In this document: positions 1-64,000 of the stretch, one piece after another
How the letters are laid out: each line of letters starts with the position of its first letter
How positions within the stretch are numbered: position 1 is the first letter of the stretch
From: Anaerolineae bacterium
GTDB lineage: Bacteria; Chloroflexota; Anaerolineae; Aggregatilineales; UBA2796
Reading direction: 5' to 3'
NCBI GenBank assembly: GCA_019637555.1
Contig: JAHBVK010000037.1
Span: forward strand, 1 to 64,000
Length of the DNA: 64,000 bases
Made by a program: the position numbers and the translations under genes
Notes under the pieces: model-generated
What the model was told of the DNA's origin: nothing
The model's input: only the letters and a program-made list of their open reading frames with translations
Databases searched by the model: none

Positions 1-34
1 CTCTCCTTATGGGAAAGCAAATGGGATCGTTTTA

Positions 35-270
35 CCAACCCGCGCCCAACTTTCCCCAAACAAAGTGCCTGAAACCGCCCTGTATTCCCTGCCCAAAAAT
101 CAGCGCGATAGCGGCGATCTCACAAACCATCGCCACTACCGCGCCAAATTTCCATTACTATGCCGCCCGCTTCCCCTCTCCTTGCGGGAGAGGGGCTAGG
201 GGTGAGGGCTTACAAGTCGATCATGTGCCCTTCGATGCCCTCCGCCATCGACTTGAGCGCCTCGCTCATG
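35..270. repeat. Direct repeat, copy 1 (~237 bp)
   Basis: This stretch aligns with 2844-3080 with about nine substitutions and one single-base indel (roughly 96% identity by eye). It carries non-coding sequence, a CCCCTCTCC/GGAGAGGGG hairpin (173-195) and the last codons of the dihydrolipoyl dehydrogenase gene. Homology stops abruptly at 270, where copy 2 continues into intact lpd. The two copies bracket the two propeller genes, which suggests a segmental duplication or an insertion followed by decay. Confidence 0.9.
210..270 (-). pseudogene. 3' tail fragment of dihydrolipoyl dehydrogenase
   Basis: Read on the minus strand, these bases encode the same C-terminal end as lpd (ending EGHMIDL, then TAA), with a couple of amino-acid changes and no upstream gene body. 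It is a remnant left by the duplication described for the 237-bp repeats. It could not produce an enzyme: only about 20 of some 467 codons survive, and the FAD, NAD and active-site parts are all missing. Confidence 0.85.
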
Positions 271-312
271 CTATCAGTTGGGAACTGGTACTGCGAGCGA
301 AATCTTTGGTAG

Positions 313-1437
313 TTACTTGGTCACAACTGCAAATACAGAGGAAGCAGTTGGGCGAGATTCTTTGATTTCACCTGTTTCCGCTTCTACAACAAGATACTTC
401 CGCTGAAAGTTGGGATCATTGTCTCTCGTAATGTAAACGACGACATACTTGCTATTTGACATCCAAATATCACCAAAGCCATCGTCAATTTGGGCAATAA
501 CTCTCCCTGTTGCGAGATTTCCCAACACCCAAGTTCGCTTGGGCTGGCAACAAACGGTATAGGAGAAGTAGGCTCCGTCTGGCGATACGCTCAACAATTG
601 TGTTTGTAGTTGATGAGGATAGTCGATTGCTTTGAAGGGAAGTTCTTGTAATCTTTTTGATTCAAAATCGTAGATGTAGAAATGATCAGGTTCAACAAGC
701 GTCTTGCCGTCTGCCGTAAGACCAGCGAAGGCGCTCAACAACACTTGCTTCCGCTGAGGTATAGCAGCAACGCTCTGAATAGCTTGAATATCTGGCAGTA
801 CTTGAAACTTGGTCGTGATTAGTGTTTTGGTATCCACGACGTACAGGATGTTGCTGGGATTTGAATATACAAACGTCTCCCCATCTAGCCAGTCCACTTC
901 AACACTAAATGTATCCGTTGGGAAATTTCTGCATGAGGCATCTTTCAAGTCTAAAACGCATAAGATTGCGGGCTTGCCGCCTCCTTTAGATAATTTCACT
1001 ATGACTGCTTTTTCTCCTGTTGGCGCAACTACGATTGCTGAGATACCGAGCGTATCATCTGTCTCAAAAATAAGAGAAACTGTACTAGTGCCTAAATTCA
1101 GGGCTTTTATCTCGGCGTGGATGTATCCTGATTGTTGGGACGTACTGGTGGCAACATAGATTGAATCAAAAACCGAAGACGCCGCTGCTGCTGTGACAGC
1201 CGTTTCGCCCGAAATACCAAGCGCTATTTTTGTCTCTGATCCCGAGTTAAATGTAGGTCTAGAAACTACTGAGTTATCCTCAAAAGTGAACACTCTATCT
1301 GCCGATATTTGAGCTGGAATAGCCGTGTATGTTGGAGTCCCTTGCGCCTGTAAAGAGGAAGGAGTTAACATGACAGCAAAGGCTAAGAGATTAAGACTAA
1401 TGATGTAACCAAACTTAATTGCAGTTGTTTTATTCAT
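313..1437 (-). CDS. Exported beta-propeller-like protein of unknown function
   Basis: I start it at the ATG at 1437 because residues 1-33 then form a clean signal peptide (MNKTT..., a hydrophobic stretch of about 20 residues, and an AQG cleavage region). A longer frame upstream would place about 29 non-hydrophobic residues in front of it. The mature part (374 aa in all) has repeated beta-strand patterns typical of TolB/WD40-like propellers (DLKDASC..., DTKTLITT..., DFESKR...), but no catalytic motif is visible. It lies just downstream of a second propeller gene. Both genes are AT-richer than lpd and the kinase and sit between the 237-bp direct repeats, which hints at separate acquisition. The function is unknown; binding or envelope scaffolding is possible. 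Confidence 0.7.
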   Translation of the reverse strand: MNKTTAIKFGYIISLNLLAFAVMLTPSSLQAQGTPTYTAIPAQISADRVFTFEDNSVVSRPTFNSGSETKIALGISGETAVTAAAASSVFDSIYVATSTSQQSGYIHAEIKALNLGTSTVSLIFETDDTLGISAIVVAPTGEKAVIVKLSKGGGKPAILCVLDLKDASCRNFPTDTFSVEVDWLDGETFVYSNPSNILYVVDTKTLITTKFQVLPDIQAIQSVAAIPQRKQVLLSAFAGLTADGKTLVEPDHFYIYDFESKRLQELPFKAIDYPHQLQTQLLSVSPDGAYFSYTVCCQPKRTWVLGNLATGRVIAQIDDGFGDIWMSNSKYVVVYITRDNDPNFQRKYLVVEAETGEIKESRPTASSVFAVVTK

Positions 1438-1542
1438 GGTCACATTGTTCCACATGTAGTTTATGGACGATGATGCCACTATAGCAATTTGAATGTTTGT
1501 GACATGCGATCTCAGCAGGCGCAATAGGTCGGTGATCGCCGT

Positions 1543-2745
1543 CTATTTCAGAGCCTCCGCTACTGCGATCAGATCAGCGGCACAGGCAGGCGGAATCTGA
1601 TCGCTAGACAACGCTTTGATCGCGGTCATCAAATCGGCATACTTGCGCTGCTCAATGAGCTGATCCACATCGTTCTTGAGCGCACCTTGTGTAACACAAC
1701 TATCCGCAATACTGCGAAGTTGTTCCGCTGATGCAAATGGTGTGGCGATCTTGACCCCTAGTGCCGCCAGATCGCTTTCGGCTGACGCTTCCGAATCGCT
1801 AGTGCTGCTTACGTAAATGAGGCGTCCGCGATAAGGACTCCAATCAGCAATCGGATATGGTGTATAAGCAGTTTCAGCGAGGTCAAGCTGTATCGAACCA
1901 AGTAGTTCGCCTGTCGCTATCTCCCACAGCCTTATCGTGCCATCGGCATTAACGCTCATCACTGCTTTGCCGTCAGTACTGAAGTTCACATTGATCGCAG
2001 CGCGGGCAAACGGATTATCAGGCACTTTGCTCCCTTCCGTTCCCTGAAATTCCGCTATTTTCTTCTCAGCTTCTACATTCCAAAGTTGCAAGAACCCTTT
2101 ATCCGTTCCGATCAATAGTTGTTGGCTATCTGAACTCCATGTTACCGCTGTGACGAAACCATCCGTATCGACTGGTAGTTGCGTTTCTTTGCTAAATTCT
2201 GGACTATCCAATAATTGAACAAATGGTGCATACACAACAATGATTACAAATTTGGCACCATCAGGACTCCAACTCATGTAACTGGAACTGGCAACTTCAA
2301 ACGATGCCGCTATTTCACCAGTTTCGGCGTTATAGAGTATCAAATTAGGAAGCACTTCAAGATTTGAGGTTGCAATCCAAGTTCCATTGGGACTCCATGC
2401 AACCGTTGTAAAACGTGGCTCCAGTCCTTCAAACACAAATTTGTTTTGTCCGGTGTCAGCATTCCAAATGCGAACCGTCGCATCCTCGCTGCCAGTGGCA
2501 AGTCGTTTACTATCAGGACTCCAAGCGATAGATGTTATCTCGCCGCTATGTCCTTCGAGCCGCTGTAGCAATTGCCCACTGACGACATCGAACAAGCCTA
2601 AAGTCTGCGGCGTGATATCGACCGCAGCCAACTTGCCATCTGGACTCCAACTGATTAATCTCACCAAATCGTTGGCTTGTGCAGTTGAAGGGAATACCGC
2701 TAACCACACCACCGCAAACAACAGAGTTGATCTGGTTCTCCTCAT
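1543..2745 (-). CDS. Exported WD40-repeat protein
   Basis: This is a 400-aa protein with an N-terminal signal peptide (RRTRSTLLFAVVWLAVF..., Ala-rich cleavage site) followed by several WD40 blades. They are recognisable from repeated WSPDG/WSPDS turns and RIWN or RLWE endings (for example ATGSEDATVRIWN and DGTIRLWE). The last ~60 residues are helical and not propeller-like. I prefer the ATG at 2745; an in-frame TTG at 2760 would add five residues. It precedes the gene at 313-1437 on the same strand with a gap of about 105 bases, so the two may be co-transcribed. Ligand and role cannot be read from the sequence. Confidence 0.8.
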   Translation of the reverse strand: MRRTRSTLLFAVVWLAVFPSTAQANDLVRLISWSPDGKLAAVDITPQTLGLFDVVSGQLLQRLEGHSGEITSIAWSPDSKRLATGSEDATVRIWNADTGQNKFVFEGLEPRFTTVAWSPNGTWIATSNLEVLPNLILYNAETGEIAASFEVASSSYMSWSPDGAKFVIIVVYAPFVQLLDSPEFSKETQLPVDTDGFVTAVTWSSDSQQLLIGTDKGFLQLWNVEAEKKIAEFQGTEGSKVPDNPFARAAINVNFSTDGKAVMSVNADGTIRLWEIATGELLGSIQLDLAETAYTPYPIADWSPYRGRLIYVSSTSDSEASAESDLAALGVKIATPFASAEQLRSIADSCVTQGALKNDVDQLIEQRKYADLMTAIKALSSDQIPPACAADLIAVAEALK

Positions 2746-2982
2746 GGACTTCACCGCCAATCCCCATTTATACAGCGATTACCTCTAAACTTGGAGTCTA
2801 GTTAATTCGTCACGCGCACACACACCGATAACCAGCCGCCTCTCCAACCCCTGCCCAACTTTCCCCAAACAAAGTGCCTGAAACCGCCCTGTATTCCCTG
2901 CCCAAAAAATCAGCGCGATAGCGGCGATCTCACAAACAATCACCACTACCGCGCCAAATTTCCACTACTATGCCGCCCGCTT

Positions 2983-3005
2983 CCCCTCTCCTTGCGGGAG
3001 AGGGG
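2983..3005. repeat. CCCCTCTCC...GGAGAGGGG hairpin (REP-like)
   Basis: A perfect 9-bp inverted repeat with a 5-base loop lies just past the lpd stop codon. Identical copies occur at 173-195, and a close relative (CCCCTCTC/GAGAGGGG) is at 7759-7782, each with nearby GGGGTGAGG- or CTCACCCC-like flanks. It behaves like a dispersed intergenic palindrome. A role in ending lpd transcription is possible, though there is no T tract. Confidence 0.7.
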
Positions 3006-3019
3006 CTAGGGGTGAGGGC

Positions 3020-4423
<1,404 letters not shown>

Positions 4424-4572
4424 GTTCACTCCATTTGTGATTGTAGCTGTTGCTGACAAAGCAATAATCCACTTGACTTTAGATTGTACCAACGATGCCT
4501 CTTCTTACCCCTATTGCTGTTGCTGATGCGCTAGAATGAACGCCTTAATCTTGCACATAGGAGTCGCGCCCG

Positions 4573-5148
4573 ATGAGCCTCGCGCCGCTATCAACCGAAC
4601 GTCTGCTGATCCGTGAATTTACGCTTGCCGATTCCGAAGCTCGTCGTTTGCTTACCGAAGAAGCCTTCGGATCCGCAGTCTCGCCCGAACAAAACGATCT
4701 GTGGCTGCGCTGGACGGTACTCAACTATGGCGAACTGGCGAAGTTGTACCAGCCACCTTATGGCGACTACGCGATCACGTTGAAGGATACGGGCGAACTG
4801 ATCGGGGCGGTGGGCTTAGTGCCCGCTGGCGTGCCGTGGGGGGTGTTTGAGCATCACCGCGCTGCGGGCGAACCGTATCACGAACTGGTCAGTCCCGAAT
4901 TCGGGTTGTTCTGGGCGGTCTTCAAAGCGCACCAGAAAAAGGGCTACGCCGCCGAAGCCGCGCAAGCCGTCATCGATTTCGTGTTCAAGGTGATCCATGC
5001 GCGACGCATCATCGCCACCACCGAGCATGAAAACCTCGCCTCGCAGGGCGTGATGCGTAAGCTGGGCATGACCGTTGAACACAATCCCGGTAGCGATCCG
5101 TTCTGGTTTCAGGTGGTCGGTGTGCTGGATAATCCGGCGATGGGGTAG
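4573..5148 (+). CDS. GNAT-family N-acetyltransferase
   Basis: This 191-aa protein resembles the RimJ/RimL-type GNATs that use acetyl-CoA to acetylate an amino group. Visible cues are the N-terminal STERLLIREFT pattern, a central GELIGAVGLVP strand, and the region KGYAAEAAQAVIDFVF, which corresponds to the acetyl-CoA pyrophosphate-binding loop and helix, then NLASQGVMRKLGM near the C-terminus. AGGAG at 4559-4563 supports the ATG. It diverges from lpd and converges on the kinase gene at 5251. The substrate cannot be told. Confidence 0.88.
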   Translation: MSLAPLSTERLLIREFTLADSEARRLLTEEAFGSAVSPEQNDLWLRWTVLNYGELAKLYQPPYGDYAITLKDTGELIGAVGLVPAGVPWGVFEHHRAAGEPYHELVSPEFGLFWAVFKAHQKKGYAAEAAQAVIDFVFKVIHARRIIATTEHENLASQGVMRKLGMTVEHNPGSDPFWFQVVGVLDNPAMG

Positions 5149-5168
5149 AGGGCGATGCAAAAAAATGC

Positions 5169-5236
5169 GGGCAGGTTAGGAAACCTGCCCCTACATCACC
5201 GATATTTATTGGTAGGGGTGGGTTTCAAGCCCACCC
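5169..5236. repeat. Two adjacent palindromes between convergent genes
   Basis: A 9-bp stem GGGCAGGTT/AACCTGCCC (5169-5190) is followed by a second palindrome GGGTGGG/CCCACCC (5216-5236), with CCCCTAC and GTAGGGG flanks facing each other. The pattern resembles dispersed intergenic repeats of the GTAGGGG...CCCCTAC type. Lying between two convergent stop codons, it may also act as a bidirectional transcription barrier. Confidence 0.7.
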
Positions 5237-5250
5237 TGCATTTGTTGCAC

Positions 5251-7662
5251 TTACAACGGTTCCATCCAATAGGTGCCGCCAACCTTCATCTCCACCGTCC
5301 AGCCGATCTTGCCGTTGTAGTTGACCTGCCACCAGACGTAGCCGACGTTGCACACCGGACCGCTAATCACCACCGCTACATCGCCACGCGGGATGTAGCC
5401 CAACTGATCGCTGATGTCGGGATACAGGCGCGAGGGCGCGGGATAGGAGTACAGGAAGTTATCGCCAAATTCAGGGATCACGCGGGCGAGCTGTCCGGGG
5501 ATCAACTGCGAGGGCAGCGCACCGGGGCATTGCCCGTTGGCATTGACGGGCGGAACAGTGGGTACACCAACCACTGCATTCACTGGCTCGGTGAAATACT
5601 CCGTACCTTGACCTTCCACCGTCCAGCCGATCTCGCCGTTGTAATTGACCTGCCACCACGCATAGCCATCGGCGCAGATTGGTCCGTTAATCACGATAAA
5701 CTCACCACCGCCGGGGATTGTGCCGACCTGTGTGCTGCTCAAGCTTGGACTGCTGCGTAAACGATTCGGTCTGCCTGCGGTGACGCGCCCCGTCATGCCC
5801 ACTGCTAAGCGCGACTGCCGGAAGCCGGGACAGGTGGTGGATTGCGTGGGCAGCACACCAACCGGAATCGGCGTCGGTGCGACTGATGGCGTGAAGGTAA
5901 TGGTCGGGCGGGCAAGCGCGGTTTGTGTAGCGGCTACCTGCTGCGCGATTGCCGTCAGCGAGGCGTCGAAATCTGCCTTGCGCCTAATTTCTGCTTGCGC
6001 GGTCTGTGTACTCTGAAAATCGCCAGCCGCTTTGGTCAGCAGCGCATCCACCGTTTGCTGGATATGGATGGCGTTCGCTGTCGCCGTGCGCTGCGGCGCT
6101 AAAGTCTGCTCCACCAGCAGCGCGATGTCCACCGTGGGCGTCAGAGTCGGCGGTATCTCCGTATCGGTTGCCGAGGGCGTCAAAGTGGCTGTTTCTGTTG
6201 GTCGTGGCGTATCCGTCAGCGTGGCGGTGTCGCTCGGCGTGCTCGTGGCGGCTGGCGTTTCGGTTGCTGTGGGGATCGGCGTGTCGCTAGGAACATCGGT
6301 TGGCACATCGGTGTTCGTGGCGGTAGGCGTGGCAGTGACCTGCAACAGCGCGATCTTCGTTCGCGCCATCTCCGTATTGGCGAAGACGAGCGCTTCCGCC
6401 TCGCTGGTGCTGGTGCCCATTAACGCGGCTTGGATAGTTGTCAGTGCGGCGGCAGTTTGGGTGGCGTCGCTGTTGCGCTGCCCCGTCAGTGCACTGATCA
6501 CCACGAAGGCGATCCCAGCCACTACCAACGCGCCAACGATCCCCAGTGCCAGCATTCCGGTACCGCGTTTAGCCGCTGGTTGGTTGGTGCGCTCGATAGC
6601 GTAATCCGTTGCCGCTAGTGGCTTGACGCCCTGTTCCGGTGTCGGCGCAATTTCCGTGCGATCAAAGGCACGCTGCGGCGTGCGGTTGGCAGCGGAAGGC
6701 TGAGTCGGCAGCTTGGAGGGAGTCGGTACTTTGGCAGGCGTTGGTACTTTCGAGGGCGTCTGCTGCGCTGGACTCGCTGCTGTGATCGGGTTGGTGATGC
6801 CGTCCCATCCAGCACTCAACGGCGCAGGCGATTCTCCGCGTGCCGCTTGTGCGAATGCCTGTGCCAATTCGCCTGCCGTGCGGTAACGCTGATCGGGATT
6901 CTTCGCCAGCGCCTTGCTGATCACTGTATCAATGGCGGGTGAGATATTAGCATTCTTGGAACTCGGCGGTGGTAACTGCTCGTTGACGTGCATGTACATG
7001 ATGCGGAAGGTCGTCTCGCCCGCGAACGGCGTCGTCCCTGCCACCATGTTGTAGAGCATCACACCGAGCGCGTAAATGTCGGTGCGCGGACTCGCCGCCT
7101 CGCCAGCCCACAACTCAGGAGCCATATAGGCGGGCGTACCCATCACCGTTCCGGTTTGGGTCAGCGTCGTGCCCACTTCGGTTAGTAGTTTGGCAATGCC
7201 GAAATCCGTCAGGAAGGCATTTTCGGTGCTGTCGAGCAGCACATTCTCCGGCTTCAGATCGCGGTGCACGATGCCCTGTGCGTGAGCGTAATCCAGCGCC
7301 TGACAGATTTGCGAGAGCACGCGCCCCACCACATCGCTGTGCAGTGGACCGCGCACCGCCACCAGCTTGTTCAAGCTGCCACCGTTGAGCAGTTCCATCA
7401 CGATGTAGGCGAGGTTGCCTTCGGTGCCGAAGTCAAAGACCTTGAGGATGTGCGGATGACTGAGCGAGGCGATGATCTTCGCTTCGCGGCGGAATCGTTC
7501 CGCGAAGCCTTCCGTCTCCATCAAGTCTTGCTTGATCACTTTGATCGCCACACCGCGATCCATCGACACCTGACGGCTGCGATAGACTTTCGCCATGCCG
7601 CCCGTGCCTAGCAGTTCTACGATCTCGTATTGTCCGAGGCGCTGTCCGATCAGCGGATCCAT
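5251..7662 (-). CDS. Transmembrane Ser/Thr protein kinase with C-terminal SH3 domains
   Basis: This is a PknB-type kinase of 803 aa. The N-terminal catalytic domain (about 10-270) has a Gly-rich loop GTGGMAKV, the ATP-binding Lys41 in VAIK, HRDLKPEN with catalytic Asp135, and DFG at 153-155. A Pro/Thr-rich juxtamembrane stretch leads to one TM helix (about 370-390). A long Thr/Pro-rich external stalk (TPTATNTD-like) and two bacterial SH3-like domains follow; each has a WWQVNYNG.IGWTVE core, one starting near residue 610 and one ending the protein. The layout suggests an envelope sensor whose extracellular SH3 domains may bind peptidoglycan, with signalling by cytoplasmic phosphorylation. There is no adjacent phosphatase or FHA gene, so the target is unknown. 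Confidence 0.95.
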   Translation of the reverse strand: MDPLIGQRLGQYEIVELLGTGGMAKVYRSRQVSMDRGVAIKVIKQDLMETEGFAERFRREAKIIASLSHPHILKVFDFGTEGNLAYIVMELLNGGSLNKLVAVRGPLHSDVVGRVLSQICQALDYAHAQGIVHRDLKPENVLLDSTENAFLTDFGIAKLLTEVGTTLTQTGTVMGTPAYMAPELWAGEAASPRTDIYALGVMLYNMVAGTTPFAGETTFRIMYMHVNEQLPPPSSKNANISPAIDTVISKALAKNPDQRYRTAGELAQAFAQAARGESPAPLSAGWDGITNPITAASPAQQTPSKVPTPAKVPTPSKLPTQPSAANRTPQRAFDRTEIAPTPEQGVKPLAATDYAIERTNQPAAKRGTGMLALGIVGALVVAGIAFVVISALTGQRNSDATQTAAALTTIQAALMGTSTSEAEALVFANTEMARTKIALLQVTATPTATNTDVPTDVPSDTPIPTATETPAATSTPSDTATLTDTPRPTETATLTPSATDTEIPPTLTPTVDIALLVEQTLAPQRTATANAIHIQQTVDALLTKAAGDFQSTQTAQAEIRRKADFDASLTAIAQQVAATQTALARPTITFTPSVAPTPIPVGVLPTQSTTCPGFRQSRLAVGMTGRVTAGRPNRLRSSPSLSSTQVGTIPGGGEFIVINGPICADGYAWWQVNYNGEIGWTVEGQGTEYFTEPVNAVVGVPTVPPVNANGQCPGALPSQLIPGQLARVIPEFGDNFLYSYPAPSRLYPDISDQLGYIPRGDVAVVISGPVCNVGYVWWQVNYNGKIGWTVEMKVGGTYWMEPL

Positions 7663-7822
7663 GTACTGCGCGTCCTAACTTTACTCACAGTATCTGCGAG
7701 AATAGATACTTTGCTCGTCTCTCAGCACTAAATACTTTACCTCACCCCGGCTTCGCCACCCCTCTCCGTTTACAGAGAGGGGACTCGGTTATCGGCGGTT
7801 GTTTTCCTGTGCGGGCAGTTCA

Positions 7823-7840
7823 CCGGAGCTTCAGCTCCGG
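7823..7840. repeat. Perfect palindrome CCGGAGCT-TC-AGCTCCGG
   Basis: An 8-bp perfect stem with a two-base loop. A longer relative with the same GGAGCT/AGCTCC core occurs at 41841-41864, also intergenic, so this looks like a dispersed REP-like element. Confidence 0.8.
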
Positions 7841-7910
7841 GCTGAAATAGTAGTTGTTACCTCAATAGGTTGATGGTTTGAGCATGCGATAGACGTTACC
7901 ACGCCTCATC

Positions 7911-7945
7911 ACTCGTTACTCGTTACTCGTTACTCGTTACTCGCC
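7911..7945. repeat. Tandem ACTCGTT heptamer repeat
   Basis: Four perfect copies of ACTCGTT are followed by one variant (ACTCGCC). It is a simple-sequence repeat between the stop of the Zn dehydrogenase gene and the start of the kinase gene. Slippage could change the spacing but would not affect any reading frame. Confidence 0.9.
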
Positions 7946-7974
7946 TAAGTCTACATCGTCATTGCTAACCGCGC

Positions 7975-8937
7975 TTACGGTTGTAATAACACTTTTAGAA
8001 CGCCACTCTGCGCCGCCAACGCGAACGCCTCCTCCGCGTGATCCAGTGAGTAACAGCCGTCGATCATCGACTCGACATCGACTTGGCGCCGCTCCATCAA
8101 TCGCAGCGCGGGTTCAAATGGTCCGCAGCGGCTGCCGACTACGGTGATCTCATCGACCACCACTTTAGTCAGGTTCGCTCTGGGCAGATCGGCGTAAGTG
8201 CTTTTCAGGACGATAGTTCCCCGCGCACGGACGCTGTTCAGCGCTAGCGCGAAGCCCTCCTCTGATCCCGTCGCCTCGACGACTACATGCGCCGACTGCC
8301 GTAGCGAGTCCAGCGATTCGGATCGGCTGTCGATGGTGGGGATGCCCCATTTCTCAAGCAGGCGCTTAGGTTTATCCCGTCGCACGATCACGCTCAAATC
8401 GCAGCCTGTGTGCTTCAAGACCTGCGCGATCAGCAGACCTAACTTGCCCGCACCGATCAGGAGCACGCGCATCGTCGGCTTGATCTGCACTTGATCAATG
8501 ACTTGCAGTGCTGCCGCTAACGGTTCGGCAAAGACCGCCCAGTTATCAGGTACGCTGTCCGGCACGGCGTAGAGATTGGCGAAGGGCAGCTTCATCTGAT
8601 CGGCGAACGTTCCTGCGTAATCGAACAAACCGAGCGTGCGCCGATGCAAACACTGGCTCGGAATCCCCATCAGGCAGTATTCGCAGCGCTGGCAGGCGAT
8701 GTTGATCTCTCCGACTACGCGCGTTCCCTTCATCCACTGTTCGTTACCCTGCACGATCTCGCCTACGAATTCGTGTCCCAGCACGCCACGAAAGTTCATA
8801 TAACCGCGCGTCAGTTCCAGATCGGTGTGGCAGATGCCACCCAGTCGTACTTTGATCAAGGCTTCGTCGGCATCGAGCGTCGGCGCTGGTTCGTCGTGGC
8901 TCAAATGCAGGTGCTCATCATAGCGTAACGCACGCAT
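7975..8937 (-). CDS. Zinc-dependent alcohol dehydrogenase (MDR family)
   Basis: A medium-chain dehydrogenase of 320 aa, slightly short for the family. The catalytic Zn ligands are visible as Cys in GGICHTDL and the His-Glu of GHEFVG. The structural Zn site is the four-Cys pattern C-x2-C-x2-C-x7-C in ACQRCEYCLMG. The NAD(P)-binding fold carries GAGKLG near the middle. It would oxidise an alcohol or polyol with NAD(P)+; the substrate is not deducible. It is divergent from the pterin dehydratase gene and has no obvious operon partner. Confidence 0.92.
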   Translation of the reverse strand: MRALRYDEHLHLSHDEPAPTLDADEALIKVRLGGICHTDLELTRGYMNFRGVLGHEFVGEIVQGNEQWMKGTRVVGEINIACQRCEYCLMGIPSQCLHRRTLGLFDYAGTFADQMKLPFANLYAVPDSVPDNWAVFAEPLAAALQVIDQVQIKPTMRVLLIGAGKLGLLIAQVLKHTGCDLSVIVRRDKPKRLLEKWGIPTIDSRSESLDSLRQSAHVVVEATGSEEGFALALNSVRARGTIVLKSTYADLPRANLTKVVVDEITVVGSRCGPFEPALRLMERRQVDVESMIDGCYSLDHAEEAFALAAQSGVLKVLLQP

Positions 8938-9094
8938 CTTCTTCTGTTCAGGTCCTATCTACAAAACTGTGGTTCGGCTTCCGTGTCGCCGCGCAACGGC
9001 AACTTTTGCTAGAGTCATCAAGATAGAAGTCGAAAGGCAAATTCTAACGACTTGCACATTATTATCACAGCATTTATGTACTAGCTGAGGAGGC

Positions 9095-9397
9095 ATGATG
9101 GCGGAAAAACTGACCAAATTGAGCAGCAGCGACATTAGGATGCAGTTACAAAAGACTCCCCATTGGAAGCTGGATGAGGGCACTATCGCCCGCACTTTCA
9201 AACTGAAGGATTTTTATACAGCTCTGTTATTCGTTAACGCCGTAGGTTGGCTGGCGGAAGCGGCAGGTCACCACCCCGATATTATGATCCGCTACAATAC
9301 GGTTGAACTGCGCCTGAACACGCATGATGCTGGCGGTATCACCGTCAAAGATTTTGCCCTTGCGCAGCAGATCGACGCGCTGCCTACCATTGGCTGA
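9095..9397 (+). CDS. Pterin-4a-carbinolamine dehydratase
   Basis: A full-length 100-aa member of the PCD/DCoH family, which dehydrates 4a-hydroxytetrahydropterin during aromatic amino-acid hydroxylation or pterin recycling. The family signature is present as AGHHPDI followed by an aromatic residue, LRLNTHD and a conserved Asp in VKDFALA. GAGGAGG at about 9086 supports the start; ATG occurs twice in a row (9095 and 9098). No aromatic amino-acid hydroxylase is nearby, so whether it acts in that cycle or in molybdopterin metabolism is open. Confidence 0.95.
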   Translation: MMAEKLTKLSSSDIRMQLQKTPHWKLDEGTIARTFKLKDFYTALLFVNAVGWLAEAAGHHPDIMIRYNTVELRLNTHDAGGITVKDFALAQQIDALPTIG

Positions 9398-9533
9398 CGG
9401 CGGCGCTAAGTGAGTTGGCAACGCATAAACGTTAGGCTACACTACGTCGGCAGAAGAGTGGAGTGCGTAGGGCAGTGGATGGCAGTAACAGCTACTTCCC
9501 TGTCAAATCGGGCGCTCACCATAGGAGGATACT

Positions 9534-11660
9534 GTGATCCATCGGCTACTCTCCGCCCATATCGGACGGCGGCTGATAATTGCGATGATAATGTTGGCGC
9601 TGATCGCTGTCGGAATCAGCGGCAGTGGCGCGGTGCTAGCGCAGACTTCTCGGCGGCTTCAGTACGGGCAGAACGTCACTGGCACGTTTGATGCCCAAGC
9701 CTTCGCGCAGGTCTACAGCTTTAACGCGGCACGAGGCGATGTTGTTAGCGTCACGGCGACCAGCCAGACTGATGGTCTGACGCTGGGTGTGGTGCTCACC
9801 GATTCGACTGGCGAAACAGTTGCCAGCAGCGAAGGCAGCACCAACGCCGAAGTGAACCTCAGCAATGTCGAGATCGCCACGGCGGGCACCTATTACATCA
9901 CCGTGGTGGGCAGTGGCGCCGCAACCGAAGGCACTTTCACGCTCGGTCTGGCTGGTCAAACAGCGACCAGTGCGCCCGAAAGCGTGGATGTCAGCGGCGT
10001 TAATGTGACCCTCAACTGGAGCAGCAACGACGACTTCAACCTCGAAGTGCGCGATCCGCAGGGTGGCGCGGTCAACTTCCGCACGCCAACCGTTAACAGC
10101 GGCGGCGCGCTGCAAGGCAATGTCAACGGCGAATGTTCCAATGCGACGGCGAACAGCCCCACCGAGACGATCAGTTGGCCCGCTGGCTCCGTGCCCGGCG
10201 GCAGCTATGAGGTGCTCGTTTATTTCAATCAGGCTTGCACCACGCCCGCGCAGCCCCGCCAATTCACGCTGACCATCAGCGTCAATGGGCAAGACCTCGC
10301 GCCGATTCAAGGCACACTGCAGCAGGGTCAGCAGTACGTCACCAGTTTCGTGATCGCGGGGGCGGATAACGTGACTATCGGCAACGGCGGTGATCCAGTA
10401 GAAGCGGCGCTCAATTTGATCGCCTTCCGCGATTTGATCCTCGCCCCCAGTGCGCTGACGAATAATCAGGGTACGGGCACAATCAATAGTCAGAATCCGG
10501 CGGAAGCATGGTCATTTCAGGGTACTGCCAACGAGATCGTGACCATCGATCTGGCAGCGACATCGGGCAGTCTCGATACCTTCCTGATCCTGATTGGACC
10601 GGATGGCATCCCCGTCGCTTCCAATGACGACGCCAATGCGGATACGCGCAACTCGCAAATCCTGAACAAACAGCTTACCGCTGATGGGCGCTATGTAATA
10701 CTGGCGACGCGCTTCGGTCTAGGTATCGGTGGTACGGAAGGTGGCTACTCTGTAACGCTGACCAGCGGATCGCAATCCGTAGGCGCGGGCACGCCAGTAG
10801 CAACGGCAAATCCGGGCACGGCGACAGGTGGCACGACGGTGGCGCAGGATACCGATGGCGATGGTTTGCCTGATGGCAGCATCGAAGTGCTGCTGCGCTG
10901 GGATACCCGCGCCGACATGCGCGTGCTGATCCGCGATCCGCAGGGGCGGGTGCTCTACGCCGATAACCCGAATCCCATTGACGGCGGTGTGCTCTATCAG
11001 CAGGGCAACTTCAACTGCGCCAACACGGTGACCAATCCGCAGACGTATGCCTACTTCCCCGGCACACGCCCGATTGATGGCACGTATGAGGTGCAGGTGT
11101 GGGTGTTCAATGACTGCAACTCGCAGATTCAACCCAACTTCAGCCTGACCATGAGCGCCAACAATCAGCAGTTCTTCACCACCACCGCGCGTCCTGACTT
11201 CAGTGTACGCAAGAATCACTATGTGGTTGCCTTCACGGTGTCGAACGGTACAGCGGTTGCGGGCGAAGGTGGTACCTTCTACGGCGACTTCGGTCTGGAC
11301 ATCGGTTCCATCGCGGATCAGATGGCGACGGCAACGCTGCTGGAGTATGGTCGCCCCGTTCAGGGTGAGATCAGCGCCACTTCGCCGTTCGTGGTCTATA
11401 CCTTCAATGCTAACGCTGGCAACAACATCCAGATCACCGAACGGGCTACTCGTGGTACGTTGGACACCTTCCTTTATCTGCTCGATCCCAACGGTAACCC
11501 GATCACGCAGAATGACGATGTGACGCCCGGACGCGATACCAACTCGCAAATCCAGTACACTATTCCGGCGACGGGGCAGTATTACATTGTGGCAAGCCGT
11601 TATGGAGTACGCTACGGTGGTACGCTCGGCAGTTACGAACTGGCGTTGAGTCTGCGCTAA
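9534..11660 (+). CDS. Large exported protein with alternating PPC and YfaP-like domains
   Basis: Starts at GTG with AGGAGG six bases upstream. A signal peptide (about residues 1-36, ending VLAQT) leads into a 708-aa secreted protein. By eye the order is: PPC-type beta domain (about 40-140), a DUF2135/YfaP-like domain (about 150-255, DDFNLEVRDPQGG), a second PPC (about 290-410, DTFLILIGPDG), a second YfaP-like domain (about 440-560, ADMRVLIRDPQGR) and a third PPC (about 590-708, DTFLYLLDPNG). Two Cys pairs are conserved between the YfaP-like units. PPC domains are common in envelope and secreted proteins. No protease or enzyme domain is present, so it is probably a surface-structural or adhesive protein. 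Confidence 0.85.
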   Translation: MIHRLLSAHIGRRLIIAMIMLALIAVGISGSGAVLAQTSRRLQYGQNVTGTFDAQAFAQVYSFNAARGDVVSVTATSQTDGLTLGVVLTDSTGETVASSEGSTNAEVNLSNVEIATAGTYYITVVGSGAATEGTFTLGLAGQTATSAPESVDVSGVNVTLNWSSNDDFNLEVRDPQGGAVNFRTPTVNSGGALQGNVNGECSNATANSPTETISWPAGSVPGGSYEVLVYFNQACTTPAQPRQFTLTISVNGQDLAPIQGTLQQGQQYVTSFVIAGADNVTIGNGGDPVEAALNLIAFRDLILAPSALTNNQGTGTINSQNPAEAWSFQGTANEIVTIDLAATSGSLDTFLILIGPDGIPVASNDDANADTRNSQILNKQLTADGRYVILATRFGLGIGGTEGGYSVTLTSGSQSVGAGTPVATANPGTATGGTTVAQDTDGDGLPDGSIEVLLRWDTRADMRVLIRDPQGRVLYADNPNPIDGGVLYQQGNFNCANTVTNPQTYAYFPGTRPIDGTYEVQVWVFNDCNSQIQPNFSLTMSANNQQFFTTTARPDFSVRKNHYVVAFTVSNGTAVAGEGGTFYGDFGLDIGSIADQMATATLLEYGRPVQGEISATSPFVVYTFNANAGNNIQITERATRGTLDTFLYLLDPNGNPITQNDDVTPGRDTNSQIQYTIPATGQYYIVASRYGVRYGGTLGSYELALSLR

Positions 11661-11715
11661 ACCGCAAACCAATGCAGCGGACTTTTGTTCGCGGTACAAT
11701 TTGCTGAATGTTCTC

Positions 11716-11746
11716 AAGGGGACAGATGAATTCTGTCCCCTTTTCT
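11716..11746 (+). terminator. Rho-independent terminator
   Basis: An 11-bp perfect stem (AAGGGGACAGA/TCTGTCCCCTT) with a 5-base loop is followed by a T-rich tail, 55 bases past the stop of the PPC-domain gene. It separates that gene from the lipoprotein gene. Confidence 0.9.
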
Positions 11747-11770
11747 ATGTATAGTAGGACGTAAACGCCG

Positions 11771-12466
11771 ATGTTCAGGAACAAGAGATTAGTACCCGCT
11801 GCCGCCATTCTTATTGTCGGCTTATTGCTGGCGAGCTGCTCCCCGCCACCGCCGCTTATTTCTCAGAACTATCTTAAAGATACCAGTCTGATCAGCGGGC
11901 AGCCTTGCGACGCACCGTGCTATCAAAATATCACTGTGGGCAAAGATACGTTCGTGGACGCGGTGAACAAGATCAAAGCGAACACCATGTTCAAGGATGT
12001 GCAAACGAAAGACGCCACCAGCGATCAGCCTGCGGTTGCGGTCTGGTCAACGGTTGACTCTGGCGAACAATGCTGCCAGATGATCGCCCGCACCGATGGC
12101 GTCGTGGAGTCGATCACGCTGCGACTTGCCCCTCAGAGCACCGTCGGTCAGGTGATCGATAAGTTCGGTGAACCGCCGTATACGTTCAGTGCATCCTACA
12201 CCGATACCGAGTCGGTGATCCAATTGCTCTATCCCACGCACGGTCTGCTGATCCTCGTCGTCCCCGGCGATGCCAACAGCTCGTTGGAAGCGGGTGATCC
12301 GGTAGTCGCGGCGATCTACCTCGATCCAGAGCGTTACGATCAGTTGGTCAAGGAAGCCACGCTGCAAGGGTGGGCGGGCTATGTGTCGTTCACACAGTAT
12401 CTGACGCTGACGCCCATCGTCACGCCGATTGCCTCCGCCACGCCTTCGCCAACGCCGGGATCGTAA
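11771..12466 (+). CDS. Predicted lipoprotein of unknown function
   Basis: 231 aa with a type II signal peptide: positive start (RNKR), hydrophobic core and the lipobox LASC (Cys at about residue 22), followed by a Pro-rich linker. The mature region contains a pair CDAPCYQNITVG and a later QCCQM, and ends in a Thr/Pro tail (TPSPTPGS). The pattern resembles short lipoproteins common in Chloroflexota genomes; no enzymatic motif is seen. It stands alone between two hairpins. Confidence 0.8.
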   Translation: MFRNKRLVPAAAILIVGLLLASCSPPPPLISQNYLKDTSLISGQPCDAPCYQNITVGKDTFVDAVNKIKANTMFKDVQTKDATSDQPAVAVWSTVDSGEQCCQMIARTDGVVESITLRLAPQSTVGQVIDKFGEPPYTFSASYTDTESVIQLLYPTHGLLILVVPGDANSSLEAGDPVVAAIYLDPERYDQLVKEATLQGWAGYVSFTQYLTLTPIVTPIASATPSPTPGS

Positions 12467-12539
12467 GGCAATGACGGGTGATGAGTGAAGACAGTCAGTG
12501 AACTCATTACTCTCAGTCAACCTAAAAGAAAATCAAAAC

Positions 12540-12562
12540 GGAGCAGCCTAACCCGCTGCTCC
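12540..12562. terminator. GGAGCAGC/GCTGCTCC hairpin
   Basis: An 8-bp stem with a 7-base loop lies 73 bases after the lipoprotein stop. On the minus strand it is followed by TTTTGATT, exactly as in the tRNA-Pro terminator at 61711-61744, but no minus-strand gene lies upstream. It may be a shared terminator cassette or serve the plus strand weakly. Confidence 0.55.
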
Positions 12563-12668
12563 CTTCATGCCCGGCTTTGACTTAAACGTCTACGACTTTC
12601 CTTACTCAACTCCCCTTACAAGCCTCAAAGCTGCGCGCACTCCAGTTTTCTTGGATAAAACCAGAAGT

Positions 12669-12697
12669 TTGACATCCAGAAAGCCTTATGTTACGCT
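12669..12697 (+). promoter_or_regulatory. Sigma-70-like promoter of the GntR operon
   Basis: A consensus -35 TTGACA (12669-12674), a 17-base spacer, and -10 TACGCT (12692-12697) preceded by a TG extended -10 element. The start point would fall near 12704, immediately before the operator. Confidence 0.65.
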
Positions 12698-12707
12698 ACA
12701 CAGCTAA

Positions 12708-12721
12708 GTGGTAGTAACCAC
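12708..12721. promoter_or_regulatory. Likely GntR/HutC-type operator
   Basis: The inverted repeat GTGGT-AGTA-ACCAC matches the TGGT...ACCA half-site pattern bound by HutC/DasR/NagR regulators. It lies just downstream of the predicted -10 box and about 40 bases before the regulator's own start, so binding would block transcription of the whole operon until an effector (often an amino-sugar phosphate in this subfamily) is bound. Confidence 0.65.
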
Positions 12722-12762
12722 CTAACCACCCAACCAAGATTAAGTATAGTATTTGATTATCG

Positions 12763-13527
12763 ATGACCAGAGCAACACTTAATAAGTACAGTCATATCCC
12801 CCTCTACAGACAATTAGTCGATAGATTGGCGCTGCAAATTCGTAGTGGACAGTTGCAGGTAGGGGAACGCGTACCCTCTGAACGGGAAATGGCGGAAACG
12901 TTGGGTGTCAGCCGTACGACGGCACGACTAGCGATTGAAGAGTTAGTGGCGAGCGGGCTGGTTTACCGCGATCAGGGGCGTGGCACCTTCGTTGCTGAAC
13001 CGACAAGTCGTCGGGTCATGGGTTTCGCCAGTTTCAGCGAGGAACTGGTGGCTCATGGGCGTCGTCCCGGCTCGCGTATTCTCGAACAACTGCTCGTCGA
13101 TGGTGATGAGTCCATTCGGGCTACTCTTAAATTGCAGGGCGATGAGAAAGCGCTGCGACTGGTTCGGCTGCGTCTAGCGGACGACAAACCCATCGCTCTA
13201 CAAACTTCGCATGTGGCTGGTCGCCTCGTGCCCGGTCTAGAGTCGAAAGACATGACCGATCAATCGCTGCATCGTGTTCTGCGCGAGGACTACTTTGTTT
13301 ATCCTGAGTGGACCGAAGCGGAGATCGGAGCACGTCGAGCCAGCGCCAACGAGGCGGAGCTGTTGAACATCGAAGTTGGTGATCCGGTGCTATTGGTTCA
13401 CGGGCGTGCTTATACCGATTCATTCGAGCCAGTAGAAGTGGTCACTACCGTCTATCACGGGGATGAACTAACGCTCTATTTCGGACGGCAGCGCATTAAT
13501 CCAATGCGTGGTGGAACTGGATCGTAG
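12763..13527 (+). CDS. GntR-family transcription regulator (UTRA effector domain)
   Basis: 254 aa. The N-terminal winged helix (residues ~8-75) shows RVPSEREMAETLGVSRTTARLAI and the wing RDQGRGTFVA. The C-terminal UTRA domain (~90-245) includes ALRLVRLRLADDKPIALQTS and VLLVHGRAYT. HutC-subfamily regulators usually sense a sugar or amino-sugar phosphate or an amino-acid derivative. It is the first gene of a long plus-strand operon and follows a matching operator, so autoregulation and control of the sugar transport and kinase genes are likely. An effector such as GlcNAc-6-P or GlcN-6-P is inferred from the operator type only. Confidence 0.93.
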   Translation: MTRATLNKYSHIPLYRQLVDRLALQIRSGQLQVGERVPSEREMAETLGVSRTTARLAIEELVASGLVYRDQGRGTFVAEPTSRRVMGFASFSEELVAHGRRPGSRILEQLLVDGDESIRATLKLQGDEKALRLVRLRLADDKPIALQTSHVAGRLVPGLESKDMTDQSLHRVLREDYFVYPEWTEAEIGARRASANEAELLNIEVGDPVLLVHGRAYTDSFEPVEVVTTVYHGDELTLYFGRQRINPMRGGTGS

Positions 13528-13539
13528 CGGGAGCCAGAT

Positions 13540-14628
13540 GTGAGCGACTCTGACGATACGAGTTTTATTCTCGCTGCCGATATGGGCGGTACCAAGATAG
13601 CCGTAGCGCTGATCTCTACGGCTGGCAAAATCCTTGCGCGGCAGCAAGAGCCAACCCGTCAGCACGGTCCGCAAGATGGCATCAGCCAACTTGCACAACT
13701 GTTTGAGCGCGTGCTGCGGCAAGCGGATGTGGACAAAGGCGCTGTGCTGGGTGTTGGTATTGGCATCCCGGCAGTTCTGGAGCGCGAAACAGACCGCGTA
13801 ATCTGGGCACCTAACCTAAACGGTTGGCGCGATGTGGCTCTAAAGCCAGCGCTGGAAAGCCTATTGAAGCTGCCCGTTTACCTCGAGTATGACGGTCATG
13901 CGGCGGTACTCGGCGAATGGTGGCAAGGGGCGGCTCGTGGTTTCCATTCTATTGTCGAGATCATTATCGGCACAGGGATTGGTGGCGGCATGATCCTTGA
14001 GGATCGGGTAGTGCGGGGGATCAATCGCTTGGCGGGCGCTGCTGGATGGTTTGCGCTCACCACACAGCCCCACGCCGCTGACAGCGATGATCCGAGCCGT
14101 TCTTTAGGTCATTGGGAATCGCTAGCGGCGGGTCCGGGTATCGTTCGGAGGATGCAGGCACAGCTCAAGCTGCATCCAGACTCAGCGCTGGCAGACCGCG
14201 CACAAACTCTGACCGCTAAAGACGTTTTCGACGCTGACGATGCTGGCGATCCTTTAGCCCGCCAGATCATTGATGACAGCGCCGATGTGATCGGGTTGGG
14301 TATCGCCAATATCGTCAGCCTGATCAATCCGGAGATCGTTGTGCTCGGTGGAAGTATCGGCGCACAGCGCGGTAAGCGATTAATTCCCCGTGCCAGCGCG
14401 GTTGTGCATTCGTGGGCGCAACCGATCTCGTCCCAGTCGGTGACCATTGTGCCATCAAGCTTGGGCGCAGATGGTGGGTTATGGGGAGCTGCCTATGCTG
14501 TACTACAGCGAAGGGACGCGTCAGCACCCACGCGGCAAGCAATACTTTCCCCCACTAGCCTAACTAGCACCAACCCTACCGCCATGTTTGCTGCATCAGA
14601 GGAAAGGAGAGAGGCAGACGCTCATTAG
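13540..14628 (+). CDS. ROK-family sugar kinase
   Basis: 362 aa, starting at GTG with GGGAG upstream, 12 bases after the regulator. The N-terminal phosphate-binding motif AADMGGTKIAVALIS, the hinge GIGIPAVL and ATP-binding GTGIGGGMI fit ROK kinases (glucose, GlcNAc, ManNAc and similar). The usual Cys-rich zinc site (CxCGxxGCxE) is absent: the matching region reads DDPSRSLGHWESLAAG, so this is a zinc-less variant. The genetic context (GntR regulator, sugar ABC system, SIS proteins) suggests it phosphorylates the imported sugar. The last ~30 residues are low-complexity and unlike the family. Confidence 0.9.
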   Translation: MSDSDDTSFILAADMGGTKIAVALISTAGKILARQQEPTRQHGPQDGISQLAQLFERVLRQADVDKGAVLGVGIGIPAVLERETDRVIWAPNLNGWRDVALKPALESLLKLPVYLEYDGHAAVLGEWWQGAARGFHSIVEIIIGTGIGGGMILEDRVVRGINRLAGAAGWFALTTQPHAADSDDPSRSLGHWESLAAGPGIVRRMQAQLKLHPDSALADRAQTLTAKDVFDADDAGDPLARQIIDDSADVIGLGIANIVSLINPEIVVLGGSIGAQRGKRLIPRASAVVHSWAQPISSQSVTIVPSSLGADGGLWGAAYAVLQRRDASAPTRQAILSPTSLTSTNPTAMFAASEERREADAH

Positions 14629-14703
14629 CAGATCGTTATTCACCGTTGAGTTCATGCTCATCACCAACTTACACCAACGGCTACTGCACGGAGGCAATTT
14701 GAA

Positions 14704-15975
14704 ATGAACCACAAATCACGTTTTCTAGTTCTCGCCTTGATAGTGATGCTCTGCTTGACGACTATCGCCGTCGCTCCGGCGGCTGTACGTGCGCAAGGCG
14801 TCACACTGCGCGCCCTGATCCGCCCTGACGAAGGTGCCAATGTCGCTACCTATGTTGAAAAATTCAAAGCCGAAACTGGCATTGACGTTCAGGTAGATTT
14901 CGTGGGCTGGGCTGAAATTTACAACAAAACCATCACCACACTCGCGGGCGGCGGCGGTGGCTATGACATCATCTTTGTTCCTTCTGCAAATGTCGTAGAG
15001 TTCACCTCCGGCGGTTGGTTTGAGCCGATTTCCGACCTCATTCCCGCAGCCGAAAAAGATCAGTGGCTGGCTTCTGTCGTCGATATGTATACCCGTGACG
15101 GGGAATTGCTCGCCATGCCATGGTATGCTGGCGGCGCGCACATGGCTTACAACAAGGACGTGTTGTCGAAGGCTGGCGTTGACCCCGCTAAGGTAGTGAC
15201 CTGGACAGACTTCATCGACGCCTGCGCTAAGGTCAAAGAGACCAACGCTGCACCGTTCTGCTTCGTGCCAAGCGCCAAGTATCCCGGTGAGTTCTACTAT
15301 TTCTGGGGTTCTCTGGTCGCCAGCACCGGCGCTGAACTGTTCGATGCCGACGGCAAAGCGATCTTCCAGAATAGTCCGGAAGCCTTAACCGTCACGCAGT
15401 TGATCAAGGATGCGGTGGACAAGGGCTATTTCGATAAAGCAGGCGCGGCGCTGGATGACTACGAAACCCTGATCGAGTTCGGCAACGGCAAATCTGCTTT
15501 CTTGCTCGACTCCACATGGTCAGTTACACAGGCGGTCAAGAACCCCGAACTGTCCAAGATCGTCGGCAGCGCAGACATCATGTTGATCCCCGGCACGGCT
15601 GATCTACGCAGCGGCGGTTACCTCTACGCAGGCGGTCTGGGCTTGCTCAAGACCTCCGAGAACAAAGACGCCGCCAAGCAGTTCCTGACCTTCCTGACCA
15701 GCGAAGAAGCGCAGAAGCATCACGCTATTCAAGGCGCGAACATGCCGACGCGCACAAGCCTGTATGCGGATAAAGACATCGCTGCGTCGTGGACTGGCTT
15801 CGCTACACTGGCGGAACAACTCACCTATGGCAAGTTCCCGCCACAATTCGCATGGTTTGAAGAATGGCGTCGTTCGCTCGCTTCCTCAATGCAAGACCTG
15901 ATCAATGGAGCGAAGACACCAGAAGAAGTGATCACTTTCCTCGTTGCGGAGACTGAGCGCCTGAACGCCCGTTAA
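14704..15975 (+). CDS. Sugar ABC transporter substrate-binding protein
   Basis: Family-1 extracellular solute-binding protein of 423 aa. The signal peptide (residues 1-31) ends AVRAQG. The mature part has the family's features: a KFKAETGIDVQVDFV opening strand-helix, GYDIIFVPSAN, AYNKDVLSKAG and FLTSEEAQKHH. GGAGG precedes the ATG. It would deliver a mono- or oligosaccharide to the two permeases at 16960-18817. No transport ATPase is encoded in the operon, so a multi-use MsiK/UgpC-type ATPase elsewhere is implied. A stem-loop follows the gene. Confidence 0.94.
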   Translation: MNHKSRFLVLALIVMLCLTTIAVAPAAVRAQGVTLRALIRPDEGANVATYVEKFKAETGIDVQVDFVGWAEIYNKTITTLAGGGGGYDIIFVPSANVVEFTSGGWFEPISDLIPAAEKDQWLASVVDMYTRDGELLAMPWYAGGAHMAYNKDVLSKAGVDPAKVVTWTDFIDACAKVKETNAAPFCFVPSAKYPGEFYYFWGSLVASTGAELFDADGKAIFQNSPEALTVTQLIKDAVDKGYFDKAGAALDDYETLIEFGNGKSAFLLDSTWSVTQAVKNPELSKIVGSADIMLIPGTADLRSGGYLYAGGLGLLKTSENKDAAKQFLTFLTSEEAQKHHAIQGANMPTRTSLYADKDIAASWTGFATLAEQLTYGKFPPQFAWFEEWRRSLASSMQDLINGAKTPEEVITFLVAETERLNAR

Positions 15976-16011
15976 GCTAGCGTTTAGCGTTTCTCATTCG
16001 CAAACCTGAGC

Positions 16012-16055
16012 CTGCGTCGGAAATGAATGGAATTTCCTGTTCATTTCCGGCGCAG
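16012..16055 (+). terminator. Stem-loop after the binding-protein gene
   Basis: A 16-bp stem with one G-T pair (starting CTGCGTCGG and ending CCGGCGCAG) and a 12-base loop has no T tract. Such intra-operon hairpins typically stabilise the upstream transcript or attenuate, allowing more binding protein than permease. Confidence 0.7.
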
Positions 16056-16128
16056 CGAACGCCCATTAGCCAATGGTCAGAATGATCGACATCCCTAAAC
16101 TCTAAACTAAGTCTTACACGGTGCTGCT

Positions 16129-16899
16129 ATGCATTTTGAGTATCTCGCCGCTGCATCCCGAATTATAGAAGAGGTGGACAGCAGCCAAAAGGATAATATT
16201 AGCCAAGCGGCGCAGATCATGGCGGACGCGATTGCTGCTGATGGTCTGGTGCATATGTTTGGCGCTGGTCATTCCGCCTTGCCCGTCGCGGAGGCATATC
16301 CTAAGTGTGGCAATATTGTGGGCTTCCATCCGCTGGTGGAAACTGCCTTAATGAACTTTACCAGCGTGATCGGTAGTAATGGCTTGGCGCAGTTCACGTT
16401 CCTTGAACGCGCTGAAGGTTACGGTCACGCGATCTTGCAAAGCCATGTGCTGGAGCCTGAAGACGTGATGTTGATCTTCTCACAGTCGGGCATCAACGCA
16501 CCCGTGATTGATATCGCCTTAGGTTCTCAGGAACGCGGCTTGAAAGTGGTCGCCATTACGTCCGTCGCCCAGTGTCAACGACTGCCAGCGCGCCACTCCA
16601 GCGGCAAACGGCTGATCGAAGTAGCAGACATCGTGATCGATAACTGCGTGCCGTTTGGCGATGTGACGGTACAACTTGAAGGTGTAGATGAACCGCTTGG
16701 TCCCGCTTCTACACTGGTTGCCATCGCCATTGTCAATACACTGATCGTGGAAGTAGCAAGGGCGCTGGTGCTGCGCGGTAAGCAGCCGATCATCAATCCT
16801 ACACTGAATGCGCCGGGCGGAGTCGCTGCCGCTGAACAGCGTATGCAGTACGCACTAAGCGAGTATCGTCGTCGGGTACAGCGAACGCCGCACTCCTAA
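16129..16899 (+). CDS. SIS-domain protein, COG4821-like (copy 1)
   Basis: A phosphosugar-binding SIS-fold protein of 256 aa. Characteristic stretches are VHMFGAGHSALP near the N-terminus, the Ser-rich phosphosugar loop FSQSGINAP and VVAITSVAQ, then a HSSGKRL element and DIVIDNC. Proteins of this kind sit in sugar operons and bind or isomerise sugar phosphates; the exact reaction is not established. It is clearly paralogous to the gene at 18874, with which it shares GFHP, HSSGK and DIVIDNC blocks. It lies between the binding-protein and permease genes. Confidence 0.88.
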   Translation: MHFEYLAAASRIIEEVDSSQKDNISQAAQIMADAIAADGLVHMFGAGHSALPVAEAYPKCGNIVGFHPLVETALMNFTSVIGSNGLAQFTFLERAEGYGHAILQSHVLEPEDVMLIFSQSGINAPVIDIALGSQERGLKVVAITSVAQCQRLPARHSSGKRLIEVADIVIDNCVPFGDVTVQLEGVDEPLGPASTLVAIAIVNTLIVEVARALVLRGKQPIINPTLNAPGGVAAAEQRMQYALSEYRRRVQRTPHS

Positions 16900-16959
16900 C
16901 CTTTTGTGCCCTGTAGTCACACACTCGCAGCGGCACTAATTTGCGCCAGAGGAATGTTC

Positions 16960-17877
16960 ATGTTGCGCCTAAAACGCATGGGTCCCTTGCAACGCAGCCG
17001 TCTGCTGTTAGCGATTGCTCTGGTGTTGCCCGCCTTCCTGATTATGCTGGCAGTGACGATATATCCTCTGCTGCAATCGCTTTATATGAGTGTCGTGCGC
17101 TGGAACCTGACACGTCCACAAGAAGTTCATGCATTCGTCGGGCTGGATAACTACACGTTCATCCTCAGCGATTCGCGCTTCTGGGAGAGCGTGCGCATCA
17201 CCTTCATCTTTGGTTTGATGGCAGTTTCGCTAGAGATGGTGCTCGGCATCCTGATCGCGCTGATGCTGAACCGCGAGTTTCGCGGGCGTGCGCTGGTGCG
17301 CATGTTGGCGCTGCTGCCATGGGCGATCCCTTCCGTCGTCAACGGCATTATGTGGAAGTGGATTCTCAACCCGCGTTATGGGGCGTTGAATGGCTTGCTG
17401 CTGCAAGTGGGTCTTATTTCCAGTCCATCCGATTATGTTATCTGGCTGGGCGATCCGACGTTGGCACTGGTGATGGTGGTATTGGCAGATGTCTGGAAAG
17501 AGACGCCCTTCATCATGCTGCTGGTGTTGGCGGCGCTGCAAACCGTGCCCAAAGACCTGTACGAAGCGGCAAAAGTAGATGGTGCCAGCGCCGTTCAAAC
17601 CTTATTCAAGATCACCTTACCGCTGATCCGACCGACCTTATTCGTGGCGCTGGCGCTGCGCACCATTTGGGCGCTGAAGAGCTTCGATCTGATCTACACC
17701 TTGACAGCAGGTGGTCCGTCCAACGGTACATCCGTCATCGGCTACTACACATACATCGAGTCGTTCGTCGCTCTCGACTTAGGACGCGGCGCGGCAGCGG
17801 CATATCTACTCACCTTTGCAGTGATGGTACTGGTATTACTCTATCAGCGGGCACTGTATAGAGAGGTCGAATACTAA
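16960..17877 (+). CDS. Sugar ABC transporter permease (MalF/UgpA type)
   Basis: About 305 aa with six membrane segments. The first is LAIALVLPAFLIMLAVTIYP, and the EAA loop contacting the ATPase is EAAKVDGASAVQTLFKITLPLI. I place the start at the ATG at 16960 because CAGAGGA lies six bases upstream; ATGs at 16906 and 16954 are in frame. It partners the permease at 17879 (one base between them) and the binding protein at 14704. Confidence 0.93.
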   Translation: MLRLKRMGPLQRSRLLLAIALVLPAFLIMLAVTIYPLLQSLYMSVVRWNLTRPQEVHAFVGLDNYTFILSDSRFWESVRITFIFGLMAVSLEMVLGILIALMLNREFRGRALVRMLALLPWAIPSVVNGIMWKWILNPRYGALNGLLLQVGLISSPSDYVIWLGDPTLALVMVVLADVWKETPFIMLLVLAALQTVPKDLYEAAKVDGASAVQTLFKITLPLIRPTLFVALALRTIWALKSFDLIYTLTAGGPSNGTSVIGYYTYIESFVALDLGRGAAAAYLLTFAVMVLVLLYQRALYREVEY

Positions 17878-17878
17878 C

Positions 17879-18817
17879 GTGGCTACCTCAACATCAACAT
17901 CAAGATTAGGCTTTAAGCGCGGCAACGACAGACAGCCGCGTCAGAAACCGCGATCCATCGTGAACACGCTGGTGTTCTACGGTTTCGTCGCCATGTTCCT
18001 GTTCGCTGTGGTCGCCCCTTTTGCGTGGATGATCATCTCTAGCATCTCAGCGCAGACTGAACTGACTAACACACCGCCGCACTGGATTCCAGAGAACCCG
18101 ACGCTGTTCCGCTACGAAGCATTGATCTTTGGTCCGCAGCCCGGACAGAACGTGCCCGGCTCCGCCGCCCGATTCCTCGGTGCGATGGGCAACAGTCTGG
18201 TCATCAGTACACTGACCACCGTCGTCTGTATGGTCACAGGATCGCTCGCCGCGTATGCCTTCGCCCGTCTGGATATTCCCGGCAGGCGCGGGCTGCTGCT
18301 GGGCACGCTAACCGCCCAGATGCTGCCTGTCATCGTCATCATCATTCCCCTGTACATTGCCATGCAGTCGCTTAATGCCTCCCTGCGCTTGATGGACTCG
18401 TGGCACGGCATGATCTTGCTTTATTCTGGCTTCTTGCTGCCTACCGTGATCTGGATCATGGATAGTTACTTCCAGACCATCCCGCGCGATCTGGAAGAAG
18501 CTGCGGCTATCGATGGTTGCACAGCGCTGGGCGCGTTCATACGGGTGATCGTGCCGCTGTCCGGTCCCGGATTGGTGGCGGTGAGTGCTTACACCTTCCT
18601 CTCATCGTGGAACGAATTCCTGATGGCGCTGATCTTCACGGCGTCGAAGGCGAAAACGATCACCGTAGCAGTGACCGAATTCAGCACGCAGTTCGGCGTG
18701 GATTATGGCTTGATGACTACCGGCGGCGTGATCGGCAGCATCCCGCCGCTGATCCTCGCCTTCGTCCTTCAGCGTTACATTGTCGCTGGCTTGACCGCTG
18801 GCGCAGTAAAGAGCTAA
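17879..18817 (+). CDS. Sugar ABC transporter permease (MalG/UgpE type)
   Basis: 312 aa, starting at GTG one base after the upstream stop and preceded by GAGAGGT, which suggests translational coupling. After a polar, basic N-terminus (about 25 residues) come six membrane segments. The EAA loop reads EEAAAIDGCTALGAFIRVIVPL. The final TM ends in VLQRYIVAGLTAGAVKS, typical of MalG-type subunits. It forms the channel with the preceding permease; the ATPase must come from elsewhere. Confidence 0.94.
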   Translation: MATSTSTSRLGFKRGNDRQPRQKPRSIVNTLVFYGFVAMFLFAVVAPFAWMIISSISAQTELTNTPPHWIPENPTLFRYEALIFGPQPGQNVPGSAARFLGAMGNSLVISTLTTVVCMVTGSLAAYAFARLDIPGRRGLLLGTLTAQMLPVIVIIIPLYIAMQSLNASLRLMDSWHGMILLYSGFLLPTVIWIMDSYFQTIPRDLEEAAAIDGCTALGAFIRVIVPLSGPGLVAVSAYTFLSSWNEFLMALIFTASKAKTITVAVTEFSTQFGVDYGLMTTGGVIGSIPPLILAFVLQRYIVAGLTAGAVKS

Positions 18818-18873
18818 ACAGCTTAAACTTGTTCAAAAATTGGCGAGCTAATCACTACACAACAGGAGTAACC

Positions 18874-19635
18874 ATGACCGCCGATCAATATCTACTCAAA
18901 GGGATTGAACTTTTAGAAAAGGTACGTACCACGCAGGCTGGCAATATTCAGAAAGCTGCTCAAGCGATGGCTGCCTCCATCGCTGTCGGGCGTGCCGTGC
19001 ATATGTTTGGCTCCGGGCATTCGGTGATTCCGGTGCTGGATATGTTCCCCCGCTACGGCTCTTATGTAGGCTTCCACCCGATCATGGATGCGCGTTTGCA
19101 GTGGCAAAACGTGACTGGTTCCGGTGGCGCTCAGGAGTTGATCTGGTTGGAGCGGCAGGAAGGCTATATGGAAGTCGTCATGCGCTCCCACAAGCACAAG
19201 CTAGACTCCCGCGATTGCATGCTGCTGTACTCCCACAGCGGTATGAACGCGGCGTCCATCGATCTCGCCTTGATCGCCAAAGCGCAAGGCTTAACGGTGA
19301 TCGCCGTCACCTGCGGTCCCAATAGCGCGGTGAACAAGCCAACACATTCCTCCGGCAAACCGCTGCACGCCATTGCTGACATCGTGATCGACAACTGCTC
19401 ACCCGTCGAAGACGCGATCATCAGCGTGGACGGCATGAAGGGCAATGTCGCGGCATCCTCAACACTGACCTTTATCGCCATCACGCAGGCGCTGCTGGCA
19501 GAGGTAACCACAGAGTTGGGTAAGCAGGGCAAACTGCCGCCGCGTGCCTTCGTCTCTCCCAATGTTGCCGACGTGCCCAAAGACAACAATATGCAGGTAT
19601 TCGTTGATTACGATGCGTGGGTAGAAAGCTTATAA
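18874..19635 (+). CDS. SIS-domain protein, COG4821-like (copy 2)
   Basis: 253 aa, started at the ATG at 18874, which has AGGAG five bases upstream; longer in-frame extensions run back into the permease gene and are not credible. It has the same architecture as copy 1: VHMFGSGHSVIP, phosphosugar loop YSHSGMNAA, HSSGKPL, DIVIDNC and STLTFIAI. Two divergent paralogues in one operon may form a heteromer or act on two successive sugar phosphates. No known isomerase motif allows the substrate to be named. Confidence 0.88.
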   Translation: MTADQYLLKGIELLEKVRTTQAGNIQKAAQAMAASIAVGRAVHMFGSGHSVIPVLDMFPRYGSYVGFHPIMDARLQWQNVTGSGGAQELIWLERQEGYMEVVMRSHKHKLDSRDCMLLYSHSGMNAASIDLALIAKAQGLTVIAVTCGPNSAVNKPTHSSGKPLHAIADIVIDNCSPVEDAIISVDGMKGNVAASSTLTFIAITQALLAEVTTELGKQGKLPPRAFVSPNVADVPKDNNMQVFVDYDAWVESL

Positions 19636-19654
19636 CAAACGCTGCGGTGGCGAG

Positions 19655-20719
19655 ATGAGAGCAATGGTCTTTCGCGGTATCGGGGAAGTGCAAGCGGCGA
19701 GTTTGCCGACGCCTGTCCCTGCTGCTGGCGAAGCGCTGCTGCGCGTGCACAGCGTTGGTCTATGCATGACCGATATGCACATCATGATGGGACATTTCGC
19801 TGTTAAGCCACCGCGCGTGCTTGGTCACGAGTTGGCGGGAGTGGTCACGGCGGTGGGCGCGGGCGTCGATCCGGCATGGATCGGACAGTTGGCGGGAGTC
19901 AGTCCGGCGCGCTTCTGTGGTCACTGCCTCCCCTGCCGCAATGGTAGCCCACACTTGTGCGCCAACTTTGAATGTTTGGGGAACACGCACGACGGCGGCT
20001 TGGCAGAATTCACGTTGGTACGTGGCGAGCAACTGGTGGCGCTGCCAAATGGTATGACTGCCGAGCGTGCCGTGTGGATGGAACCACTTGCCTGTGTGCT
20101 TCATGCTCTCGAAACTGCCGTCGCGCTGCCCCGAATCAAAGGTAACGACGGGCGCACTCGCGTCCTCGTCAGCGGCGCTGGCACGTTGGGGCGATTGCTC
20201 ATCCAAGCGCTGCGCTTCAGCGCCAGCAACGACGACGACAGCGCGGTATCAGTTGCCGTCGTTGATCCGAACGCGGATAAAGTGCGCATAGCGCTGGCGG
20301 CAGGAGCGGAAGCAGGTTGGATAGTGCCACGCAGCGGCAGCGCTGACGAGACAGCGGCACAGATACGCGCATGGGCGGACGGGTCGCTCATGGCGGTGAT
20401 CGAGACGAGTGGCAAAGCTATTGCTGTTGAACGCAGTCTGGACTGGGCGACACCACGCACGCGCATTGTCCTGTTCGGTGTTTCCGATCCGCAAGATCGG
20501 GCGGCAATCTCACCCTCGTCCATACTGGCGAAAGAGCTATCGATCACGGCAGCGGCAGGGATGACGCCAGCAACTTTCGATGCCGCTGCACGGCTGCTCA
20601 ATGATGATCGACTGGATACAGCGAGTTTAGTCGAGCAGGTGATTAATCTGGAACAGGTGCCGGATGCGCTAACGCGCATGAGTCAACGCAGTACAGGCAA
20701 GATTCTGGTGCGCCTATAG
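19655..20719 (+). CDS. Zinc-dependent sugar/polyol dehydrogenase (MDR family)
   Basis: 354 aa. Catalytic Zn ligands are Cys in GLCMTDMH and His-Glu in GHELAG. The four-Cys structural site is C-x2-C-x2-C-x7-C in RFCGHCLPCRNG. The nucleotide-binding motif GAGTLG lies about halfway. Members near sugar ABC systems oxidise polyols or sugar alcohols (sorbitol/threonine dehydrogenase type). It is inside the operon, 19 bases after SIS copy 2, so it probably handles an intermediate of the same pathway. Confidence 0.92.
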   Translation: MRAMVFRGIGEVQAASLPTPVPAAGEALLRVHSVGLCMTDMHIMMGHFAVKPPRVLGHELAGVVTAVGAGVDPAWIGQLAGVSPARFCGHCLPCRNGSPHLCANFECLGNTHDGGLAEFTLVRGEQLVALPNGMTAERAVWMEPLACVLHALETAVALPRIKGNDGRTRVLVSGAGTLGRLLIQALRFSASNDDDSAVSVAVVDPNADKVRIALAAGAEAGWIVPRSGSADETAAQIRAWADGSLMAVIETSGKAIAVERSLDWATPRTRIVLFGVSDPQDRAAISPSSILAKELSITAAAGMTPATFDAAARLLNDDRLDTASLVEQVINLEQVPDALTRMSQRSTGKILVRL

Positions 20720-20778
20720 CGCAAACGGGCTTGCTTGCCTATAAATCATGACGACGACGTATTGCTAAGGATTTATTC

Positions 20779-21840
20779 ATGGCAGAACGGTATGGCGAAC
20801 GGGTGGTCAAGCTGCCCGCTGTCGAGACGCTGTTTGAGCGCATTGGCTGGCAGATCGATCATTTGATGTCGATTGATACACGTGGCAAGGGGATCATCCC
20901 CGCGCTGTATCAAGCCGCTGTTGAGGTCGTTAGTGCACCACTGGCGATGACCGCCGCGCAGCGGCTGCGCGATGTCGTCGGACGCGGTGATGTGGTGGGC
21001 ATTATCACAGGCTTCCCCTCGCGCTCATTTCTTGGTCGCGGGATCACCGAGACGGATGGACCTATCGGCGCGATTTATCTAGCGCGGGTGCTGGAAGAAG
21101 TGCTCGACGCCGTACCGGTGATCATCATCGATGGTGCCTTGAAACCAAGCTGCATCACGCCCAGCCGCACTGCTGGCTTGCTGGTCACCGATCTGGAGAA
21201 GGCGCTGCTGGCGAAGCGTGGCAAAGTCAATGCTTCTGCCGTCGCCTTTCTGGACTGCCCCGTCGATGATGCCGACGCACAGCAAGTGGCACAGCGCTTT
21301 CTCAGCGAGATCAAGCCTGCGGCATTAATCGCGGTGGAGATGCCCTCCGTTGCCTCCGATGGCTTTGCCCATACGGCGGGCGGACGTGCCATCGTACATG
21401 AGCACCTAGCCAAAGCGGATCACTTCTTCTTTCAAGCAAAAGAACGGAATATCCTGCGCGTGGGCTTGGGCGATGGCGGCAACGAGATGGGCATGGGCAA
21501 TATGCGCGAGGCGTTGATGCAGATCACGCCCGTCGGGGAAACTATCGCGGCGATGACCGACTCCGATGTGCCTGTCGTCGGTGCCAGCTCAAATTGGGCG
21601 GCTTATGCCATCGGTGTGTGCATCGAAGCGCTCTCCGGCTCCACCAAGGTGAATCGCAGCATCGATCTGCCCGCGATCATCCAACGCTGCGCCGACGAGG
21701 GGATGATCGATGGCTACAGTGTGCGCCCTGAAGCCAAAGTAGATGGCACACCGATCCCGCTGAATACCGCGATCCTCGATCTAATGACATGGGTCGTTGA
21801 TCGCGCCCTTGAAGAAGCCGATAAAGGCTGGTTGAAGTGA
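20779..21840 (+). CDS. D-glutamate cyclase-like protein (DUF4392)
   Basis: 353 aa. The central sequence GIITGFPSRSF...TETDGPIGAIYLARVL is the hallmark I associate with the glutamate-cyclase (DUF4392) domain, known from the C-terminal half of vertebrate D-glutamate cyclase, which makes 5-oxo-D-proline from D-glutamate. Further blocks are AVEMPS, HTAGGRAI and GVGDGGNEMGMGN-like (here GLGDGGNEMGMGN). The protein is a stand-alone domain without the N-terminal hydratase-like part. D-glutamate is a peptidoglycan component, and the adjoining region is devoted to peptidoglycan salvage, so a role in D-Glu disposal is attractive but unproven. The domain call is from memory of the family. Confidence 0.8.
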   Translation: MAERYGERVVKLPAVETLFERIGWQIDHLMSIDTRGKGIIPALYQAAVEVVSAPLAMTAAQRLRDVVGRGDVVGIITGFPSRSFLGRGITETDGPIGAIYLARVLEEVLDAVPVIIIDGALKPSCITPSRTAGLLVTDLEKALLAKRGKVNASAVAFLDCPVDDADAQQVAQRFLSEIKPAALIAVEMPSVASDGFAHTAGGRAIVHEHLAKADHFFFQAKERNILRVGLGDGGNEMGMGNMREALMQITPVGETIAAMTDSDVPVVGASSNWAAYAIGVCIEALSGSTKVNRSIDLPAIIQRCADEGMIDGYSVRPEAKVDGTPIPLNTAILDLMTWVVDRALEEADKGWLK

Positions 21841-21844
21841 GCGC

Positions 21845-22966
21845 ATGGCTATGAGCGTATTCGAGGAATTGGGACTGCGGCGTATCGTCAATGCGGCGGG
21901 TAAGTTGACCGTGTTGGGTGCTTCCGTGATCTCCGACGAAACAGCCGCCGCAATGGTGGAAGCAGGGCAGCATTTCGTCGATCTGGCAGAACTGATGCGA
22001 GCAGCAGATCGGCTGATCGCGCAGGCGACAGGCGCGGAAGCAGGATTCATCACCTCCTGCGCGGCGGCAGGCATCGCTATCAGCACCGCGGCTTGCCTAA
22101 CACGCGGCGACCTTGCGCGCACAGAGAGTCTGCCTTTTCTGTCTAGCCCACCCGATGAAATCCTGATCCAGCGGGGGCACAGCATTCATTTCGGTGGCTC
22201 CATCCTGCAAATGATGGCGCTGACGGGGGCGAAGGTGGTCGAGATCGGTGCGACCAACCGCACCCTACCACATCAACTGCGGCAAGCGATCACGCCGCAC
22301 ACCGCCGCAGTCATGTTCGTGGTGTCGCATCACGCGCATCCGGGCGGCGCGATCAGCTTAGCCGAGACGATCCGCATCGCGCACGAACAAAACATCCCCG
22401 TCATCATTGATGCCGCGGCGGAGACGGATTTGCGTAAATACATCGCGGCGGGCGCTGATCTGGTGATTTACAGTGGTCACAAAGGCTTGAACGCGCCGAC
22501 CTCAGGGATCATCTGCGGGCGTCGTGACCTGATCGATGCCTGTGCACAGCAGAACAGCGGCATCGGGCGGGCGATGAAAATTGGTAAAGAGGGCATCATC
22601 GGCTGTCTGGCGGCACTACAGCAATTTGTGCGCGGAAGTGCAGTTTCCACAGACGCGGAACGGGCGGCGGCAATGCAGCAGTCACTAGCGGGTATTGCTG
22701 GCTTGACGGCGCTGCCGGAAGTGGATGCCACGCGCCCTGAGATCGTCCGGCTGCGGCTGATGATTGATCCTCTGCTCGCAGGCATCACGGCGCGGGAATT
22801 GGTCGCCAAGCTGGAAGCCTACACACCGAGCATTCGCACACGTAACCATAGTGTCGAGTTCGGCGTCATCGAGATCGATTTCCGTCCGCTTGGCGTTGGC
22901 GAAGAACAGATCATCGCGGCGGCAGTGCGCCAACTACTCACTGCAAGCGCGAGTAAGGAGCAGTGA
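21845..22966 (+). CDS. SelA/DgaE-like PLP-dependent enzyme
   Basis: 373 aa, fold-type I. The SelA-like features are RRIVNAAGKLTVLG at the N-terminus, TGAEAGFITSCAAAG, and the PLP lysine in YSGHKGL (Lys213) followed by APTSGIICGRRDLI. The family includes selenocysteine synthase, D-glucosaminate-6-phosphate ammonia-lyase (DgaE) and related enzymes. The context of sugar kinases, transporter and dehydrogenase favours a DgaE-type lyase that eliminates ammonia from an amino-sugar acid phosphate, rather than a selenium role. It starts four bases after the DUF4392 gene. Confidence 0.87.
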   Translation: MAMSVFEELGLRRIVNAAGKLTVLGASVISDETAAAMVEAGQHFVDLAELMRAADRLIAQATGAEAGFITSCAAAGIAISTAACLTRGDLARTESLPFLSSPPDEILIQRGHSIHFGGSILQMMALTGAKVVEIGATNRTLPHQLRQAITPHTAAVMFVVSHHAHPGGAISLAETIRIAHEQNIPVIIDAAAETDLRKYIAAGADLVIYSGHKGLNAPTSGIICGRRDLIDACAQQNSGIGRAMKIGKEGIIGCLAALQQFVRGSAVSTDAERAAAMQQSLAGIAGLTALPEVDATRPEIVRLRLMIDPLLAGITARELVAKLEAYTPSIRTRNHSVEFGVIEIDFRPLGVGEEQIIAAAVRQLLTASASKEQ

Positions 22967-22968
22967 CC

Positions 22969-23742
22969 ATGAGCAATCTGGTCGATCTGCAAGGTAAAGT
23001 GGCGCTGGTGACGGGCGCAGGATCAGGTATCGGGCGGGGAATTGCGCTGCGACTGGCAGAAGCGGGAGCGCAGGTCGCCATCGGTTACGTCGGCGAGGCA
23101 GATGGCGCTAATGCGACCCTCGCCATGTTGCCCGCGCCGGAAAATGCCATGATCGTCGCCGCGGATATCCGCGTGCAGGCGGAAGTGCAGCAGATGGTCG
23201 GGCAAGTCGTCGAACGCTTCGGGCGCTTGGATGTCATGGTCTGCAATGCTGGATTCTATCATGAAGCACCATTGCTAGAGGCGAAAGAAGCTGATTGGCG
23301 CGCTGTTCTCGATACCAATGTGACAGGCACCTTTTTCTGTGTCCAAGCGGCGGCACGCGCCATGATTCAAACAAGTGGCGGGCGTATTGTGATCATTGGC
23401 TCGACACAGGCACATCGTCCACTCAATGGACCGCTGGCATATGCCGTCAGCAAGGGAGCGCTTGTCACCATGACGCGAGCGCTGGCACTTGAACTCGCGC
23501 CTCACGGGATCAGCGTCGCCATCGTCAGCCCCGGTGTGATGGAAGCAGCAGGCAACATTGCTCATCTCGCGGATCTCGATAGGCGTCGTGCCGTCGAAGC
23601 CCAGATCCCGATCCAGCGCGTTGGTCAGCCGCGCGATATTGGGGCGGTAGTCGCTTTCCTTGCTTGCGATGCCGCCAGTTACATTACGGGGGTAGATATT
23701 GTGGTTGATGGTGGGCTGCTAACCTACGGTCCGCAGATCTAG
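22969..23742 (+). CDS. Short-chain dehydrogenase/reductase
   Basis: 257 aa, classical SDR: NAD(P)-binding TGAGSGIGRG (residues 15-24), NAGFY, the catalytic Ser region IIGSTQAH, and YAVSKGA with the Tyr-x3-Lys pair. I choose the ATG at 22969 because AAGGAG lies eight bases upstream; a GTG at 22963 is in frame. The upstream gene's stop is 22964-22966, so translation is coupled. It likely oxidises or reduces a sugar or keto-sugar-acid intermediate of the operon's pathway. Confidence 0.93.
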   Translation: MSNLVDLQGKVALVTGAGSGIGRGIALRLAEAGAQVAIGYVGEADGANATLAMLPAPENAMIVAADIRVQAEVQQMVGQVVERFGRLDVMVCNAGFYHEAPLLEAKEADWRAVLDTNVTGTFFCVQAAARAMIQTSGGRIVIIGSTQAHRPLNGPLAYAVSKGALVTMTRALALELAPHGISVAIVSPGVMEAAGNIAHLADLDRRRAVEAQIPIQRVGQPRDIGAVVAFLACDAASYITGVDIVVDGGLLTYGPQI

Positions 23743-23765
23743 TTCTACGTGATAATAGACCAACT

Positions 23766-25217
23766 ATGAGCGACCTTTTGCTGGCTCTCGATCTGGGCAC
23801 AACCAATGCCAAAGCGGCGGTCTATGATGTTCAGGGTACTCGCCTAGCCGAAGCGGCAGTTAGCTATCCGACGTACTTTCCACAACCCGGTTGGGCGGAA
23901 CAACGCCCCGCCGATTGGACGCAGGCGCTTGCGGCGGCGCTGCGCCAGGTGACGGCTGCCCTTGGTGAACGTGCCAACGAGATGATCGGCATCGGGCTAT
24001 CCGCGCACGGACCCAGCTTAGTGCTGATCGATGCTGAGGGCGCACCCCTGATCGAAACCTCAGCAACATGGCAAGATGAACGCTGCACCCCACAAGGGCA
24101 GTGGCTGCGTCAGAAGCTAGGTCATCTGTGGTCGGGCATGGGGTCACCACTGCACAATCTGCTGCCCCGCTTACTGTGGACGCAAGAACATTTCCCTGCT
24201 GCAGTCAAGCAAGCGCGCTATGCCCTCAGCATCAAAGATTATCTCGTATGTTGGTTAACAGGTGAAGTCGCTACGGAACCATCCAGTGGACCGGGGGCAG
24301 CCGCATGGGAAGCAGAGGTGATCGCGGCTTGCGGTTGGTCGCTGGATCGCCTGCCGCCCGTGTTTGCGCCTACACAGATTGTCGGCAGATTGCGTCCTGA
24401 GATCGCGCGGGAAGTCGGGCTATCCGCTGGCTTGCCAGTCGTCATCGGGCTGAACGATGGTGCCTCCTCAACGCTGTCGATGGGAGCGATTCACCCCGGC
24501 GACGCGGTGATCACGCTGTCCACAAATGGCGTGCTGCGTGTCCTTGTCGATTCCGCGCTGTCAGATGATATTCGCGTGGATCATGGCTTATTCAACTGGC
24601 TCTATCTACCATCAGTGTGGATCGCTGGCGGGCAGACCAAAGCGGGCGCCAGTACGCTCGACTGGTTTGGCGGGATCATCGCTGGCACGGCGGGCAGTGT
24701 TAACCTTAAGCCTGCCGAGTTACTGGACCAGCTTCTAGCGGAAGCGGCAGAAATCCCTCCCGGCAGTCATGGGGTACGCTTCTTGCCCTACTTAATGGGA
24801 CGCGGCAGTCCGCATGGCGATCCGCTGGCGACGGCTGCTTTTAGCGGGCTAACCTATGCCAGCACACGCGGCGACATGGTACGCGCGGTATTGGAAGGCA
24901 CTGCTTTCGCGCTGCGCGAGATCGCCGACGATTTCCAGCAGATGGGGCATCCCGTGCGCAATATACGAATGTCTGGCGGTGGTGGGCGCAGCGCACTATG
25001 GAGACAAATCATCGCAGATACGTTAGCGCAGCCAATCGACTACCATAATGGCGATGCTACGCTCGGCGCTGCCATATTAACGGCGCAAGGAGTGGGTAGT
25101 TACGCAAGTTTGCCGGAAGCGCTGCGGATGATTCCTGCAGGGGTCAAAACTATGCCCTCGGAACATGCGGCAACAATGGGAAACTTGTATCAATCCTTTC
25201 GCTTTTCGTCGCGGTGA
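23766..25217 (+). CDS. FGGY-family carbohydrate kinase (xylulokinase-like)
   Basis: 483 aa. The N-terminal phosphate motif LALDLGTTNAKAAVYD, the hinge GIGLSAHG, the catalytic Asp in GLNDGASSTLSMGA and the C-terminal adenosine motif MSGGGGRSALWRQIIADTL are all present. FGGY kinases phosphorylate xylulose, gluconate, ribulose, glycerol and related compounds; the exact substrate is not evident. It is the last gene of the plus-strand operon and converges on the GNAT gene of the peptidoglycan-salvage operon 48 bases away. Confidence 0.93.
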   Translation: MSDLLLALDLGTTNAKAAVYDVQGTRLAEAAVSYPTYFPQPGWAEQRPADWTQALAAALRQVTAALGERANEMIGIGLSAHGPSLVLIDAEGAPLIETSATWQDERCTPQGQWLRQKLGHLWSGMGSPLHNLLPRLLWTQEHFPAAVKQARYALSIKDYLVCWLTGEVATEPSSGPGAAAWEAEVIAACGWSLDRLPPVFAPTQIVGRLRPEIAREVGLSAGLPVVIGLNDGASSTLSMGAIHPGDAVITLSTNGVLRVLVDSALSDDIRVDHGLFNWLYLPSVWIAGGQTKAGASTLDWFGGIIAGTAGSVNLKPAELLDQLLAEAAEIPPGSHGVRFLPYLMGRGSPHGDPLATAAFSGLTYASTRGDMVRAVLEGTAFALREIADDFQQMGHPVRNIRMSGGGGRSALWRQIIADTLAQPIDYHNGDATLGAAILTAQGVGSYASLPEALRMIPAGVKTMPSEHAATMGNLYQSFRFSSR

Positions 25218-25265
25218 CTATGGGCAGGCTTCTTTTTGCCAGTTGCGGATAGCACGAGGGATTGC

Positions 25266-25739
25266 TTACTTGCGCAGCAGTCCAGCATAAACGCTAGGCG
25301 ATGAATCAGGGATGATCGTAGCACCAACGGCGCGCTCATAGAATGAGGTCGGACCCACGTGCCCGATGATTGCGTAGCCGTAGCCTTGACTACGCATATC
25401 GTGTAAACAAACCAGCAGCAAAGCCGTGCCCGTTCCACGTCCACGGGCGGATTCGCTTACGCCAGTGGGACCGAAAAAGCCTTTACAGGTGGTATCGTAA
25501 CAACCGAAGCCAATAAGGGCATCCTCGAATGTTGCTATCCAACAAGATACAGGCTTACTGTTGATCGCTACATCGCACTCACTAACCCAAAACTCCGAGA
25601 ATTGTTGTCGAACCCAGTGCAGGATATGATGTTTTTCAGGTGCAAGGGCGCGTCGAATAGTAATCCCTTGATCCCGTTGCTGCTGCAGCAGTGGTTCAAG
25701 TGGCGGTAGTGCGTATAACTTCACCAGCATGTCGGTCAT
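25266..25739 (-). CDS. GNAT-family N-acetyltransferase (end of salvage operon)
   Basis: 157 aa with the GNAT acetyl-CoA loop GVSESARGRGTGTALLL (about 95-112) and a preceding strand GFGCYDTT. The conserved SFYERAVGA near the end is the family's C-terminal strand region. It follows MurQ by 49 bases on the same strand and is the last gene of the salvage operon. A second GNAT (39718) accompanies the divergent AnmK set. Acetylation of a sugar amine or peptide released from peptidoglycan is plausible, but the sequence does not show it. Confidence 0.85.
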   Translation of the reverse strand: MTDMLVKLYALPPLEPLLQQQRDQGITIRRALAPEKHHILHWVRQQFSEFWVSECDVAINSKPVSCWIATFEDALIGFGCYDTTCKGFFGPTGVSESARGRGTGTALLLVCLHDMRSQGYGYAIIGHVGPTSFYERAVGATIIPDSSPSVYAGLLRK

Positions 25740-25788
25740 AACACGTGCCTCTGTGTACTGTTTAATCCGATGGGCGGTTGACTGCGGT

Positions 25789-26676
25789 TCAGCCGATCAC
25801 TTGCCGTAAAAATCCCTTTGCCGCCTCTAGACGCTGCCTTGCTTCGGTGGCACTTACCTTTAGCTTCCCCATCACGATGGCGGTCTTGACCTCAAAATCC
25901 GCAGACTGCAAGAGCTGGTTCGCTAACTCTGCATCGATGCTTGCTGCTTGCCCCACAATTCGAGCAGCACGATCACGCAGCTTGGCGTTGCTTGCCTTAA
26001 CATCAACCATCAGGTTGCCATACACCTTGCCCAACTGAATCATAACCGCAGTGCTGATCATGTTGAGGGTCATCTTCTGCGCGGTTCCAGCCTTCATGCG
26101 GGTACTACCTGTGATCGCTTCTGCGCCAGTAAGTAGAGGAATAGGGAACCGCGCGGCATCCAGCACAGCAGATGGCTCATTATTGGCAATCCCAACCGTC
26201 TGCGCGCCTACTTCATCAGCATACTGGAAGGCACCAAGTACGTAAGGAGTCCTGCCGCTTGCCGCGATGCCTACCACTACATCTGTTGAGGTTAGTCCTC
26301 GTTCCTGAAGATCGCGTTTGCCCGCCCCGGCATCATCTTCAATACCTTCGGCGGCGTTTGTGAAGGCGGTCAATCCGCCTGCCAAAACGCCCTGCACGAG
26401 TTCGGCATCGACGCTGAAAGTAGGGGCACATTCCACGGCGTCGAGCACACCTAATCGACCGCTGGTACCTGCACCGACATAAAACAGCCTGCCGCCTTGC
26501 GCTAGCTGCTTGGCAATCATATCCACGGCTCGAGCAATGGCTGGCAATGCCTGTTGCACTGCCCTCACAGCCGCCTCGTCTTGCTCGTGTATCAGGCGCA
26601 AGACATCGAGTGTCGGCAGGCTGTCGATCTGTGCTGTGCTCGGATTTTGCGCCTCTGTCTGACCAATGCTATTCAC
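25789..26676 (-). CDS. murQ: N-acetylmuramic acid 6-phosphate etherase
   Basis: MurQ cleaves the D-lactyl ether of MurNAc-6-P to give GlcNAc-6-P and D-lactate in the cytoplasm. The 295-aa sequence carries the family signature GAGTSGRLGVLDAVECAPTF (residues 68-87, with the presumed catalytic Glu82), a later GIAASGRTPYVLGA, and TGSTRMKAGTAQKMTLN. Length is typical. It overlaps the upstream kinase gene by 8 bases, so MurNAc phosphorylation and ether cleavage are translationally coupled. It receives substrate from both the BadF-type kinase and AnmK. Confidence 0.97.
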   Translation of the reverse strand: MNSIGQTEAQNPSTAQIDSLPTLDVLRLIHEQDEAAVRAVQQALPAIARAVDMIAKQLAQGGRLFYVGAGTSGRLGVLDAVECAPTFSVDAELVQGVLAGGLTAFTNAAEGIEDDAGAGKRDLQERGLTSTDVVVGIAASGRTPYVLGAFQYADEVGAQTVGIANNEPSAVLDAARFPIPLLTGAEAITGSTRMKAGTAQKMTLNMISTAVMIQLGKVYGNLMVDVKASNAKLRDRAARIVGQAASIDAELANQLLQSADFEVKTAIVMGKLKVSATEARQRLEAAKGFLRQVIG

Positions 26677-27613
26677 GGGAGTTCGCTTTCTCTTCCTCTA
26701 TCGCTAATATCGCTGCCCCAATCACTGGAGGATAACGCGGGATGGGAAGAGTGGGCAAGCCAAGGCGGCTGCAGACCCGTTGACTGAGGGGATTACTCTG
26801 CTGCAATAGTCCGCCAGCAAAGGCAAGCTGATTGCGCTTGAAATCAGGGCCAACGTTCAGCCGCTGCTGCACCAAGCGGGCAATCCTGAACAGGGCGTCA
26901 GCGGCTGCCTCAACGATGGTAAGGGCATCGCTATCGTGCGCCGCCGCGGCTGCTAGCACGGTCTGTGCTAGAGCGGCAATCTCGCGGACAGGCGGCGTTG
27001 CGCTGCGTCCGTAAAGCCACGAGACGAGATCGCGTGGCTGCTCGATACCCAGTTGCTTCATAATGGTCAGCCCCAGCGGAGGACACGGGATTCCTTGATC
27101 GGTGGCAGCAACGATCAGGCGCAGTGCTTCCCGTCCGATCCATGAACCGCCGCCCTCATCGCCTAGTTGATAGCCCCAACCACCAACCAATGCTTGCTCG
27201 CCAGCCGCATTGACGCCAAAACCGACACTTCCTGTGCCCGCTAGCAAGAGTATTCCGCGCCGTTCGCCAGTGGCACCGATCAGGGCGATCTCAAAATCGC
27301 TGCTGATCACCGCCTGTGCGTCGGGCAAAACAGCCCCCACCATAGAACGGAGATCGGCGTGATAGCGAGGATCAGCCATGCCCGCGATTCCCAAGCCGAC
27401 GGCACGCACAGCGCTGCTAGGACGGTCGATAGCGCGAAGCACTTGCTCTAGAATCGCGCTGATCTGCGCTGCTGTCTCCGGCAAGCCGACCACCGAGGGG
27501 TTAGCGCTAACGCCGCTGTTCTGCACCTCTGCCAGCAAGTTGAGTTGAGCATCGGTAGCGACTGCGCGCAGATTACTACCGCCACCATCTAAACCAATAA
27601 AAACCTCGCTCAT
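26669..27613 (-). CDS. BadF/BcrA-type amino-sugar kinase (GlcNAc/MurNAc kinase, MurK-like)
   Basis: 314 aa of the BadF/BadG/BcrA/BcrD ATPase fold: phosphate motif IGLDGGGSNLRAVATD at the N-terminus, GIAGMAD, adenosine/phosphate loop LLLAGTGSVGFG, and GWGYQLGDEGGGSWIGREAL, which is shared with eukaryotic N-acetylglucosamine kinases and bacterial MurK. MurK of Clostridium phosphorylates both MurNAc and GlcNAc at position 6. Placed between an amidase-like gene and murQ, that dual role fits well here: NamZ and NagZ would release free MurNAc and GlcNAc, and this enzyme would phosphorylate them. Confidence 0.9.
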   Translation of the reverse strand: MSEVFIGLDGGGSNLRAVATDAQLNLLAEVQNSGVSANPSVVGLPETAAQISAILEQVLRAIDRPSSAVRAVGLGIAGMADPRYHADLRSMVGAVLPDAQAVISSDFEIALIGATGERRGILLLAGTGSVGFGVNAAGEQALVGGWGYQLGDEGGGSWIGREALRLIVAATDQGIPCPPLGLTIMKQLGIEQPRDLVSWLYGRSATPPVREIAALAQTVLAAAAAHDSDALTIVEAAADALFRIARLVQQRLNVGPDFKRNQLAFAGGLLQQSNPLSQRVCSRLGLPTLPIPRYPPVIGAAILAIEEEKANSRE

Positions 27614-27616
27614 GAG

Positions 27617-28822
27617 TTAGCTTAACTCCGCGAAGGCTGTATGCACGGCGCGGCGGAACGGTTTGGTGTCGTAAACCTTTCGACCTACGTAGACACTGTT
27701 GGTCAGACAGGCGACGACCAAGCGTGCCTGCGGATCGATCCACAAGGAGGTGCCTGTGAATCCGGTGTGTCCGAAGGATGTCATGCTAAAACGTTCGCCT
27801 GCCGAGGAGCCAACTTCTGATTTAAGCATCCAGCCTAAGCCACGTCGCTCAGCATTGCTGTTCGCTTGCTCTCGTGTCGCTTCCGCGGCAATCTCGCGGC
27901 TGATGCCGAAAATCTCAGGTTGATGCTGCCACGCCGCACCAAGAGCAAGCACCGCTGCAGCAGTCCCGAACAAGCCTGCATGTCCCGCTACACCGCCTAC
28001 AGCGCACGCATTTTCGTCGTGAACTTCACCCCAGACGCGGCGGCAGCGCCACGTTTCATCCATTTCCGTCGGGGCGATCTGGTCGCGCGATAAGCCCTGA
28101 TCGCGGATGGGATTGAAACACGCCGCCTGTGCACCTAATTGAAGTGGATCGAGCACCCGCTGTTGGATCGCCTGCTCGAGCAGGCAGCCCGATAAGCGCG
28201 CTACACTTTCGCCCAGCAGCATCAAACCTAGATCGCTGTAGCGCACCTCCGCGCCTACAGGAGCTACGAACGGCGATTCGCAGATATAAGCCAAACCCTG
28301 CCGCCAGCGTTCCGCACGGGTCAGCGGATCAGGCGTATCGGGAGGTGCCGGGGCAGCGCCAGCGGCATACATCACCGGACGCCACGCAGCGAGTCCAGAG
28401 GTGTGCGTCAGCAGATGACGAAAGGTGACCTGCGCGGGATCGATGCGTAAGCCACGCGCCTGTTCGGAGATCGGTAACGGCTGCTTACTGTGCGGATCGA
28501 CCCCACCATCAACCGGACGCGGCTGCCCACCAAATTCCGGAATGATCTCCATCACTGGCGCATCAAGGGTGATCAGCCCTTCACTGACCAGCGCCAGAAA
28601 TGCCGTCGTGGTGAACAGCTTGGTCACGGATGCCAGATCAAAGAGTGTGCTGATGCTGGCAGGTGTTTGCCGTTCCTGCGGGTCGATCCAGCCCCACGCT
28701 TGCTGAAAGATCAAGTTGCCGTCGCGCTGTCCGGCGATGACCACCGCGGGGCAACCCGAATCGACGTAATCCCGTGCGAGTTGGTCTAGCGCCGTATTCA
28801 GTTCCAAATTCAGTTCAGGCAT
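27617..28822 (-). CDS. Serine hydrolase of the beta-lactamase fold, AmiE-like
   Basis: 401 aa. The catalytic motif SVTK (Ser65-Lys68), the second motif Tyr195-Ser-Asp, and GHTGFTG as the KTG-box equivalent define a class C beta-lactamase/PBP4*-type serine hydrolase. In Bacillus the same position beside nagZ and namZ is held by AmiE (YbbE), a beta-lactamase-fold protein reported to strip the peptide from MurNAc, so I propose MurNAc-L-alanine amidase activity. The ATG at 28822 is chosen because GGGAGGTG precedes it and it overlaps the namZ stop by 8 bases. There is no signal peptide, unlike secreted relatives, so it should act in the cytoplasm. Confidence 0.87.
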   Translation of the reverse strand: MPELNLELNTALDQLARDYVDSGCPAVVIAGQRDGNLIFQQAWGWIDPQERQTPASISTLFDLASVTKLFTTTAFLALVSEGLITLDAPVMEIIPEFGGQPRPVDGGVDPHSKQPLPISEQARGLRIDPAQVTFRHLLTHTSGLAAWRPVMYAAGAAPAPPDTPDPLTRAERWRQGLAYICESPFVAPVGAEVRYSDLGLMLLGESVARLSGCLLEQAIQQRVLDPLQLGAQAACFNPIRDQGLSRDQIAPTEMDETWRCRRVWGEVHDENACAVGGVAGHAGLFGTAAAVLALGAAWQHQPEIFGISREIAAEATREQANSNAERRGLGWMLKSEVGSSAGERFSMTSFGHTGFTGTSLWIDPQARLVVACLTNSVYVGRKVYDTKPFRRAVHTAFAELS

Positions 28823-29996
28823 ATAACAGCACCTCCCGACGTTCCTGTTCAAAGGCCCGGCTGTGGGTGCCCCAATGTGCCAATATCTCCTGCTCACTCG
28901 CTCCGCCATCGTAGCTCTGCCGCAGTTCAGCGGAACCAGCCAGCCGATCTATATAGAAGTGATCGTCATCCGCCTCACGCCACGCAAATTTCCCCGGATA
29001 GGCATCGCGCAAATGACGCAGCACCCCTAACCAGACGCGCACCGGATCGAAGTCACGGTCAGCAACGAGATGGGCTTGCACGCCAGCGCACTGCTCACCA
29101 CTAAATTTGCCTGACTGCGGTTGGAACCAGTACGGACGAAAGCGCACCCCGTCCCAATTCTCCGCATTCAACCGATCTGCCAAGTTTTCGGCGTCAGCGA
29201 ACGGCGCTCCCACAATCTGGAAGGGCAGCGAGGTACCGCGTCCTTCACTGAAATTCGTGCCTTCCACCAAACAGGCACCAGCATACTGCTGGGCGGTGGC
29301 ATAGTTCGGCATCGCCGGAGAGGTGGGAATCCAGATCAAGTTGCAGTCTTGCCAGCGCATCCAGCGTTCCCAACCCAAGCATTTAATGACCGTCAGGTCG
29401 GCTGGTTGCGCCAGATAGCGGGTGTTGACGTAGCGCAGCAATTCGCCAAGCGTCAGTCCATGCCGGATGGGGACGCTGTACAGTCCTACCAGTGACTCAA
29501 ATCCCGCGGCAACGCCGCCACCAGCTACGCTGTCCCCGCCTAAGGGATTCGGTCTGTCGAGGATCACCATCGGCAAGCCCAGTTCGCCCGCTGCTGCCAG
29601 GACATGCACAGCAGTCCAAGCATACGTATAGTAACGCACGCCGATGTCTGGAAGGTCGCAAACGAGGACATCAAGATCCTTCAACATATCGGCTGTTGGT
29701 CGGAAGTTCTGTCCATACAAGCTGTAGATCGGCACACCGCTGCGCTGATCCACCTGTGAGTCGATTTTCCGACCATCAAGTTCACTAGCGGCAAAGCCAT
29801 GTTCCGGCGCAAAGACAGCCGCCAGATGAAAATCGCCTCGACGCGCAGCTTGCACAAAGAGTTGATAAGTCAGGCGTAGCTGCTGATCCGCAGCGGCAGC
29901 GTTGGTCAGCAACCCAACACGCTTACCGCGCAGCAACCTGAATTCCTGCGCTTGTAACACATCGATGCCGAGTTGTACCGAAGTAGAGGGGCGCAC
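28815..29996 (-). CDS. namZ: Exo-beta-N-acetylmuramidase (DUF1343, GH171)
   Basis: 393 aa. The DUF1343 landmarks are clear: PEHGF (64-68), DLPDIGVRYYTY (114-125), LDRPNPLGG, a SPAMPN variant of the usual SPNMP, and GTNFSEGRGT. NamZ of Bacillus removes MurNAc from the non-reducing ends of peptidoglycan fragments. Here no signal peptide is present (the protein begins MRPSTSVQLGIDVL), implying that it works on imported fragments. It is two bases from the nagZ gene and overlaps the AmiE-like gene, in the same grouping as the Bacillus mur-ama operon. Confidence 0.94.
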   Translation of the reverse strand: MRPSTSVQLGIDVLQAQEFRLLRGKRVGLLTNAAAADQQLRLTYQLFVQAARRGDFHLAAVFAPEHGFAASELDGRKIDSQVDQRSGVPIYSLYGQNFRPTADMLKDLDVLVCDLPDIGVRYYTYAWTAVHVLAAAGELGLPMVILDRPNPLGGDSVAGGGVAAGFESLVGLYSVPIRHGLTLGELLRYVNTRYLAQPADLTVIKCLGWERWMRWQDCNLIWIPTSPAMPNYATAQQYAGACLVEGTNFSEGRGTSLPFQIVGAPFADAENLADRLNAENWDGVRFRPYWFQPQSGKFSGEQCAGVQAHLVADRDFDPVRVWLGVLRHLRDAYPGKFAWREADDDHFYIDRLAGSAELRQSYDGGASEQEILAHWGTHSRAFEQERREVLLYA

Positions 29997-29998
29997 TG

Positions 29999-31564
29999 CT
30001 AACCGCCTTGCTTGTCGTTTTGCTTTTGTAAAAAGTCCGACTCCCCTCGTCCAGCAGTCGGTTCATAGTCTCCCAGTAGCGCCGCTACTACCGCGCGAAG
30101 CTGAGGTTGACTGTCGCCATAGGTACAGTAAATGGTAGCGGCACTGGGATACAGGTCGGCGTCGTCGGGATTGCGCAGGCAAATATGCCACAGGCGTGCC
30201 GCCGCTTTCGCGATCTGCCCAGCGTGCTGCCGCTGATCCGCGATCAGATGTGCGTTGCGGGTAACGAGGATAGTGAGGGTACTGCTGCGCACTAAGTCAA
30301 CAGCCTGAGCAAGGCGCTCGTCATCGCCGGATGATCTCAAGGCAAGCCAACGCGCTTGCGGCAGCCGCTCGGCGATCAGTTCCCCGAAGCCAGTTTGTCC
30401 TCCGCTTTCCAGAATATCCGATTCCAGTAGAGAGGCGAACTCGATCACCACAATGTTCTCTGCGGTTGGCACAGGGTTCGACTCCCGACGCATGCAGCGC
30501 AATCCCTGCAAGGCTGCCTGATAACTGACCTCCACATTAGTAGGCTTCGTGATCACGCTCAAATCCGCTTCCGCGGTGACGGCAAAACGTTCCAGCAATT
30601 GTGCCCGTCGTCTGTTTGCCTGTTCAATCCGCCTGAGTGGCAGGCGTCCACTGTTGACGGCTGCCAGCAGACCGTCATAGGCAGCCGCTTGCAGCTCTCG
30701 CGTATGGCTGAACAGGATGACATCCAAGCCTGCCAGCGCTCCCAGTACTGCCGATTCTGCCGCGCCATAGTGATTGGTGATCGCCTTCATTTCCATACAA
30801 TCACTGGTGACCACCCCATCGAAACCCAATTCTTCACGCAGCAGCACTTGGATAATTACATCGGAAAGGGTCGCTGGATGCTGCTGATCGAGTGCCTTGT
30901 AGACGGTGTGTGTCGTCATCACGCTGGCGGCACCTGCTTTTAGCGCCATGCGATAAGGCACCAGATCGATTTCGCGCAGGTGATCCAACGGGGTATCCAG
31001 TGCAGCCAATGCAAGGTGTGTATCCACTGGCGTGTTGCCGAGACCGGGGAAATGCTTGGGACAGGCAGCCACTCCAGCCGCTTGTAAGCCACGCACGGCG
31101 GCGCTGGCAAACAAACTGACGTCATCAGAATCGGTGCCAAAAGAACGCACGCCCAGACTGGCATTATCGCGGTTGTAGAGCAGATCAAGCACTGGCGCAT
31201 AATCCCAATTGATCCCCAGCGCCCGCATTTCTTCCCCCAGAACGCGATAACATGCCTCACAGACTGCCGGATCGGCGCTGTTGGCAAGTGCTCTAGCACT
31301 GGGAATCTCGGTAAACCCGCGTCGCAATCTGGCAACCGTACCGCCTTCCTGATCGATACCTATCAGGATGGGGCTGGCTGCCGCGCGATGTAGTGTGTTA
31401 GTCAGAGCAGCCAGTTGCGCTGGATTCTCGACATTACGCGCGAACAGGATCACACCACCGACACGTCCCTGTGCCAGCCAGTCTAAGAGATAGGGCGGTG
31501 CCGTTGTACCCTGAAAACCAACGACCAACAGTTGCCCGATTTGCACTTCTAGCGGCGTGGTCAT
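29999..31564 (-). CDS. nagZ: Beta-N-acetylhexosaminidase, GH3
   Basis: 521 aa. The GH3 NagZ motif K-H-F-P-G-[HL]-G-x4-D-T-H is present (170-183) with the Asp181/His183 general acid-base dyad, in the Leu variant KHFPGLG. IDQEGGTVARLR (70-81) is the substrate-binding region, and Asp255 in VTSDCMEM is the nucleophile. A C-terminal domain of about 150 residues follows the catalytic domain, as in the two-domain Bacillus NagZ. No signal peptide is seen. It would cleave GlcNAc from GlcNAc-MurNAc(-peptide). It neighbours NamZ, its partner exo-enzyme. Confidence 0.95.
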   Translation of the reverse strand: MTTPLEVQIGQLLVVGFQGTTAPPYLLDWLAQGRVGGVILFARNVENPAQLAALTNTLHRAAASPILIGIDQEGGTVARLRRGFTEIPSARALANSADPAVCEACYRVLGEEMRALGINWDYAPVLDLLYNRDNASLGVRSFGTDSDDVSLFASAAVRGLQAAGVAACPKHFPGLGNTPVDTHLALAALDTPLDHLREIDLVPYRMALKAGAASVMTTHTVYKALDQQHPATLSDVIIQVLLREELGFDGVVTSDCMEMKAITNHYGAAESAVLGALAGLDVILFSHTRELQAAAYDGLLAAVNSGRLPLRRIEQANRRRAQLLERFAVTAEADLSVITKPTNVEVSYQAALQGLRCMRRESNPVPTAENIVVIEFASLLESDILESGGQTGFGELIAERLPQARWLALRSSGDDERLAQAVDLVRSSTLTILVTRNAHLIADQRQHAGQIAKAAARLWHICLRNPDDADLYPSAATIYCTYGDSQPQLRAVVAALLGDYEPTAGRGESDFLQKQNDKQGG

Positions 31565-31567
31565 TCA

Positions 31568-31882
31568 CTACGATCCTTTGTCAGCGTTGTAGGTTTCGTC
31601 CGGTTCTGTCTCGGTCTCGCTGTCTGTTTCAGCGAAGACAGCGCGTTTGATCACTTGCGTCAAGAGGATCGAACCGCCAATCAGCGTTGCTCCCATGACT
31701 GCACTGCAGACACTGAGCACGAACGCTCCATTTGTACTGCTCCGGTTCGGCTGCATCAGGGCAGAGAGCAGTCCACAGATACTCACCATGAACCCGAGCT
31801 GCAAAAATCCTCGTAGCGATTCAAGAGTCAAGCCGAGTACGTCCTTCCAACGGTACAGTCGCGTCAGGGTGCAGCGTGCCAT
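31568..31882 (-). CDS. Small two-TM membrane protein, unknown
   Basis: About 104 aa, two hydrophobic helices (roughly residues 27-45 and 53-77) and an acidic C-terminal tail (ETDSETETEPDET). The ATG at 31882 overlaps the upstream ATPase gene by 62 bases; a TTG at 31831 would reduce this to 11 bases and keep both helices. It sits between the transporter ATPase and nagZ in the salvage operon, three bases from nagZ. I recognise no family. It could be a transporter accessory. Confidence 0.55.
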   Translation of the reverse strand: MARCTLTRLYRWKDVLGLTLESLRGFLQLGFMVSICGLLSALMQPNRSSTNGAFVLSVCSAVMGATLIGGSILLTQVIKRAVFAETDSETETEPDETYNADKGS

Positions 31883-32864
31883 AGCGTGTTAGTGGGATAC
31901 AGGCGACCTGCTGCTCGAATTGTGGCGGGACGGCAAGGGCGGGCACTTCCTGATCGCAAACGCCGGGTAAGAAGAAGGGACAGCGCGGATGAAAAGCGCA
32001 GCCAGAGGGAATCTCGGTCAGGCGCGGGATTTCATCGGAGCGCAGTTGCATCGGCTGTTTGCGGCGCGTTACATCGGGATCGGCTTCCGGTACGGCGGAA
32101 AGCAGCGCACGGGTATAGGGATGCGCCGGATTGCCGATCACGTCGGGGGTATTGCCGATCTCCACGATCCGCCCCAGATACATCACGGCGATCCGCCCTT
32201 CCCACGCAAAATACTTGGCTAGCGCCAGATCGTGGGTGATGAAGACTATCGCCATGCCTAGATCGTCGCGCAGTTTGCGCAGCATCTTAAGTATGCCAAT
32301 GCGAATGCTGACATCGACCATACTGACCGCCTCATCAGCGACGATCAGGCGCGGCTGAACGGTCAACGAACGGGCGATGCTGACGCGCTGACGCTGACCG
32401 CCGCTGAGTTGATGGGGATACTTCTGGATGAAGTCACCCGGTGGCGTCAAATCCACCGTCGTCAGCAGTTCCCAGATGCGCCGTCGCAGTGCTATGCGAT
32501 CTTTGACCATGCGATGACGCCGTAAGGGAAAGGACAAAATATCGGCGATGGTATGCGCCGGATTCAGCGAGGCGAAGGGGTCTTGAAAGACCACTTGAAA
32601 ATCGCGTCGTAACTGGCGCTGCTGCTCTCTGCTATAGTCGCTGCGCGGACGTCCGTTGACCAAGACGGTACCTTTGCTGGCATCCAGCAACCCCGCGATG
32701 ATCCGCCCTGTGGTCGTCTTGCCACAGCCCGACTCGCCAACCAGACAGATGATCTCGTTGGGCTGCACCTGCAAATTAATATCTTGCAGCACCGGAATCG
32801 TCTGTCGATCCTTGGCGAAGGTGCGATAGACGCCGTTTAGTTCAACCAGAGGAGTATCGGTCAT
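31821..32864 (-). CDS. Oligopeptide ABC transporter ATP-binding protein (OppF-like)
   Basis: 347 aa. Walker A GESGCGKT, signature LSGGQRQR, Walker B LIVADEAVS and a switch His in FITHDLALAKY are intact. The C-terminal oligo_HPY region HPYTRALLSAVPEADP and a Cys-containing segment (CAFHPRCPFF) mark the peptide/nickel subfamily. It overlaps the other ATPase gene by 4 bases (ATGA). It powers import of peptides, here most likely muropeptides given the downstream hydrolases. Confidence 0.95.
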   Translation of the reverse strand: MTDTPLVELNGVYRTFAKDRQTIPVLQDINLQVQPNEIICLVGESGCGKTTTGRIIAGLLDASKGTVLVNGRPRSDYSREQQRQLRRDFQVVFQDPFASLNPAHTIADILSFPLRRHRMVKDRIALRRRIWELLTTVDLTPPGDFIQKYPHQLSGGQRQRVSIARSLTVQPRLIVADEAVSMVDVSIRIGILKMLRKLRDDLGMAIVFITHDLALAKYFAWEGRIAVMYLGRIVEIGNTPDVIGNPAHPYTRALLSAVPEADPDVTRRKQPMQLRSDEIPRLTEIPSGCAFHPRCPFFLPGVCDQEVPALAVPPQFEQQVACIPLTRYGTLHPDATVPLEGRTRLDS

Positions 32865-33889
32865 GAGGATGCCACCATTCCTTTACGCTGTGTCGCCAGC
32901 ACCCGTGCGGATTCGAAACAGGCGACCTTATGCCTTGGATCGTCCTCAGCGGGGACTAGCAGCGGTAGCTTAGTCTTGCAATGATCCCTGACGAAACTAC
33001 AGCGTTCATGGAATTTGCAGCCTGATGGCGGCTGAATCAAATCGGGCGGCTTGCCCCGAATACTGCTCAAATCTTCCCGCGCGGTGCTCAAACGCGGTGC
33101 CGCATCCAGCAGCGCCAGCGTGTAAGCGTGTCGCGGACGGTAGAAAACTTCATCAACCGGACCGATTTCCACCAGTTCGCCCGCATACATAGTGGCGATG
33201 GTGTCGGCGATCTCGGCGGCAACCGCGAGGTCGTGACTGATGAAAATGACGCTGAACTTATACTCGGCACGTAGTTGCTTCAAGACTTCAAGGATCGAGC
33301 GTTGAGTCAGGATGTCAACCGCCGTCGTCGGCTCGTCCATGATCACGATTTGCGGGCGCAATAGCAAACTTAACGCCAGCAGCACGCGCTGCCTCATCCC
33401 GCCGCTGAGTTCGTGCGGATAGCTGTTGAATACGCGCGGCGCATCGAGGCGTACTTTCTCCAGCAGTTCAAGAGAACGCTTCTTGCATTCAGCTTTGCTC
33501 ATGCCATGGGCGTTCGCCGTTTCGTAGAAGGTGTCCGCGATACGGATGACGGGGTTGAGCGAGTTCAACGCCCCTTGAAAGACCATCGCGCATTCTGACC
33601 ACAACCAGCGGCGCATAGCCGCCTTGTTGAGGCTGAGGATATTGATCGTAGAACCATCGCGCCGTGTGTAGAGGACTTCACCGCTGTCGATCACCGCTGA
33701 CTTGGGCAGTGTACGGATCAGCGCCAGATTTAACGTCGATTTACCACAGCCCGACTCCCCGATGAAGGCTAAGGTTTCGCCTTCATGTAGATCGAAGGAG
33801 ACTTTACTGACCGCCCGCACCCAACCACGCTGCGCCTGATAACTAACACTGAGGTTGCGAACGCTAAGAACAGGCTTACTACTATTCAT
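32861..33889 (-). CDS. Oligopeptide ABC transporter ATP-binding protein (OppD-like)
   Basis: 342 aa. Walker A GESGCGKS, signature LSGGMRQR (the usual OppD form), Walker B IVIMDEPTT and FISHDLAVAAE are present, with the oligo_HPY element RHAYTLALLDAAP and a Cys-rich tail (GCKFHERCSF). It pairs with the OppF-like ATPase. Since the second importer at 40265-43754 has no ATPases, this pair may energise both. Confidence 0.95.
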   Translation of the reverse strand: MNSSKPVLSVRNLSVSYQAQRGWVRAVSKVSFDLHEGETLAFIGESGCGKSTLNLALIRTLPKSAVIDSGEVLYTRRDGSTINILSLNKAAMRRWLWSECAMVFQGALNSLNPVIRIADTFYETANAHGMSKAECKKRSLELLEKVRLDAPRVFNSYPHELSGGMRQRVLLALSLLLRPQIVIMDEPTTAVDILTQRSILEVLKQLRAEYKFSVIFISHDLAVAAEIADTIATMYAGELVEIGPVDEVFYRPRHAYTLALLDAAPRLSTAREDLSSIRGKPPDLIQPPSGCKFHERCSFVRDHCKTKLPLLVPAEDDPRHKVACFESARVLATQRKGMVASS

Positions 33890-33901
33890 ACCCTTATTGT
33901 C

Positions 33902-35089
33902 CTACAATCCTGCCCGCAGGCGCGGATTGAATATTTCTTCCAGTGAGCGCGAGAACAAGACCAGTGACAATTGGAACAGGGCAATGGCGACGATCGGCGA
34001 GAGCATCATTCCCGCTGCTTGTGGCAGAAACAGCACGCCTTGCTGCCTGCCCGTGAAGATCATCACGCCCCAATCCGGCTCTCGTAACGGCACTAAACCG
34101 AGGAACACCAGCGCCACGATGGCATACATCGCCATGCGCGTCGTGATGATCAGATTCAGGGCGATGTAGCTGATCATATTTGGCAGCACTTCGCGCGTAA
34201 TGATGTGCCACAGCCCTAAATCGAGCGAGATAGCCGCTTGCACGAAGTCGCGCTGCCGCAGACTCAGCACTTGCGCCCGCACCGCCCGCATCAGGGTGGG
34301 CCAGTTGAGTACCCCGAACAGCACCGCCAGCATAAAGTCACTGCTGAAGCTGATCACACTTGCCAGCACCAGCAGCAGCGGCAGAGAGGGAATCGTCAGA
34401 AAGAAGTTGGAGATAGCGGTCAGTGCCTGATCCACAAATCCGCCGAGTAATCCGGCTGCCGCGCCGAGCACCACCGCGATCAGCGTAGCGATCACGCCCG
34501 CTTCCAGCGAGGTAATGATCAACTTCTGACCACCGTGCACCATATGCGAGAGGACATCGCGCCCTTTCCAGTCAAGTCCCAAGATATGCTCTGCGCTGGG
34601 CGGCGCCACCATCGAGCGTGCTCCCGGCTGACGGCGCTCCATGTGCGCTGATCCCTCATAGGGGATGAACAGCGGACCGAATACAGATACCAGCACGAAA
34701 AACAACACACCCAGAAAACCGATAAAGCCTGATTTGTTGCGCAGTATGGCACGAAAGAATGACCGCGCCGAACTGCCGACCGACGCCATTTGCCGCTGAA
34801 ATTGTTCGAGGCGCGTCTCGTCGAAGTTCACTTCATCGATCGCCGCGCGAGAGGTAAAGGGATCCTGTTTATTGATATAAGCGTAACTGAGCACAATGGC
34901 ATAACTGAGCAAGATCATGGGGATACCACCCCAGAACCCGCAGGCAAACCCCGACAGCAGACACAACAGGAATCCGCCGATACCTGCCCGCCAGCGCTTA
35001 TAGTAAATGCCTGTAGCCAAAGGAACGAGTCCACAGACAAAGCCGATGACCAAGCCAGCCGGGGTGGCTACCGTTTCCAAGCCGTTCAT
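33902..35089 (-). CDS. Oligopeptide ABC permease (OppC-like) with extra N-terminal membrane domain
   Basis: 395 aa, about 90 longer than usual OppC. Residues 1-75 contain two or three additional hydrophobic helices (VIGFVCGLVPLATGIYY, FLLCLLSGFACGFWG, IPMILLSYAIVLSY). A hydrophilic linker follows, and then a standard OppC domain (FFRAILRNKSGFIGFLGVL, later AAISLDLGLWHIITREVLPN as the EAA loop). The extension resembles the small multi-TM DUF4190-like modules, but I cannot assign it. It lies one base from the OppB gene. Confidence 0.92.
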   Translation of the reverse strand: MNGLETVATPAGLVIGFVCGLVPLATGIYYKRWRAGIGGFLLCLLSGFACGFWGGIPMILLSYAIVLSYAYINKQDPFTSRAAIDEVNFDETRLEQFQRQMASVGSSARSFFRAILRNKSGFIGFLGVLFFVLVSVFGPLFIPYEGSAHMERRQPGARSMVAPPSAEHILGLDWKGRDVLSHMVHGGQKLIITSLEAGVIATLIAVVLGAAAGLLGGFVDQALTAISNFFLTIPSLPLLLVLASVISFSSDFMLAVLFGVLNWPTLMRAVRAQVLSLRQRDFVQAAISLDLGLWHIITREVLPNMISYIALNLIITTRMAMYAIVALVFLGLVPLREPDWGVMIFTGRQQGVLFLPQAAGMMLSPIVAIALFQLSLVLFSRSLEEIFNPRLRAGL

Positions 35090-35090
35090 G

Positions 35091-36212
35091 CTAGGTGTTC
35101 TCCTTCTTCTCGACGCGCACGCGCGGATCGAGCCAGCCGATCACCAGATCGGCAAATATGTTGGAGAGCACAACGGCAATAGTGATCACCAGAAAGATGC
35201 CCTGCATGGTCGTGTAGTCGCGTCCCGTGATGGCAACATACAGGTTGTTGCCCAGTCCGGGATACAGGAAAAGCTGCTCGATGATCACGCTGCCACCGAC
35301 CACCAAGCCCACATTGATCGCCAGTCGGGTGATCAAGGGCAGCATCGCGTTCCGCCCGATGTAAGTCATCAGCACGCGACGCGGCGACAGACCACGCGCC
35401 TGCGCCACCGTGATGTAATCCTCGCCGAGTGTGCTGATCGTGCTGCTTTTCATCGCCAGTATCCACGTACCGATAGTGGAAAGCACGTAGATCAGGATCG
35501 GTAGGCTGGCATATTGCAGGACACTGCCAATGTATGCCGCCGTAAAGCCCGGCGGAATCGTGGGATCGACGCCGCCGCGCATCTGCCCGACTTTGAACCA
35601 GCCGAGCTGCACACCGAAGATCAACACGATTAGCAGCGCCATGACGTAGTCGGGAATGCCGGAGATGACGGAAGCGAGGCTCGTCACCAGATTGTCCAGC
35701 CAACTGCCGCGCCAGTAGCCCATCGCTAATCCGAGCAAGATGCCCAGCGTAAAGCTGACGATTAACGCCAAGCCCACACAGAATAAAGTCCAAGGAAGAT
35801 AGGTCAGGATAATATCGAGGACGGGTACACCGCCTCGCGTGATGGATTTGCCAAGGTCGCCCTTGAGCAGTCCGCCTATGAAATCCCCATATTGCAGTAA
35901 CACTGGTTTATTTGGATCAAAGTCGAGCAGCGCCGCCGCCGCGCGATAAGCATCTTCAAAATTCATGCCCTGCCGTATGTAGCGTTCGGTAAGGACCTCA
36001 AAAGGACTGCCGGGCATCAGCCGGATGAGAAAGAAAGTAAAGGTGGTGACAGCCCAGATCGTCAATAAACCCTGTAACAGAGTCTGAAAGAAATAGCCGC
36101 GCATCAACCGCCGTAGGCGCTGAATAGAGGTTAGTGCTGTTTGCTGTGGATCGTCCGAGTCGGGCGTTGCAGCAGAACGTGGCGAGAGACTGGTCGTGGG
36201 AGCAGCGGACAT
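35091..36212 (-). CDS. Oligopeptide ABC permease (OppB-like)
   Basis: 373 aa, with an N-terminal cytoplasmic extension of about 35 residues followed by the standard OppB fold: LLTIWAVTTFTFFLIRLMPGSPF, the periplasmic loop, FTLGILLGLAMGYWRG and the EAA loop VAQARGLSPRRVLMTYIGRNAMLPL. It forms the channel with the OppC-like subunit. It is separated from its binding-protein gene by 106 bases containing a hairpin. Confidence 0.94.
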   Translation of the reverse strand: MSAAPTTSLSPRSAATPDSDDPQQTALTSIQRLRRLMRGYFFQTLLQGLLTIWAVTTFTFFLIRLMPGSPFEVLTERYIRQGMNFEDAYRAAAALLDFDPNKPVLLQYGDFIGGLLKGDLGKSITRGGVPVLDIILTYLPWTLFCVGLALIVSFTLGILLGLAMGYWRGSWLDNLVTSLASVISGIPDYVMALLIVLIFGVQLGWFKVGQMRGGVDPTIPPGFTAAYIGSVLQYASLPILIYVLSTIGTWILAMKSSTISTLGEDYITVAQARGLSPRRVLMTYIGRNAMLPLITRLAINVGLVVGGSVIIEQLFLYPGLGNNLYVAITGRDYTTMQGIFLVITIAVVLSNIFADLVIGWLDPRVRVEKKENT

Positions 36213-36257
36213 CGTAGTTCAGCCTGTATTTTTTGACGGCAAAAATAGTTATAGATG

Positions 36258-36287
36258 AACAGGGGCGTGGTTAGCCACACCCCTGTT
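36258..36287 (-). terminator. Intra-operon stem-loop after the binding-protein gene
   Basis: A 13-bp stem (AACAGGGG-C-GTGG/CCAC-A-CCCCTGTT, one G-T pair on the transcript) with a 4-base loop lies between the binding-protein and permease genes on the minus strand. There is no long T run. It probably adjusts the ratio of binding protein to permease. Confidence 0.75.
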
Positions 36288-36318
36288 TGTTTCTACTTAG
36301 CTACTGGCGGGGGTAACG

Positions 36319-38082
36319 TTACGATACTGGACCAAGCGTACCATTCAGGATCAACCAGATCGCCGGATGGTCATTGCTGGGATTCTTCCAGATCGGATCG
36401 TCATCGGCGGGTACTCCGCTGATAGATTTTTCATTAAACGGTTCAACGCTCAATTCTTCATTCAGGGGAATGTACAGCATCAATTCGTTGAGGATCTTGC
36501 TGATCTCGCCCGCGTTCTTCTTCTGCTGGGCAACATCAAGACCATTGCTGACTTCGATGATCATCTGGTCAAGATTGATCGTCGTGCCGTTGTAGTCCAC
36601 TTCCTTGGTATTGAAGTGCAAACCGGGCTGGTCAGCGGTGAGTACCGTCGTCCAGCGACGGATCGGGTTGGTCAGGTTGTTGTAGGCGAAGGGAGCGCCA
36701 GCACCCCAACTCCACACCGAAAGATCGAATGTTCCGGCGAGGATATTATCGCGGGCTTCCTGCCACGGCAGAGCGCGCTCGGTAATATCGAAGCCGAATT
36801 CGTTCAACTGCGCCGTCGCATCCCGCGCTGCTGCCGCGAAGTCTGCGAAGTCCGCCGGGAAGGTGTACTCAACGCTGATCGTCGCACCACTGCTATCTGC
36901 CCACTTGCCATCGGCGTTGCGGGTATAGCCAGCAGCAGTCATCAACTCGGCTGCCTTATCCAGATCAAAAGGATATTTATTGAGCGCGTCTACGTCAGCG
37001 GCATCCAGCAAGACAGGCGTCAGACTGTCCAGAATACCGGACATATATTGGGTAGCCGCCGCACCAAGTCCAGCCGTCAGCAGCGCGTTCTGTTCGCGGT
37101 TAATGGCATAAGCCATTGCCTGACGGACTTCCTTCTTGGAGAAGATCGGTGAACTCAGGTTGAACAGCAGCACCGGACCATAACCGCGTGGCATCGCTAC
37201 CAGACGAATACCCGCAGCGGTGAAGGCATCCAGCGTCGCCGGAGGATAGACGTTGGTGGAGTGAGCCAGTTCGCCACTCAACACTAGCGGCGTGGTAACT
37301 TCCGTCTCACCAGCCCAGATTTTCAGGTCACCAAACTTGACCGAACCGGAGAAGATGCTGTTGGGCTGCCAGTGCAGGGTCATGAACGCCTCGCCGACAT
37401 CAGCCAGCGAATAGGTGTATGGACCGCTGGAGATCAATTCAGTGGGGCGGAACTCCTGTACTTTGGTGACCAGATCCTTCCATTCCTGATCGGCATTGGT
37501 CTTGCCAGCGGCAAACAATGCTTTGGCTTCTTCCGCCAGTGCGCCGTAATTGGCACGGGCAACCGTGTACTCTTTCAAGAAGAGACGTTCAGCCAGCAGC
37601 GAGGCGGCTCCATCCTTGAAGGTGTAACGGACGGTGTGGTCATCAACGGCGCTGACTTCAGTAATATAGTTGTACTGCGTCCAGCCTAACAGCCGACCAA
37701 TTGCGTAGGTGTCTACAACATCTTCGCTGGTGAAGGCATCGCCATTGCTCCACTTGGCATCAGCTTTGAAGGTGATTTCATAGGCTTTGTTGTCGTCAAC
37801 AAAACCCCATTTTTCAGCCAGCAGTGGTACATACTCATTGGTTGCCCACAGATAATAAGCAGCCTGTAGTTCTACCAATGGACGATATAGCACGCCCAGA
37901 TTGTCGTTCAAGCCACCAGTGGCAAAACTGCTCAGGTTATGCGTCCCCGGGGCTGCATAGGGCCACGTACCAAGCCATGTGCCAGTCGGCGCGGTTTGGG
38001 CATGACTGCTAGTCGATCCCGATCCTAGGGCAGTGCAGACAAAGACAAATACGAGGAGGAAGACGAGGAATTTCTTATTCAT
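36319..38082 (-). CDS. Peptide ABC transporter substrate-binding protein (SBP_bac_5)
   Basis: 587 aa with a signal peptide (MNKKFLVFLLVFVFVCTALG...). No clear lipobox is seen: the Cys lies within the hydrophobic core. The family-5 fold is evident from WGFVDDNKAYEITFKADAKWSNGDAFTSEDVVDTY and VRQAMAYAINREQ. It begins the salvage operon and would capture muropeptides or cell-wall peptides outside the membrane. GGAGAG precedes the ATG. The divergent anmK gene shares the 395-base upstream region. Confidence 0.93.
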   Translation of the reverse strand: MNKKFLVFLLVFVFVCTALGSGSTSSHAQTAPTGTWLGTWPYAAPGTHNLSSFATGGLNDNLGVLYRPLVELQAAYYLWATNEYVPLLAEKWGFVDDNKAYEITFKADAKWSNGDAFTSEDVVDTYAIGRLLGWTQYNYITEVSAVDDHTVRYTFKDGAASLLAERLFLKEYTVARANYGALAEEAKALFAAGKTNADQEWKDLVTKVQEFRPTELISSGPYTYSLADVGEAFMTLHWQPNSIFSGSVKFGDLKIWAGETEVTTPLVLSGELAHSTNVYPPATLDAFTAAGIRLVAMPRGYGPVLLFNLSSPIFSKKEVRQAMAYAINREQNALLTAGLGAAATQYMSGILDSLTPVLLDAADVDALNKYPFDLDKAAELMTAAGYTRNADGKWADSSGATISVEYTFPADFADFAAAARDATAQLNEFGFDITERALPWQEARDNILAGTFDLSVWSWGAGAPFAYNNLTNPIRRWTTVLTADQPGLHFNTKEVDYNGTTINLDQMIIEVSNGLDVAQQKKNAGEISKILNELMLYIPLNEELSVEPFNEKSISGVPADDDPIWKNPSNDHPAIWLILNGTLGPVS

Positions 38083-38477
38083 GTAAGGCTCTCCAAACTA
38101 GTTGACTTTTTGTGTGTGATGTAGTGTTTCGATGTAATCGCTCCCAGAAGCTGCAGAAATAGAACTCCTTTCGGGATTAGAGATATGGGGTTACGTTCAA
38201 TATAACCCTTGCACGCGGACAGCGCAATCAGATCGTGCGGCTTTCAACTGAATTCGGCTGATGTTGTTGCGTGCAAACCTAGAGCAGGACTTGCTTCTTG
38301 GAGTTTATGAGTGGTCTGGCAATGGGTTGATCGAAATGCCAGCCTGAACTACATTTTCTACTTTGAGCTGGTAGCAATAGCTCACGCTTTGAGCGAAACT
38401 GTTGTGTCATGGAACCACGCTGCTACAAACTACTACCAACGTCACCTTTCAAAGAGTAGAGCGTGAGTGGGAGGAAT
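38083..38477. promoter_or_regulatory. Divergent control region of the two salvage operons
   Basis: 395 bases without coding signals between the binding-protein gene (minus) and anmK (plus). A plausible plus-strand promoter is TTGATC (38327-38332), a 17-base spacer and TACATT (38350-38355). The minus-strand promoter is less clear. No inverted repeat resembling the GntR operator at 12708 was found. Confidence 0.4.
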
Positions 38478-39683
38478 ATGCACATCGTCGGCTTAATGTC
38501 CGGTACCTCGGCAGATGCAATTGATGCGGCGCTTTGCGACATCACCGGTACACCCCCTCTGCTCAATGCGCGCCTCCTCCACGCCATTACCTATGCCTAT
38601 CCTGATGGCTTCCAAAAGCGGATTCTGGATGCCTGCCTACCAGCACTGAGCCATGTGGATACGCTGTGTCAGCTAAACTTCGATATGGGTGAGCTTTTCG
38701 CGGCTGCCGCACTTCAGGTTATTAAAGAGGCTGGCTTGAATCCCTCGGAGATCGACCTAATTGGTTCGCATGGTCAAACGGTCTGGCATATGGTGCAGCC
38801 TGATGGTGCTGTTAGCGCAACCCTGCAGGTCGGCGAAGCGGCGCTCATCGCCGAGCGTACCGGAATCACCACGGTGAGCAACTTCCGCCCCCGCGATATT
38901 GCGGCAGGAGGGCAAGGCGCACCACTGACAGGCTACGCCGATTGGCTGCTCCTAAGGCATCCTACGAAGTGGCGTGCCATTCAGAATATCGGTGGAATAG
39001 GCAATGTGACCTTTCTGCCGCCGCTCTCGGATACGACTAGTTTGCCGCTTGCGTTCGATACAGGTCCCGGAAATGCACTGATTGATTCCGCGATGACGAT
39101 CATTTCTGACGGCAAGTTGAGCTACGATCAGGATGGGCAGCTTGCCAAGCAGGGGCGCATAGATGAGGAGTGGCTGGAAACTCTTGCCACACACCCGTAT
39201 TTTGAGGTGAAGCCACCGAAAACAACGGGGCGAGAATTGTTCGGGATGCCGCTGGCGGCTCAGCTTGTTCGTGAGGGTCAGCAGCGTGGCTTGGATGCTG
39301 GTAGTATCGTAGCCACAATCACGGCGCTCACGGCGGTCAGCATCTTTGATTCATATCAACGCTTCGCACCTGCAGCGGTTAGCGAGGTGATTCTGGGCGG
39401 TGGCGGGGCGCACAACCCATCGCTGATCGGCTTGCTGCAGAGTTTGCTGCCGTTAGGGAAAGTGCTGACTCATGAGGATGTCGGACTAGACAGTGACAAT
39501 AAGGAAGCGCTCGTTTTCGCCTTACTGGCGCACGAAACATGGCACAATCGTTCCGGCAATTTACCTACCCTGACCGGGGCGAAATATCCTGTCGTGCTCG
39601 GTCAGATCACCCCGGGAAGCAACTATCTCGATCTGATCAAGAGGACGTGGTGCTCCCCTGCCAGCGGAGATTCGGCGGAGTAG
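38478..39683 (+). CDS. anmK: Anhydro-N-acetylmuramic acid kinase
   Basis: 401 aa. AnmK hydrolyses the 1,6-anhydro bond and phosphorylates to give MurNAc-6-P, the MurQ substrate. Visible motifs are GLMSGTSADAIDAAL (Ala in place of the commoner Gly after Asp), GSHGQTVWH (about 96-104), and FDTGPGNALID. I start at the ATG at 38478, right before the conserved HIVGLMSGTS; GGGAGG is close upstream, and an in-frame GTG at 38463 is an alternative. Its presence means anhydro-muropeptides made by lytic transglycosylases are also salvaged. Confidence 0.96.
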   Translation: MHIVGLMSGTSADAIDAALCDITGTPPLLNARLLHAITYAYPDGFQKRILDACLPALSHVDTLCQLNFDMGELFAAAALQVIKEAGLNPSEIDLIGSHGQTVWHMVQPDGAVSATLQVGEAALIAERTGITTVSNFRPRDIAAGGQGAPLTGYADWLLLRHPTKWRAIQNIGGIGNVTFLPPLSDTTSLPLAFDTGPGNALIDSAMTIISDGKLSYDQDGQLAKQGRIDEEWLETLATHPYFEVKPPKTTGRELFGMPLAAQLVREGQQRGLDAGSIVATITALTAVSIFDSYQRFAPAAVSEVILGGGGAHNPSLIGLLQSLLPLGKVLTHEDVGLDSDNKEALVFALLAHETWHNRSGNLPTLTGAKYPVVLGQITPGSNYLDLIKRTWCSPASGDSAE

Positions 39684-39717
39684 TGGAATTTTTGCTTGTA
39701 TTTGTTAACATGTAACC

Positions 39718-40221
39718 ATGCACAACATCACCGCCTCACCATCGATTCGTGCCATGACCCCCATGGATATTCCCATCGTTGCCAGTTGGATGACGACACT
39801 CCCCCTGTGGCAGCGCTACTCCCTCACCGAGGAAAAAGCCATCCGGCAGTTTGAACGTGCGTTACTTCGTCAGGACAGCATATTTGTCGCGGATTGCGAC
39901 AATGGTCAGCAGCGCGATCAAGCGTGTGGCTTCGCTTGGTGCGTCGCAGACGGTGCATTTGCTCGCAGTATGTACTTGCGACAGATTGGTGTCCGGCAAG
40001 ATCAGGCGAAACGCGGTGTTGGTTCTGCATTACTGGATGCCGTTGAACAAGCTGCACGTAACGGTAGCGGTGACCTTTTCCTACTCGTCTCGGACTTCAA
40101 CCAGAAAGCACAAGCTTTTTACCAGAGGCACGGTTACCACCAGATCGGCGCAGTTCCCGGTTATATCTTGCCCGATGTGACCGAGTTGTTATATTGGAAA
40201 CAGCTTAGTCGGCAGCAGTAA
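39718..40221 (+). CDS. GNAT-family N-acetyltransferase (salvage region)
   Basis: 167 aa. The acetyl-CoA loop is QDQAKRGVGSALLDAVEQAA (about 98-117), followed by LFLLVSDFNQKAQAFYQRHGYHQIG, the classic end of the GNAT fold. It lies between anmK and the second peptide-binding protein, 34 bases after anmK. Neighbouring genes suggest a cell-wall amino-sugar or peptide substrate, but this is inference. Confidence 0.88.
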   Translation: MHNITASPSIRAMTPMDIPIVASWMTTLPLWQRYSLTEEKAIRQFERALLRQDSIFVADCDNGQQRDQACGFAWCVADGAFARSMYLRQIGVRQDQAKRGVGSALLDAVEQAARNGSGDLFLLVSDFNQKAQAFYQRHGYHQIGAVPGYILPDVTELLYWKQLSRQQ

Positions 40222-40264
40222 TAGTATCGGCTTCCCAAACTCACTTTTTCAGAAGGAGTCATTT

Positions 40265-41794
40265 ATGAACAAGATAGTACGTTTGATTGCCGTGCTGGTT
40301 TTGTTGGCACTACTTAGTAGCGCAATTGCCCCAGCGCAGGCACAGAGCGGCAATGTGCTCGTGATGGCACGCGCCGCCGACACTACGGGGCTTGATCCGC
40401 ATACGCAGACAGCCTTTGCCTCTTTACGTCTCCTCGAACTGATTTACGAACCGTTGGTCAGTCTTGATGCTAATCTGAACATCGTACCCGATCTAGCGGA
40501 GAGCTGGACGTTCTCGGATGATGCCAAGACTCTGACCATGCAACTGCGTAAGGGCGTCAAATTCCACGACGGATCGGACTTCACTTCGGCAGATGTGAAG
40601 GCTACCTTCGAACGCATTTTGAAGGAAGAAACGGGTGCTGCTGGTCGAGCCAACTTCACCAGCATCGAGTCGATTGATACACCGGACGATGCCACAGTGG
40701 TGTTCAACTTAAACACTGCTGATGTCCCGTTATTGGCGGCGATGTCTAGTTTGAACGCGGCAATCGTCTCCTCTGAAGCGGCTGAAAGTGGCGACTTCAC
40801 GAGCACAGCCAACGGAACCGGACCATTCAAACTGGAAAGCTGGGTTCCTGATGACAAAACCGTCCTCACTGCCAATACAGACTGGTGGGGAGATGGTCCC
40901 TTTGTAGATGGTGTCGAGATCCGCATCATCCCCGACGAATCTTCGATCCTCGCGGCACTGCGGGCGGGCGAAATCGACTTTGCTATCCTCAACGATCCGC
41001 TGGTGGCGACCTTACTTATTGACGACAGTACGGTAACGCTGAACAAAGTTCCGGCGATTGCCTACCATGTATTCCAATTGAATGCGAGCCGTCCTCCGAT
41101 GGACAAGCTGGAAGTGCGCCAGGCAATGTCCTGCGCCATTGATCGTCAAGAGGTGTTGGATACTGCCTCGCTTGGCTACGGCACTGTGACCGGACCTCTA
41201 ACCATACCGTCTTATAATGTCCCGCTGGATCAGTATTTCTGCTATCAGAAGGATGTGGCAAAGGCGAAGGAATTACTGGCTAAGGCTGGTGAATCTGCTG
41301 GCTTTACCCTGAAAGTTATCGCCGCCTCGGCTGAACCTCCTACGGCTATCTCTGAAGCGCAGAGTATCCAATCGCAGCTTGCGGAAATAGGCATCACCCT
41401 TGAGATCGAGCCGCTAGAACTCAACACTTACGTTGATCGCTGGCTGAAGGGCGATTTCGACACAGCAGTGGCGCTCAATGGCGGTCGTCCTGATCCTTAT
41501 ACGATGTATGCGCGTTATTGGACGAAGGCTGGCAACTTGCAGGTTGTCGCTAACTACATCGATGATACGCTGGACAGCTTGATGGCACAGGGGCGCGCAG
41601 AAACCGATCCGGCGAAGCGCTACGAGATCTTTGCTGAATTCCAGAAACACCTTGTTGAGGTCGCCCCCTGGATCTGGTTGTACAACGACTTTGAATATAC
41701 CGCGCAGCAAAAGTATGTCTCCGGGTTTGTCCCCATGCCGACCGACGCATTGACTTCCTTCAGTGCGGTAAAACTGGAAGGTAAGTCTAGCTAA
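40265..41794 (+). CDS. Second peptide ABC transporter substrate-binding protein
   Basis: 509 aa of family 5. Signal peptide at residues 1-27 (VLVLLALLSSAIAPAQAQS). The mature part shows LDPHTQTAFASLRLLELIYEPLV, VPDLAESWTFSDDAKTLTMQLRKGVKFHDG and VRQAMSCAIDRQ. AGAAGGAG precedes the ATG. It supplies the permease pair at 41891-43754. It differs clearly from the 587-aa protein at 36319, so the two importers probably favour different ligands. Confidence 0.94.
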   Translation: MNKIVRLIAVLVLLALLSSAIAPAQAQSGNVLVMARAADTTGLDPHTQTAFASLRLLELIYEPLVSLDANLNIVPDLAESWTFSDDAKTLTMQLRKGVKFHDGSDFTSADVKATFERILKEETGAAGRANFTSIESIDTPDDATVVFNLNTADVPLLAAMSSLNAAIVSSEAAESGDFTSTANGTGPFKLESWVPDDKTVLTANTDWWGDGPFVDGVEIRIIPDESSILAALRAGEIDFAILNDPLVATLLIDDSTVTLNKVPAIAYHVFQLNASRPPMDKLEVRQAMSCAIDRQEVLDTASLGYGTVTGPLTIPSYNVPLDQYFCYQKDVAKAKELLAKAGESAGFTLKVIAASAEPPTAISEAQSIQSQLAEIGITLEIEPLELNTYVDRWLKGDFDTAVALNGGRPDPYTMYARYWTKAGNLQVVANYIDDTLDSLMAQGRAETDPAKRYEIFAEFQKHLVEVAPWIWLYNDFEYTAQQKYVSGFVPMPTDALTSFSAVKLEGKSS

Positions 41795-41840
41795 CGGTTC
41801 AAACACCGATAGCCCAATGCTATCTACCCTGATGTTGTTA

Positions 41841-41864
41841 CCTGTGGAGCTGAAGCTCCACAGG
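41841..41864. repeat. Palindrome CCTGTGGAGCT-GA-AGCTCCACAGG
   Basis: An 11-bp perfect stem with a two-base loop lies between the binding-protein and OppB genes. It shares the GGAGCT/AGCTCC core with 7823-7840. It is probably a dispersed element that also works as an intra-operon hairpin. Confidence 0.85.
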
Positions 41865-41890
41865 TAAATCCAATCCGCAGGTAATAATTC

Positions 41891-42856
41891 ATGTTTGGTT
41901 ATCTGCTGCGACGTCTGATCATCCTCGTCCCCACTTTAATCGGCGTTTCGCTGTTAATCTTCTTGGCTATCCGCAGCATTCCGGGTGACCAGATCACCGC
42001 GACGCTGGGCACAGAAGCTGGCATGCTGACACCCGCACAGCGCGACTCCTTAAGACGCTACTACGGGTTGGATCGCCCTGTGGTGGAACAATATTTTTAC
42101 TGGATCGGTGAGGCGGCGCGTGGCAATCTAGGCTACTCAATCCGCAATGGTAAGCCTGTGTTGGAGCTAATCCTTGAGCGCTTTCCGCTGACGCTGGAAC
42201 TCGCGCTGCTGGCTATCATCATCGCCCTTGTAGTTGGCATTCCACTGGGGCTTCTGTCCGCCGTTCGGCACAATTCAATCCTCGATCTGTTCGGACGCCT
42301 ATTCGCTCTTTTAGGCTTGGCTATGCCCAGCTTTCTGGTCGGCACACTGATCATCTACATACTCTCGGTCTACTTCAAACTAATGCCGAACGCGGGTGAT
42401 TACGTAAGCCCTGCCGAAGACTTGCGGCGCAATCTCGGTCAGTTGATCTTCCCCGCAATTACGCTTGGCTTCGCTTTTTCAGCATCGGTGATGCGTGCTA
42501 CGCGCTCTTCTATGCTCGAAGTTCTGCGCGATGATTATATTCGCACTGCCCGCAGCAAAGGGTTGCCGGAACCCCGCGTGATCACCCGCCATGCACTAAG
42601 GAATGCCCTGATTCCCGTGATCACCCTGATCGGAATCGAGATGGGCTACTTGCTTGGCGGGACGTTTATCGTGGAGACCTTATTCGCCTTGCCCGGCTTA
42701 GGACGCTTGCTGGTTAACGCGATTTCGCAACGCGAATATGCGCTTGTGCAAGGAGCCGTGCTGTTTATTGCTCTGAATTTCGGTATTGTTAACTTACTTG
42801 TCGATCTACTCTATGTAGTTATCGACCCCCGGATTTCCTATGACCACGCATCTTAG
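41891..42856 (+). CDS. Peptide ABC permease (OppB/DppB-like), second system
   Basis: 321 aa, standard length. N-terminal LLRRLIILVPTLIGVSLLIFLAIRSIPGD, then YGLDRPVVEQYFYWIGEAARGNLGYS, and EAA loop TARSKGLPEPRVITRHALRNALIPV are typical of OppB/DppB. It overlaps the OppC gene by 17 bases. No ATPase gene follows. Confidence 0.95.
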   Translation: MFGYLLRRLIILVPTLIGVSLLIFLAIRSIPGDQITATLGTEAGMLTPAQRDSLRRYYGLDRPVVEQYFYWIGEAARGNLGYSIRNGKPVLELILERFPLTLELALLAIIIALVVGIPLGLLSAVRHNSILDLFGRLFALLGLAMPSFLVGTLIIYILSVYFKLMPNAGDYVSPAEDLRRNLGQLIFPAITLGFAFSASVMRATRSSMLEVLRDDYIRTARSKGLPEPRVITRHALRNALIPVITLIGIEMGYLLGGTFIVETLFALPGLGRLLVNAISQREYALVQGAVLFIALNFGIVNLLVDLLYVVIDPRISYDHAS

Positions 42857-43754
42857 TTCTGAACCAGCATCAGTGTCGCTGTTGACAACCAGCCAAATGC
42901 GCAAAGAGCAATGGTTCCTAGCCACCTTGCGTCGATTAGTGCGCAATCTCAGCGGCATTGTTGGATTGCTGCTAGTTACCTTCTTTTTGCTCACTGGTGT
43001 GCTCGGTTCACTAGGAATAACACCTTATCCGTCAGTCGAGCAGCATCCGCGAGATCGCTTGCAGGCACCAAGTGCCAAGTATCTATTGGGCACCGACCTG
43101 TTCGGGCGCGATCTTGCCAGCCGCATTATGGAAGGAGCGGGCAACTCCTTGCAGGTAGCACTGCTTTCCGTTGCTGTGTCTGCTTCGGTTGGCATCATCA
43201 TCGGGATGATAGCGGGTTTCACTGGCGGCGGCATCGATACAATGCTCATGCGGCTGATGGACGTGCTTTTTGCCTTCCCCGCGCTGCTGTTGGCACTCAT
43301 TGTGATCACCGTGCGAGGACCGGGTTTGGTGAATACGGCGCTCGCCATCGCCATCGTTTACATGCCGATCTTTGCCCGTGTCGCCAGAGCACCGGTACTG
43401 GTTGCCAAGGAACTCGACTATGTCTTAGCCGCTCGCTGCATTGGGATGAAGCCAGCGCAACTACTGATCCGTCATATCCTGCCTAACGTCATCGCCCCAT
43501 TAATCGTACAGATTAGTCTGGCGCTGTCTTGGTCACTGCTGACGGAAGCTGGTCTGAGCTTCCTTGGCTTGGGGACGCCACCCCCTGCCGCCTCTTGGGG
43601 CTTGATGTTGAGCGAAAGTAGAGGCATTGCGGAACGCGCGCCGTGGCTGATGCTCTATCCGGGGATAGCGATACTCTTGGGGGTACTTGGTTTCAACCTG
43701 CTTGGAGATGGGCTGCGGGATACTCTCGATCCGCGCCTATACAAGTCAAAATAG
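42840..43754 (+). CDS. Peptide ABC permease (OppC/DppC-like), second system
   Basis: 304 aa. After a short polar N-terminus, the sequence has the usual DppC features: LGTDLFGRDLASRIMEGAGNSLQV, membrane helices with IIIGMIAGFTGG, and EAA loop AARCIGMKPAQLLIRHILPNVIAP. It lacks the N-terminal membrane extension seen in the other OppC (33902). It is the last gene of the plus-strand set; a GCGCGAG/CTCGCGC hairpin overlaps its stop. Confidence 0.95.
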   Translation: MTTHLSSEPASVSLLTTSQMRKEQWFLATLRRLVRNLSGIVGLLLVTFFLLTGVLGSLGITPYPSVEQHPRDRLQAPSAKYLLGTDLFGRDLASRIMEGAGNSLQVALLSVAVSASVGIIIGMIAGFTGGGIDTMLMRLMDVLFAFPALLLALIVITVRGPGLVNTALAIAIVYMPIFARVARAPVLVAKELDYVLAARCIGMKPAQLLIRHILPNVIAPLIVQISLALSWSLLTEAGLSFLGLGTPPPAASWGLMLSESRGIAERAPWLMLYPGIAILLGVLGFNLLGDGLRDTLDPRLYKSK

Positions 43755-43772
43755 CGCGAGATTGGCTCGCGC
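43754..43772 (+). terminator. Hairpin at the end of the second importer operon
   Basis: A 7-bp perfect stem (GCGCGAG/CTCGCGC) with a 5-base loop begins at the last base of the stop codon. No T tract is present, so it may protect the transcript end or terminate weakly. Confidence 0.5.
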
Positions 43773-44133
43773 AGGCAGAATGATTTGTTGAGGTTGAGTT
43801 GATTGTCAGGGTGCAAATCGAGACGGGGACGATGTAGTCCTTTTAGTCGCGAGCAGAAATGGTATGCGACGCTCTTGCACTTGCTATTTCTAATGTTTCA
43901 AAGCCTGACATTGGACGTGTCTTTGTCAATATCGCCACAATGTTTTGCACCATATATTGATAGTGCCTCTCTGAGTAACGCACATGCTCGTCGTTGGACG
44001 TTCTGTCCTTAACGTCCAGCCAACCCGATTGATTGTCTGTTTTCTGGCGCACCGCCAACTGGCGAATTGTCCGCTTGAAACTACTGACAATCAGGATTAG
44101 CACTCCTATATTAGAGGTGCACCAGCCCGTGCT
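43773..44133. other. Non-coding stretch with hairpins
   Basis: About 360 bases without a convincing gene. An 8-bp perfect hairpin TGGACGTT/AACGTCCA (43995-44018) and a short CGCCA/TGGCG palindrome further on are the only structures noticed. It is somewhat AT-richer than its surroundings and may hold the 3' end of the response-regulator transcript. Confidence 0.5.
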
Positions 44134-44772
44134 TCAGCGAGAGAAAACAGCTTCCGTCCGGCTGGAAACGCCTAGCTTCGAGAAGGCGCTGTTAAGATGA
44201 TTCTTGACGGTAGCAACGCTGATCGTGAGCTTGCGTGCAATATCGGCATTGGCGAGACCTTGCGCCAATAGACTGAGGATTTCCCGTTCGCGATAGGTGA
44301 GATCCGCGCCGACCTGCTGCGGTTTGGCGACGGACTGCATCATCACGCGAATGACCTCGGTATCCATGTATGGTTTACCATCCAACACCTGATAGATAAC
44401 CTCGAAAAGCTCCTGCTGCGAGAGCGTTTTCAGCAGATAGGCGCTGACGCCAACCTCGACGGCTGTGCGCACCAGTTCAGCATCATAGTAATTGCTCAGG
44501 ATAATAATCTTGGCATCAGGATGTCGGCTGTAAATTGCCCTCGCTGCTTCCAGCCCGTTTCCCTTACCAATGCGAACATCCATGATCACAACGTCAGGTT
44601 GAATTCGTTCGTAGTCCTCAATGGCTTGCCCCACGTCTGCGTTTTCGCCGACAACCCTGAACTCGTCAAAACTTTCCAGTATGGTGCGCAGTCCCAAACG
44701 TACAACGAGTTGGTCATCTACAATCTGGAGACGCACAGGCGGGGCGTGGGTGGTGGATGGAGAGAGTGTCAT
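44134..44772 (-). CDS. NarL/FixJ-type response regulator
   Basis: 212 aa from the ATG at 44772 (AAGGAC upstream; a longer frame opens with TTG at 44814). The receiver domain (about 13-130) has the acidic pair in IVDDQ, phospho-acceptor Asp65 in VIMDVR and the conserved Lys in LLKTLS. The C-terminal LuxR helix-turn-helix (about 148-208) contains LTYREREILSLLAQGLANADIARKLTISVATVKNHL. It diverges from the archaellum genes across a shared promoter region and may control them. No cognate kinase is adjacent; the kinases at 56717 and 59018 are candidates. Confidence 0.93.
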   Translation of the reverse strand: MTLSPSTTHAPPVRLQIVDDQLVVRLGLRTILESFDEFRVVGENADVGQAIEDYERIQPDVVIMDVRIGKGNGLEAARAIYSRHPDAKIIILSNYYDAELVRTAVEVGVSAYLLKTLSQQELFEVIYQVLDGKPYMDTEVIRVMMQSVAKPQQVGADLTYREREILSLLAQGLANADIARKLTISVATVKNHLNSAFSKLGVSSRTEAVFSR

Positions 44773-44876
44773 GCCCAAGTGTCCTTGATGTAATGCCGAT
44801 AGTGAGCCACTCAATGGAATCGCTGGCAGTGAAACCTATTACGCTGGTTCATAATAACTAGCCAACATTGCATCCT

Positions 44877-44913
44877 ATTATACATTGATAAAGCATTGTG
44901 GATCGCATATGGT
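44877..44913. promoter_or_regulatory. Divergent promoters of the regulator and the archaellum region
   Basis: Plus strand: -35 TTGATA (44885-44890), a 17-base spacer and -10 TATGGT (44908-44913), start near 44920. Minus strand: a perfect TATAAT (44877-44882) for the response regulator, about 100 bases before its ATG, but with a poor -35. The two overlap, so transcription in the two directions may be mutually exclusive. Confidence 0.5.
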
Positions 44914-45010
44914 CTTACAAGAAAATAACACTTATCTCTCAGGAATTAATGATTTGAGACTTCTGTAACGTGTCCCCACGCGTGTGACTACGCCAGCTAG
45001 CTAACCCCAT

Positions 45011-45038
45011 ATAGGAAATAAGTTCTACTTTTTCCTAT
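45011..45038. promoter_or_regulatory. Inverted repeat ATAGGAAA...TTTCCTAT
   Basis: An 8-bp perfect inverted repeat with a 12-base spacer in the leader upstream of the small membrane peptide, followed by a run of six T after three bases. It could be a regulator binding site or a weak early terminator. It lies within the 401-base gap 44773-45173, which otherwise shows no gene. Confidence 0.4.
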
Positions 45039-45173
45039 GCCTTTTTTCTGTGAAGAAATACATCTTCCCTATCATGACCCGATTTCTAAATGCTTGTACT
45101 CTATCTACAAGTTCGCGGCACAAAGGGTGCGAAGCGAAAAAGTAGGCAAGGACAAGTAAGGGAAGTTACCAAC

Positions 45174-45308
45174 ATGTATGAGCAAGAAGAACGCTACGTC
45201 GGTGATAACACGAACTTGATAACGCTTCAGGCGTTGCTGGTTTCCATCATCATCCTCGTGCCCATGGCGGTATCAACCCTTAAGGTCATCGTCAGCGTCT
45301 TCCAATGA
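45174..45308 (+). CDS. 44-aa single-TM peptide upstream of the archaellin
   Basis: The ATG at 45174 (AAGGGAAG upstream) gives a polar head MYEQEERYVGDNTN and one hydrophobic helix (about residues 17-42, LQALLVSIIILVPMAV...). An earlier in-frame ATG (45090) would add 28 mostly basic residues. It resembles small Flp-like pilins in size, but lacks a clear prepilin cleavage Gly. Position directly before the archaellin suggests a part in filament assembly or control. No family recognised. Confidence 0.5.
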   Translation: MYEQEERYVGDNTNLITLQALLVSIIILVPMAVSTLKVIVSVFQ

Positions 45309-45360
45309 CGACTAGTGCTCCGCAAGCACAAAAGGCACTAGGCACCAGTTAAGGAGGAGG

Positions 45361-45432
45361 ATGGCGATAACAAGACGCTTACAGTCGCACTCGCATCTGG
45401 ATACTGCTTCACAATCCGGGGAAGTTGGCTGA
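45361..45432 (+). CDS. Possible 23-codon leader reading frame
   Basis: ATG preceded by a very strong AAGGAGGAGG, though the spacing is short; it encodes 23 residues (MAITRRLQSH...) and stops at 45430-45432, about 90 bases before the archaellin. Upstream, CTAGTGC/GCACTAG (45312-45341) can form a hairpin that competes with GTGCT/AGCAC. A translated leader controlling archaellin expression is possible; it could also be chance. Confidence 0.3.
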   Translation: MAITRRLQSHSHLDTASQSGEVG

Positions 45433-45524
45433 AACAAACGGCAGATTTCCAAAACAACAAACCATAGTCATTCAACGTGATAAGTTCATCCAAGACATCA
45501 ACACAACCAGGAGTCAATTCAACA

Positions 45525-46100
45525 ATGTTCAAGTTCAAGACGTTCAACCGCAATGAAAAGGGTCAGGCTGCTCTCGAGACCGCCATCCTCTTGATCGCTT
45601 TCGTAGTGGTCGCCTCGGTATTCGCCTTCGCCATTCTGTCGGCGGGTTCTTCCTCCACTGAAAAAGGTCAGCAGGCTATCTATGCTGGACTAGAAGGCGT
45701 GCAGTCGTCGATGGAGCCTAAGGGTGCAATCGTCGCCAATGGTACAGTCGGCACCAAGGTCGACGACATTCTCGTGACGGTTTCTGTGACCGCCAGTGGT
45801 AATGCGGTTGACCTGACCGACCCCTCTGCGAGCAAGAACGTCGTCGTAATCAACTACCGCGATAACACGCAAACCAAGTCCGATCTGTCGTGGACGGTCG
45901 CTTGGATCGGCAAGAACGATGGCGACAACCTGTTGGAAGCTGGCGAACTGGCTGAAATCAAGGTGAGTCTGAGTGGTCTAACCACGCCGCTGGCTGCCTC
46001 CACCAACTTCACGCTGGAAGTCAAGCCCCCGACCGGTGCAGTGTTGAACATCAACCGCACGACCCCTGCCAAGATTGAAAAGGTAATGGAACTGCGCTAA
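45525..46100 (+). CDS. arlB: Archaellin (archaeal-type flagellin)
   Basis: 191 aa from the ATG at 45525 (AGGAG upstream). The leader MFKFKTFNRNEKG has a class III signal: cleavage after Gly13 leaves mature QAALETAILLIAF... with Glu at +5 and a ~20-residue hydrophobic helix, as in archaellins and type IV pilins. The C-terminal domain is beta-rich (VDDILVTVSVTASGNAVDLTD, ...LVEAGELAEIKV-like, PPTGAVLNINR) with an ELAEI/PPTGA pattern that I associate with archaellins. Followed by two hairpin terminators and then the rest of the arl genes, it is the presumed filament subunit, processed by the peptidase at 53677. Confidence 0.88.
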   Translation: MFKFKTFNRNEKGQAALETAILLIAFVVVASVFAFAILSAGSSSTEKGQQAIYAGLEGVQSSMEPKGAIVANGTVGTKVDDILVTVSVTASGNAVDLTDPSASKNVVVINYRDNTQTKSDLSWTVAWIGKNDGDNLLEAGELAEIKVSLSGLTTPLAASTNFTLEVKPPTGAVLNINRTTPAKIEKVMELR

Positions 46101-46125
46101 GCGCGACCTTAAGTGTAGCGTCACA

Positions 46126-46152
46126 GGTAGCGGTGGAACTTCTACCGCTACC
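46126..46152 (+). terminator. Hairpin 1 after the archaellin
   Basis: A perfect 9-bp stem GGTAGCGGT/ACCGCTACC with a 9-base loop lies 25 bases after the stop codon. The following tail is only moderately T-rich, so it may be an attenuator or 3' stabiliser. Confidence 0.65.
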
Positions 46153-46222
46153 ACTTCGTTAAAAACCACATGTTCTCCAGATGAGCACGGCCACGCTCAC
46201 CAATATTCATCTCGGTCTTATC

Positions 46223-46240
46223 ACTCCGTTTCGGAGTTTT
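46223..46240 (+). terminator. Small hairpin with T tail
   Basis: ACTCCG-TTT-CGGAGT followed by TTT: a compact stem-loop immediately before the main terminator. Confidence 0.5.
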
Positions 46241-46244
46241 AGAC

Positions 46245-46294
46245 AAGGATGTCCTACCCGACTGGCCGTGCCGGGTAGGATGTCCTTTTTTTTT
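46245..46294 (+). terminator. Strong rho-independent terminator after the archaellin
   Basis: A 16-bp stem (AAGGATGTCCTACCCG with CGGGTAGGATGTCCTT, all paired counting two G-T pairs), an 11-base loop, and a run of about nine T. It should end most archaellin transcripts, giving high filament-subunit and low motor-protein expression. Confidence 0.93.
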
Positions 46295-46379
46295 AAGGCA
46301 AAGAATTGGCATCAGATTAGTCAGTGCAAATAGGTCTACATATCCTGACTGCTAAAGCCTAAGCCGGAGCGCGAACATT

Positions 46380-47375
46380 ATGACTACAGAAGAACGCTTA
46401 CAACTGCTGGAACAAGAAATGCAGTTGCTCAAAAACCAGATACAGGCAGTGCTGCTGGATATTCAGGACCAATTGCTGACCAACGCCTATCCTAGTTTAC
46501 GGACGAGCGGCGGTCCAAGCTTGACTCAGGAAATCTCCATCCATACGGGTGGCGCACCGACGCCCATTCGCTCATTCGGGGTCAATGCCAACGAACTTAC
46601 TTACGACCCCGATATTGCGCAGAATAGTAAGCTGCTGGAATGGCAAAAGCAGCGTGCCGAGCAACCGGGTGAACAGCTCTCAGCACAGCTCCCGGCAGGG
46701 CTAGCACTGGAGCCATCGTCGAGAAGAGTTTCCAAGATGGATGAGAGTGACCAGCTCGAAGCGCCAGCGACATCTGAACTGGCGCTATCTGTGCGCTCGA
46801 ACAATAAGCGGGCGACCAACAACCACAAGGTCGTCGAACCTGAACCAGATGAGTTTGAGGATGAGAACGACGCTAGCGACGACTATGAAGAGAAGCTGAC
46901 CAAGGTCCGCCATCTCAATTGGCACACACTGGAAAGCTGGGTCAATAAGCGCTTGCAAAAACTGGGTCCGGCTCGCACACGAACACTGATCCGCCAGTAC
47001 ACCGCACGGGGTCGCTTCACCTCTGGCATTCAGAGCGCCCTGTTGGAATTGGTTGATGATTGGGCTGCCGATGATGAACCAGATACGGAGCCAGACCAAC
47101 CAACCCGGACGAAACCACCGATCATTACGATACAAGCTGACACGGATGAAGAGGATTTATTACCGCAGGAAGCCGAGATCATATCCGCTTTACAGCGCCT
47201 TGACCTCGGGCAGCCGCCAGCATCCATTGTCGTTGATGTCCCTTCCAAAACCCCGGCAAATCAGAAGATCCTAGATGCTGACGACGATAGACGCGACGTT
47301 GTGGTGAAACTCATCGATGGTTTGCATGGAATGAAGAAAGCTACAAAGCCAACCCGCAGGAGCCACAATGGATAA
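46380..47375 (+). CDS. Archaellum motor-ring protein ArlCDE-like
   Basis: 331 aa. The N-terminal ~35 residues form a coiled coil (ERLQLLEQEMQLLKNQIQAVLLDIQ); a long acidic, low-complexity middle follows. Residues about 175-232 match the FlaD/FlaE domain pattern (LNWHTLESWVNKRLQKLGPARTRTLIRQYTARGRFTSGIQSALLELVDDW). In archaea this domain sits in the cytoplasmic ring around ArlI/ArlH and receives the chemotaxis signal through CheF. No membrane segment is present. The gene overlaps arlG by 8 bases. Assignment rests on this domain and on gene order. Confidence 0.82.
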   Translation: MTTEERLQLLEQEMQLLKNQIQAVLLDIQDQLLTNAYPSLRTSGGPSLTQEISIHTGGAPTPIRSFGVNANELTYDPDIAQNSKLLEWQKQRAEQPGEQLSAQLPAGLALEPSSRRVSKMDESDQLEAPATSELALSVRSNNKRATNNHKVVEPEPDEFEDENDASDDYEEKLTKVRHLNWHTLESWVNKRLQKLGPARTRTLIRQYTARGRFTSGIQSALLELVDDWAADDEPDTEPDQPTRTKPPIITIQADTDEEDLLPQEAEIISALQRLDLGQPPASIVVDVPSKTPANQKILDADDDRRDVVVKLIDGLHGMKKATKPTRRSHNG

Positions 47376-47880
47376 GATCATCACCACCGTTATGTTAATT
47401 GTCATCAGCATGATGATGGCACTATCGCTGTTCAATACGGCGTATCCTGCCGTCATTGAAGGTGCTGATGCGATCTCCAACATGGTCAGCCGTTCGGAAG
47501 ACCGTCTGCGCACCGAGATTGTGATCATTCACACTGCTGGCGAGTTAGATAGTAACGGCGTTTGGCAAGACACCAACGACGATAACGATTTTAATGCCTT
47601 CCTGTGGGTTAAGAATACTGGTTCTACCACGTTAAATGTGATTGCGCAGACTGACCTGTTTTTCGGACCTGAGACCGATTTTGGTCGCATCCCCAATCAG
47701 GCAACGGCTGGCGGCATCTATCCCTATTGGACAGGCGATGTCGAAGGTGGCGGCTCGTGGGTTCCCGGCGCTACCTTGCGGATCACGATTCACTACACAC
47801 TGCCGCTAAGCAGCGGACGCTATTTCGCCAGAGTGACCTTACCGAACGCCGTGAGCGCGTCTATTGTGCTAGGGCTGTGA
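47368..47880 (+). CDS. arlG: Archaellum stator protein ArlG-like
   Basis: 170 aa: an N-terminal TM helix (about 4-24, IITTVMLIVISMMMALSLF), a short linker, TEIVIIHTAGEL, and an Ig-like beta domain ending in a hydrophobic strand (SASIVLGL). This is the layout of archaeal ArlG, which forms a filament outside the membrane and is capped by ArlF. It is coupled to arlCDE by an 8-base overlap and to the next gene by 3 bases. ArlF and ArlG are alike; I call this one ArlG because the next gene carries the wall-binding-type extension. Confidence 0.8.
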   Translation: MDKIITTVMLIVISMMMALSLFNTAYPAVIEGADAISNMVSRSEDRLRTEIVIIHTAGELDSNGVWQDTNDDNDFNAFLWVKNTGSTTLNVIAQTDLFFGPETDFGRIPNQATAGGIYPYWTGDVEGGGSWVPGATLRITIHYTLPLSSGRYFARVTLPNAVSASIVLGL

Positions 47881-47883
47881 ACG

Positions 47884-49026
47884 ATGGAAACAGTGATCAC
47901 CAGCCTAGTCACGCTCTTTCTGTCGCTCTTTGCGGTGATGACTCTAGTCACCGCATCGCTCAGCGCACAGGATGCGATGGGCACGGCGTGGCGGCAGGCG
48001 ATGGATCGGCAAAACGATCAATCCCGCACACTGCTGCAACCAGTTACTGCTGATATCACCGACTCCGGAACAGTTGCCCGGCTGTTGGTGCGTAACACCG
48101 GTGCGAACTCGCTGTCCGATATGGCGCAGTGGGATGTAATCGTCACTTATTATGATGCCGCCATACCCGCGCAGTACCACATTGAGCGCCTCCATTTCTC
48201 TCCCACTGACGCTAACTTTGTCGCTGGAGATTGGCTGGTTGCCGGAATATACCAGCCTGATTTCGAGACACCGGAAGTATTTGGGATCGACATCCTCGAC
48301 ACCGGAGAGACGATTGATCTGTGGCTGAAGTTGAGTAACGCCGTCGGCGCACATCAATCGCTGCGTGCTTCTGTAGCCACCAGTGCTGGTGTAAATGTGC
48401 AACTTGATGCCATGCGTCTACCCCCACAATTGATCAACAATTTCGGTCTGACTCTACCTATGGGTGGCAGCGCCGATATAACTAGTGACGACCTGCAAGC
48501 GGTAGATGCTGACGACGATCCTGCCTCCTTGATCTATCAGGTCACCACCGCGCCCGCACACGGCACGCTCAGTTTGGGAGCAACGTTCACGCAGGCGGAA
48601 ATAGACGCGGGGTTGTTGAAATACACGAATACAGGTTCGGTGAACGACAGCTTCGACTTCACCATCACTGATGGCAAAGATCTCATCGGTCCATTCGTGT
48701 TCACACTTACGGTCAGCGCAGCACCCACAATGACCATAAACAATGGGCTAGCGATCCTCAGCGGCGGCATGGGTGTTATCGACACCGCGCTGCTATCTAC
48801 CGCAGACGCCGATGATACTGATGCCGACTTGGTGTACACCGTTACGGTAGCGCCCAAGCAGGGCATCCTCTCGCTCGGCGAAAGCTTCACGCAAGCGGAT
48901 CTGGCTGCCGGGCTGCTCACTTATCAGCATACAGCGGCTGGTAACGATGTTTTTACCTTCACTATCAGTGATGGCGAAACCACCATCGGACCTTACGCCT
49001 TCCATATTACGGTTCCAGAGGAGTAG
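47884..49026 (+). CDS. arlF: ArlF-like stator protein fused to two CSPG/cadherin-like repeats
   Basis: 380 aa. Residues 1-180 look like ArlF: an N-terminal TM (about 5-27), then a beta domain with RLLVRNTGANSLSDMAQWDVIVTYYD and an ETIDLWLKLSNA strand. Residues about 181-280 and 281-380 are two tandem repeats with ITSDDLQAVDADD or LLSTADADD, APAHGTLSLG or APKQGILSLG, FTQAEIDAGLLKY or FTQADLAAGLLTY, and FTITDG or FTISDG, the pattern of CSPG/cadherin-like adhesion repeats. Archaeal ArlF, usually 150-200 aa, binds the S-layer. Here the added repeats could reach a bacterial wall or S-layer instead. The fusion is unusual. Confidence 0.82.
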   Translation: METVITSLVTLFLSLFAVMTLVTASLSAQDAMGTAWRQAMDRQNDQSRTLLQPVTADITDSGTVARLLVRNTGANSLSDMAQWDVIVTYYDAAIPAQYHIERLHFSPTDANFVAGDWLVAGIYQPDFETPEVFGIDILDTGETIDLWLKLSNAVGAHQSLRASVATSAGVNVQLDAMRLPPQLINNFGLTLPMGGSADITSDDLQAVDADDDPASLIYQVTTAPAHGTLSLGATFTQAEIDAGLLKYTNTGSVNDSFDFTITDGKDLIGPFVFTLTVSAAPTMTINNGLAILSGGMGVIDTALLSTADADDTDADLVYTVTVAPKQGILSLGESFTQADLAAGLLTYQHTAAGNDVFTFTISDGETTIGPYAFHITVPEE

Positions 49027-49033
49027 TGCCATC

Positions 49034-49762
49034 ATGACATCAACTACGTCTGGATCGCCCTTTAGGACTGTGATCTCGACCAAAAACACGGAATTGGATG
49101 CACGACTCGGCGGCGGTGTGCCCATTGGCTCACTGACCCTGATCGAAGGAACGTCCGGTTCCGGCAAATCCGTGTTGTCCCAGCAAATTATCTGGGGCGC
49201 TCTGATGGATGGTTTCATCGTCTCGCTGTTCACAACCGAAAACACGGTCAAGAGTCTGATGCGCCAGATGGAAAGCATTGATCTCGATGTGCGTGACTAT
49301 CTACTACTCTCGCGCTTCAAGGCATTCTCGATTGAGCTATCGCAGTTGGGCGAACGCGCGCCGCAGGCATTGTCGCAAAGTATGCATACCGAATGTAACC
49401 GCCCGCGCCTTGCGCCGAATGTCCTCGTGATTGATTCATTTACCTCCGGACTCACGGACGGTAAGAACCGAGCCGGGATTATCAGCTTCTTCGAGGAATG
49501 TAAACGGCTGTGCGCCAAAGACATTTCCATTTTCGTCACCGTTCACAGTCGTGCCGTCGATGAAGAACTGCTCGACTTGCTGCGCTCTATGAGTGACGCC
49601 AACGTGAAACTGCGTTCCGAGCAGGATGGGCAGCGCTTAGTGAAAGTATTGGAAGTCGGCAAGATACGCGGCGCTGCCAGCACTACGGGGGCGATCGTCG
49701 GCTTCGACGTTGAGCCGGGATGGGGCATGCGCGTCATTCCGATCAGTAAGGCAAGGGGTTAA
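49034..49762 (+). CDS. arlH: Archaellum ATP-binding protein ArlH (KaiC/RecA-like)
   Basis: 242 aa from the ATG at 49034 (AGAGGAG upstream, 7 bases after arlF). KaiC-fold: ELDARLGGGVPIGSLTLIEG leads into Walker A GTSGSGKS (39-46), and Walker B is NVLVIDS. ArlH forms a ring above ArlI and is thought to act as a regulatory ATP-binding switch in assembly and rotation. C-terminal VEPGWGMRVIPISKARG is similar to archaeal ArlH endings. Its presence is one of the strongest arguments against a plain type IV pilus. Confidence 0.9.
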   Translation: MTSTTSGSPFRTVISTKNTELDARLGGGVPIGSLTLIEGTSGSGKSVLSQQIIWGALMDGFIVSLFTTENTVKSLMRQMESIDLDVRDYLLLSRFKAFSIELSQLGERAPQALSQSMHTECNRPRLAPNVLVIDSFTSGLTDGKNRAGIISFFEECKRLCAKDISIFVTVHSRAVDEELLDLLRSMSDANVKLRSEQDGQRLVKVLEVGKIRGAASTTGAIVGFDVEPGWGMRVIPISKARG

Positions 49763-49781
49763 GCGGTAACGCGGAATTACT

Positions 49782-51473
49782 ATGGCTCAGACCGTACTTC
49801 CTTTTCCAGTGGATACCAAACCACAGCTAGACTTAGCGACCTTTGTAGCGAGCTTGCCCGCCGGGTTAAAAGAAGCCGCCGAACAATCGCAATTTCTGGC
49901 GGAATATCTGTTGTATGTGCCCGTTGCAAAGGTCGGCTTTCCTGCCTATCACGCTAAGCCGTCGCGGGCGCTGGCGGATGGACCACGCAACCTGATTTAT
50001 CCCATCAAGGATGGGTTGTTCGTTCACATCTACCCGGATGAATCGGGGGCGCGAGATTATTACATTCCCATTGAGCCAACTACCGTTGCCCCGATTGATC
50101 ATCTGGTAGTCGAAGTGGAATCGCGTCTGGTCGTGTGGGCGGAAGAACTGGGCAGTCTGGACGATAAAGAAGCCAAAAAAGCACTGCTGCTAAAACTGCT
50201 TGATGAAATTTGCACGACGGATCGGCAAACGACTCTGAGCAGTCGAAACAAGCCATCGCGCATCGTCGTTACCCACGCAGAGCTGGAAGCAATTCGCTAT
50301 CGTGTGCTGCGCGATAAAGTAGGCTTGGGCGTCTTGCAGCCACTGCTGCTCGACAATTTCATCGAAGACATCAGTTGCAGTGGTGTAGGTCCCATATTCA
50401 TCGAGCACAAGATCTTCCGCAGCGTACAGTCCTCGATTGTTTTCCCCACACATGAGGATGTGGATGAGTTCGCCGTGTGGTTGGGCGAATGGATCAAGAG
50501 TCCGGTCACAGTGCGTAATCCGCTGGTCGACGCTGTGCTGCCAGATGGTTCCCGTATCAATATCGTTTACGGTGCCGATATTTCCAAACGCGGTAGCAAC
50601 TTCACCATCCGTAAGTTTTCCGGTACGCCTACCAGCGTGCTGGAATTGGTCGAGTTCGGCAGCCTCGATTACACGATGGCAGCGTATCTTTCGATGATGC
50701 TGTCCACAGGCATGAATGTCTTCGTGGTGGGCGCTACAGCCTCCGGTAAGACAACACTGCTAAACGCCATTAATGCCTTCATCAAACCTGATGCCAAGAT
50801 CGTTACGATTGAGGACACTCCGGAAGTTCACGTGCCCCACAAGAATTGGGTACAGGAAGTCACCCGTCCCGGCACTGCCGAGAAAAAAGGTGCCGAGGTT
50901 GGCATGTTCGAGCTGCTGAGAGCCGCGCTGCGTCAGCGCCCTGACCTGATCATCGTGGGTGAAATCCGCAGTATCGAGGCGGTAGTCGCGTTTCAGGCGA
51001 TGCAGACAGGTCACGGCGTCATGTCCACCTTTCACGCTGCTTCAGTGGAAAAGCTGATCCAGCGTTTGACGGGTGACCCGATCAATATTCCCAAGACCTA
51101 TATTGACAACCTGAATCTGGTGATCATTCAGTCCGCGGTGCGTCTTGCTAACGGAAAGGCAGCTCGCCGCGTGTTAAGCGTCAATGAGATCATTGGCTAC
51201 GACCCCATCTCAAACAGTTTTTCATTTCTGGAAGCATTTCGCTGGAACCCGGCAAAAGATGTCTTTGAATTTCCGGGTTACATGAACAGTTATCTGTTAG
51301 AGCAAATCGTCGCCATGAAGCGCGGCATCCCACCGCATCGTCGCAAAGAAGTCTACGACGAAGTAAAACGCCGCGCCAGAATTTTCGAGAAACTACACAA
51401 AGAACAGGGAGTGAGAGAATTCGATGAATTCTTCCGAGTCATCAGCGAAGCCCAACGACAAAAACTCCTTTAA
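49782..51473 (+). CDS. arlI: Archaellum motor ATPase ArlI (secretion ATPase)
   Basis: 563 aa of the GspE/TadA/ArlI ATPase superfamily. N-terminal domain to about 280 includes LQPLLLDNFIEDISCSGVGPIFIEH. Walker A GATASGKTT is at about 316-324, the Asp box TIEDTPEVHVPHKNW follows, Walker B is LIIVGEIRS, and the His box is GHGVMSTFHAAS. DPINIPKTYIDNLNLVIIQ is a stretch close to archaeal ArlI. It powers both filament assembly and rotation. It overlaps arlJ by 50 bases. PilB/TadA reading is excluded by the neighbours ArlH and ArlJ. Confidence 0.93.
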   Translation: MAQTVLPFPVDTKPQLDLATFVASLPAGLKEAAEQSQFLAEYLLYVPVAKVGFPAYHAKPSRALADGPRNLIYPIKDGLFVHIYPDESGARDYYIPIEPTTVAPIDHLVVEVESRLVVWAEELGSLDDKEAKKALLLKLLDEICTTDRQTTLSSRNKPSRIVVTHAELEAIRYRVLRDKVGLGVLQPLLLDNFIEDISCSGVGPIFIEHKIFRSVQSSIVFPTHEDVDEFAVWLGEWIKSPVTVRNPLVDAVLPDGSRINIVYGADISKRGSNFTIRKFSGTPTSVLELVEFGSLDYTMAAYLSMMLSTGMNVFVVGATASGKTTLLNAINAFIKPDAKIVTIEDTPEVHVPHKNWVQEVTRPGTAEKKGAEVGMFELLRAALRQRPDLIIVGEIRSIEAVVAFQAMQTGHGVMSTFHAASVEKLIQRLTGDPINIPKTYIDNLNLVIIQSAVRLANGKAARRVLSVNEIIGYDPISNSFSFLEAFRWNPAKDVFEFPGYMNSYLLEQIVAMKRGIPPHRRKEVYDEVKRRARIFEKLHKEQGVREFDEFFRVISEAQRQKLL

Positions 51474-52917
51474 GCCGATTTCGGCATTTCACCTGTACTA
51501 CCAGCTTACCTATATGGCAGCGATGGCATCGGCAGGCTTGAGTCGCAGTCGTACCTTTCTGGTGGCAGCCGAGGCGAAGTCGCCCGTTGCCACCTACTTT
51601 GCGGCTATCAATACGCTGGTCACAGAGTTTCGTTACGACTATCCCGAGGCATGCCGCATCGTCGGCAACAAGGCGAAATCGGATAACGTAAAAAGCTTCC
51701 TACTTCGTCTTTCCGACGCGCTGCGCTCCGGTGAACCGCTGGCGGAATTTCTGACCCGCGAAGCTGAAATTCAAGGGCAAGATTACCAGAACGACTACGA
51801 GCGCAATCTGGAAGGTCTCAAGCAGTGGTCGAATGCGTTCTCCTCGATCCTGATGTCAGTGGCGCTGATCATCATCATTCAGATGGTTTCCGGCATGATT
51901 TACTCTACGGAAGCCGGAACGATGGGCGGCATGGTCGTCGCTGGCATTGCTATGAGCGGTTTTGGCGCGTTCGTCATTTATCGTTCCGCCCCGCGCGAGG
52001 TCATGACCGGACGTGCCATAGATGGTTCTCCCGAACAACGTCAGGCGCTGCGATTGATGCGTTTGCTACTCCCCATCGGCGTGATGGCGGGAATGGTCCT
52101 GCGGGTAATCGGGCTGGACTTCAGCTTCGTGCTGATGATCGTTGCTGCCATGCTGCTGCCCATTGGTATCGTCAGCATCCGCAGCGACAAAAAGGTGATC
52201 AAAAAGGATGTGGAGTTCAGCACCTTTCTGCGATCAGCAGGCGGTATGGCGACTTCTAGCGGTACTACCGTCAAGCAGGCGCTTACGCGCATCGACCTGA
52301 CTTCGTTCCCCGTACTGGAAGGCGATATTGACCGCCTGAGTAAGCGGTTGCAAGCCCGTGTTGAGCCAGAAATATGCTGGCGTCTTTTCGGTACGGAAAG
52401 TGGCAGCCGTTTAATCAATGAAGTTGTCGATATTTTCTACGGCGCGATCAAAATGGGCGGCGATCCGGAAAAAGTTGGCTATGTATGCTCGCTATTCGTA
52501 GCGCGTACTACCGCGCTGCGCTCCAAACGACGCCTGACTGCCAGCACCTTCGCTGGATTAGCCACCGTGATGGAAACAGTCGCCGCGGGATTGCTCGTGT
52601 TCGTGCTGTCGATCATCAACAGTTTCGCCATCATGGTGGAAAAAGTGATGCCCAAGAACACAGACGCCCTCTCCAGCGCGCCGCAAATGAGTCTGAGTAT
52701 GGGGCAGTTTTCGCCGTCCGATCTTCAGTTCCTGCAATTCGTCACCATCCTGATGGTGCTCTCCATCATCGCAGTGGGAGCAGCCGCGATCCTGGCGTGT
52801 ACAGGCGGCTTGAAGCTGAAGTACTTCTTCTATCTGTCTCTCGGGCTGTTCATTGCGGGCGTTAGCATGTTGATAGTGCCGCCGATGGTTGCCAGCTTGT
52901 TGAAAGTGAACGCCTGA
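51424..52917 (+). CDS. arlJ: Archaellum platform membrane protein ArlJ
   Basis: 497 aa polytopic protein. ISAFHLYYQLTYMAAMASAG near the N-terminus and the later STFLRSAGGMATSSGTTVKQAL belong to the cytoplasmic T2SSF-like loops; hydrophobic helices occur at about 135-185, 215-255 and three more at the C-terminus. ArlJ is the sole membrane platform of the archaellum and interacts with ArlI. The start overlaps arlI by 50 bases, but conserved sequence begins within the first 20 residues and GGGAGTGAGAG precedes the ATG, so the overlap looks real. Confidence 0.9.
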   Translation: MNSSESSAKPNDKNSFKPISAFHLYYQLTYMAAMASAGLSRSRTFLVAAEAKSPVATYFAAINTLVTEFRYDYPEACRIVGNKAKSDNVKSFLLRLSDALRSGEPLAEFLTREAEIQGQDYQNDYERNLEGLKQWSNAFSSILMSVALIIIIQMVSGMIYSTEAGTMGGMVVAGIAMSGFGAFVIYRSAPREVMTGRAIDGSPEQRQALRLMRLLLPIGVMAGMVLRVIGLDFSFVLMIVAAMLLPIGIVSIRSDKKVIKKDVEFSTFLRSAGGMATSSGTTVKQALTRIDLTSFPVLEGDIDRLSKRLQARVEPEICWRLFGTESGSRLINEVVDIFYGAIKMGGDPEKVGYVCSLFVARTTALRSKRRLTASTFAGLATVMETVAAGLLVFVLSIINSFAIMVEKVMPKNTDALSSAPQMSLSMGQFSPSDLQFLQFVTILMVLSIIAVGAAAILACTGGLKLKYFFYLSLGLFIAGVSMLIVPPMVASLLKVNA

Positions 52918-52945
52918 CGGCGAGGATAAGTAAGGAAACGACGCC

Positions 52946-53680
52946 ATGCAATCATTTCTGAACCTGATCGCAAATAACCGCCTCATTCTCATCGCACTGG
53001 GGTTCACAGTGCTGTTGATTGTGCTTGCCATCGGGGTAGAAGTGGTACCGCGCATCATGACGGCTCAGGCGAAACGTGCAAAAGCGCAGCAAGCAGCACG
53101 CGAAGCCAAAAAAGCGGCGGAAGCAGCAGCGCGCGCCGCCGCCGAGGCAGAAGCCAAAGAAGCGGCAGAAGCGGAAGCCGCACGAACGCCATTTGTTACG
53201 GAAACAGGCAAGAAGAAAAAATCACGATCCAAAAAGGATCGTGGATCAGAGAAGGAAAAAGTCTTACCGTTCACGCTGCCGCTTGCTGGGACGGAGACCG
53301 AAGCCGCCAAAGCAGCCATCGGTGGATCAGAAAATGCGGAAGCCGCTACAGTTCAACCAGCCTCTGCTGACACGGTGGCAGCGACGGCACCCGCAGCGAC
53401 AGATCCAGCAGCGGCAGCGCCCGCGCCTGCACAAGCAGCAGCGTCACCAACTGATAAACCGGACGCAGCCAAATCAGCAGCGACGGCAGGTGATGCTATC
53501 CAATCCATGCTGGAAAATGTGTTTGGTGACGAGACTTCTAATGGTCGCTTTGAGGCGCTGATGCGAAATTGCACGATCGTCGAGGGAAAACAACTGCTGC
53601 AGCAAGCGAATAACGTTGCGCAACAGGTCAATGCACGAATGGGGAAACACGATCCTTCCCCGAAGGAGCCAGTTAAGTGA
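52946..53680 (+). CDS. TM plus Ala-rich coiled-coil protein, possible ArlX analogue
   Basis: 244 aa. One TM helix (about 12-34), then a highly charged Ala/Lys/Glu helix (about 40-85), a Lys-rich stretch (GKKKKSRSKKDRG), a long Ala/Pro/Thr linker and a C-terminal helical part (AIQSMLENVFGDE...). No family recognised. Crenarchaeal ArlX also has an N-terminal TM and a long coiled coil and forms a ring around ArlI; the analogy is structural only. GTG of the following peptidase gene overlaps its stop by 4 bases, tying it to the operon. Confidence 0.7.
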   Translation: MQSFLNLIANNRLILIALGFTVLLIVLAIGVEVVPRIMTAQAKRAKAQQAAREAKKAAEAAARAAAEAEAKEAAEAEAARTPFVTETGKKKKSRSKKDRGSEKEKVLPFTLPLAGTETEAAKAAIGGSENAEAATVQPASADTVAATAPAATDPAAAAPAPAQAAASPTDKPDAAKSAATAGDAIQSMLENVFGDETSNGRFEALMRNCTIVEGKQLLQQANNVAQQVNARMGKHDPSPKEPVK

Positions 53681-54387
53681 TACAGATCGCTATTCTCGCG
53701 GGAGTTGCTCTCGGCTGCGTCCTCAATTGGGCGTCCGACCTCTTACCGCGTTATGCCGTCGAAGGCGTCCGCATGACGCCACTACGTTTTGAGTGTGCGC
53801 TAGCGCGCTTGCCGCGCTGGCTGCTGCACCTGCCTGATTCCAATATACCGGGTCAGTGGTACTGGTTACAGGTAATCACTGAAACAGTCTGCGGTGTGGC
53901 TGTCGGGCTACTTTATGCGCGCTATGGCATCTCGCCAATCGGCGTGCTGCTAATAGTGGGCTTCGCCTACTTCTGGCTAGTCGCGCTCATCGATCTGAAG
54001 TACCAGCTTGTGCTCAACGTGATGACCTATCCGGCTATTCTGGGAACGCTGGCGATCCATCTGTTTGTCTTCAACAGCAATTTTCTTCAGGTCGCGCTTG
54101 GCGGCATTATGGCTTACGGCATCTTTGCCCTGGTCAGCTACCTGCGTCCCGGCGAACTGGGTGGCGGCGATACCAAACTGGCTGCCCTGATCGGCTTGAT
54201 CTTTGGCTTTCCACAGATTCTGATTGCGCTGCTGCTGGGTACAGGGATTGGCGGCGTTCTAACCGTCCTATTCTTCTGGCGGAGGGCGCATGTTGGCAAG
54301 AGTAAAAAGGGGTTCTTTATCCCTTACGCACCCTTCTTATGCTTGGGCGCAATGTTGATCATTCTATATCAGCCGCCGATCATGTAG
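53677..54387 (+). CDS. Prepilin/archaellin peptidase (A24 family)
   Basis: 236 aa, GTG start overlapping the previous stop, AAGGAG upstream. A membrane aspartyl protease: the first catalytic Asp is in ALIDLKYQLVLNVMT and the second in GELGGGDTKLAALIGL (the GxGD-type motif here GGGD). About six to eight hydrophobic helices are present. The N-terminal methylase-type cysteine region of long PilD proteins is absent. It probably removes the KG| leader from the archaellin at 45525, performing the ArlK/PibD role, even though its sequence looks bacterial. Confidence 0.9.
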   Translation: MIQIAILAGVALGCVLNWASDLLPRYAVEGVRMTPLRFECALARLPRWLLHLPDSNIPGQWYWLQVITETVCGVAVGLLYARYGISPIGVLLIVGFAYFWLVALIDLKYQLVLNVMTYPAILGTLAIHLFVFNSNFLQVALGGIMAYGIFALVSYLRPGELGGGDTKLAALIGLIFGFPQILIALLLGTGIGGVLTVLFFWRRAHVGKSKKGFFIPYAPFLCLGAMLIILYQPPIM

Positions 54388-54408
54388 TGAGGCGGAAAGA
54401 GTTTGCAC

Positions 54409-55077
54409 ATGTCTTCGATACCACTATCACCAACCAATATTGAACCTGCGCCGGACACGCAGGATCTGCCGAATGGCGCGGAAACAACTGCCACGCCGAC
54501 GCGCAAACGCCGCACCGGGCTGACGATTATGCTGATTGTCATTGCCCTTGGCACCCTGCTCTTCGCGCAGCTCGCTTTGGGTACGACGATGGAGCAAGAT
54601 GGGCAGGCGCTGCAAACGCAGGCGGCAGGCTTAGCGGCTACACTGACCGCCACACCGACGGTTGATCCCGAAGAAGCAGCCCTGTTCAAAGAATTGCAGG
54701 ACATCAGAGCGCAGGCGGAAGCTTTGGGCAACCTTCAGGGGACGTTCACCGCTGCTTACGTCAACTGGCCCGCGGTGATGGCGACTCTTGGCGGCTACGA
54801 TCCCAACCAGATGATGCTCACGGCGCTGGCACAAAATGGCAGCAGCATCCAGATACAAGGACGGGCGAACAGCGAAGCGGTCGTGATGTTATACGCCGAT
54901 GCGCTGCGCGGAACCAGCCTGTTTTCCCGCGTGACTGTGCAGACGATCAGCATCCGGAACTATCCCACGCCGACCAGTGCGCCGGATGCAGCGACGATGG
55001 TAGCAACAGGGACACTCGAAGTGCGTAAGTATGCCGAGTTCTCCGTTCTGGTTGATCTGAAAGGGCAGTCACAATGA
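54409..55077 (+). CDS. PilN-like membrane protein
   Basis: 222 aa from the ATG at 54409 (GGCGGAAAGAG upstream). A cytoplasmic N-terminus with Thr/Pro residues, one TM (about 35-57, TGLTIMLIVIALGTLLFAQL), a coil and a domain with SIQIQGRANSEAVVMLYADALRGTSLFSRVTVQTISI, which matches the PilN/fimbrial-assembly pattern (a G-x-A sequence and L..S.LF..V). PilN and PilO together form the inner-membrane alignment complex of type IV pili. Here the pair is found in an archaellum cluster that has no PilM, PilP or PilQ. Confidence 0.82.
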   Translation: MSSIPLSPTNIEPAPDTQDLPNGAETTATPTRKRRTGLTIMLIVIALGTLLFAQLALGTTMEQDGQALQTQAAGLAATLTATPTVDPEEAALFKELQDIRAQAEALGNLQGTFTAAYVNWPAVMATLGGYDPNQMMLTALAQNGSSIQIQGRANSEAVVMLYADALRGTSLFSRVTVQTISIRNYPTPTSAPDAATMVATGTLEVRKYAEFSVLVDLKGQSQ

Positions 55078-56696
55078 CACTCCTCACCAATCTACTCAAC
55101 CGCTTACGCAACCTGCTGCCCGTGTTTCTGCTTTTGTCGTTGGTCATGGCTAACTTACTGCTGTTCGTCAAATCGGTATTGGCTGGCTGGCAGCAATACG
55201 AATCGTTGACACTGGAAGTACAGCAGAGTCAGGATGCCATCAGTACCCGCAGTGCCTACGATCCAGCCGAGTCGTTGATCATCGGACAGAGTCGTTTGGA
55301 AAGCGCACAAGCCGATCTTGCCACTGTTTCCAGCAGCTTCATCACCAAATCGCAGGCGAACGATTTCCTGTCTCGCCTATATCTGGTCGCTGATGCGGTG
55401 GATGTCGTCATCGCTCAATTGCAAGAGGTCAGTAATCAGCCCGCGGATCTGAGCGCTGAGGTCACGGCTGTGCCCACCGATGACAACTATGAAGTACGCA
55501 ACTTCCAGATCAAGGTAAATGGCGGCATTCAACAATTGATGACCTTCGTCACCCATCTGCGTGAAGCTGGTGTATCCAGCATCCGCCTGAGTGATATCAA
55601 GCTTGTTGCCGTCGAAAGCAGTCAGGCAGTAGCGACGACGGAACTTACTACCGCTTATGCGCTGACGATGACGATTACGCTGTATCAGGCTTCCGCCGCT
55701 TCGGGTGATGCCTACCTGAATCCCCCATCGTTTGCCATGCCAACGGCGGTGCCTACCTTCACACCATCACCGACACCGACGATTACGCCGACGATCCCAC
55801 CAACCATGACGGCGACTATCACACCGACCACCGTCATCACCTATACACCGACAGCCACGGCGACGCTGACCGAAACGCCGACACCGACGGAGACCACAGT
55901 ACCGCCTACGGCGACAGCCACTGCCACTGTCACGGAATATCCCTCGCCAACGCCGCTGTATCTCTTCCCGACGGCGACTCCTGAGATATCAGAAACGCCA
56001 GCAGAGGCAGCCTTAACCGCTACAGAAACAGAAACGCCAATTCCGGCAGGTCAGTGTGTTAAGCCGACTACCGAGAACATGTCGCGCCTCTATTTTGGAC
56101 AGCAGCAGGAAGCCTTTGCCAGTTGCGCGATCCAGGCATGGACCTTCGTGCTAGATCAGGACTACACCTTCCTGTTTGAGGTACAGCGCAATTCCGGCGA
56201 TGGCATTTTCCGGCTAGAACTGCACGATGCTAACGATCAGGTGATCGCCAAAGTCCCCAGCACAGCGGAGGGACGCGGCATCTTGGCGACGCAGGCGGGA
56301 GCGGGCGACTACACACTGTACGTTATTCCGCTGCAAGCGACGATGCCCTGGACATATTCGATCACCATCTGGCGGGGTGTACCAACGCTGGCGATTGCTG
56401 TACCCCAAAACGGCTACAGCAGTCAAAACGAAATGGCTTTAGAACCACAATTGACGGTGTGGTCCTATACACTTAGAGGAGGACTGCAAACCTACCGTCT
56501 AAGCGTAACTCGCACCAGTGGCGATCTTGAATTTGAACTCGCGGTGGTCGATGCGCAGGGCACGCAGTTAACCCTTGTGACCAGCCGTGACGGAGTAGCT
56601 TTCGTCACCCTGACCAATGCACCCGGCACGTATATGGTGCAAATCAGAGCGCTAAATGGCAGCCACGGATCGTACGTTGTGGTGCTGGAAGAATAG
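55074..56696 (+). CDS. PilO-like protein with Thr/Pro stalk and two PPC-like domains
   Basis: 540 aa. Residues 1-210 look like PilO: one TM (about 15-38), a coil (QQYESLTLEVQQSQDA...), and a domain ending FQIKVNGGIQQLMTFVTHLREAGVSSIRLSDIKL. Residues 225-330 are a Thr/Pro-rich stalk. The remainder holds two PPC-like beta domains (about 350-440 and 450-540: FLFEVQRNSGDGIFRLELHD and YRLSVTRTSGDLEFELAVVD). ATGA overlap with the PilN-like gene shows coupling. The extension would project through the envelope, so it may tie the alignment complex to the wall or an S-layer. The fusion is unusual for PilO. Confidence 0.8.
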   Translation: MTLLTNLLNRLRNLLPVFLLLSLVMANLLLFVKSVLAGWQQYESLTLEVQQSQDAISTRSAYDPAESLIIGQSRLESAQADLATVSSSFITKSQANDFLSRLYLVADAVDVVIAQLQEVSNQPADLSAEVTAVPTDDNYEVRNFQIKVNGGIQQLMTFVTHLREAGVSSIRLSDIKLVAVESSQAVATTELTTAYALTMTITLYQASAASGDAYLNPPSFAMPTAVPTFTPSPTPTITPTIPPTMTATITPTTVITYTPTATATLTETPTPTETTVPPTATATATVTEYPSPTPLYLFPTATPEISETPAEAALTATETETPIPAGQCVKPTTENMSRLYFGQQQEAFASCAIQAWTFVLDQDYTFLFEVQRNSGDGIFRLELHDANDQVIAKVPSTAEGRGILATQAGAGDYTLYVIPLQATMPWTYSITIWRGVPTLAIAVPQNGYSSQNEMALEPQLTVWSYTLRGGLQTYRLSVTRTSGDLEFELAVVDAQGTQLTLVTSRDGVAFVTLTNAPGTYMVQIRALNGSHGSYVVVLEE

Positions 56697-56716
56697 TAGG
56701 ACAGCAGGATAGCAGG

Positions 56717-58936
56717 ATGAGGACGATGCAGAGTTTACGTGAACCCATCAAACCACTGGAAAACCGGGTAGCTGCCCGGTTAGTGGCGTTGATCGGTGGA
56801 CTGCTGACGATAGCGGTAGTGCTGTTGCACCTAACTGTCATCGTCGTCAGTTCACAGAGTGGTCAGCACGTAACGGCTGCCTCTGCTCTCGTACTGCTTG
56901 TGTTCGATACCCTGCTCATCAGTGCACTTATGCTAAGCCTGCTGGTCGGGGTCGTGAACTACCTGCAAAAGCAACCAGCATCACCCATTCAGTCAACACC
57001 GATTGCTGTCGTTCCAGCCATGCAGTCTGAGGTACAACCGCACATCCCGACGGATTGTAATCCTCTCCCGTACATTCCCCATTCTCCTGCGGTCGTCTGT
57101 ACGCTGGCAGTCGCACCGGATCAGCTTCCTAGAATGATCCACATCGGTATGGAGGCGGAGCACATTTTCGGTTATCCGCCCTTAGCGTGGACGGCGAATA
57201 ACGAAAATGGGCAGTGGTACACACACCTTCATCTGGATGATCGCGCCCGTGTACTGGAACAGGTAAATTCCAGCCGGAACGAGCCGTTCCGCTGCCAGTA
57301 CCGACTGATCACAGCAAATAAGGAAACAGTTTGGGTCGATCACATTGGCAAGGTGGTGCCTGATTCTGATCAGCATTTTCACATCGACGGGATCATGATC
57401 GACATCACTGCTCACAAAGCTGCTGAGGCGGAACTGAGCTTCTATCAGGATCAATTGCGACAGTTGATCGAGCGTAGCCCGCAAGAGCGGTCTACCAGCG
57501 AAATGCCACAGGTTACCAGCGGTATCTTTACCACGAATCGCGATGGTCAGTTTACCTATGTCGATTCAGCGTTCGCGCGGATGCTCAACAATCAGCCCTC
57601 CAGATTGATCATGCGCCATTGCAGTGACATCGCGGTGCCTGATTGGCGTCCGAGCCTGCGGGCGCAATTGGAGCACCAGTTCGCATCGCACACCCTTGAA
57701 TTGGGACTGGAGTTCCCGATTGAGACGCATACCGGACAGTATCGCTGGGTGCAACTGCTCAGCACGCTAGTGCTGGATGGTGAGCAGCCTGTCGGCTTGC
57801 ACGGCATCATTTACGATACCACCATGCGCAAAATTGCCAGTGAAGTGGTGCGTGAAAGCGAACGTAAGTTGCAGCGCATCACTGACACGATGACGGACGT
57901 AATTGTGCAGATTGATACTGAAGGGATTGTGCGTTACGCCAGCCCATCCAGCCGCAATACCTTTGGCTACGATCCCGAAGCGCTAGAAAACAGTGCTTTC
58001 ACGCAGTTCGTCCACCCCGATGATGCAGCCTTCGTAGCGGCGGCGTTGCAGGGAACTTTTGCCGATGCCGAACGGATCGAGTGTCGCTATCGTGTCGGTG
58101 ATGGTAGCTACATCTGGCTCGAAGCCATCGGCAATCTGTTGTTCAACGATGAAGGCAATCTTGAGGGGTTGATTTGTGGTTGCCGTAACATTACCGAGCG
58201 CAAGCAAGCTGAGCAAGAACTGAGCGAACTCAATCGGCTGAAGTCCGAATTCCTATCCACTGCTGCGCACGAACTACGCACGCCACTGACCACTATTCAC
58301 GGTTTCAGCGAACTACTGATGCTGCCGCAGATCAAAGCAGATGCAGCGCGTCACGATCACTTCATTCAATTGATTCACGAGCAATCCACGTTTCTGGCAT
58401 TGCTCATCGACGATCTGCTTGATCTATCACGCCTGGAAGCAAAGCGCCAACTCAAGTTATCCCTTGAAGCGGTACGTATGACTGAATTGATTGATGAAGT
58501 GGCATTGCCCTTCGTCGAATCTTCCACCGAGCATCATATCGAGATCGTCCATGAAATTGGCGACAGCGTAGTAATGGGTGATCCGCTGCGCCTGATTCAG
58601 GTTGTTCGCAATCTCATTTCCAACGCAGTCAAATACTCTCCGACTGGTGGCGATATTCTGATCAGCACTCAGGTCGTTGGAGACATGATGCACATCAGCG
58701 TCCAAGATCACGGGATCGGGCTGAAACTGGAAGACATGGGACACCTTTTCGAAAAGTTCTATCGCGTGAACACCTCCAATACCGCAGTCGGTGGTACTGG
58801 ACTAGGGTTAGCGATAAGCAAACTGATTGTAGAACTGCATCACGGCAATATCGAAGTGACCAGTGAATTCGGAGTAGGCAGCACCTTCACGGTGATCCTG
58901 CCGCTGTATAGAGCGACTCCGGAACCAACTCCTTAA
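56717..58936 (+). CDS. Membrane sensor histidine kinase with PAS domains
   Basis: 739 aa. Two TM helices (about 20-45 and 50-75), then PAS domains at about 125-235, 260-365 and 385-500. Dimerisation/phospho-acceptor domain: STAAHELRTPLTTIHGF with His518. The catalytic ATPase domain has N box NLISNAVKYSP, G1 DHGIGLK and G2 GTGLGLAISK. It starts 20 bases after the PilO-like gene. With the CheY-like protein three genes downstream, it is a candidate input for the archaellum, though this is inferred from position only. Confidence 0.93.
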   Translation: MRTMQSLREPIKPLENRVAARLVALIGGLLTIAVVLLHLTVIVVSSQSGQHVTAASALVLLVFDTLLISALMLSLLVGVVNYLQKQPASPIQSTPIAVVPAMQSEVQPHIPTDCNPLPYIPHSPAVVCTLAVAPDQLPRMIHIGMEAEHIFGYPPLAWTANNENGQWYTHLHLDDRARVLEQVNSSRNEPFRCQYRLITANKETVWVDHIGKVVPDSDQHFHIDGIMIDITAHKAAEAELSFYQDQLRQLIERSPQERSTSEMPQVTSGIFTTNRDGQFTYVDSAFARMLNNQPSRLIMRHCSDIAVPDWRPSLRAQLEHQFASHTLELGLEFPIETHTGQYRWVQLLSTLVLDGEQPVGLHGIIYDTTMRKIASEVVRESERKLQRITDTMTDVIVQIDTEGIVRYASPSSRNTFGYDPEALENSAFTQFVHPDDAAFVAAALQGTFADAERIECRYRVGDGSYIWLEAIGNLLFNDEGNLEGLICGCRNITERKQAEQELSELNRLKSEFLSTAAHELRTPLTTIHGFSELLMLPQIKADAARHDHFIQLIHEQSTFLALLIDDLLDLSRLEAKRQLKLSLEAVRMTELIDEVALPFVESSTEHHIEIVHEIGDSVVMGDPLRLIQVVRNLISNAVKYSPTGGDILISTQVVGDMMHISVQDHGIGLKLEDMGHLFEKFYRVNTSNTAVGGTGLGLAISKLIVELHHGNIEVTSEFGVGSTFTVILPLYRATPEPTP

Positions 58937-59017
58937 GTACCGGTAGCAGTGATAGAAACACAATTTACAGATGTAATGGGAACAGCAGGCAGAAAGTAAA
59001 GAAAGCAGCCAACCGAG

Positions 59018-61006
59018 ATGACTAAGCGAAGAAGTACAAAGCCGATCGTTCGGCGCAAGAAATCCGATGAGGACGAGGTTGTTGTCCTCGTATCGGATAG
59101 TCGCGCGGCGCGGTTTCTGAGTAAACACCTCGACTCAGATAAAGAACGGCTTGTCTATGATGAGACGGCTGAAGCGCCCACCAAAAGCGCTGTTGACTCT
59201 TCCAAACAAAAACCGTCAGCGGCTAAACCTTCACAGGCAGATTTCTCGCCTGCAGCGCTGCCACACGGTGTAATGCAGAACATGAAGCAGAAGCACGCGG
59301 CAGAGCTAAGCGCCCTTAATGATCAACTTCAAAAAGAAATCTCCGAGCGGCGACGTGTCGAAGCAGATCTACAATTCCGCCACGAGATCGACCAGATCGT
59401 TACCAGTATCGCCGAGCAGTTGGTTCGGTTACCGTCCACACAGGTCGATCAGGGCATTCACAAGGCGCTCAAAACCATCGGCGAATTCGCGCAGGCAGAT
59501 CGCAGCTACATATTCCTGTTCTCGGAAGATGGGCTGCGCATGGATAACACCCATGAATGGTGTTCGCCCCACTTGGCGCATGGGCAAGCTGTCTTACAGG
59601 CTGTTCCTACCGTAGTTTTCCCGTGGTGGATGGAACGTCTACGGCAGGACGACAGTATCGTCATATCGCGGCTGACCGATTTGCCACCTGCCGCCCATGT
59701 TGAGCGTAAGTTTTTTGAGGCGCGTCACTGCCAATCCTTGCTGATGGTGCCCATTACCGTTAACGGGCGGGTCATCGGCTTGTTAGGGCTGGATGCTGTT
59801 CAAGCAGTGCAATCATGGTCGCCCCATATTGTGGTTATGCTCAAAGTCCTTGGCACGATCTTCATCAAGGCACTGGAACATAAGCACACGCAGGAGGCAA
59901 TGCAAGACAACCGACAGCAGCTTCGTCAGATTACCGATACGATGATGGATGTTGTGTGGTACACAGACGCACACGGGATCATTGAATACATCAGCCCGTC
60001 GTGCTTGCCTGTGCTCGGTTATTCGCCCAAACAGTTACTGGGGCAGCCCTTCTTCGGCAACGTCCACCCGGAAGATACGGAGCGCGTCAAGCGTGACATC
60101 AAGCAGGTTGGGATGGTGGAATATCGCTACCGCAGTCCTAACGGCAATTACCTGTGGTTGGAAACGCTAAGCAATATCATCATCGGGGAGAAAGGCAACT
60201 TTGTTGGGGTTGCCTTTGCCAGCCGCGATATTACCGACCGCAAAGTGATGGAGCGAGAACTGGTAGAGGTAAGCCGCCAGAAAAACGAATTTCTCTCGAC
60301 GGCGGCGCAAAAACTGCGCTCTCCACTCACAGCAATTCGGGGGTTTAGCGAAATTTTGCTCTCCCGCGACTACGATCCAGAACGTCGCGAACGCTACCTT
60401 AAGCATATCCATGAAGAGTCAGTGCAGCTTTCAGCGCTGATCGACGATCTCTTCGACATTAGCCAACTAGAAGCCAAGCGGCATCTTTCCATAGCTTTGG
60501 AGCCGGTAGAACTAGCGTCACTGATCCGTCGCATCAGTGTCCGCGTCCGTGAAATCTATCCGCAATATCGTTTCAACTTCACTGGATTAGCGGCGTGTCC
60601 ACTGGTCATGGGCGATCCGATACGGCTGGGACAACTCATCCATAATCTGTTAACCCACGCAGTACAGGTCTCTCCGGATGGCAGCGAGATCACCGTGCAC
60701 GTACAGCAGCTCATCGGTGAGATCATCGTCGGCGTGAAGGACTGCGGCGAGGGCATGACGGCGGAGGAAAAAACGCACCTGTTCGACAAGTTCTACTTGC
60801 GCAGCTCTCAGAAGCACGAGATGAATCCCGACACTGGTACCAAAAGAGAGACGAGTGGGGCAGGAACAGGTCTCGGCATGGCTATCAGCAAACTCATTAT
60901 TGAACTGCACAGAGGCAAAATCTGGGCGGATAGCGATAAACAACAAGGCACTACTCTGTATTTCACGCTGCCAATCGCAGCTTCCAATGCTTTGAATAAA
61001 GCATAA
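59018..61006 (+). CDS. GAF/PAS histidine-kinase-like protein lacking the phospho-acceptor His
   Basis: 662 aa, soluble. A basic, low-complexity N-terminus (1-90), a coil, a GAF domain (about 120-285), a PAS domain (about 300-415), then a HisKA-like segment reading NEFLSTAAQKLRSPLTAIRGF. In the neighbouring kinase the same place reads STAAHELRTP, so Gln431 replaces His and Lys replaces Glu. The ATPase domain keeps DCGEGMT and GTGLGMAISK, but the N box is altered (HNLLTHAVQVSP). It is probably a pseudokinase or modulator that pairs with the kinase at 56717. The CAA codon is at 60308-60310. Confidence 0.9.
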   Translation: MTKRRSTKPIVRRKKSDEDEVVVLVSDSRAARFLSKHLDSDKERLVYDETAEAPTKSAVDSSKQKPSAAKPSQADFSPAALPHGVMQNMKQKHAAELSALNDQLQKEISERRRVEADLQFRHEIDQIVTSIAEQLVRLPSTQVDQGIHKALKTIGEFAQADRSYIFLFSEDGLRMDNTHEWCSPHLAHGQAVLQAVPTVVFPWWMERLRQDDSIVISRLTDLPPAAHVERKFFEARHCQSLLMVPITVNGRVIGLLGLDAVQAVQSWSPHIVVMLKVLGTIFIKALEHKHTQEAMQDNRQQLRQITDTMMDVVWYTDAHGIIEYISPSCLPVLGYSPKQLLGQPFFGNVHPEDTERVKRDIKQVGMVEYRYRSPNGNYLWLETLSNIIIGEKGNFVGVAFASRDITDRKVMERELVEVSRQKNEFLSTAAQKLRSPLTAIRGFSEILLSRDYDPERRERYLKHIHEESVQLSALIDDLFDISQLEAKRHLSIALEPVELASLIRRISVRVREIYPQYRFNFTGLAACPLVMGDPIRLGQLIHNLLTHAVQVSPDGSEITVHVQQLIGEIIVGVKDCGEGMTAEEKTHLFDKFYLRSSQKHEMNPDTGTKRETSGAGTGLGMAISKLIIELHRGKIWADSDKQQGTTLYFTLPIAASNALNKA

Positions 61007-61023
61007 GAGGATCATTCACAACC

Positions 61024-61395
61024 ATGAAAACCATACTTGTCGTAGATGACAAACCGGAAGTGATCGAACTTGTCAGCGTAACGCTGGAGATGGGCGGCTA
61101 CAAAATCCTGACCGCTACCAACGGCAATCAGGCGCTGGAAATCGCTTATCAGGAACACCCCGATCTTATGCTGCTCGACATCCAGATGCCCGGTGGCAGC
61201 GTGGATGGATTCGGCGTTTGTCGCACCCTGAAAGCAGATCCCGTCTACAAGGATATCTTTATCATTCTGCTCACTGCTAAAGGGCAGTCGCGGGACAAAG
61301 AGTTGGGGAAAGAAGTGGGCGCAGATAGCTATCTAGTGAAACCGTTCAGTCCGCTGCGCCTGCTCGGTATCGTCAACGAAATGCTGGCATCATAA
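61024..61395 (+). CDS. CheY-like single-domain response regulator
   Basis: 123 aa. Receiver motif: Asp8-Asp9 acidic pocket, phospho-acceptor Asp52 in LLDIQMP, Thr84 in LLTAKG and Lys106 in LVKPFSP. There is no output domain, so its effect comes by binding another protein, as with CheY at the motor or with phosphorelay Spo0F-type proteins. It is the last gene of the archaellum/kinase string, 17 bases after the kinase-like gene. No CheA or CheF is in the window. Confidence 0.93.
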   Translation: MKTILVVDDKPEVIELVSVTLEMGGYKILTATNGNQALEIAYQEHPDLMLLDIQMPGGSVDGFGVCRTLKADPVYKDIFIILLTAKGQSRDKELGKEVGADSYLVKPFSPLRLLGIVNEMLAS

Positions 61396-61711
61396 AGATC
61401 GGCTAGGCGATGCCGATTCAGCGTAGTGCACCTATGCGGTGCAGCGCTGTGTCCACAATGAAGACGAATGGTAGCCCATGCAGAAGGCGGGGGCGCTGCT
61501 GCTGTGGAATCGCTACTTGGCTTATCAATGACGTGCCAGTGAAAATCAAAAGCGGGCTGATCAGATAGAGCAACCTTTCTACTTAGTTTGGGGCATAGCA
61601 GCCTATTGAGTTGCTGTGTTAGTCCATTATTCAAAAACGCGCAGTCGGCTGACATCGGTTTGTTGACCAGATAGCCCGTTGCAAAGCGCCGATCCTCACC
61701 CTCGCCACCAG
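61396..61711. other. Non-coding gap
   Basis: About 316 bases between the CheY-like gene and the tRNA terminator. No gene or clear promoter was found; a GCACCTATGCGGTGC hairpin (starting near 61427) is the only structure noticed. Confidence 0.5.
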
Positions 61712-61744
61712 AATCAAAACGGAGCAGCGTTCGTGCTGCTCCGT
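61711..61744 (-). terminator. tRNA-Pro terminator
   Basis: On the minus strand a 10-bp perfect stem (ACGGAGCAGC/GCTGCTCCGT) with a 6-base loop is followed by TTTTGATTC, seven bases past the tRNA 3' end. A closely similar sequence occurs without a tRNA at 12531-12562. Confidence 0.9.
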
Positions 61745-61751
61745 TCGTTTG

Positions 61752-61825
61752 TCGGGGTACCCGGATTCGAACCGGGGGCCTCTTGCACCCCATGCAAGCG
61801 CGCTACCAAGCTGCGCCATACCCCG
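61752..61825 (-). tRNA. tRNA-Pro (anticodon GGG)
   Basis: A 74-base cloverleaf: acceptor stem CGGGGTA/TACCCCG, D arm GCGC-AGCTTGGTA-GCGC, anticodon arm CTTGC-ATGGGGT-GCAAG with anticodon GGG, a 5-base variable loop and T arm CCCGG-TTCGAAT-CCGGG, discriminator A. The 3' CCA is not encoded. The C1-G72 start is typical for bacterial tRNA-Pro. It reads CCC and CCU. Confidence 0.96.
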
Positions 61826-61970
61826 TAAGTGCCTGACCCTGAGGATTGTAGCACGCTCCCCATAAAGGTCAAGCCTGACTCTCAACTAAAGTGCTGGGAA
61901 AAGATATTCCCCGACATCCAGCTTACCTAACAGCTTAGCAGTTTTACAGCGTGTCCGCTGCAATTCACTC

Positions 61971-62993
61971 TCAACCTACAAACAGCATTTGCAGCGCGAT
62001 CAGTGCGAAGAACATCGCCAGCGTCAGCAGCGAAACCAGTACAATGTTGCTGATGTCGCGGTTGGTGATCAAAGCGCTGGCGGTGGGCGAGGCGACATCT
62101 GCCGGACGTGCGTTCGCTAACTCGGATGCAGACAATTGTGCCTCCAAGCCTTCGTAGCGATTGCGGGCATCGTAGTACAGCAGCGTCATAGCAATAGGGA
62201 ATAACGGCGCAATTGCCGCCTGAATCAGCAGCACGATTACCGCTACTACGATACCTGTGCCACCCGCCAAACTGTCGATCAACGGCGCGAATACCACTTC
62301 CGCGATCTGCACGAATGCCATAAACAGGATCGTGGCGCGGACAATTTGCCACAGATGCAGCTTTCCCAGCGTGAAAGATCGCCCTAAGCTGCCGAGAATA
62401 TTTTGCCGCTCCAGAATTGCTACAGGCACCAGCAGCGATTGTAGAGTCAGTGCCACGTACACGATCAAGCCGAAGCCCATGCCGCAGGCGAACAGGATCG
62501 CCGCCATCGCTACACTCACCACAACGATCACGCTGTACGCCAGCAGCGACGAGACACCTAAGATCGGCAGTCGCGGCGAGATCGTCAGGAACGCCTGAAC
62601 GATCGAGATGCGCTTGCCAAAATACTGCTCCGAGGCAATCTGCGTAACGGCGCTGTTCAGGATGATCGTTTGCACAAAGCTAATCGCCACCAAGACCATG
62701 CCGACGGAGGCTAAGATTCCGCCCAGATCGTTGCCGAGTTGACTGAGCAGGCTGGGATCGACGCTGCCGCTCAGGGCATCACTGCTGCTGACCACTGATT
62801 GCTGCAAATCGCTTAACCGTGCCAGTGCTGGCGTTAGCAGGTAACTGCTCAACAACGTCAGCGGGATCGCCACGATCACCGAGAAGATCAGCAGTGTTAT
62901 GAAATGGGTCTTATAAATCGCCAGCGTCTGCCGCACGATTTCGCCGAAAGTCAGCGGCGTACCGCGCTGCTTGCCCGATTGGGAATCCAGCAT
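61971..62993 (-). CDS. Polytopic membrane protein, unknown
   Basis: 340 aa with about six to seven hydrophobic helices (for example ITLLIFSVIVAIPLTLLSS, ILASVGMVLVAISFVQTII, YSVIVVVSVAMAAILFAC, and a final VLVSLLTLAMFFALIALQML). The N-terminal TFGEIVRQTLAIYKTHF and the later NILGSLGRSFTLGKLHLWQIV are of the kind found in glycerophosphodiester-phosphodiesterase membrane-domain or DUF975-type proteins. No catalytic residue is visible. It follows the SH3-domain gene on the same strand after a terminator, so it is probably separately expressed. Confidence 0.8.
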   Translation of the reverse strand: MLDSQSGKQRGTPLTFGEIVRQTLAIYKTHFITLLIFSVIVAIPLTLLSSYLLTPALARLSDLQQSVVSSSDALSGSVDPSLLSQLGNDLGGILASVGMVLVAISFVQTIILNSAVTQIASEQYFGKRISIVQAFLTISPRLPILGVSSLLAYSVIVVVSVAMAAILFACGMGFGLIVYVALTLQSLLVPVAILERQNILGSLGRSFTLGKLHLWQIVRATILFMAFVQIAEVVFAPLIDSLAGGTGIVVAVIVLLIQAAIAPLFPIAMTLLYYDARNRYEGLEAQLSASELANARPADVASPTASALITNRDISNIVLVSLLTLAMFFALIALQMLFVG

Positions 62994-63064
62994 TCGTCTC
63001 CGTCCTAGTTTAACCGCCTAACGCACTCGTCCTCGAGTCTATCTGAAGGCAGTACAGTGCCAAT

Positions 63065-63111
63065 AAAAATACCCCGCATCTGTATCATCATAACAGACGG
63101 GGGTATTTTTT
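63065..63111 (-). terminator. Terminator after the SH3-domain gene
   Basis: A long stem built from AAAAATACCCC and GGGGTATTTTT (with an inner ATCTGT/ACAGA part separated by a bulge) lies 75 bases beyond the SH3 gene's stop; read on the minus strand it ends in a T run. The symmetry also allows activity on the plus strand. Confidence 0.85.
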
Positions 63112-63185
63112 ACAGTTCGCTTTTTGAGTCTTCAGAGTAGGCTTCAACAGCACTACCCTGAAGATGCCGAATGTTGGTAGCGTTA

Positions 63186-64000
63186 CTAACTGGGCGTCGG
63201 GATGGTCGTCAGTGCAGCGCCGTTGATGGTCAGCACTTTGACGTAGGGCGCGAAGCACCACACGCTGCCGCCCTGAACCGCCACCAGATACCACTGGCTG
63301 TCCTCGCTCTTGCCCAGAATGATCAATTCTGTGCCGAGGGAGAGCACACCAACCTGCTGATAGTTCAAGCCCGGACCGTTTCGTCCACGCAGCAGATAGG
63401 TATTGATCTTGCCCACGCCCTGACCGGGTTGCGGTGTACCGGAGACGCCTTGCAGTACCGGACTGCCAGACGAAGTTGCACCGATGATCGGGAGTCGTCG
63501 GAACAACACGCGGCTGACGCGTATCCAGCGAGAGCTAACCCATGCCACGTTATTGGCATCCAGTCTGATCTGTAGCCATGTCCCTTGCACGTTACGGGCG
63601 ATCAGCTCTACTTGCTGCTTGTACGCCAGCAGACCGAGGATCGGGAACTCCAAGCCCGGACCACCGCGCACGCGCAGACGCCACGCTACCACCGTACCGA
63701 TGATCGGACCCTGAACGGGCGGGTTCAGCAGCGGACTCTTGGTCGCCGTGCCAGTGACCGTGCCAGTTGGCGTCAGACCACCAATCGGGGTCGCCGCACC
63801 AACGGGAGTCGAGTTGGGCGCACCAAAGACGATGGAGCAAGTTTGCGTCAGCGGCGTCGGCGGCGTTGCAGAGATGTCCGTCACCGAGAAGATTACTGCT
63901 GAAGGTGCGGTCTGCGTCACAGACGAGATGAACGCCGTGATGTTGCCGTTCACATCGGAGATGAAGTTGGACGGCGACGTTACTGTGATTCCTTGGGTCT
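63186..64000 (-). CDS. SH3-domain protein, 5' end outside the window
   Basis: The reading frame stays open to the right edge, so the gene is partial; an in-frame GTG at 63953 is probably not the true start. Visible from the edge are a Thr/Ser-rich, Gly/Thr/Pro-rich linker (TPVGAATPIGGLTPTGT) and two bacterial SH3-like domains near the C-terminus (LRVRGGPGLEFPILGLL...GTWLQIRL... and LLRGRNGPGLNYQQVGVL...QWYLVAVQG). GPG motifs after the first strand are typical of SH3b domains. It may be an envelope or peptidoglycan-binding protein, similar in its domain type to the kinase at 5251. Confidence 0.85.
   Translation of the reverse strand, partial: TQGITVTSPSNFISDVNGNITAFISSVTQTAPSAVIFSVTDISATPPTPLTQTCSIVFGAPNSTPVGAATPIGGLTPTGTVTGTATKSPLLNPPVQGPIIGTVVAWRLRVRGGPGLEFPILGLLAYKQQVELIARNVQGTWLQIRLDANNVAWVSSRWIRVSRVLFRRLPIIGATSSGSPVLQGVSGTPQPGQGVGKINTYLLRGRNGPGLNYQQVGVLSLGTELIILGKSEDSQWYLVAVQGGSVWCFAPYVKVLTINGAALTTIPTPS

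Follow-up and report, generated by a model that had tools for sequence, protein, structure and literature searches.

The window, a stretch of 64,000 nucleotides, is part of a 6.5 Mb genome of Chloroflexota type, and the archaellum loci closest to its own come from Anaerolineae MAGs. On the plus strand it carries an unbroken run of genes (45477-56696) in the order arlB-CDE-G-F-H-I-J-coil-A24-pilN-pilO, mostly with short gaps or overlaps between neighbors, and downstream of pilO lie two PAS sensor kinases and a receiver protein. The features, with the evidence for each, are as follows.

45477..46100, +, arlB, archaellin (PF01917, E 6.9e-23)
46380..47375, +, arlC/D/E-like gene (no Pfam match; position and profile conserved among relatives)
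47368..47880, +, arlG (weak PF01917 match, conserved profile)
47884..49026, +, arlF with two C-terminal cadherin-like repeats (Cadherin_3, E 2.2e-43; N-terminal profile common to arlF and arlG)
49016..49762, +, arlH (KaiC-type ATPase, PF06745, E 1.5e-17; position conserved)
49782..51473, +, arlI, motor ATPase (up to 75% identity to ArlI from other Anaerolineae archaellum loci)
51424..52917, +, arlJ, membrane platform (T2SSF, PF00482, E 7.3e-11; conserved)
52946..53680, +, membrane-anchored coil protein (after arlJ in relatives too; no confident family)
53677..54387, +, A24 prepilin peptidase (PF01478, E 4.7e-14; same place in many relatives)
54409..55077, +, PilN (PF05137, E 1.3e-8, residues 124-184)
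55074..55703, +, PilO-type N-terminal domain (AF2 model, pLDDT 84; best PDB match PilO; orthologues match PF04350)
about 55707..56048, +, Thr/Pro-rich stalk of the PilO-type protein (read from the sequence)
56052..56375, +, first PPC-like beta-sandwich domain (model residues 1-108; Z 13.1-14.6 against collagenase PPC/collagen-binding domains)
56376..56696, +, second PPC-like domain (resemblance by eye, from sequence)
56717..58936, +, PAS sensor histidine kinase (HisKA and HATPase_c; 20 bp 3' of pilO)

We take the arlC/D/E-like gene to be such from its ArlD/E-like C-terminus and otherwise from its position. The segment from arlB to arlJ (45477-52917) contains arlB, the arlG-arlF order and contiguous arlH-I-J, and is thus an archaellum locus of the arl2 type as defined in PMC12488501. 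The cadherin-like repeats on arlF form an unusual, surface-reaching extension of this stator protein. Scans found no promoter-like site on the plus strand (6 in all, 11.9 expected) and 22 terminator-like sites (15.5 expected, sd 3.8), many of them intragenic, and neither scan splits the run. A first-pass annotation of this DNA had described pilN and pilO as embedded in the archaellum operon; the pair is contiguous with the run, but it lies at the 3' end and sensor kinases begin 20 bp later, the first of which is possibly co-transcribed with the run.

Two further genes of the run merit comment. The A24 prepilin peptidase of the window lies within the run, immediately 5' of pilN, as does that of many Anaerolineae loci, whereas the 2025 description of the Litorilinea aerophila system places the peptidase outside the archaellum locus (PMC12488501). 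The small, Lys/Ala-rich, membrane-anchored coil protein is encoded after arlJ in almost every Anaerolineae locus, with weaker matches at that place in Dehalococcoidia, and is possibly a further part of the archaellum.

The PilN and PilO-type proteins

The two genes overlap by the four letters ATGA (pilN, ATG at 54409 and stop at 55077; pilO, ATG at 55074 and stop at 56696), confirming the coordinates and the coupling first proposed for 54409-56696. PilN, the only copy in the genome by our search, has a short cytoplasmic tail, one TM helix and a PilN domain that scores 35.2 bits against PF05137 (curated cut-off 22.8), so that the earlier domain call is sound; a PilN profile searched against PDB sequences weakly matched PilN of the pilus model 3jc8 (E 0.0026). 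PilM-PilN structures place PilM binding in a motif of the LNILP/LNLLP type in the PilN tail. Within the class, the motif LN[IL]LP occurs in the N-terminal tails of 4/4 PilM-linked PilN proteins, a small set, and of 0/27 archaellum-linked ones; a search of the window PilN tail found no INLLP-type motif. Binding of PilM by the PilN N-terminus is also described in PMC13319060. Long PilN tails in many archaellum- and pilus-linked relatives bear PPC-like "DxYEPDD" repeats, recognized as a motif and given no family name by Pfam.

The window PilO-type protein, searched whole, matched no Pfam family. Since whole-protein searches are swamped by Thr/Pro stalks, PilO searches used the N-terminal domain only. 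The AF2 model of this domain (pLDDT 84) has a TM helix, a coiled coil and a ferredoxin-like core, as in solved PilO. Its best PDB match is Pseudomonas PilO (2rjz_A; Z 13.1, 120 residues, rmsd 6.8), 5uvr also matches (Z 10.8, rmsd 3.8 over 93 residues), and Foldseek returned 2rjz_A (E 5.6e-5) and 3jc8_Oa (E 1.7e-5), with PilO ranking above the M/L domains of type II secretion, which have a related fold. Among 17 orthologous domains, six match PF04350 at E < 0.1 (best 6.7e-6), and that of one locus (L143) clears the family cut-off (22.5 against 22); the PilO-domain profile A1 gave nothing useful against PDB sequences. Supported by the predicted fold and by relatives matching PF04350, 55074-56696 is assigned to a PilO-type protein, as the first-pass annotation had suggested. 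Across relatives, both PilN and PilO keep open frames and conserved cores at about 20-35% identity.

Beyond this domain the protein continues into a Thr/Pro stalk, plain in the sequence as noted before, and then into the outer region, for which two PPC-like domains had been claimed. The first is upheld by its modeled fold, which matches 3jqw_A (Z 14.6, rmsd 2.4 over 105 residues) and 5sv5 (Z 13.1, rmsd 2.1 over 99 residues); the second is a resemblance seen by eye in the sequence, its model being unreliable (pLDDT < 40). Pfam found no match, PPC included, in 56052-56693 alone or in the whole protein. The C-termini of PilO relatives beyond the conserved domain have nothing in common: among 15 searched with Pfam, six carry LysM, three TPR and two weak lectin-like matches, and the others none, so that the outer part may be LysM, TPR, lectin-like, PPC (as in the window) or a stalk only. 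SH3-like heads suspected by eye in three loci (L041, L043 and L045) had no Pfam support and were dropped. LysM binds peptidoglycan, whereas the ligands of PPC domains are varied; the six LysM heads therefore point to peptidoglycan and are the best hint that the task of the head concerns the cell wall, while wall binding by the PPC heads does not follow from their fold.

Distribution of the pair and separation from type IV pili

To follow the pair across the class, we crossed an ArlJ search (22 genomes) with a PilO-domain profile (39 genomes, E 1e-5) in a sample of 396 genomes. All 22 ArlJ genomes have PilO; so does G006, which has ArlI at a contig edge and which we count as the 23rd archaellum-bearing genome. 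PilO is thus present in 23/23 archaellum-bearing genomes, spread over 13 families, against 16/373 others (Fisher p 3e-27, a value that overstates independence as the genomes are related). Within the window's own taxonomic order, the figures are 3/3 archaellum-bearing genomes and 0/34 others.

The pair adjoins arl genes in 17 of the 23 genomes, and in 16 no more than about 8 kb of one contig separates it from arlJ; in G184 it adjoins a second archaellin gene, 27 kb from arlJ, in G052 the coil gene and then pilN run into a contig end, in G257 coil-A24-pilN-pilO occupy one small contig, and in four genomes (G006, G063, G237 and G087) pair and archaellum are split over contigs or unlinked. Of 80 named archaellum loci, fetched with ArlI, 17 bear the pair 0.8-4.2 kb after arlJ; their titles name Anaerolineae, Caldilineaceae, Aquidulcis or simply Chloroflexota. 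The order arlJ-coil-(kinase)-A24-pilN-pilO is largely kept in these 17 loci besides the window. PilN and PilO overlap or are at most about 50 bp apart. Given the co-occurrence of 23/23 against 16/373, the place of the pair beside the archaellum is not due to chance. The alternative that the first-pass annotation named as refuting its reading, a pair found mainly beside complete pilus operons elsewhere, is not borne out: it adjoins arl genes, and true pilus loci of the same class have their own pilN, pilO and pilM, together with an A24 peptidase and a pilus ATPase. In one genome (G134) the archaellum-linked and pilus sets are both present, at different places.

The PilO tree separates the two settings to a large extent. 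The archaellum label requires 9 changes on the tree against 18.3 when shuffled, and the PilM-linked (pilus) label 4 against 9.4; each setting is clustered and neither forms a single clade, since G087 and a handful of stand-alone pairs fall among the archaellum-type sequences. In G087 the only PilO found is of the archaellum-linked type; its neighbors are pilM and a pilus ATPase gene, and pilN is not recognizable there (L157, 7930-12210).

The window genome itself bears out the earlier remark that PilM and PilQ are absent. A PF11104 search gave one match, rejected as PilM because the protein is FtsA, and a PF00263 search for the secretin PilQ gave none, with control genomes positive. The missing pilM gene and the motif-less PilN tail are consistent with loss of the cytoplasmic PilM layer. 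The pair had been interpreted as a hybrid alignment complex: that it belongs with the archaellum rather than with a type IV pilus is supported, but alignment to an outer-membrane pore cannot be its function in a genome without a secretin, and "anchor or collar" fits better than "alignment".

The pair has been added in one class and is not something that bacterial archaella need in general. Among the 80 ArlI-fetched loci, 36 that extend 5 kb or more downstream have no pair after arlJ; they comprise loci of Dehalococcoidia/SAR202 or other Chloroflexota and of archaea, and L047 (the locus of G184). The flanks of the Dehalococcoidia/SAR202 archaella lack the pair, so that a bacterial archaellum as such can do without it, and of three archaellated genomes outside the class in a phylum sample, two have no PilO match and one a marginal match 106 kb from arlJ. 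Conversely, archaellum-type PilO occurs in about nine genomes without a detected archaellum, mostly as stand-alone pairs. Five stand-alone pilN-pilO loci (L159, L160, L161, L166 and L210), most from genomes without detected ArlJ, encode PilN with a long PPC-like tail and have neither arl nor pil genes in their vicinity.

Possible roles and known systems

That archaella do not use PilN and PilO, as the first-pass annotation stated, holds for archaea; in bacteria, the same pair was reported in 2025 next to the archaellum of Litorilinea aerophila (PMC12488501), and in 2026 PilN and a PilO-LysM protein were proposed as a scaffold guiding that archaellum through peptidoglycan (PMC13319060). The co-location and the wall-scaffold hypothesis are thus already published for Litorilinea, where the two proteins, the setting and the proposed role are the same and pilM, pilP and pilQ are likewise missing. 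In the window the pair differs in lying at the 3' end of the run and in having PPC rather than LysM on PilO; L143 (genome G170) fits the Litorilinea description, with TPR and two LysM on PilO and the pair upstream of arlB. Two further systems are comparable. Monoderm type IVa PilMNO of the Streptococcus sanguinis type also has PilN and PilO without PilP and PilQ, and its PilO is likewise large, with an added C-terminal region for which crossing or binding of the wall has been suggested (PMC6916266), but the window lacks PilM and the PilM-binding tail of PilN and its motor is ArlI/ArlJ. In Campylobacterota, PilMNO has been exapted as an FcpMNO cage round the flagellar motor, likewise a pilus scaffold on a different rotary motor recognized by strict co-occurrence; FcpM is kept there, and the portion of that account available to us describes no stalk or wall-binding heads (PMC11870540). 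This cage and the large monoderm PilO make recruitment of a pilus scaffold plausible.

Gene order, co-occurrence, domain identities, the missing PilM, secretin and motif, and the exchange of heads are read directly from sequence, and we propose, with a probability of about 0.6, that PilN and PilO form a scaffold that is accessory to the bacterial archaellum and dedicated to it, and that probably holds the archaeal motor in the bacterial cell wall. Each protein has one TM helix, and their periplasmic ferredoxin-like domains would pair and surround the base of ArlI, ArlJ, ArlF and ArlG at the cytoplasmic membrane as a ring or cage; the heterodimers and the ring are modeled on PilN/PilO of pili, and contact with the archaellum base is our extension of that model. 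The PilM layer would have been dropped, in keeping with the absent gene and motif. The Thr/Pro stalk of PilO would place the PPC domains outward, where they may bind a wall or sheath polymer, as the LysM cases and the published precedent suggest; heads so bound would let the stationary portion of the motor resist torque and would maintain the path of the filament across the wall. In relatives the PPC head is replaced by LysM, TPR, a lectin-like fold or the stalk alone. The fuller picture, in which the Anaerolineae archaellum has an extra, fixed, PilM-free PilN/PilO ring taken from a bacterial pilus, with heads exchanged by lineage to fit the wall or sheath, we advance tentatively, giving it somewhat less than an even chance. 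Counting against a scaffold are the Dehalococcoidia/SAR202 archaella that lack the pair, the varied ligands of PPC domains, the roughly nine archaellum-less genomes with archaellum-type PilO, the G087 PilO beside pilM, and the low expression of the pair by qRT-PCR in Litorilinea (PMC12488501).

The pair could instead act in assembly rather than anchoring, as a PilM-free part of the platform that stabilizes ArlJ/ArlI and aids filament assembly, with the outer heads secondary. Monoderms, which have no secretin, still require PilMNO to assemble their pili (PMC6916266), a PilO-platform contact has been reported for pili (as cited in PMC13319060), and the A24 peptidase lies immediately 5' of pilN, but no such pair accompanies the archaella of archaea and Dehalococcoidia, and the exchange of wall-type heads such as LysM hints at work on the wall; we regard assembly in place of anchoring as unlikely. 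Less likely still is that the pair serves another filament (a Tad or minor pilus, or the presentation of an adhesin at the cell surface) and is simply carried along with the arl genes. The stand-alone pairs would suit such a role, as would a second, putatively Tad-like ATPase in the window genome (36% identity to ArlI), yet co-occurrence is complete and adjacency is conserved over 13 families, and we know of no use of PilN/PilO by Tad systems. That the archaellum genes were inserted into a former pilMNO locus, of which the pair is a functionless remnant, would agree with the absence of PilM and secretin from the genome, but the open frames and conserved cores in all relatives, the repeated replacement of heads, which is not decay, and the large separation of archaellum and pilus settings in the PilO tree make this very improbable.

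For the scaffold proposal, the results extend the Litorilinea work in several ways. A BLASTP survey with Litorilinea proteins found the pair in 34/235 (PMC13319060), and the resulting picture of a minority trait among archaellated Chloroflexota is revised by a profile search and a split by class, as every archaellated genome in our class sample has PilO. New are this near-obligate presence in one class and the absence near Dehalococcoidia and archaeal archaella, the loss of PilM together with its binding motif, the range of heads, PPC among them, found in addition to LysM, and the location of the prepilin peptidase within the run. They bear on how an archaeal rotary motor works within a peptidoglycan-bearing bacterium, for which the near-obligate, PilM-free pair with its exchangeable heads supplies named candidate proteins and a candidate domain. 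If the ring is real, an imported motor would have been fitted to different bacterial envelopes by the change of one domain, and there would be a second example of a rotary motor that has taken over scaffold proteins from a pilus, the first being the flagellar cage of Campylobacterota.

Archaellum loci of relatives also vary in their other genes. In one (L036, 13710-15413) an FHA-GAF histidine kinase stands between the coil gene and the prepilin peptidase, where several of its relatives have a gap of similar size and where the window, unlike L036, has no kinase. Elsewhere, arlH is duplicated in one locus (L053, 8171-9993) and arlI in three (L092, L093 and L096).
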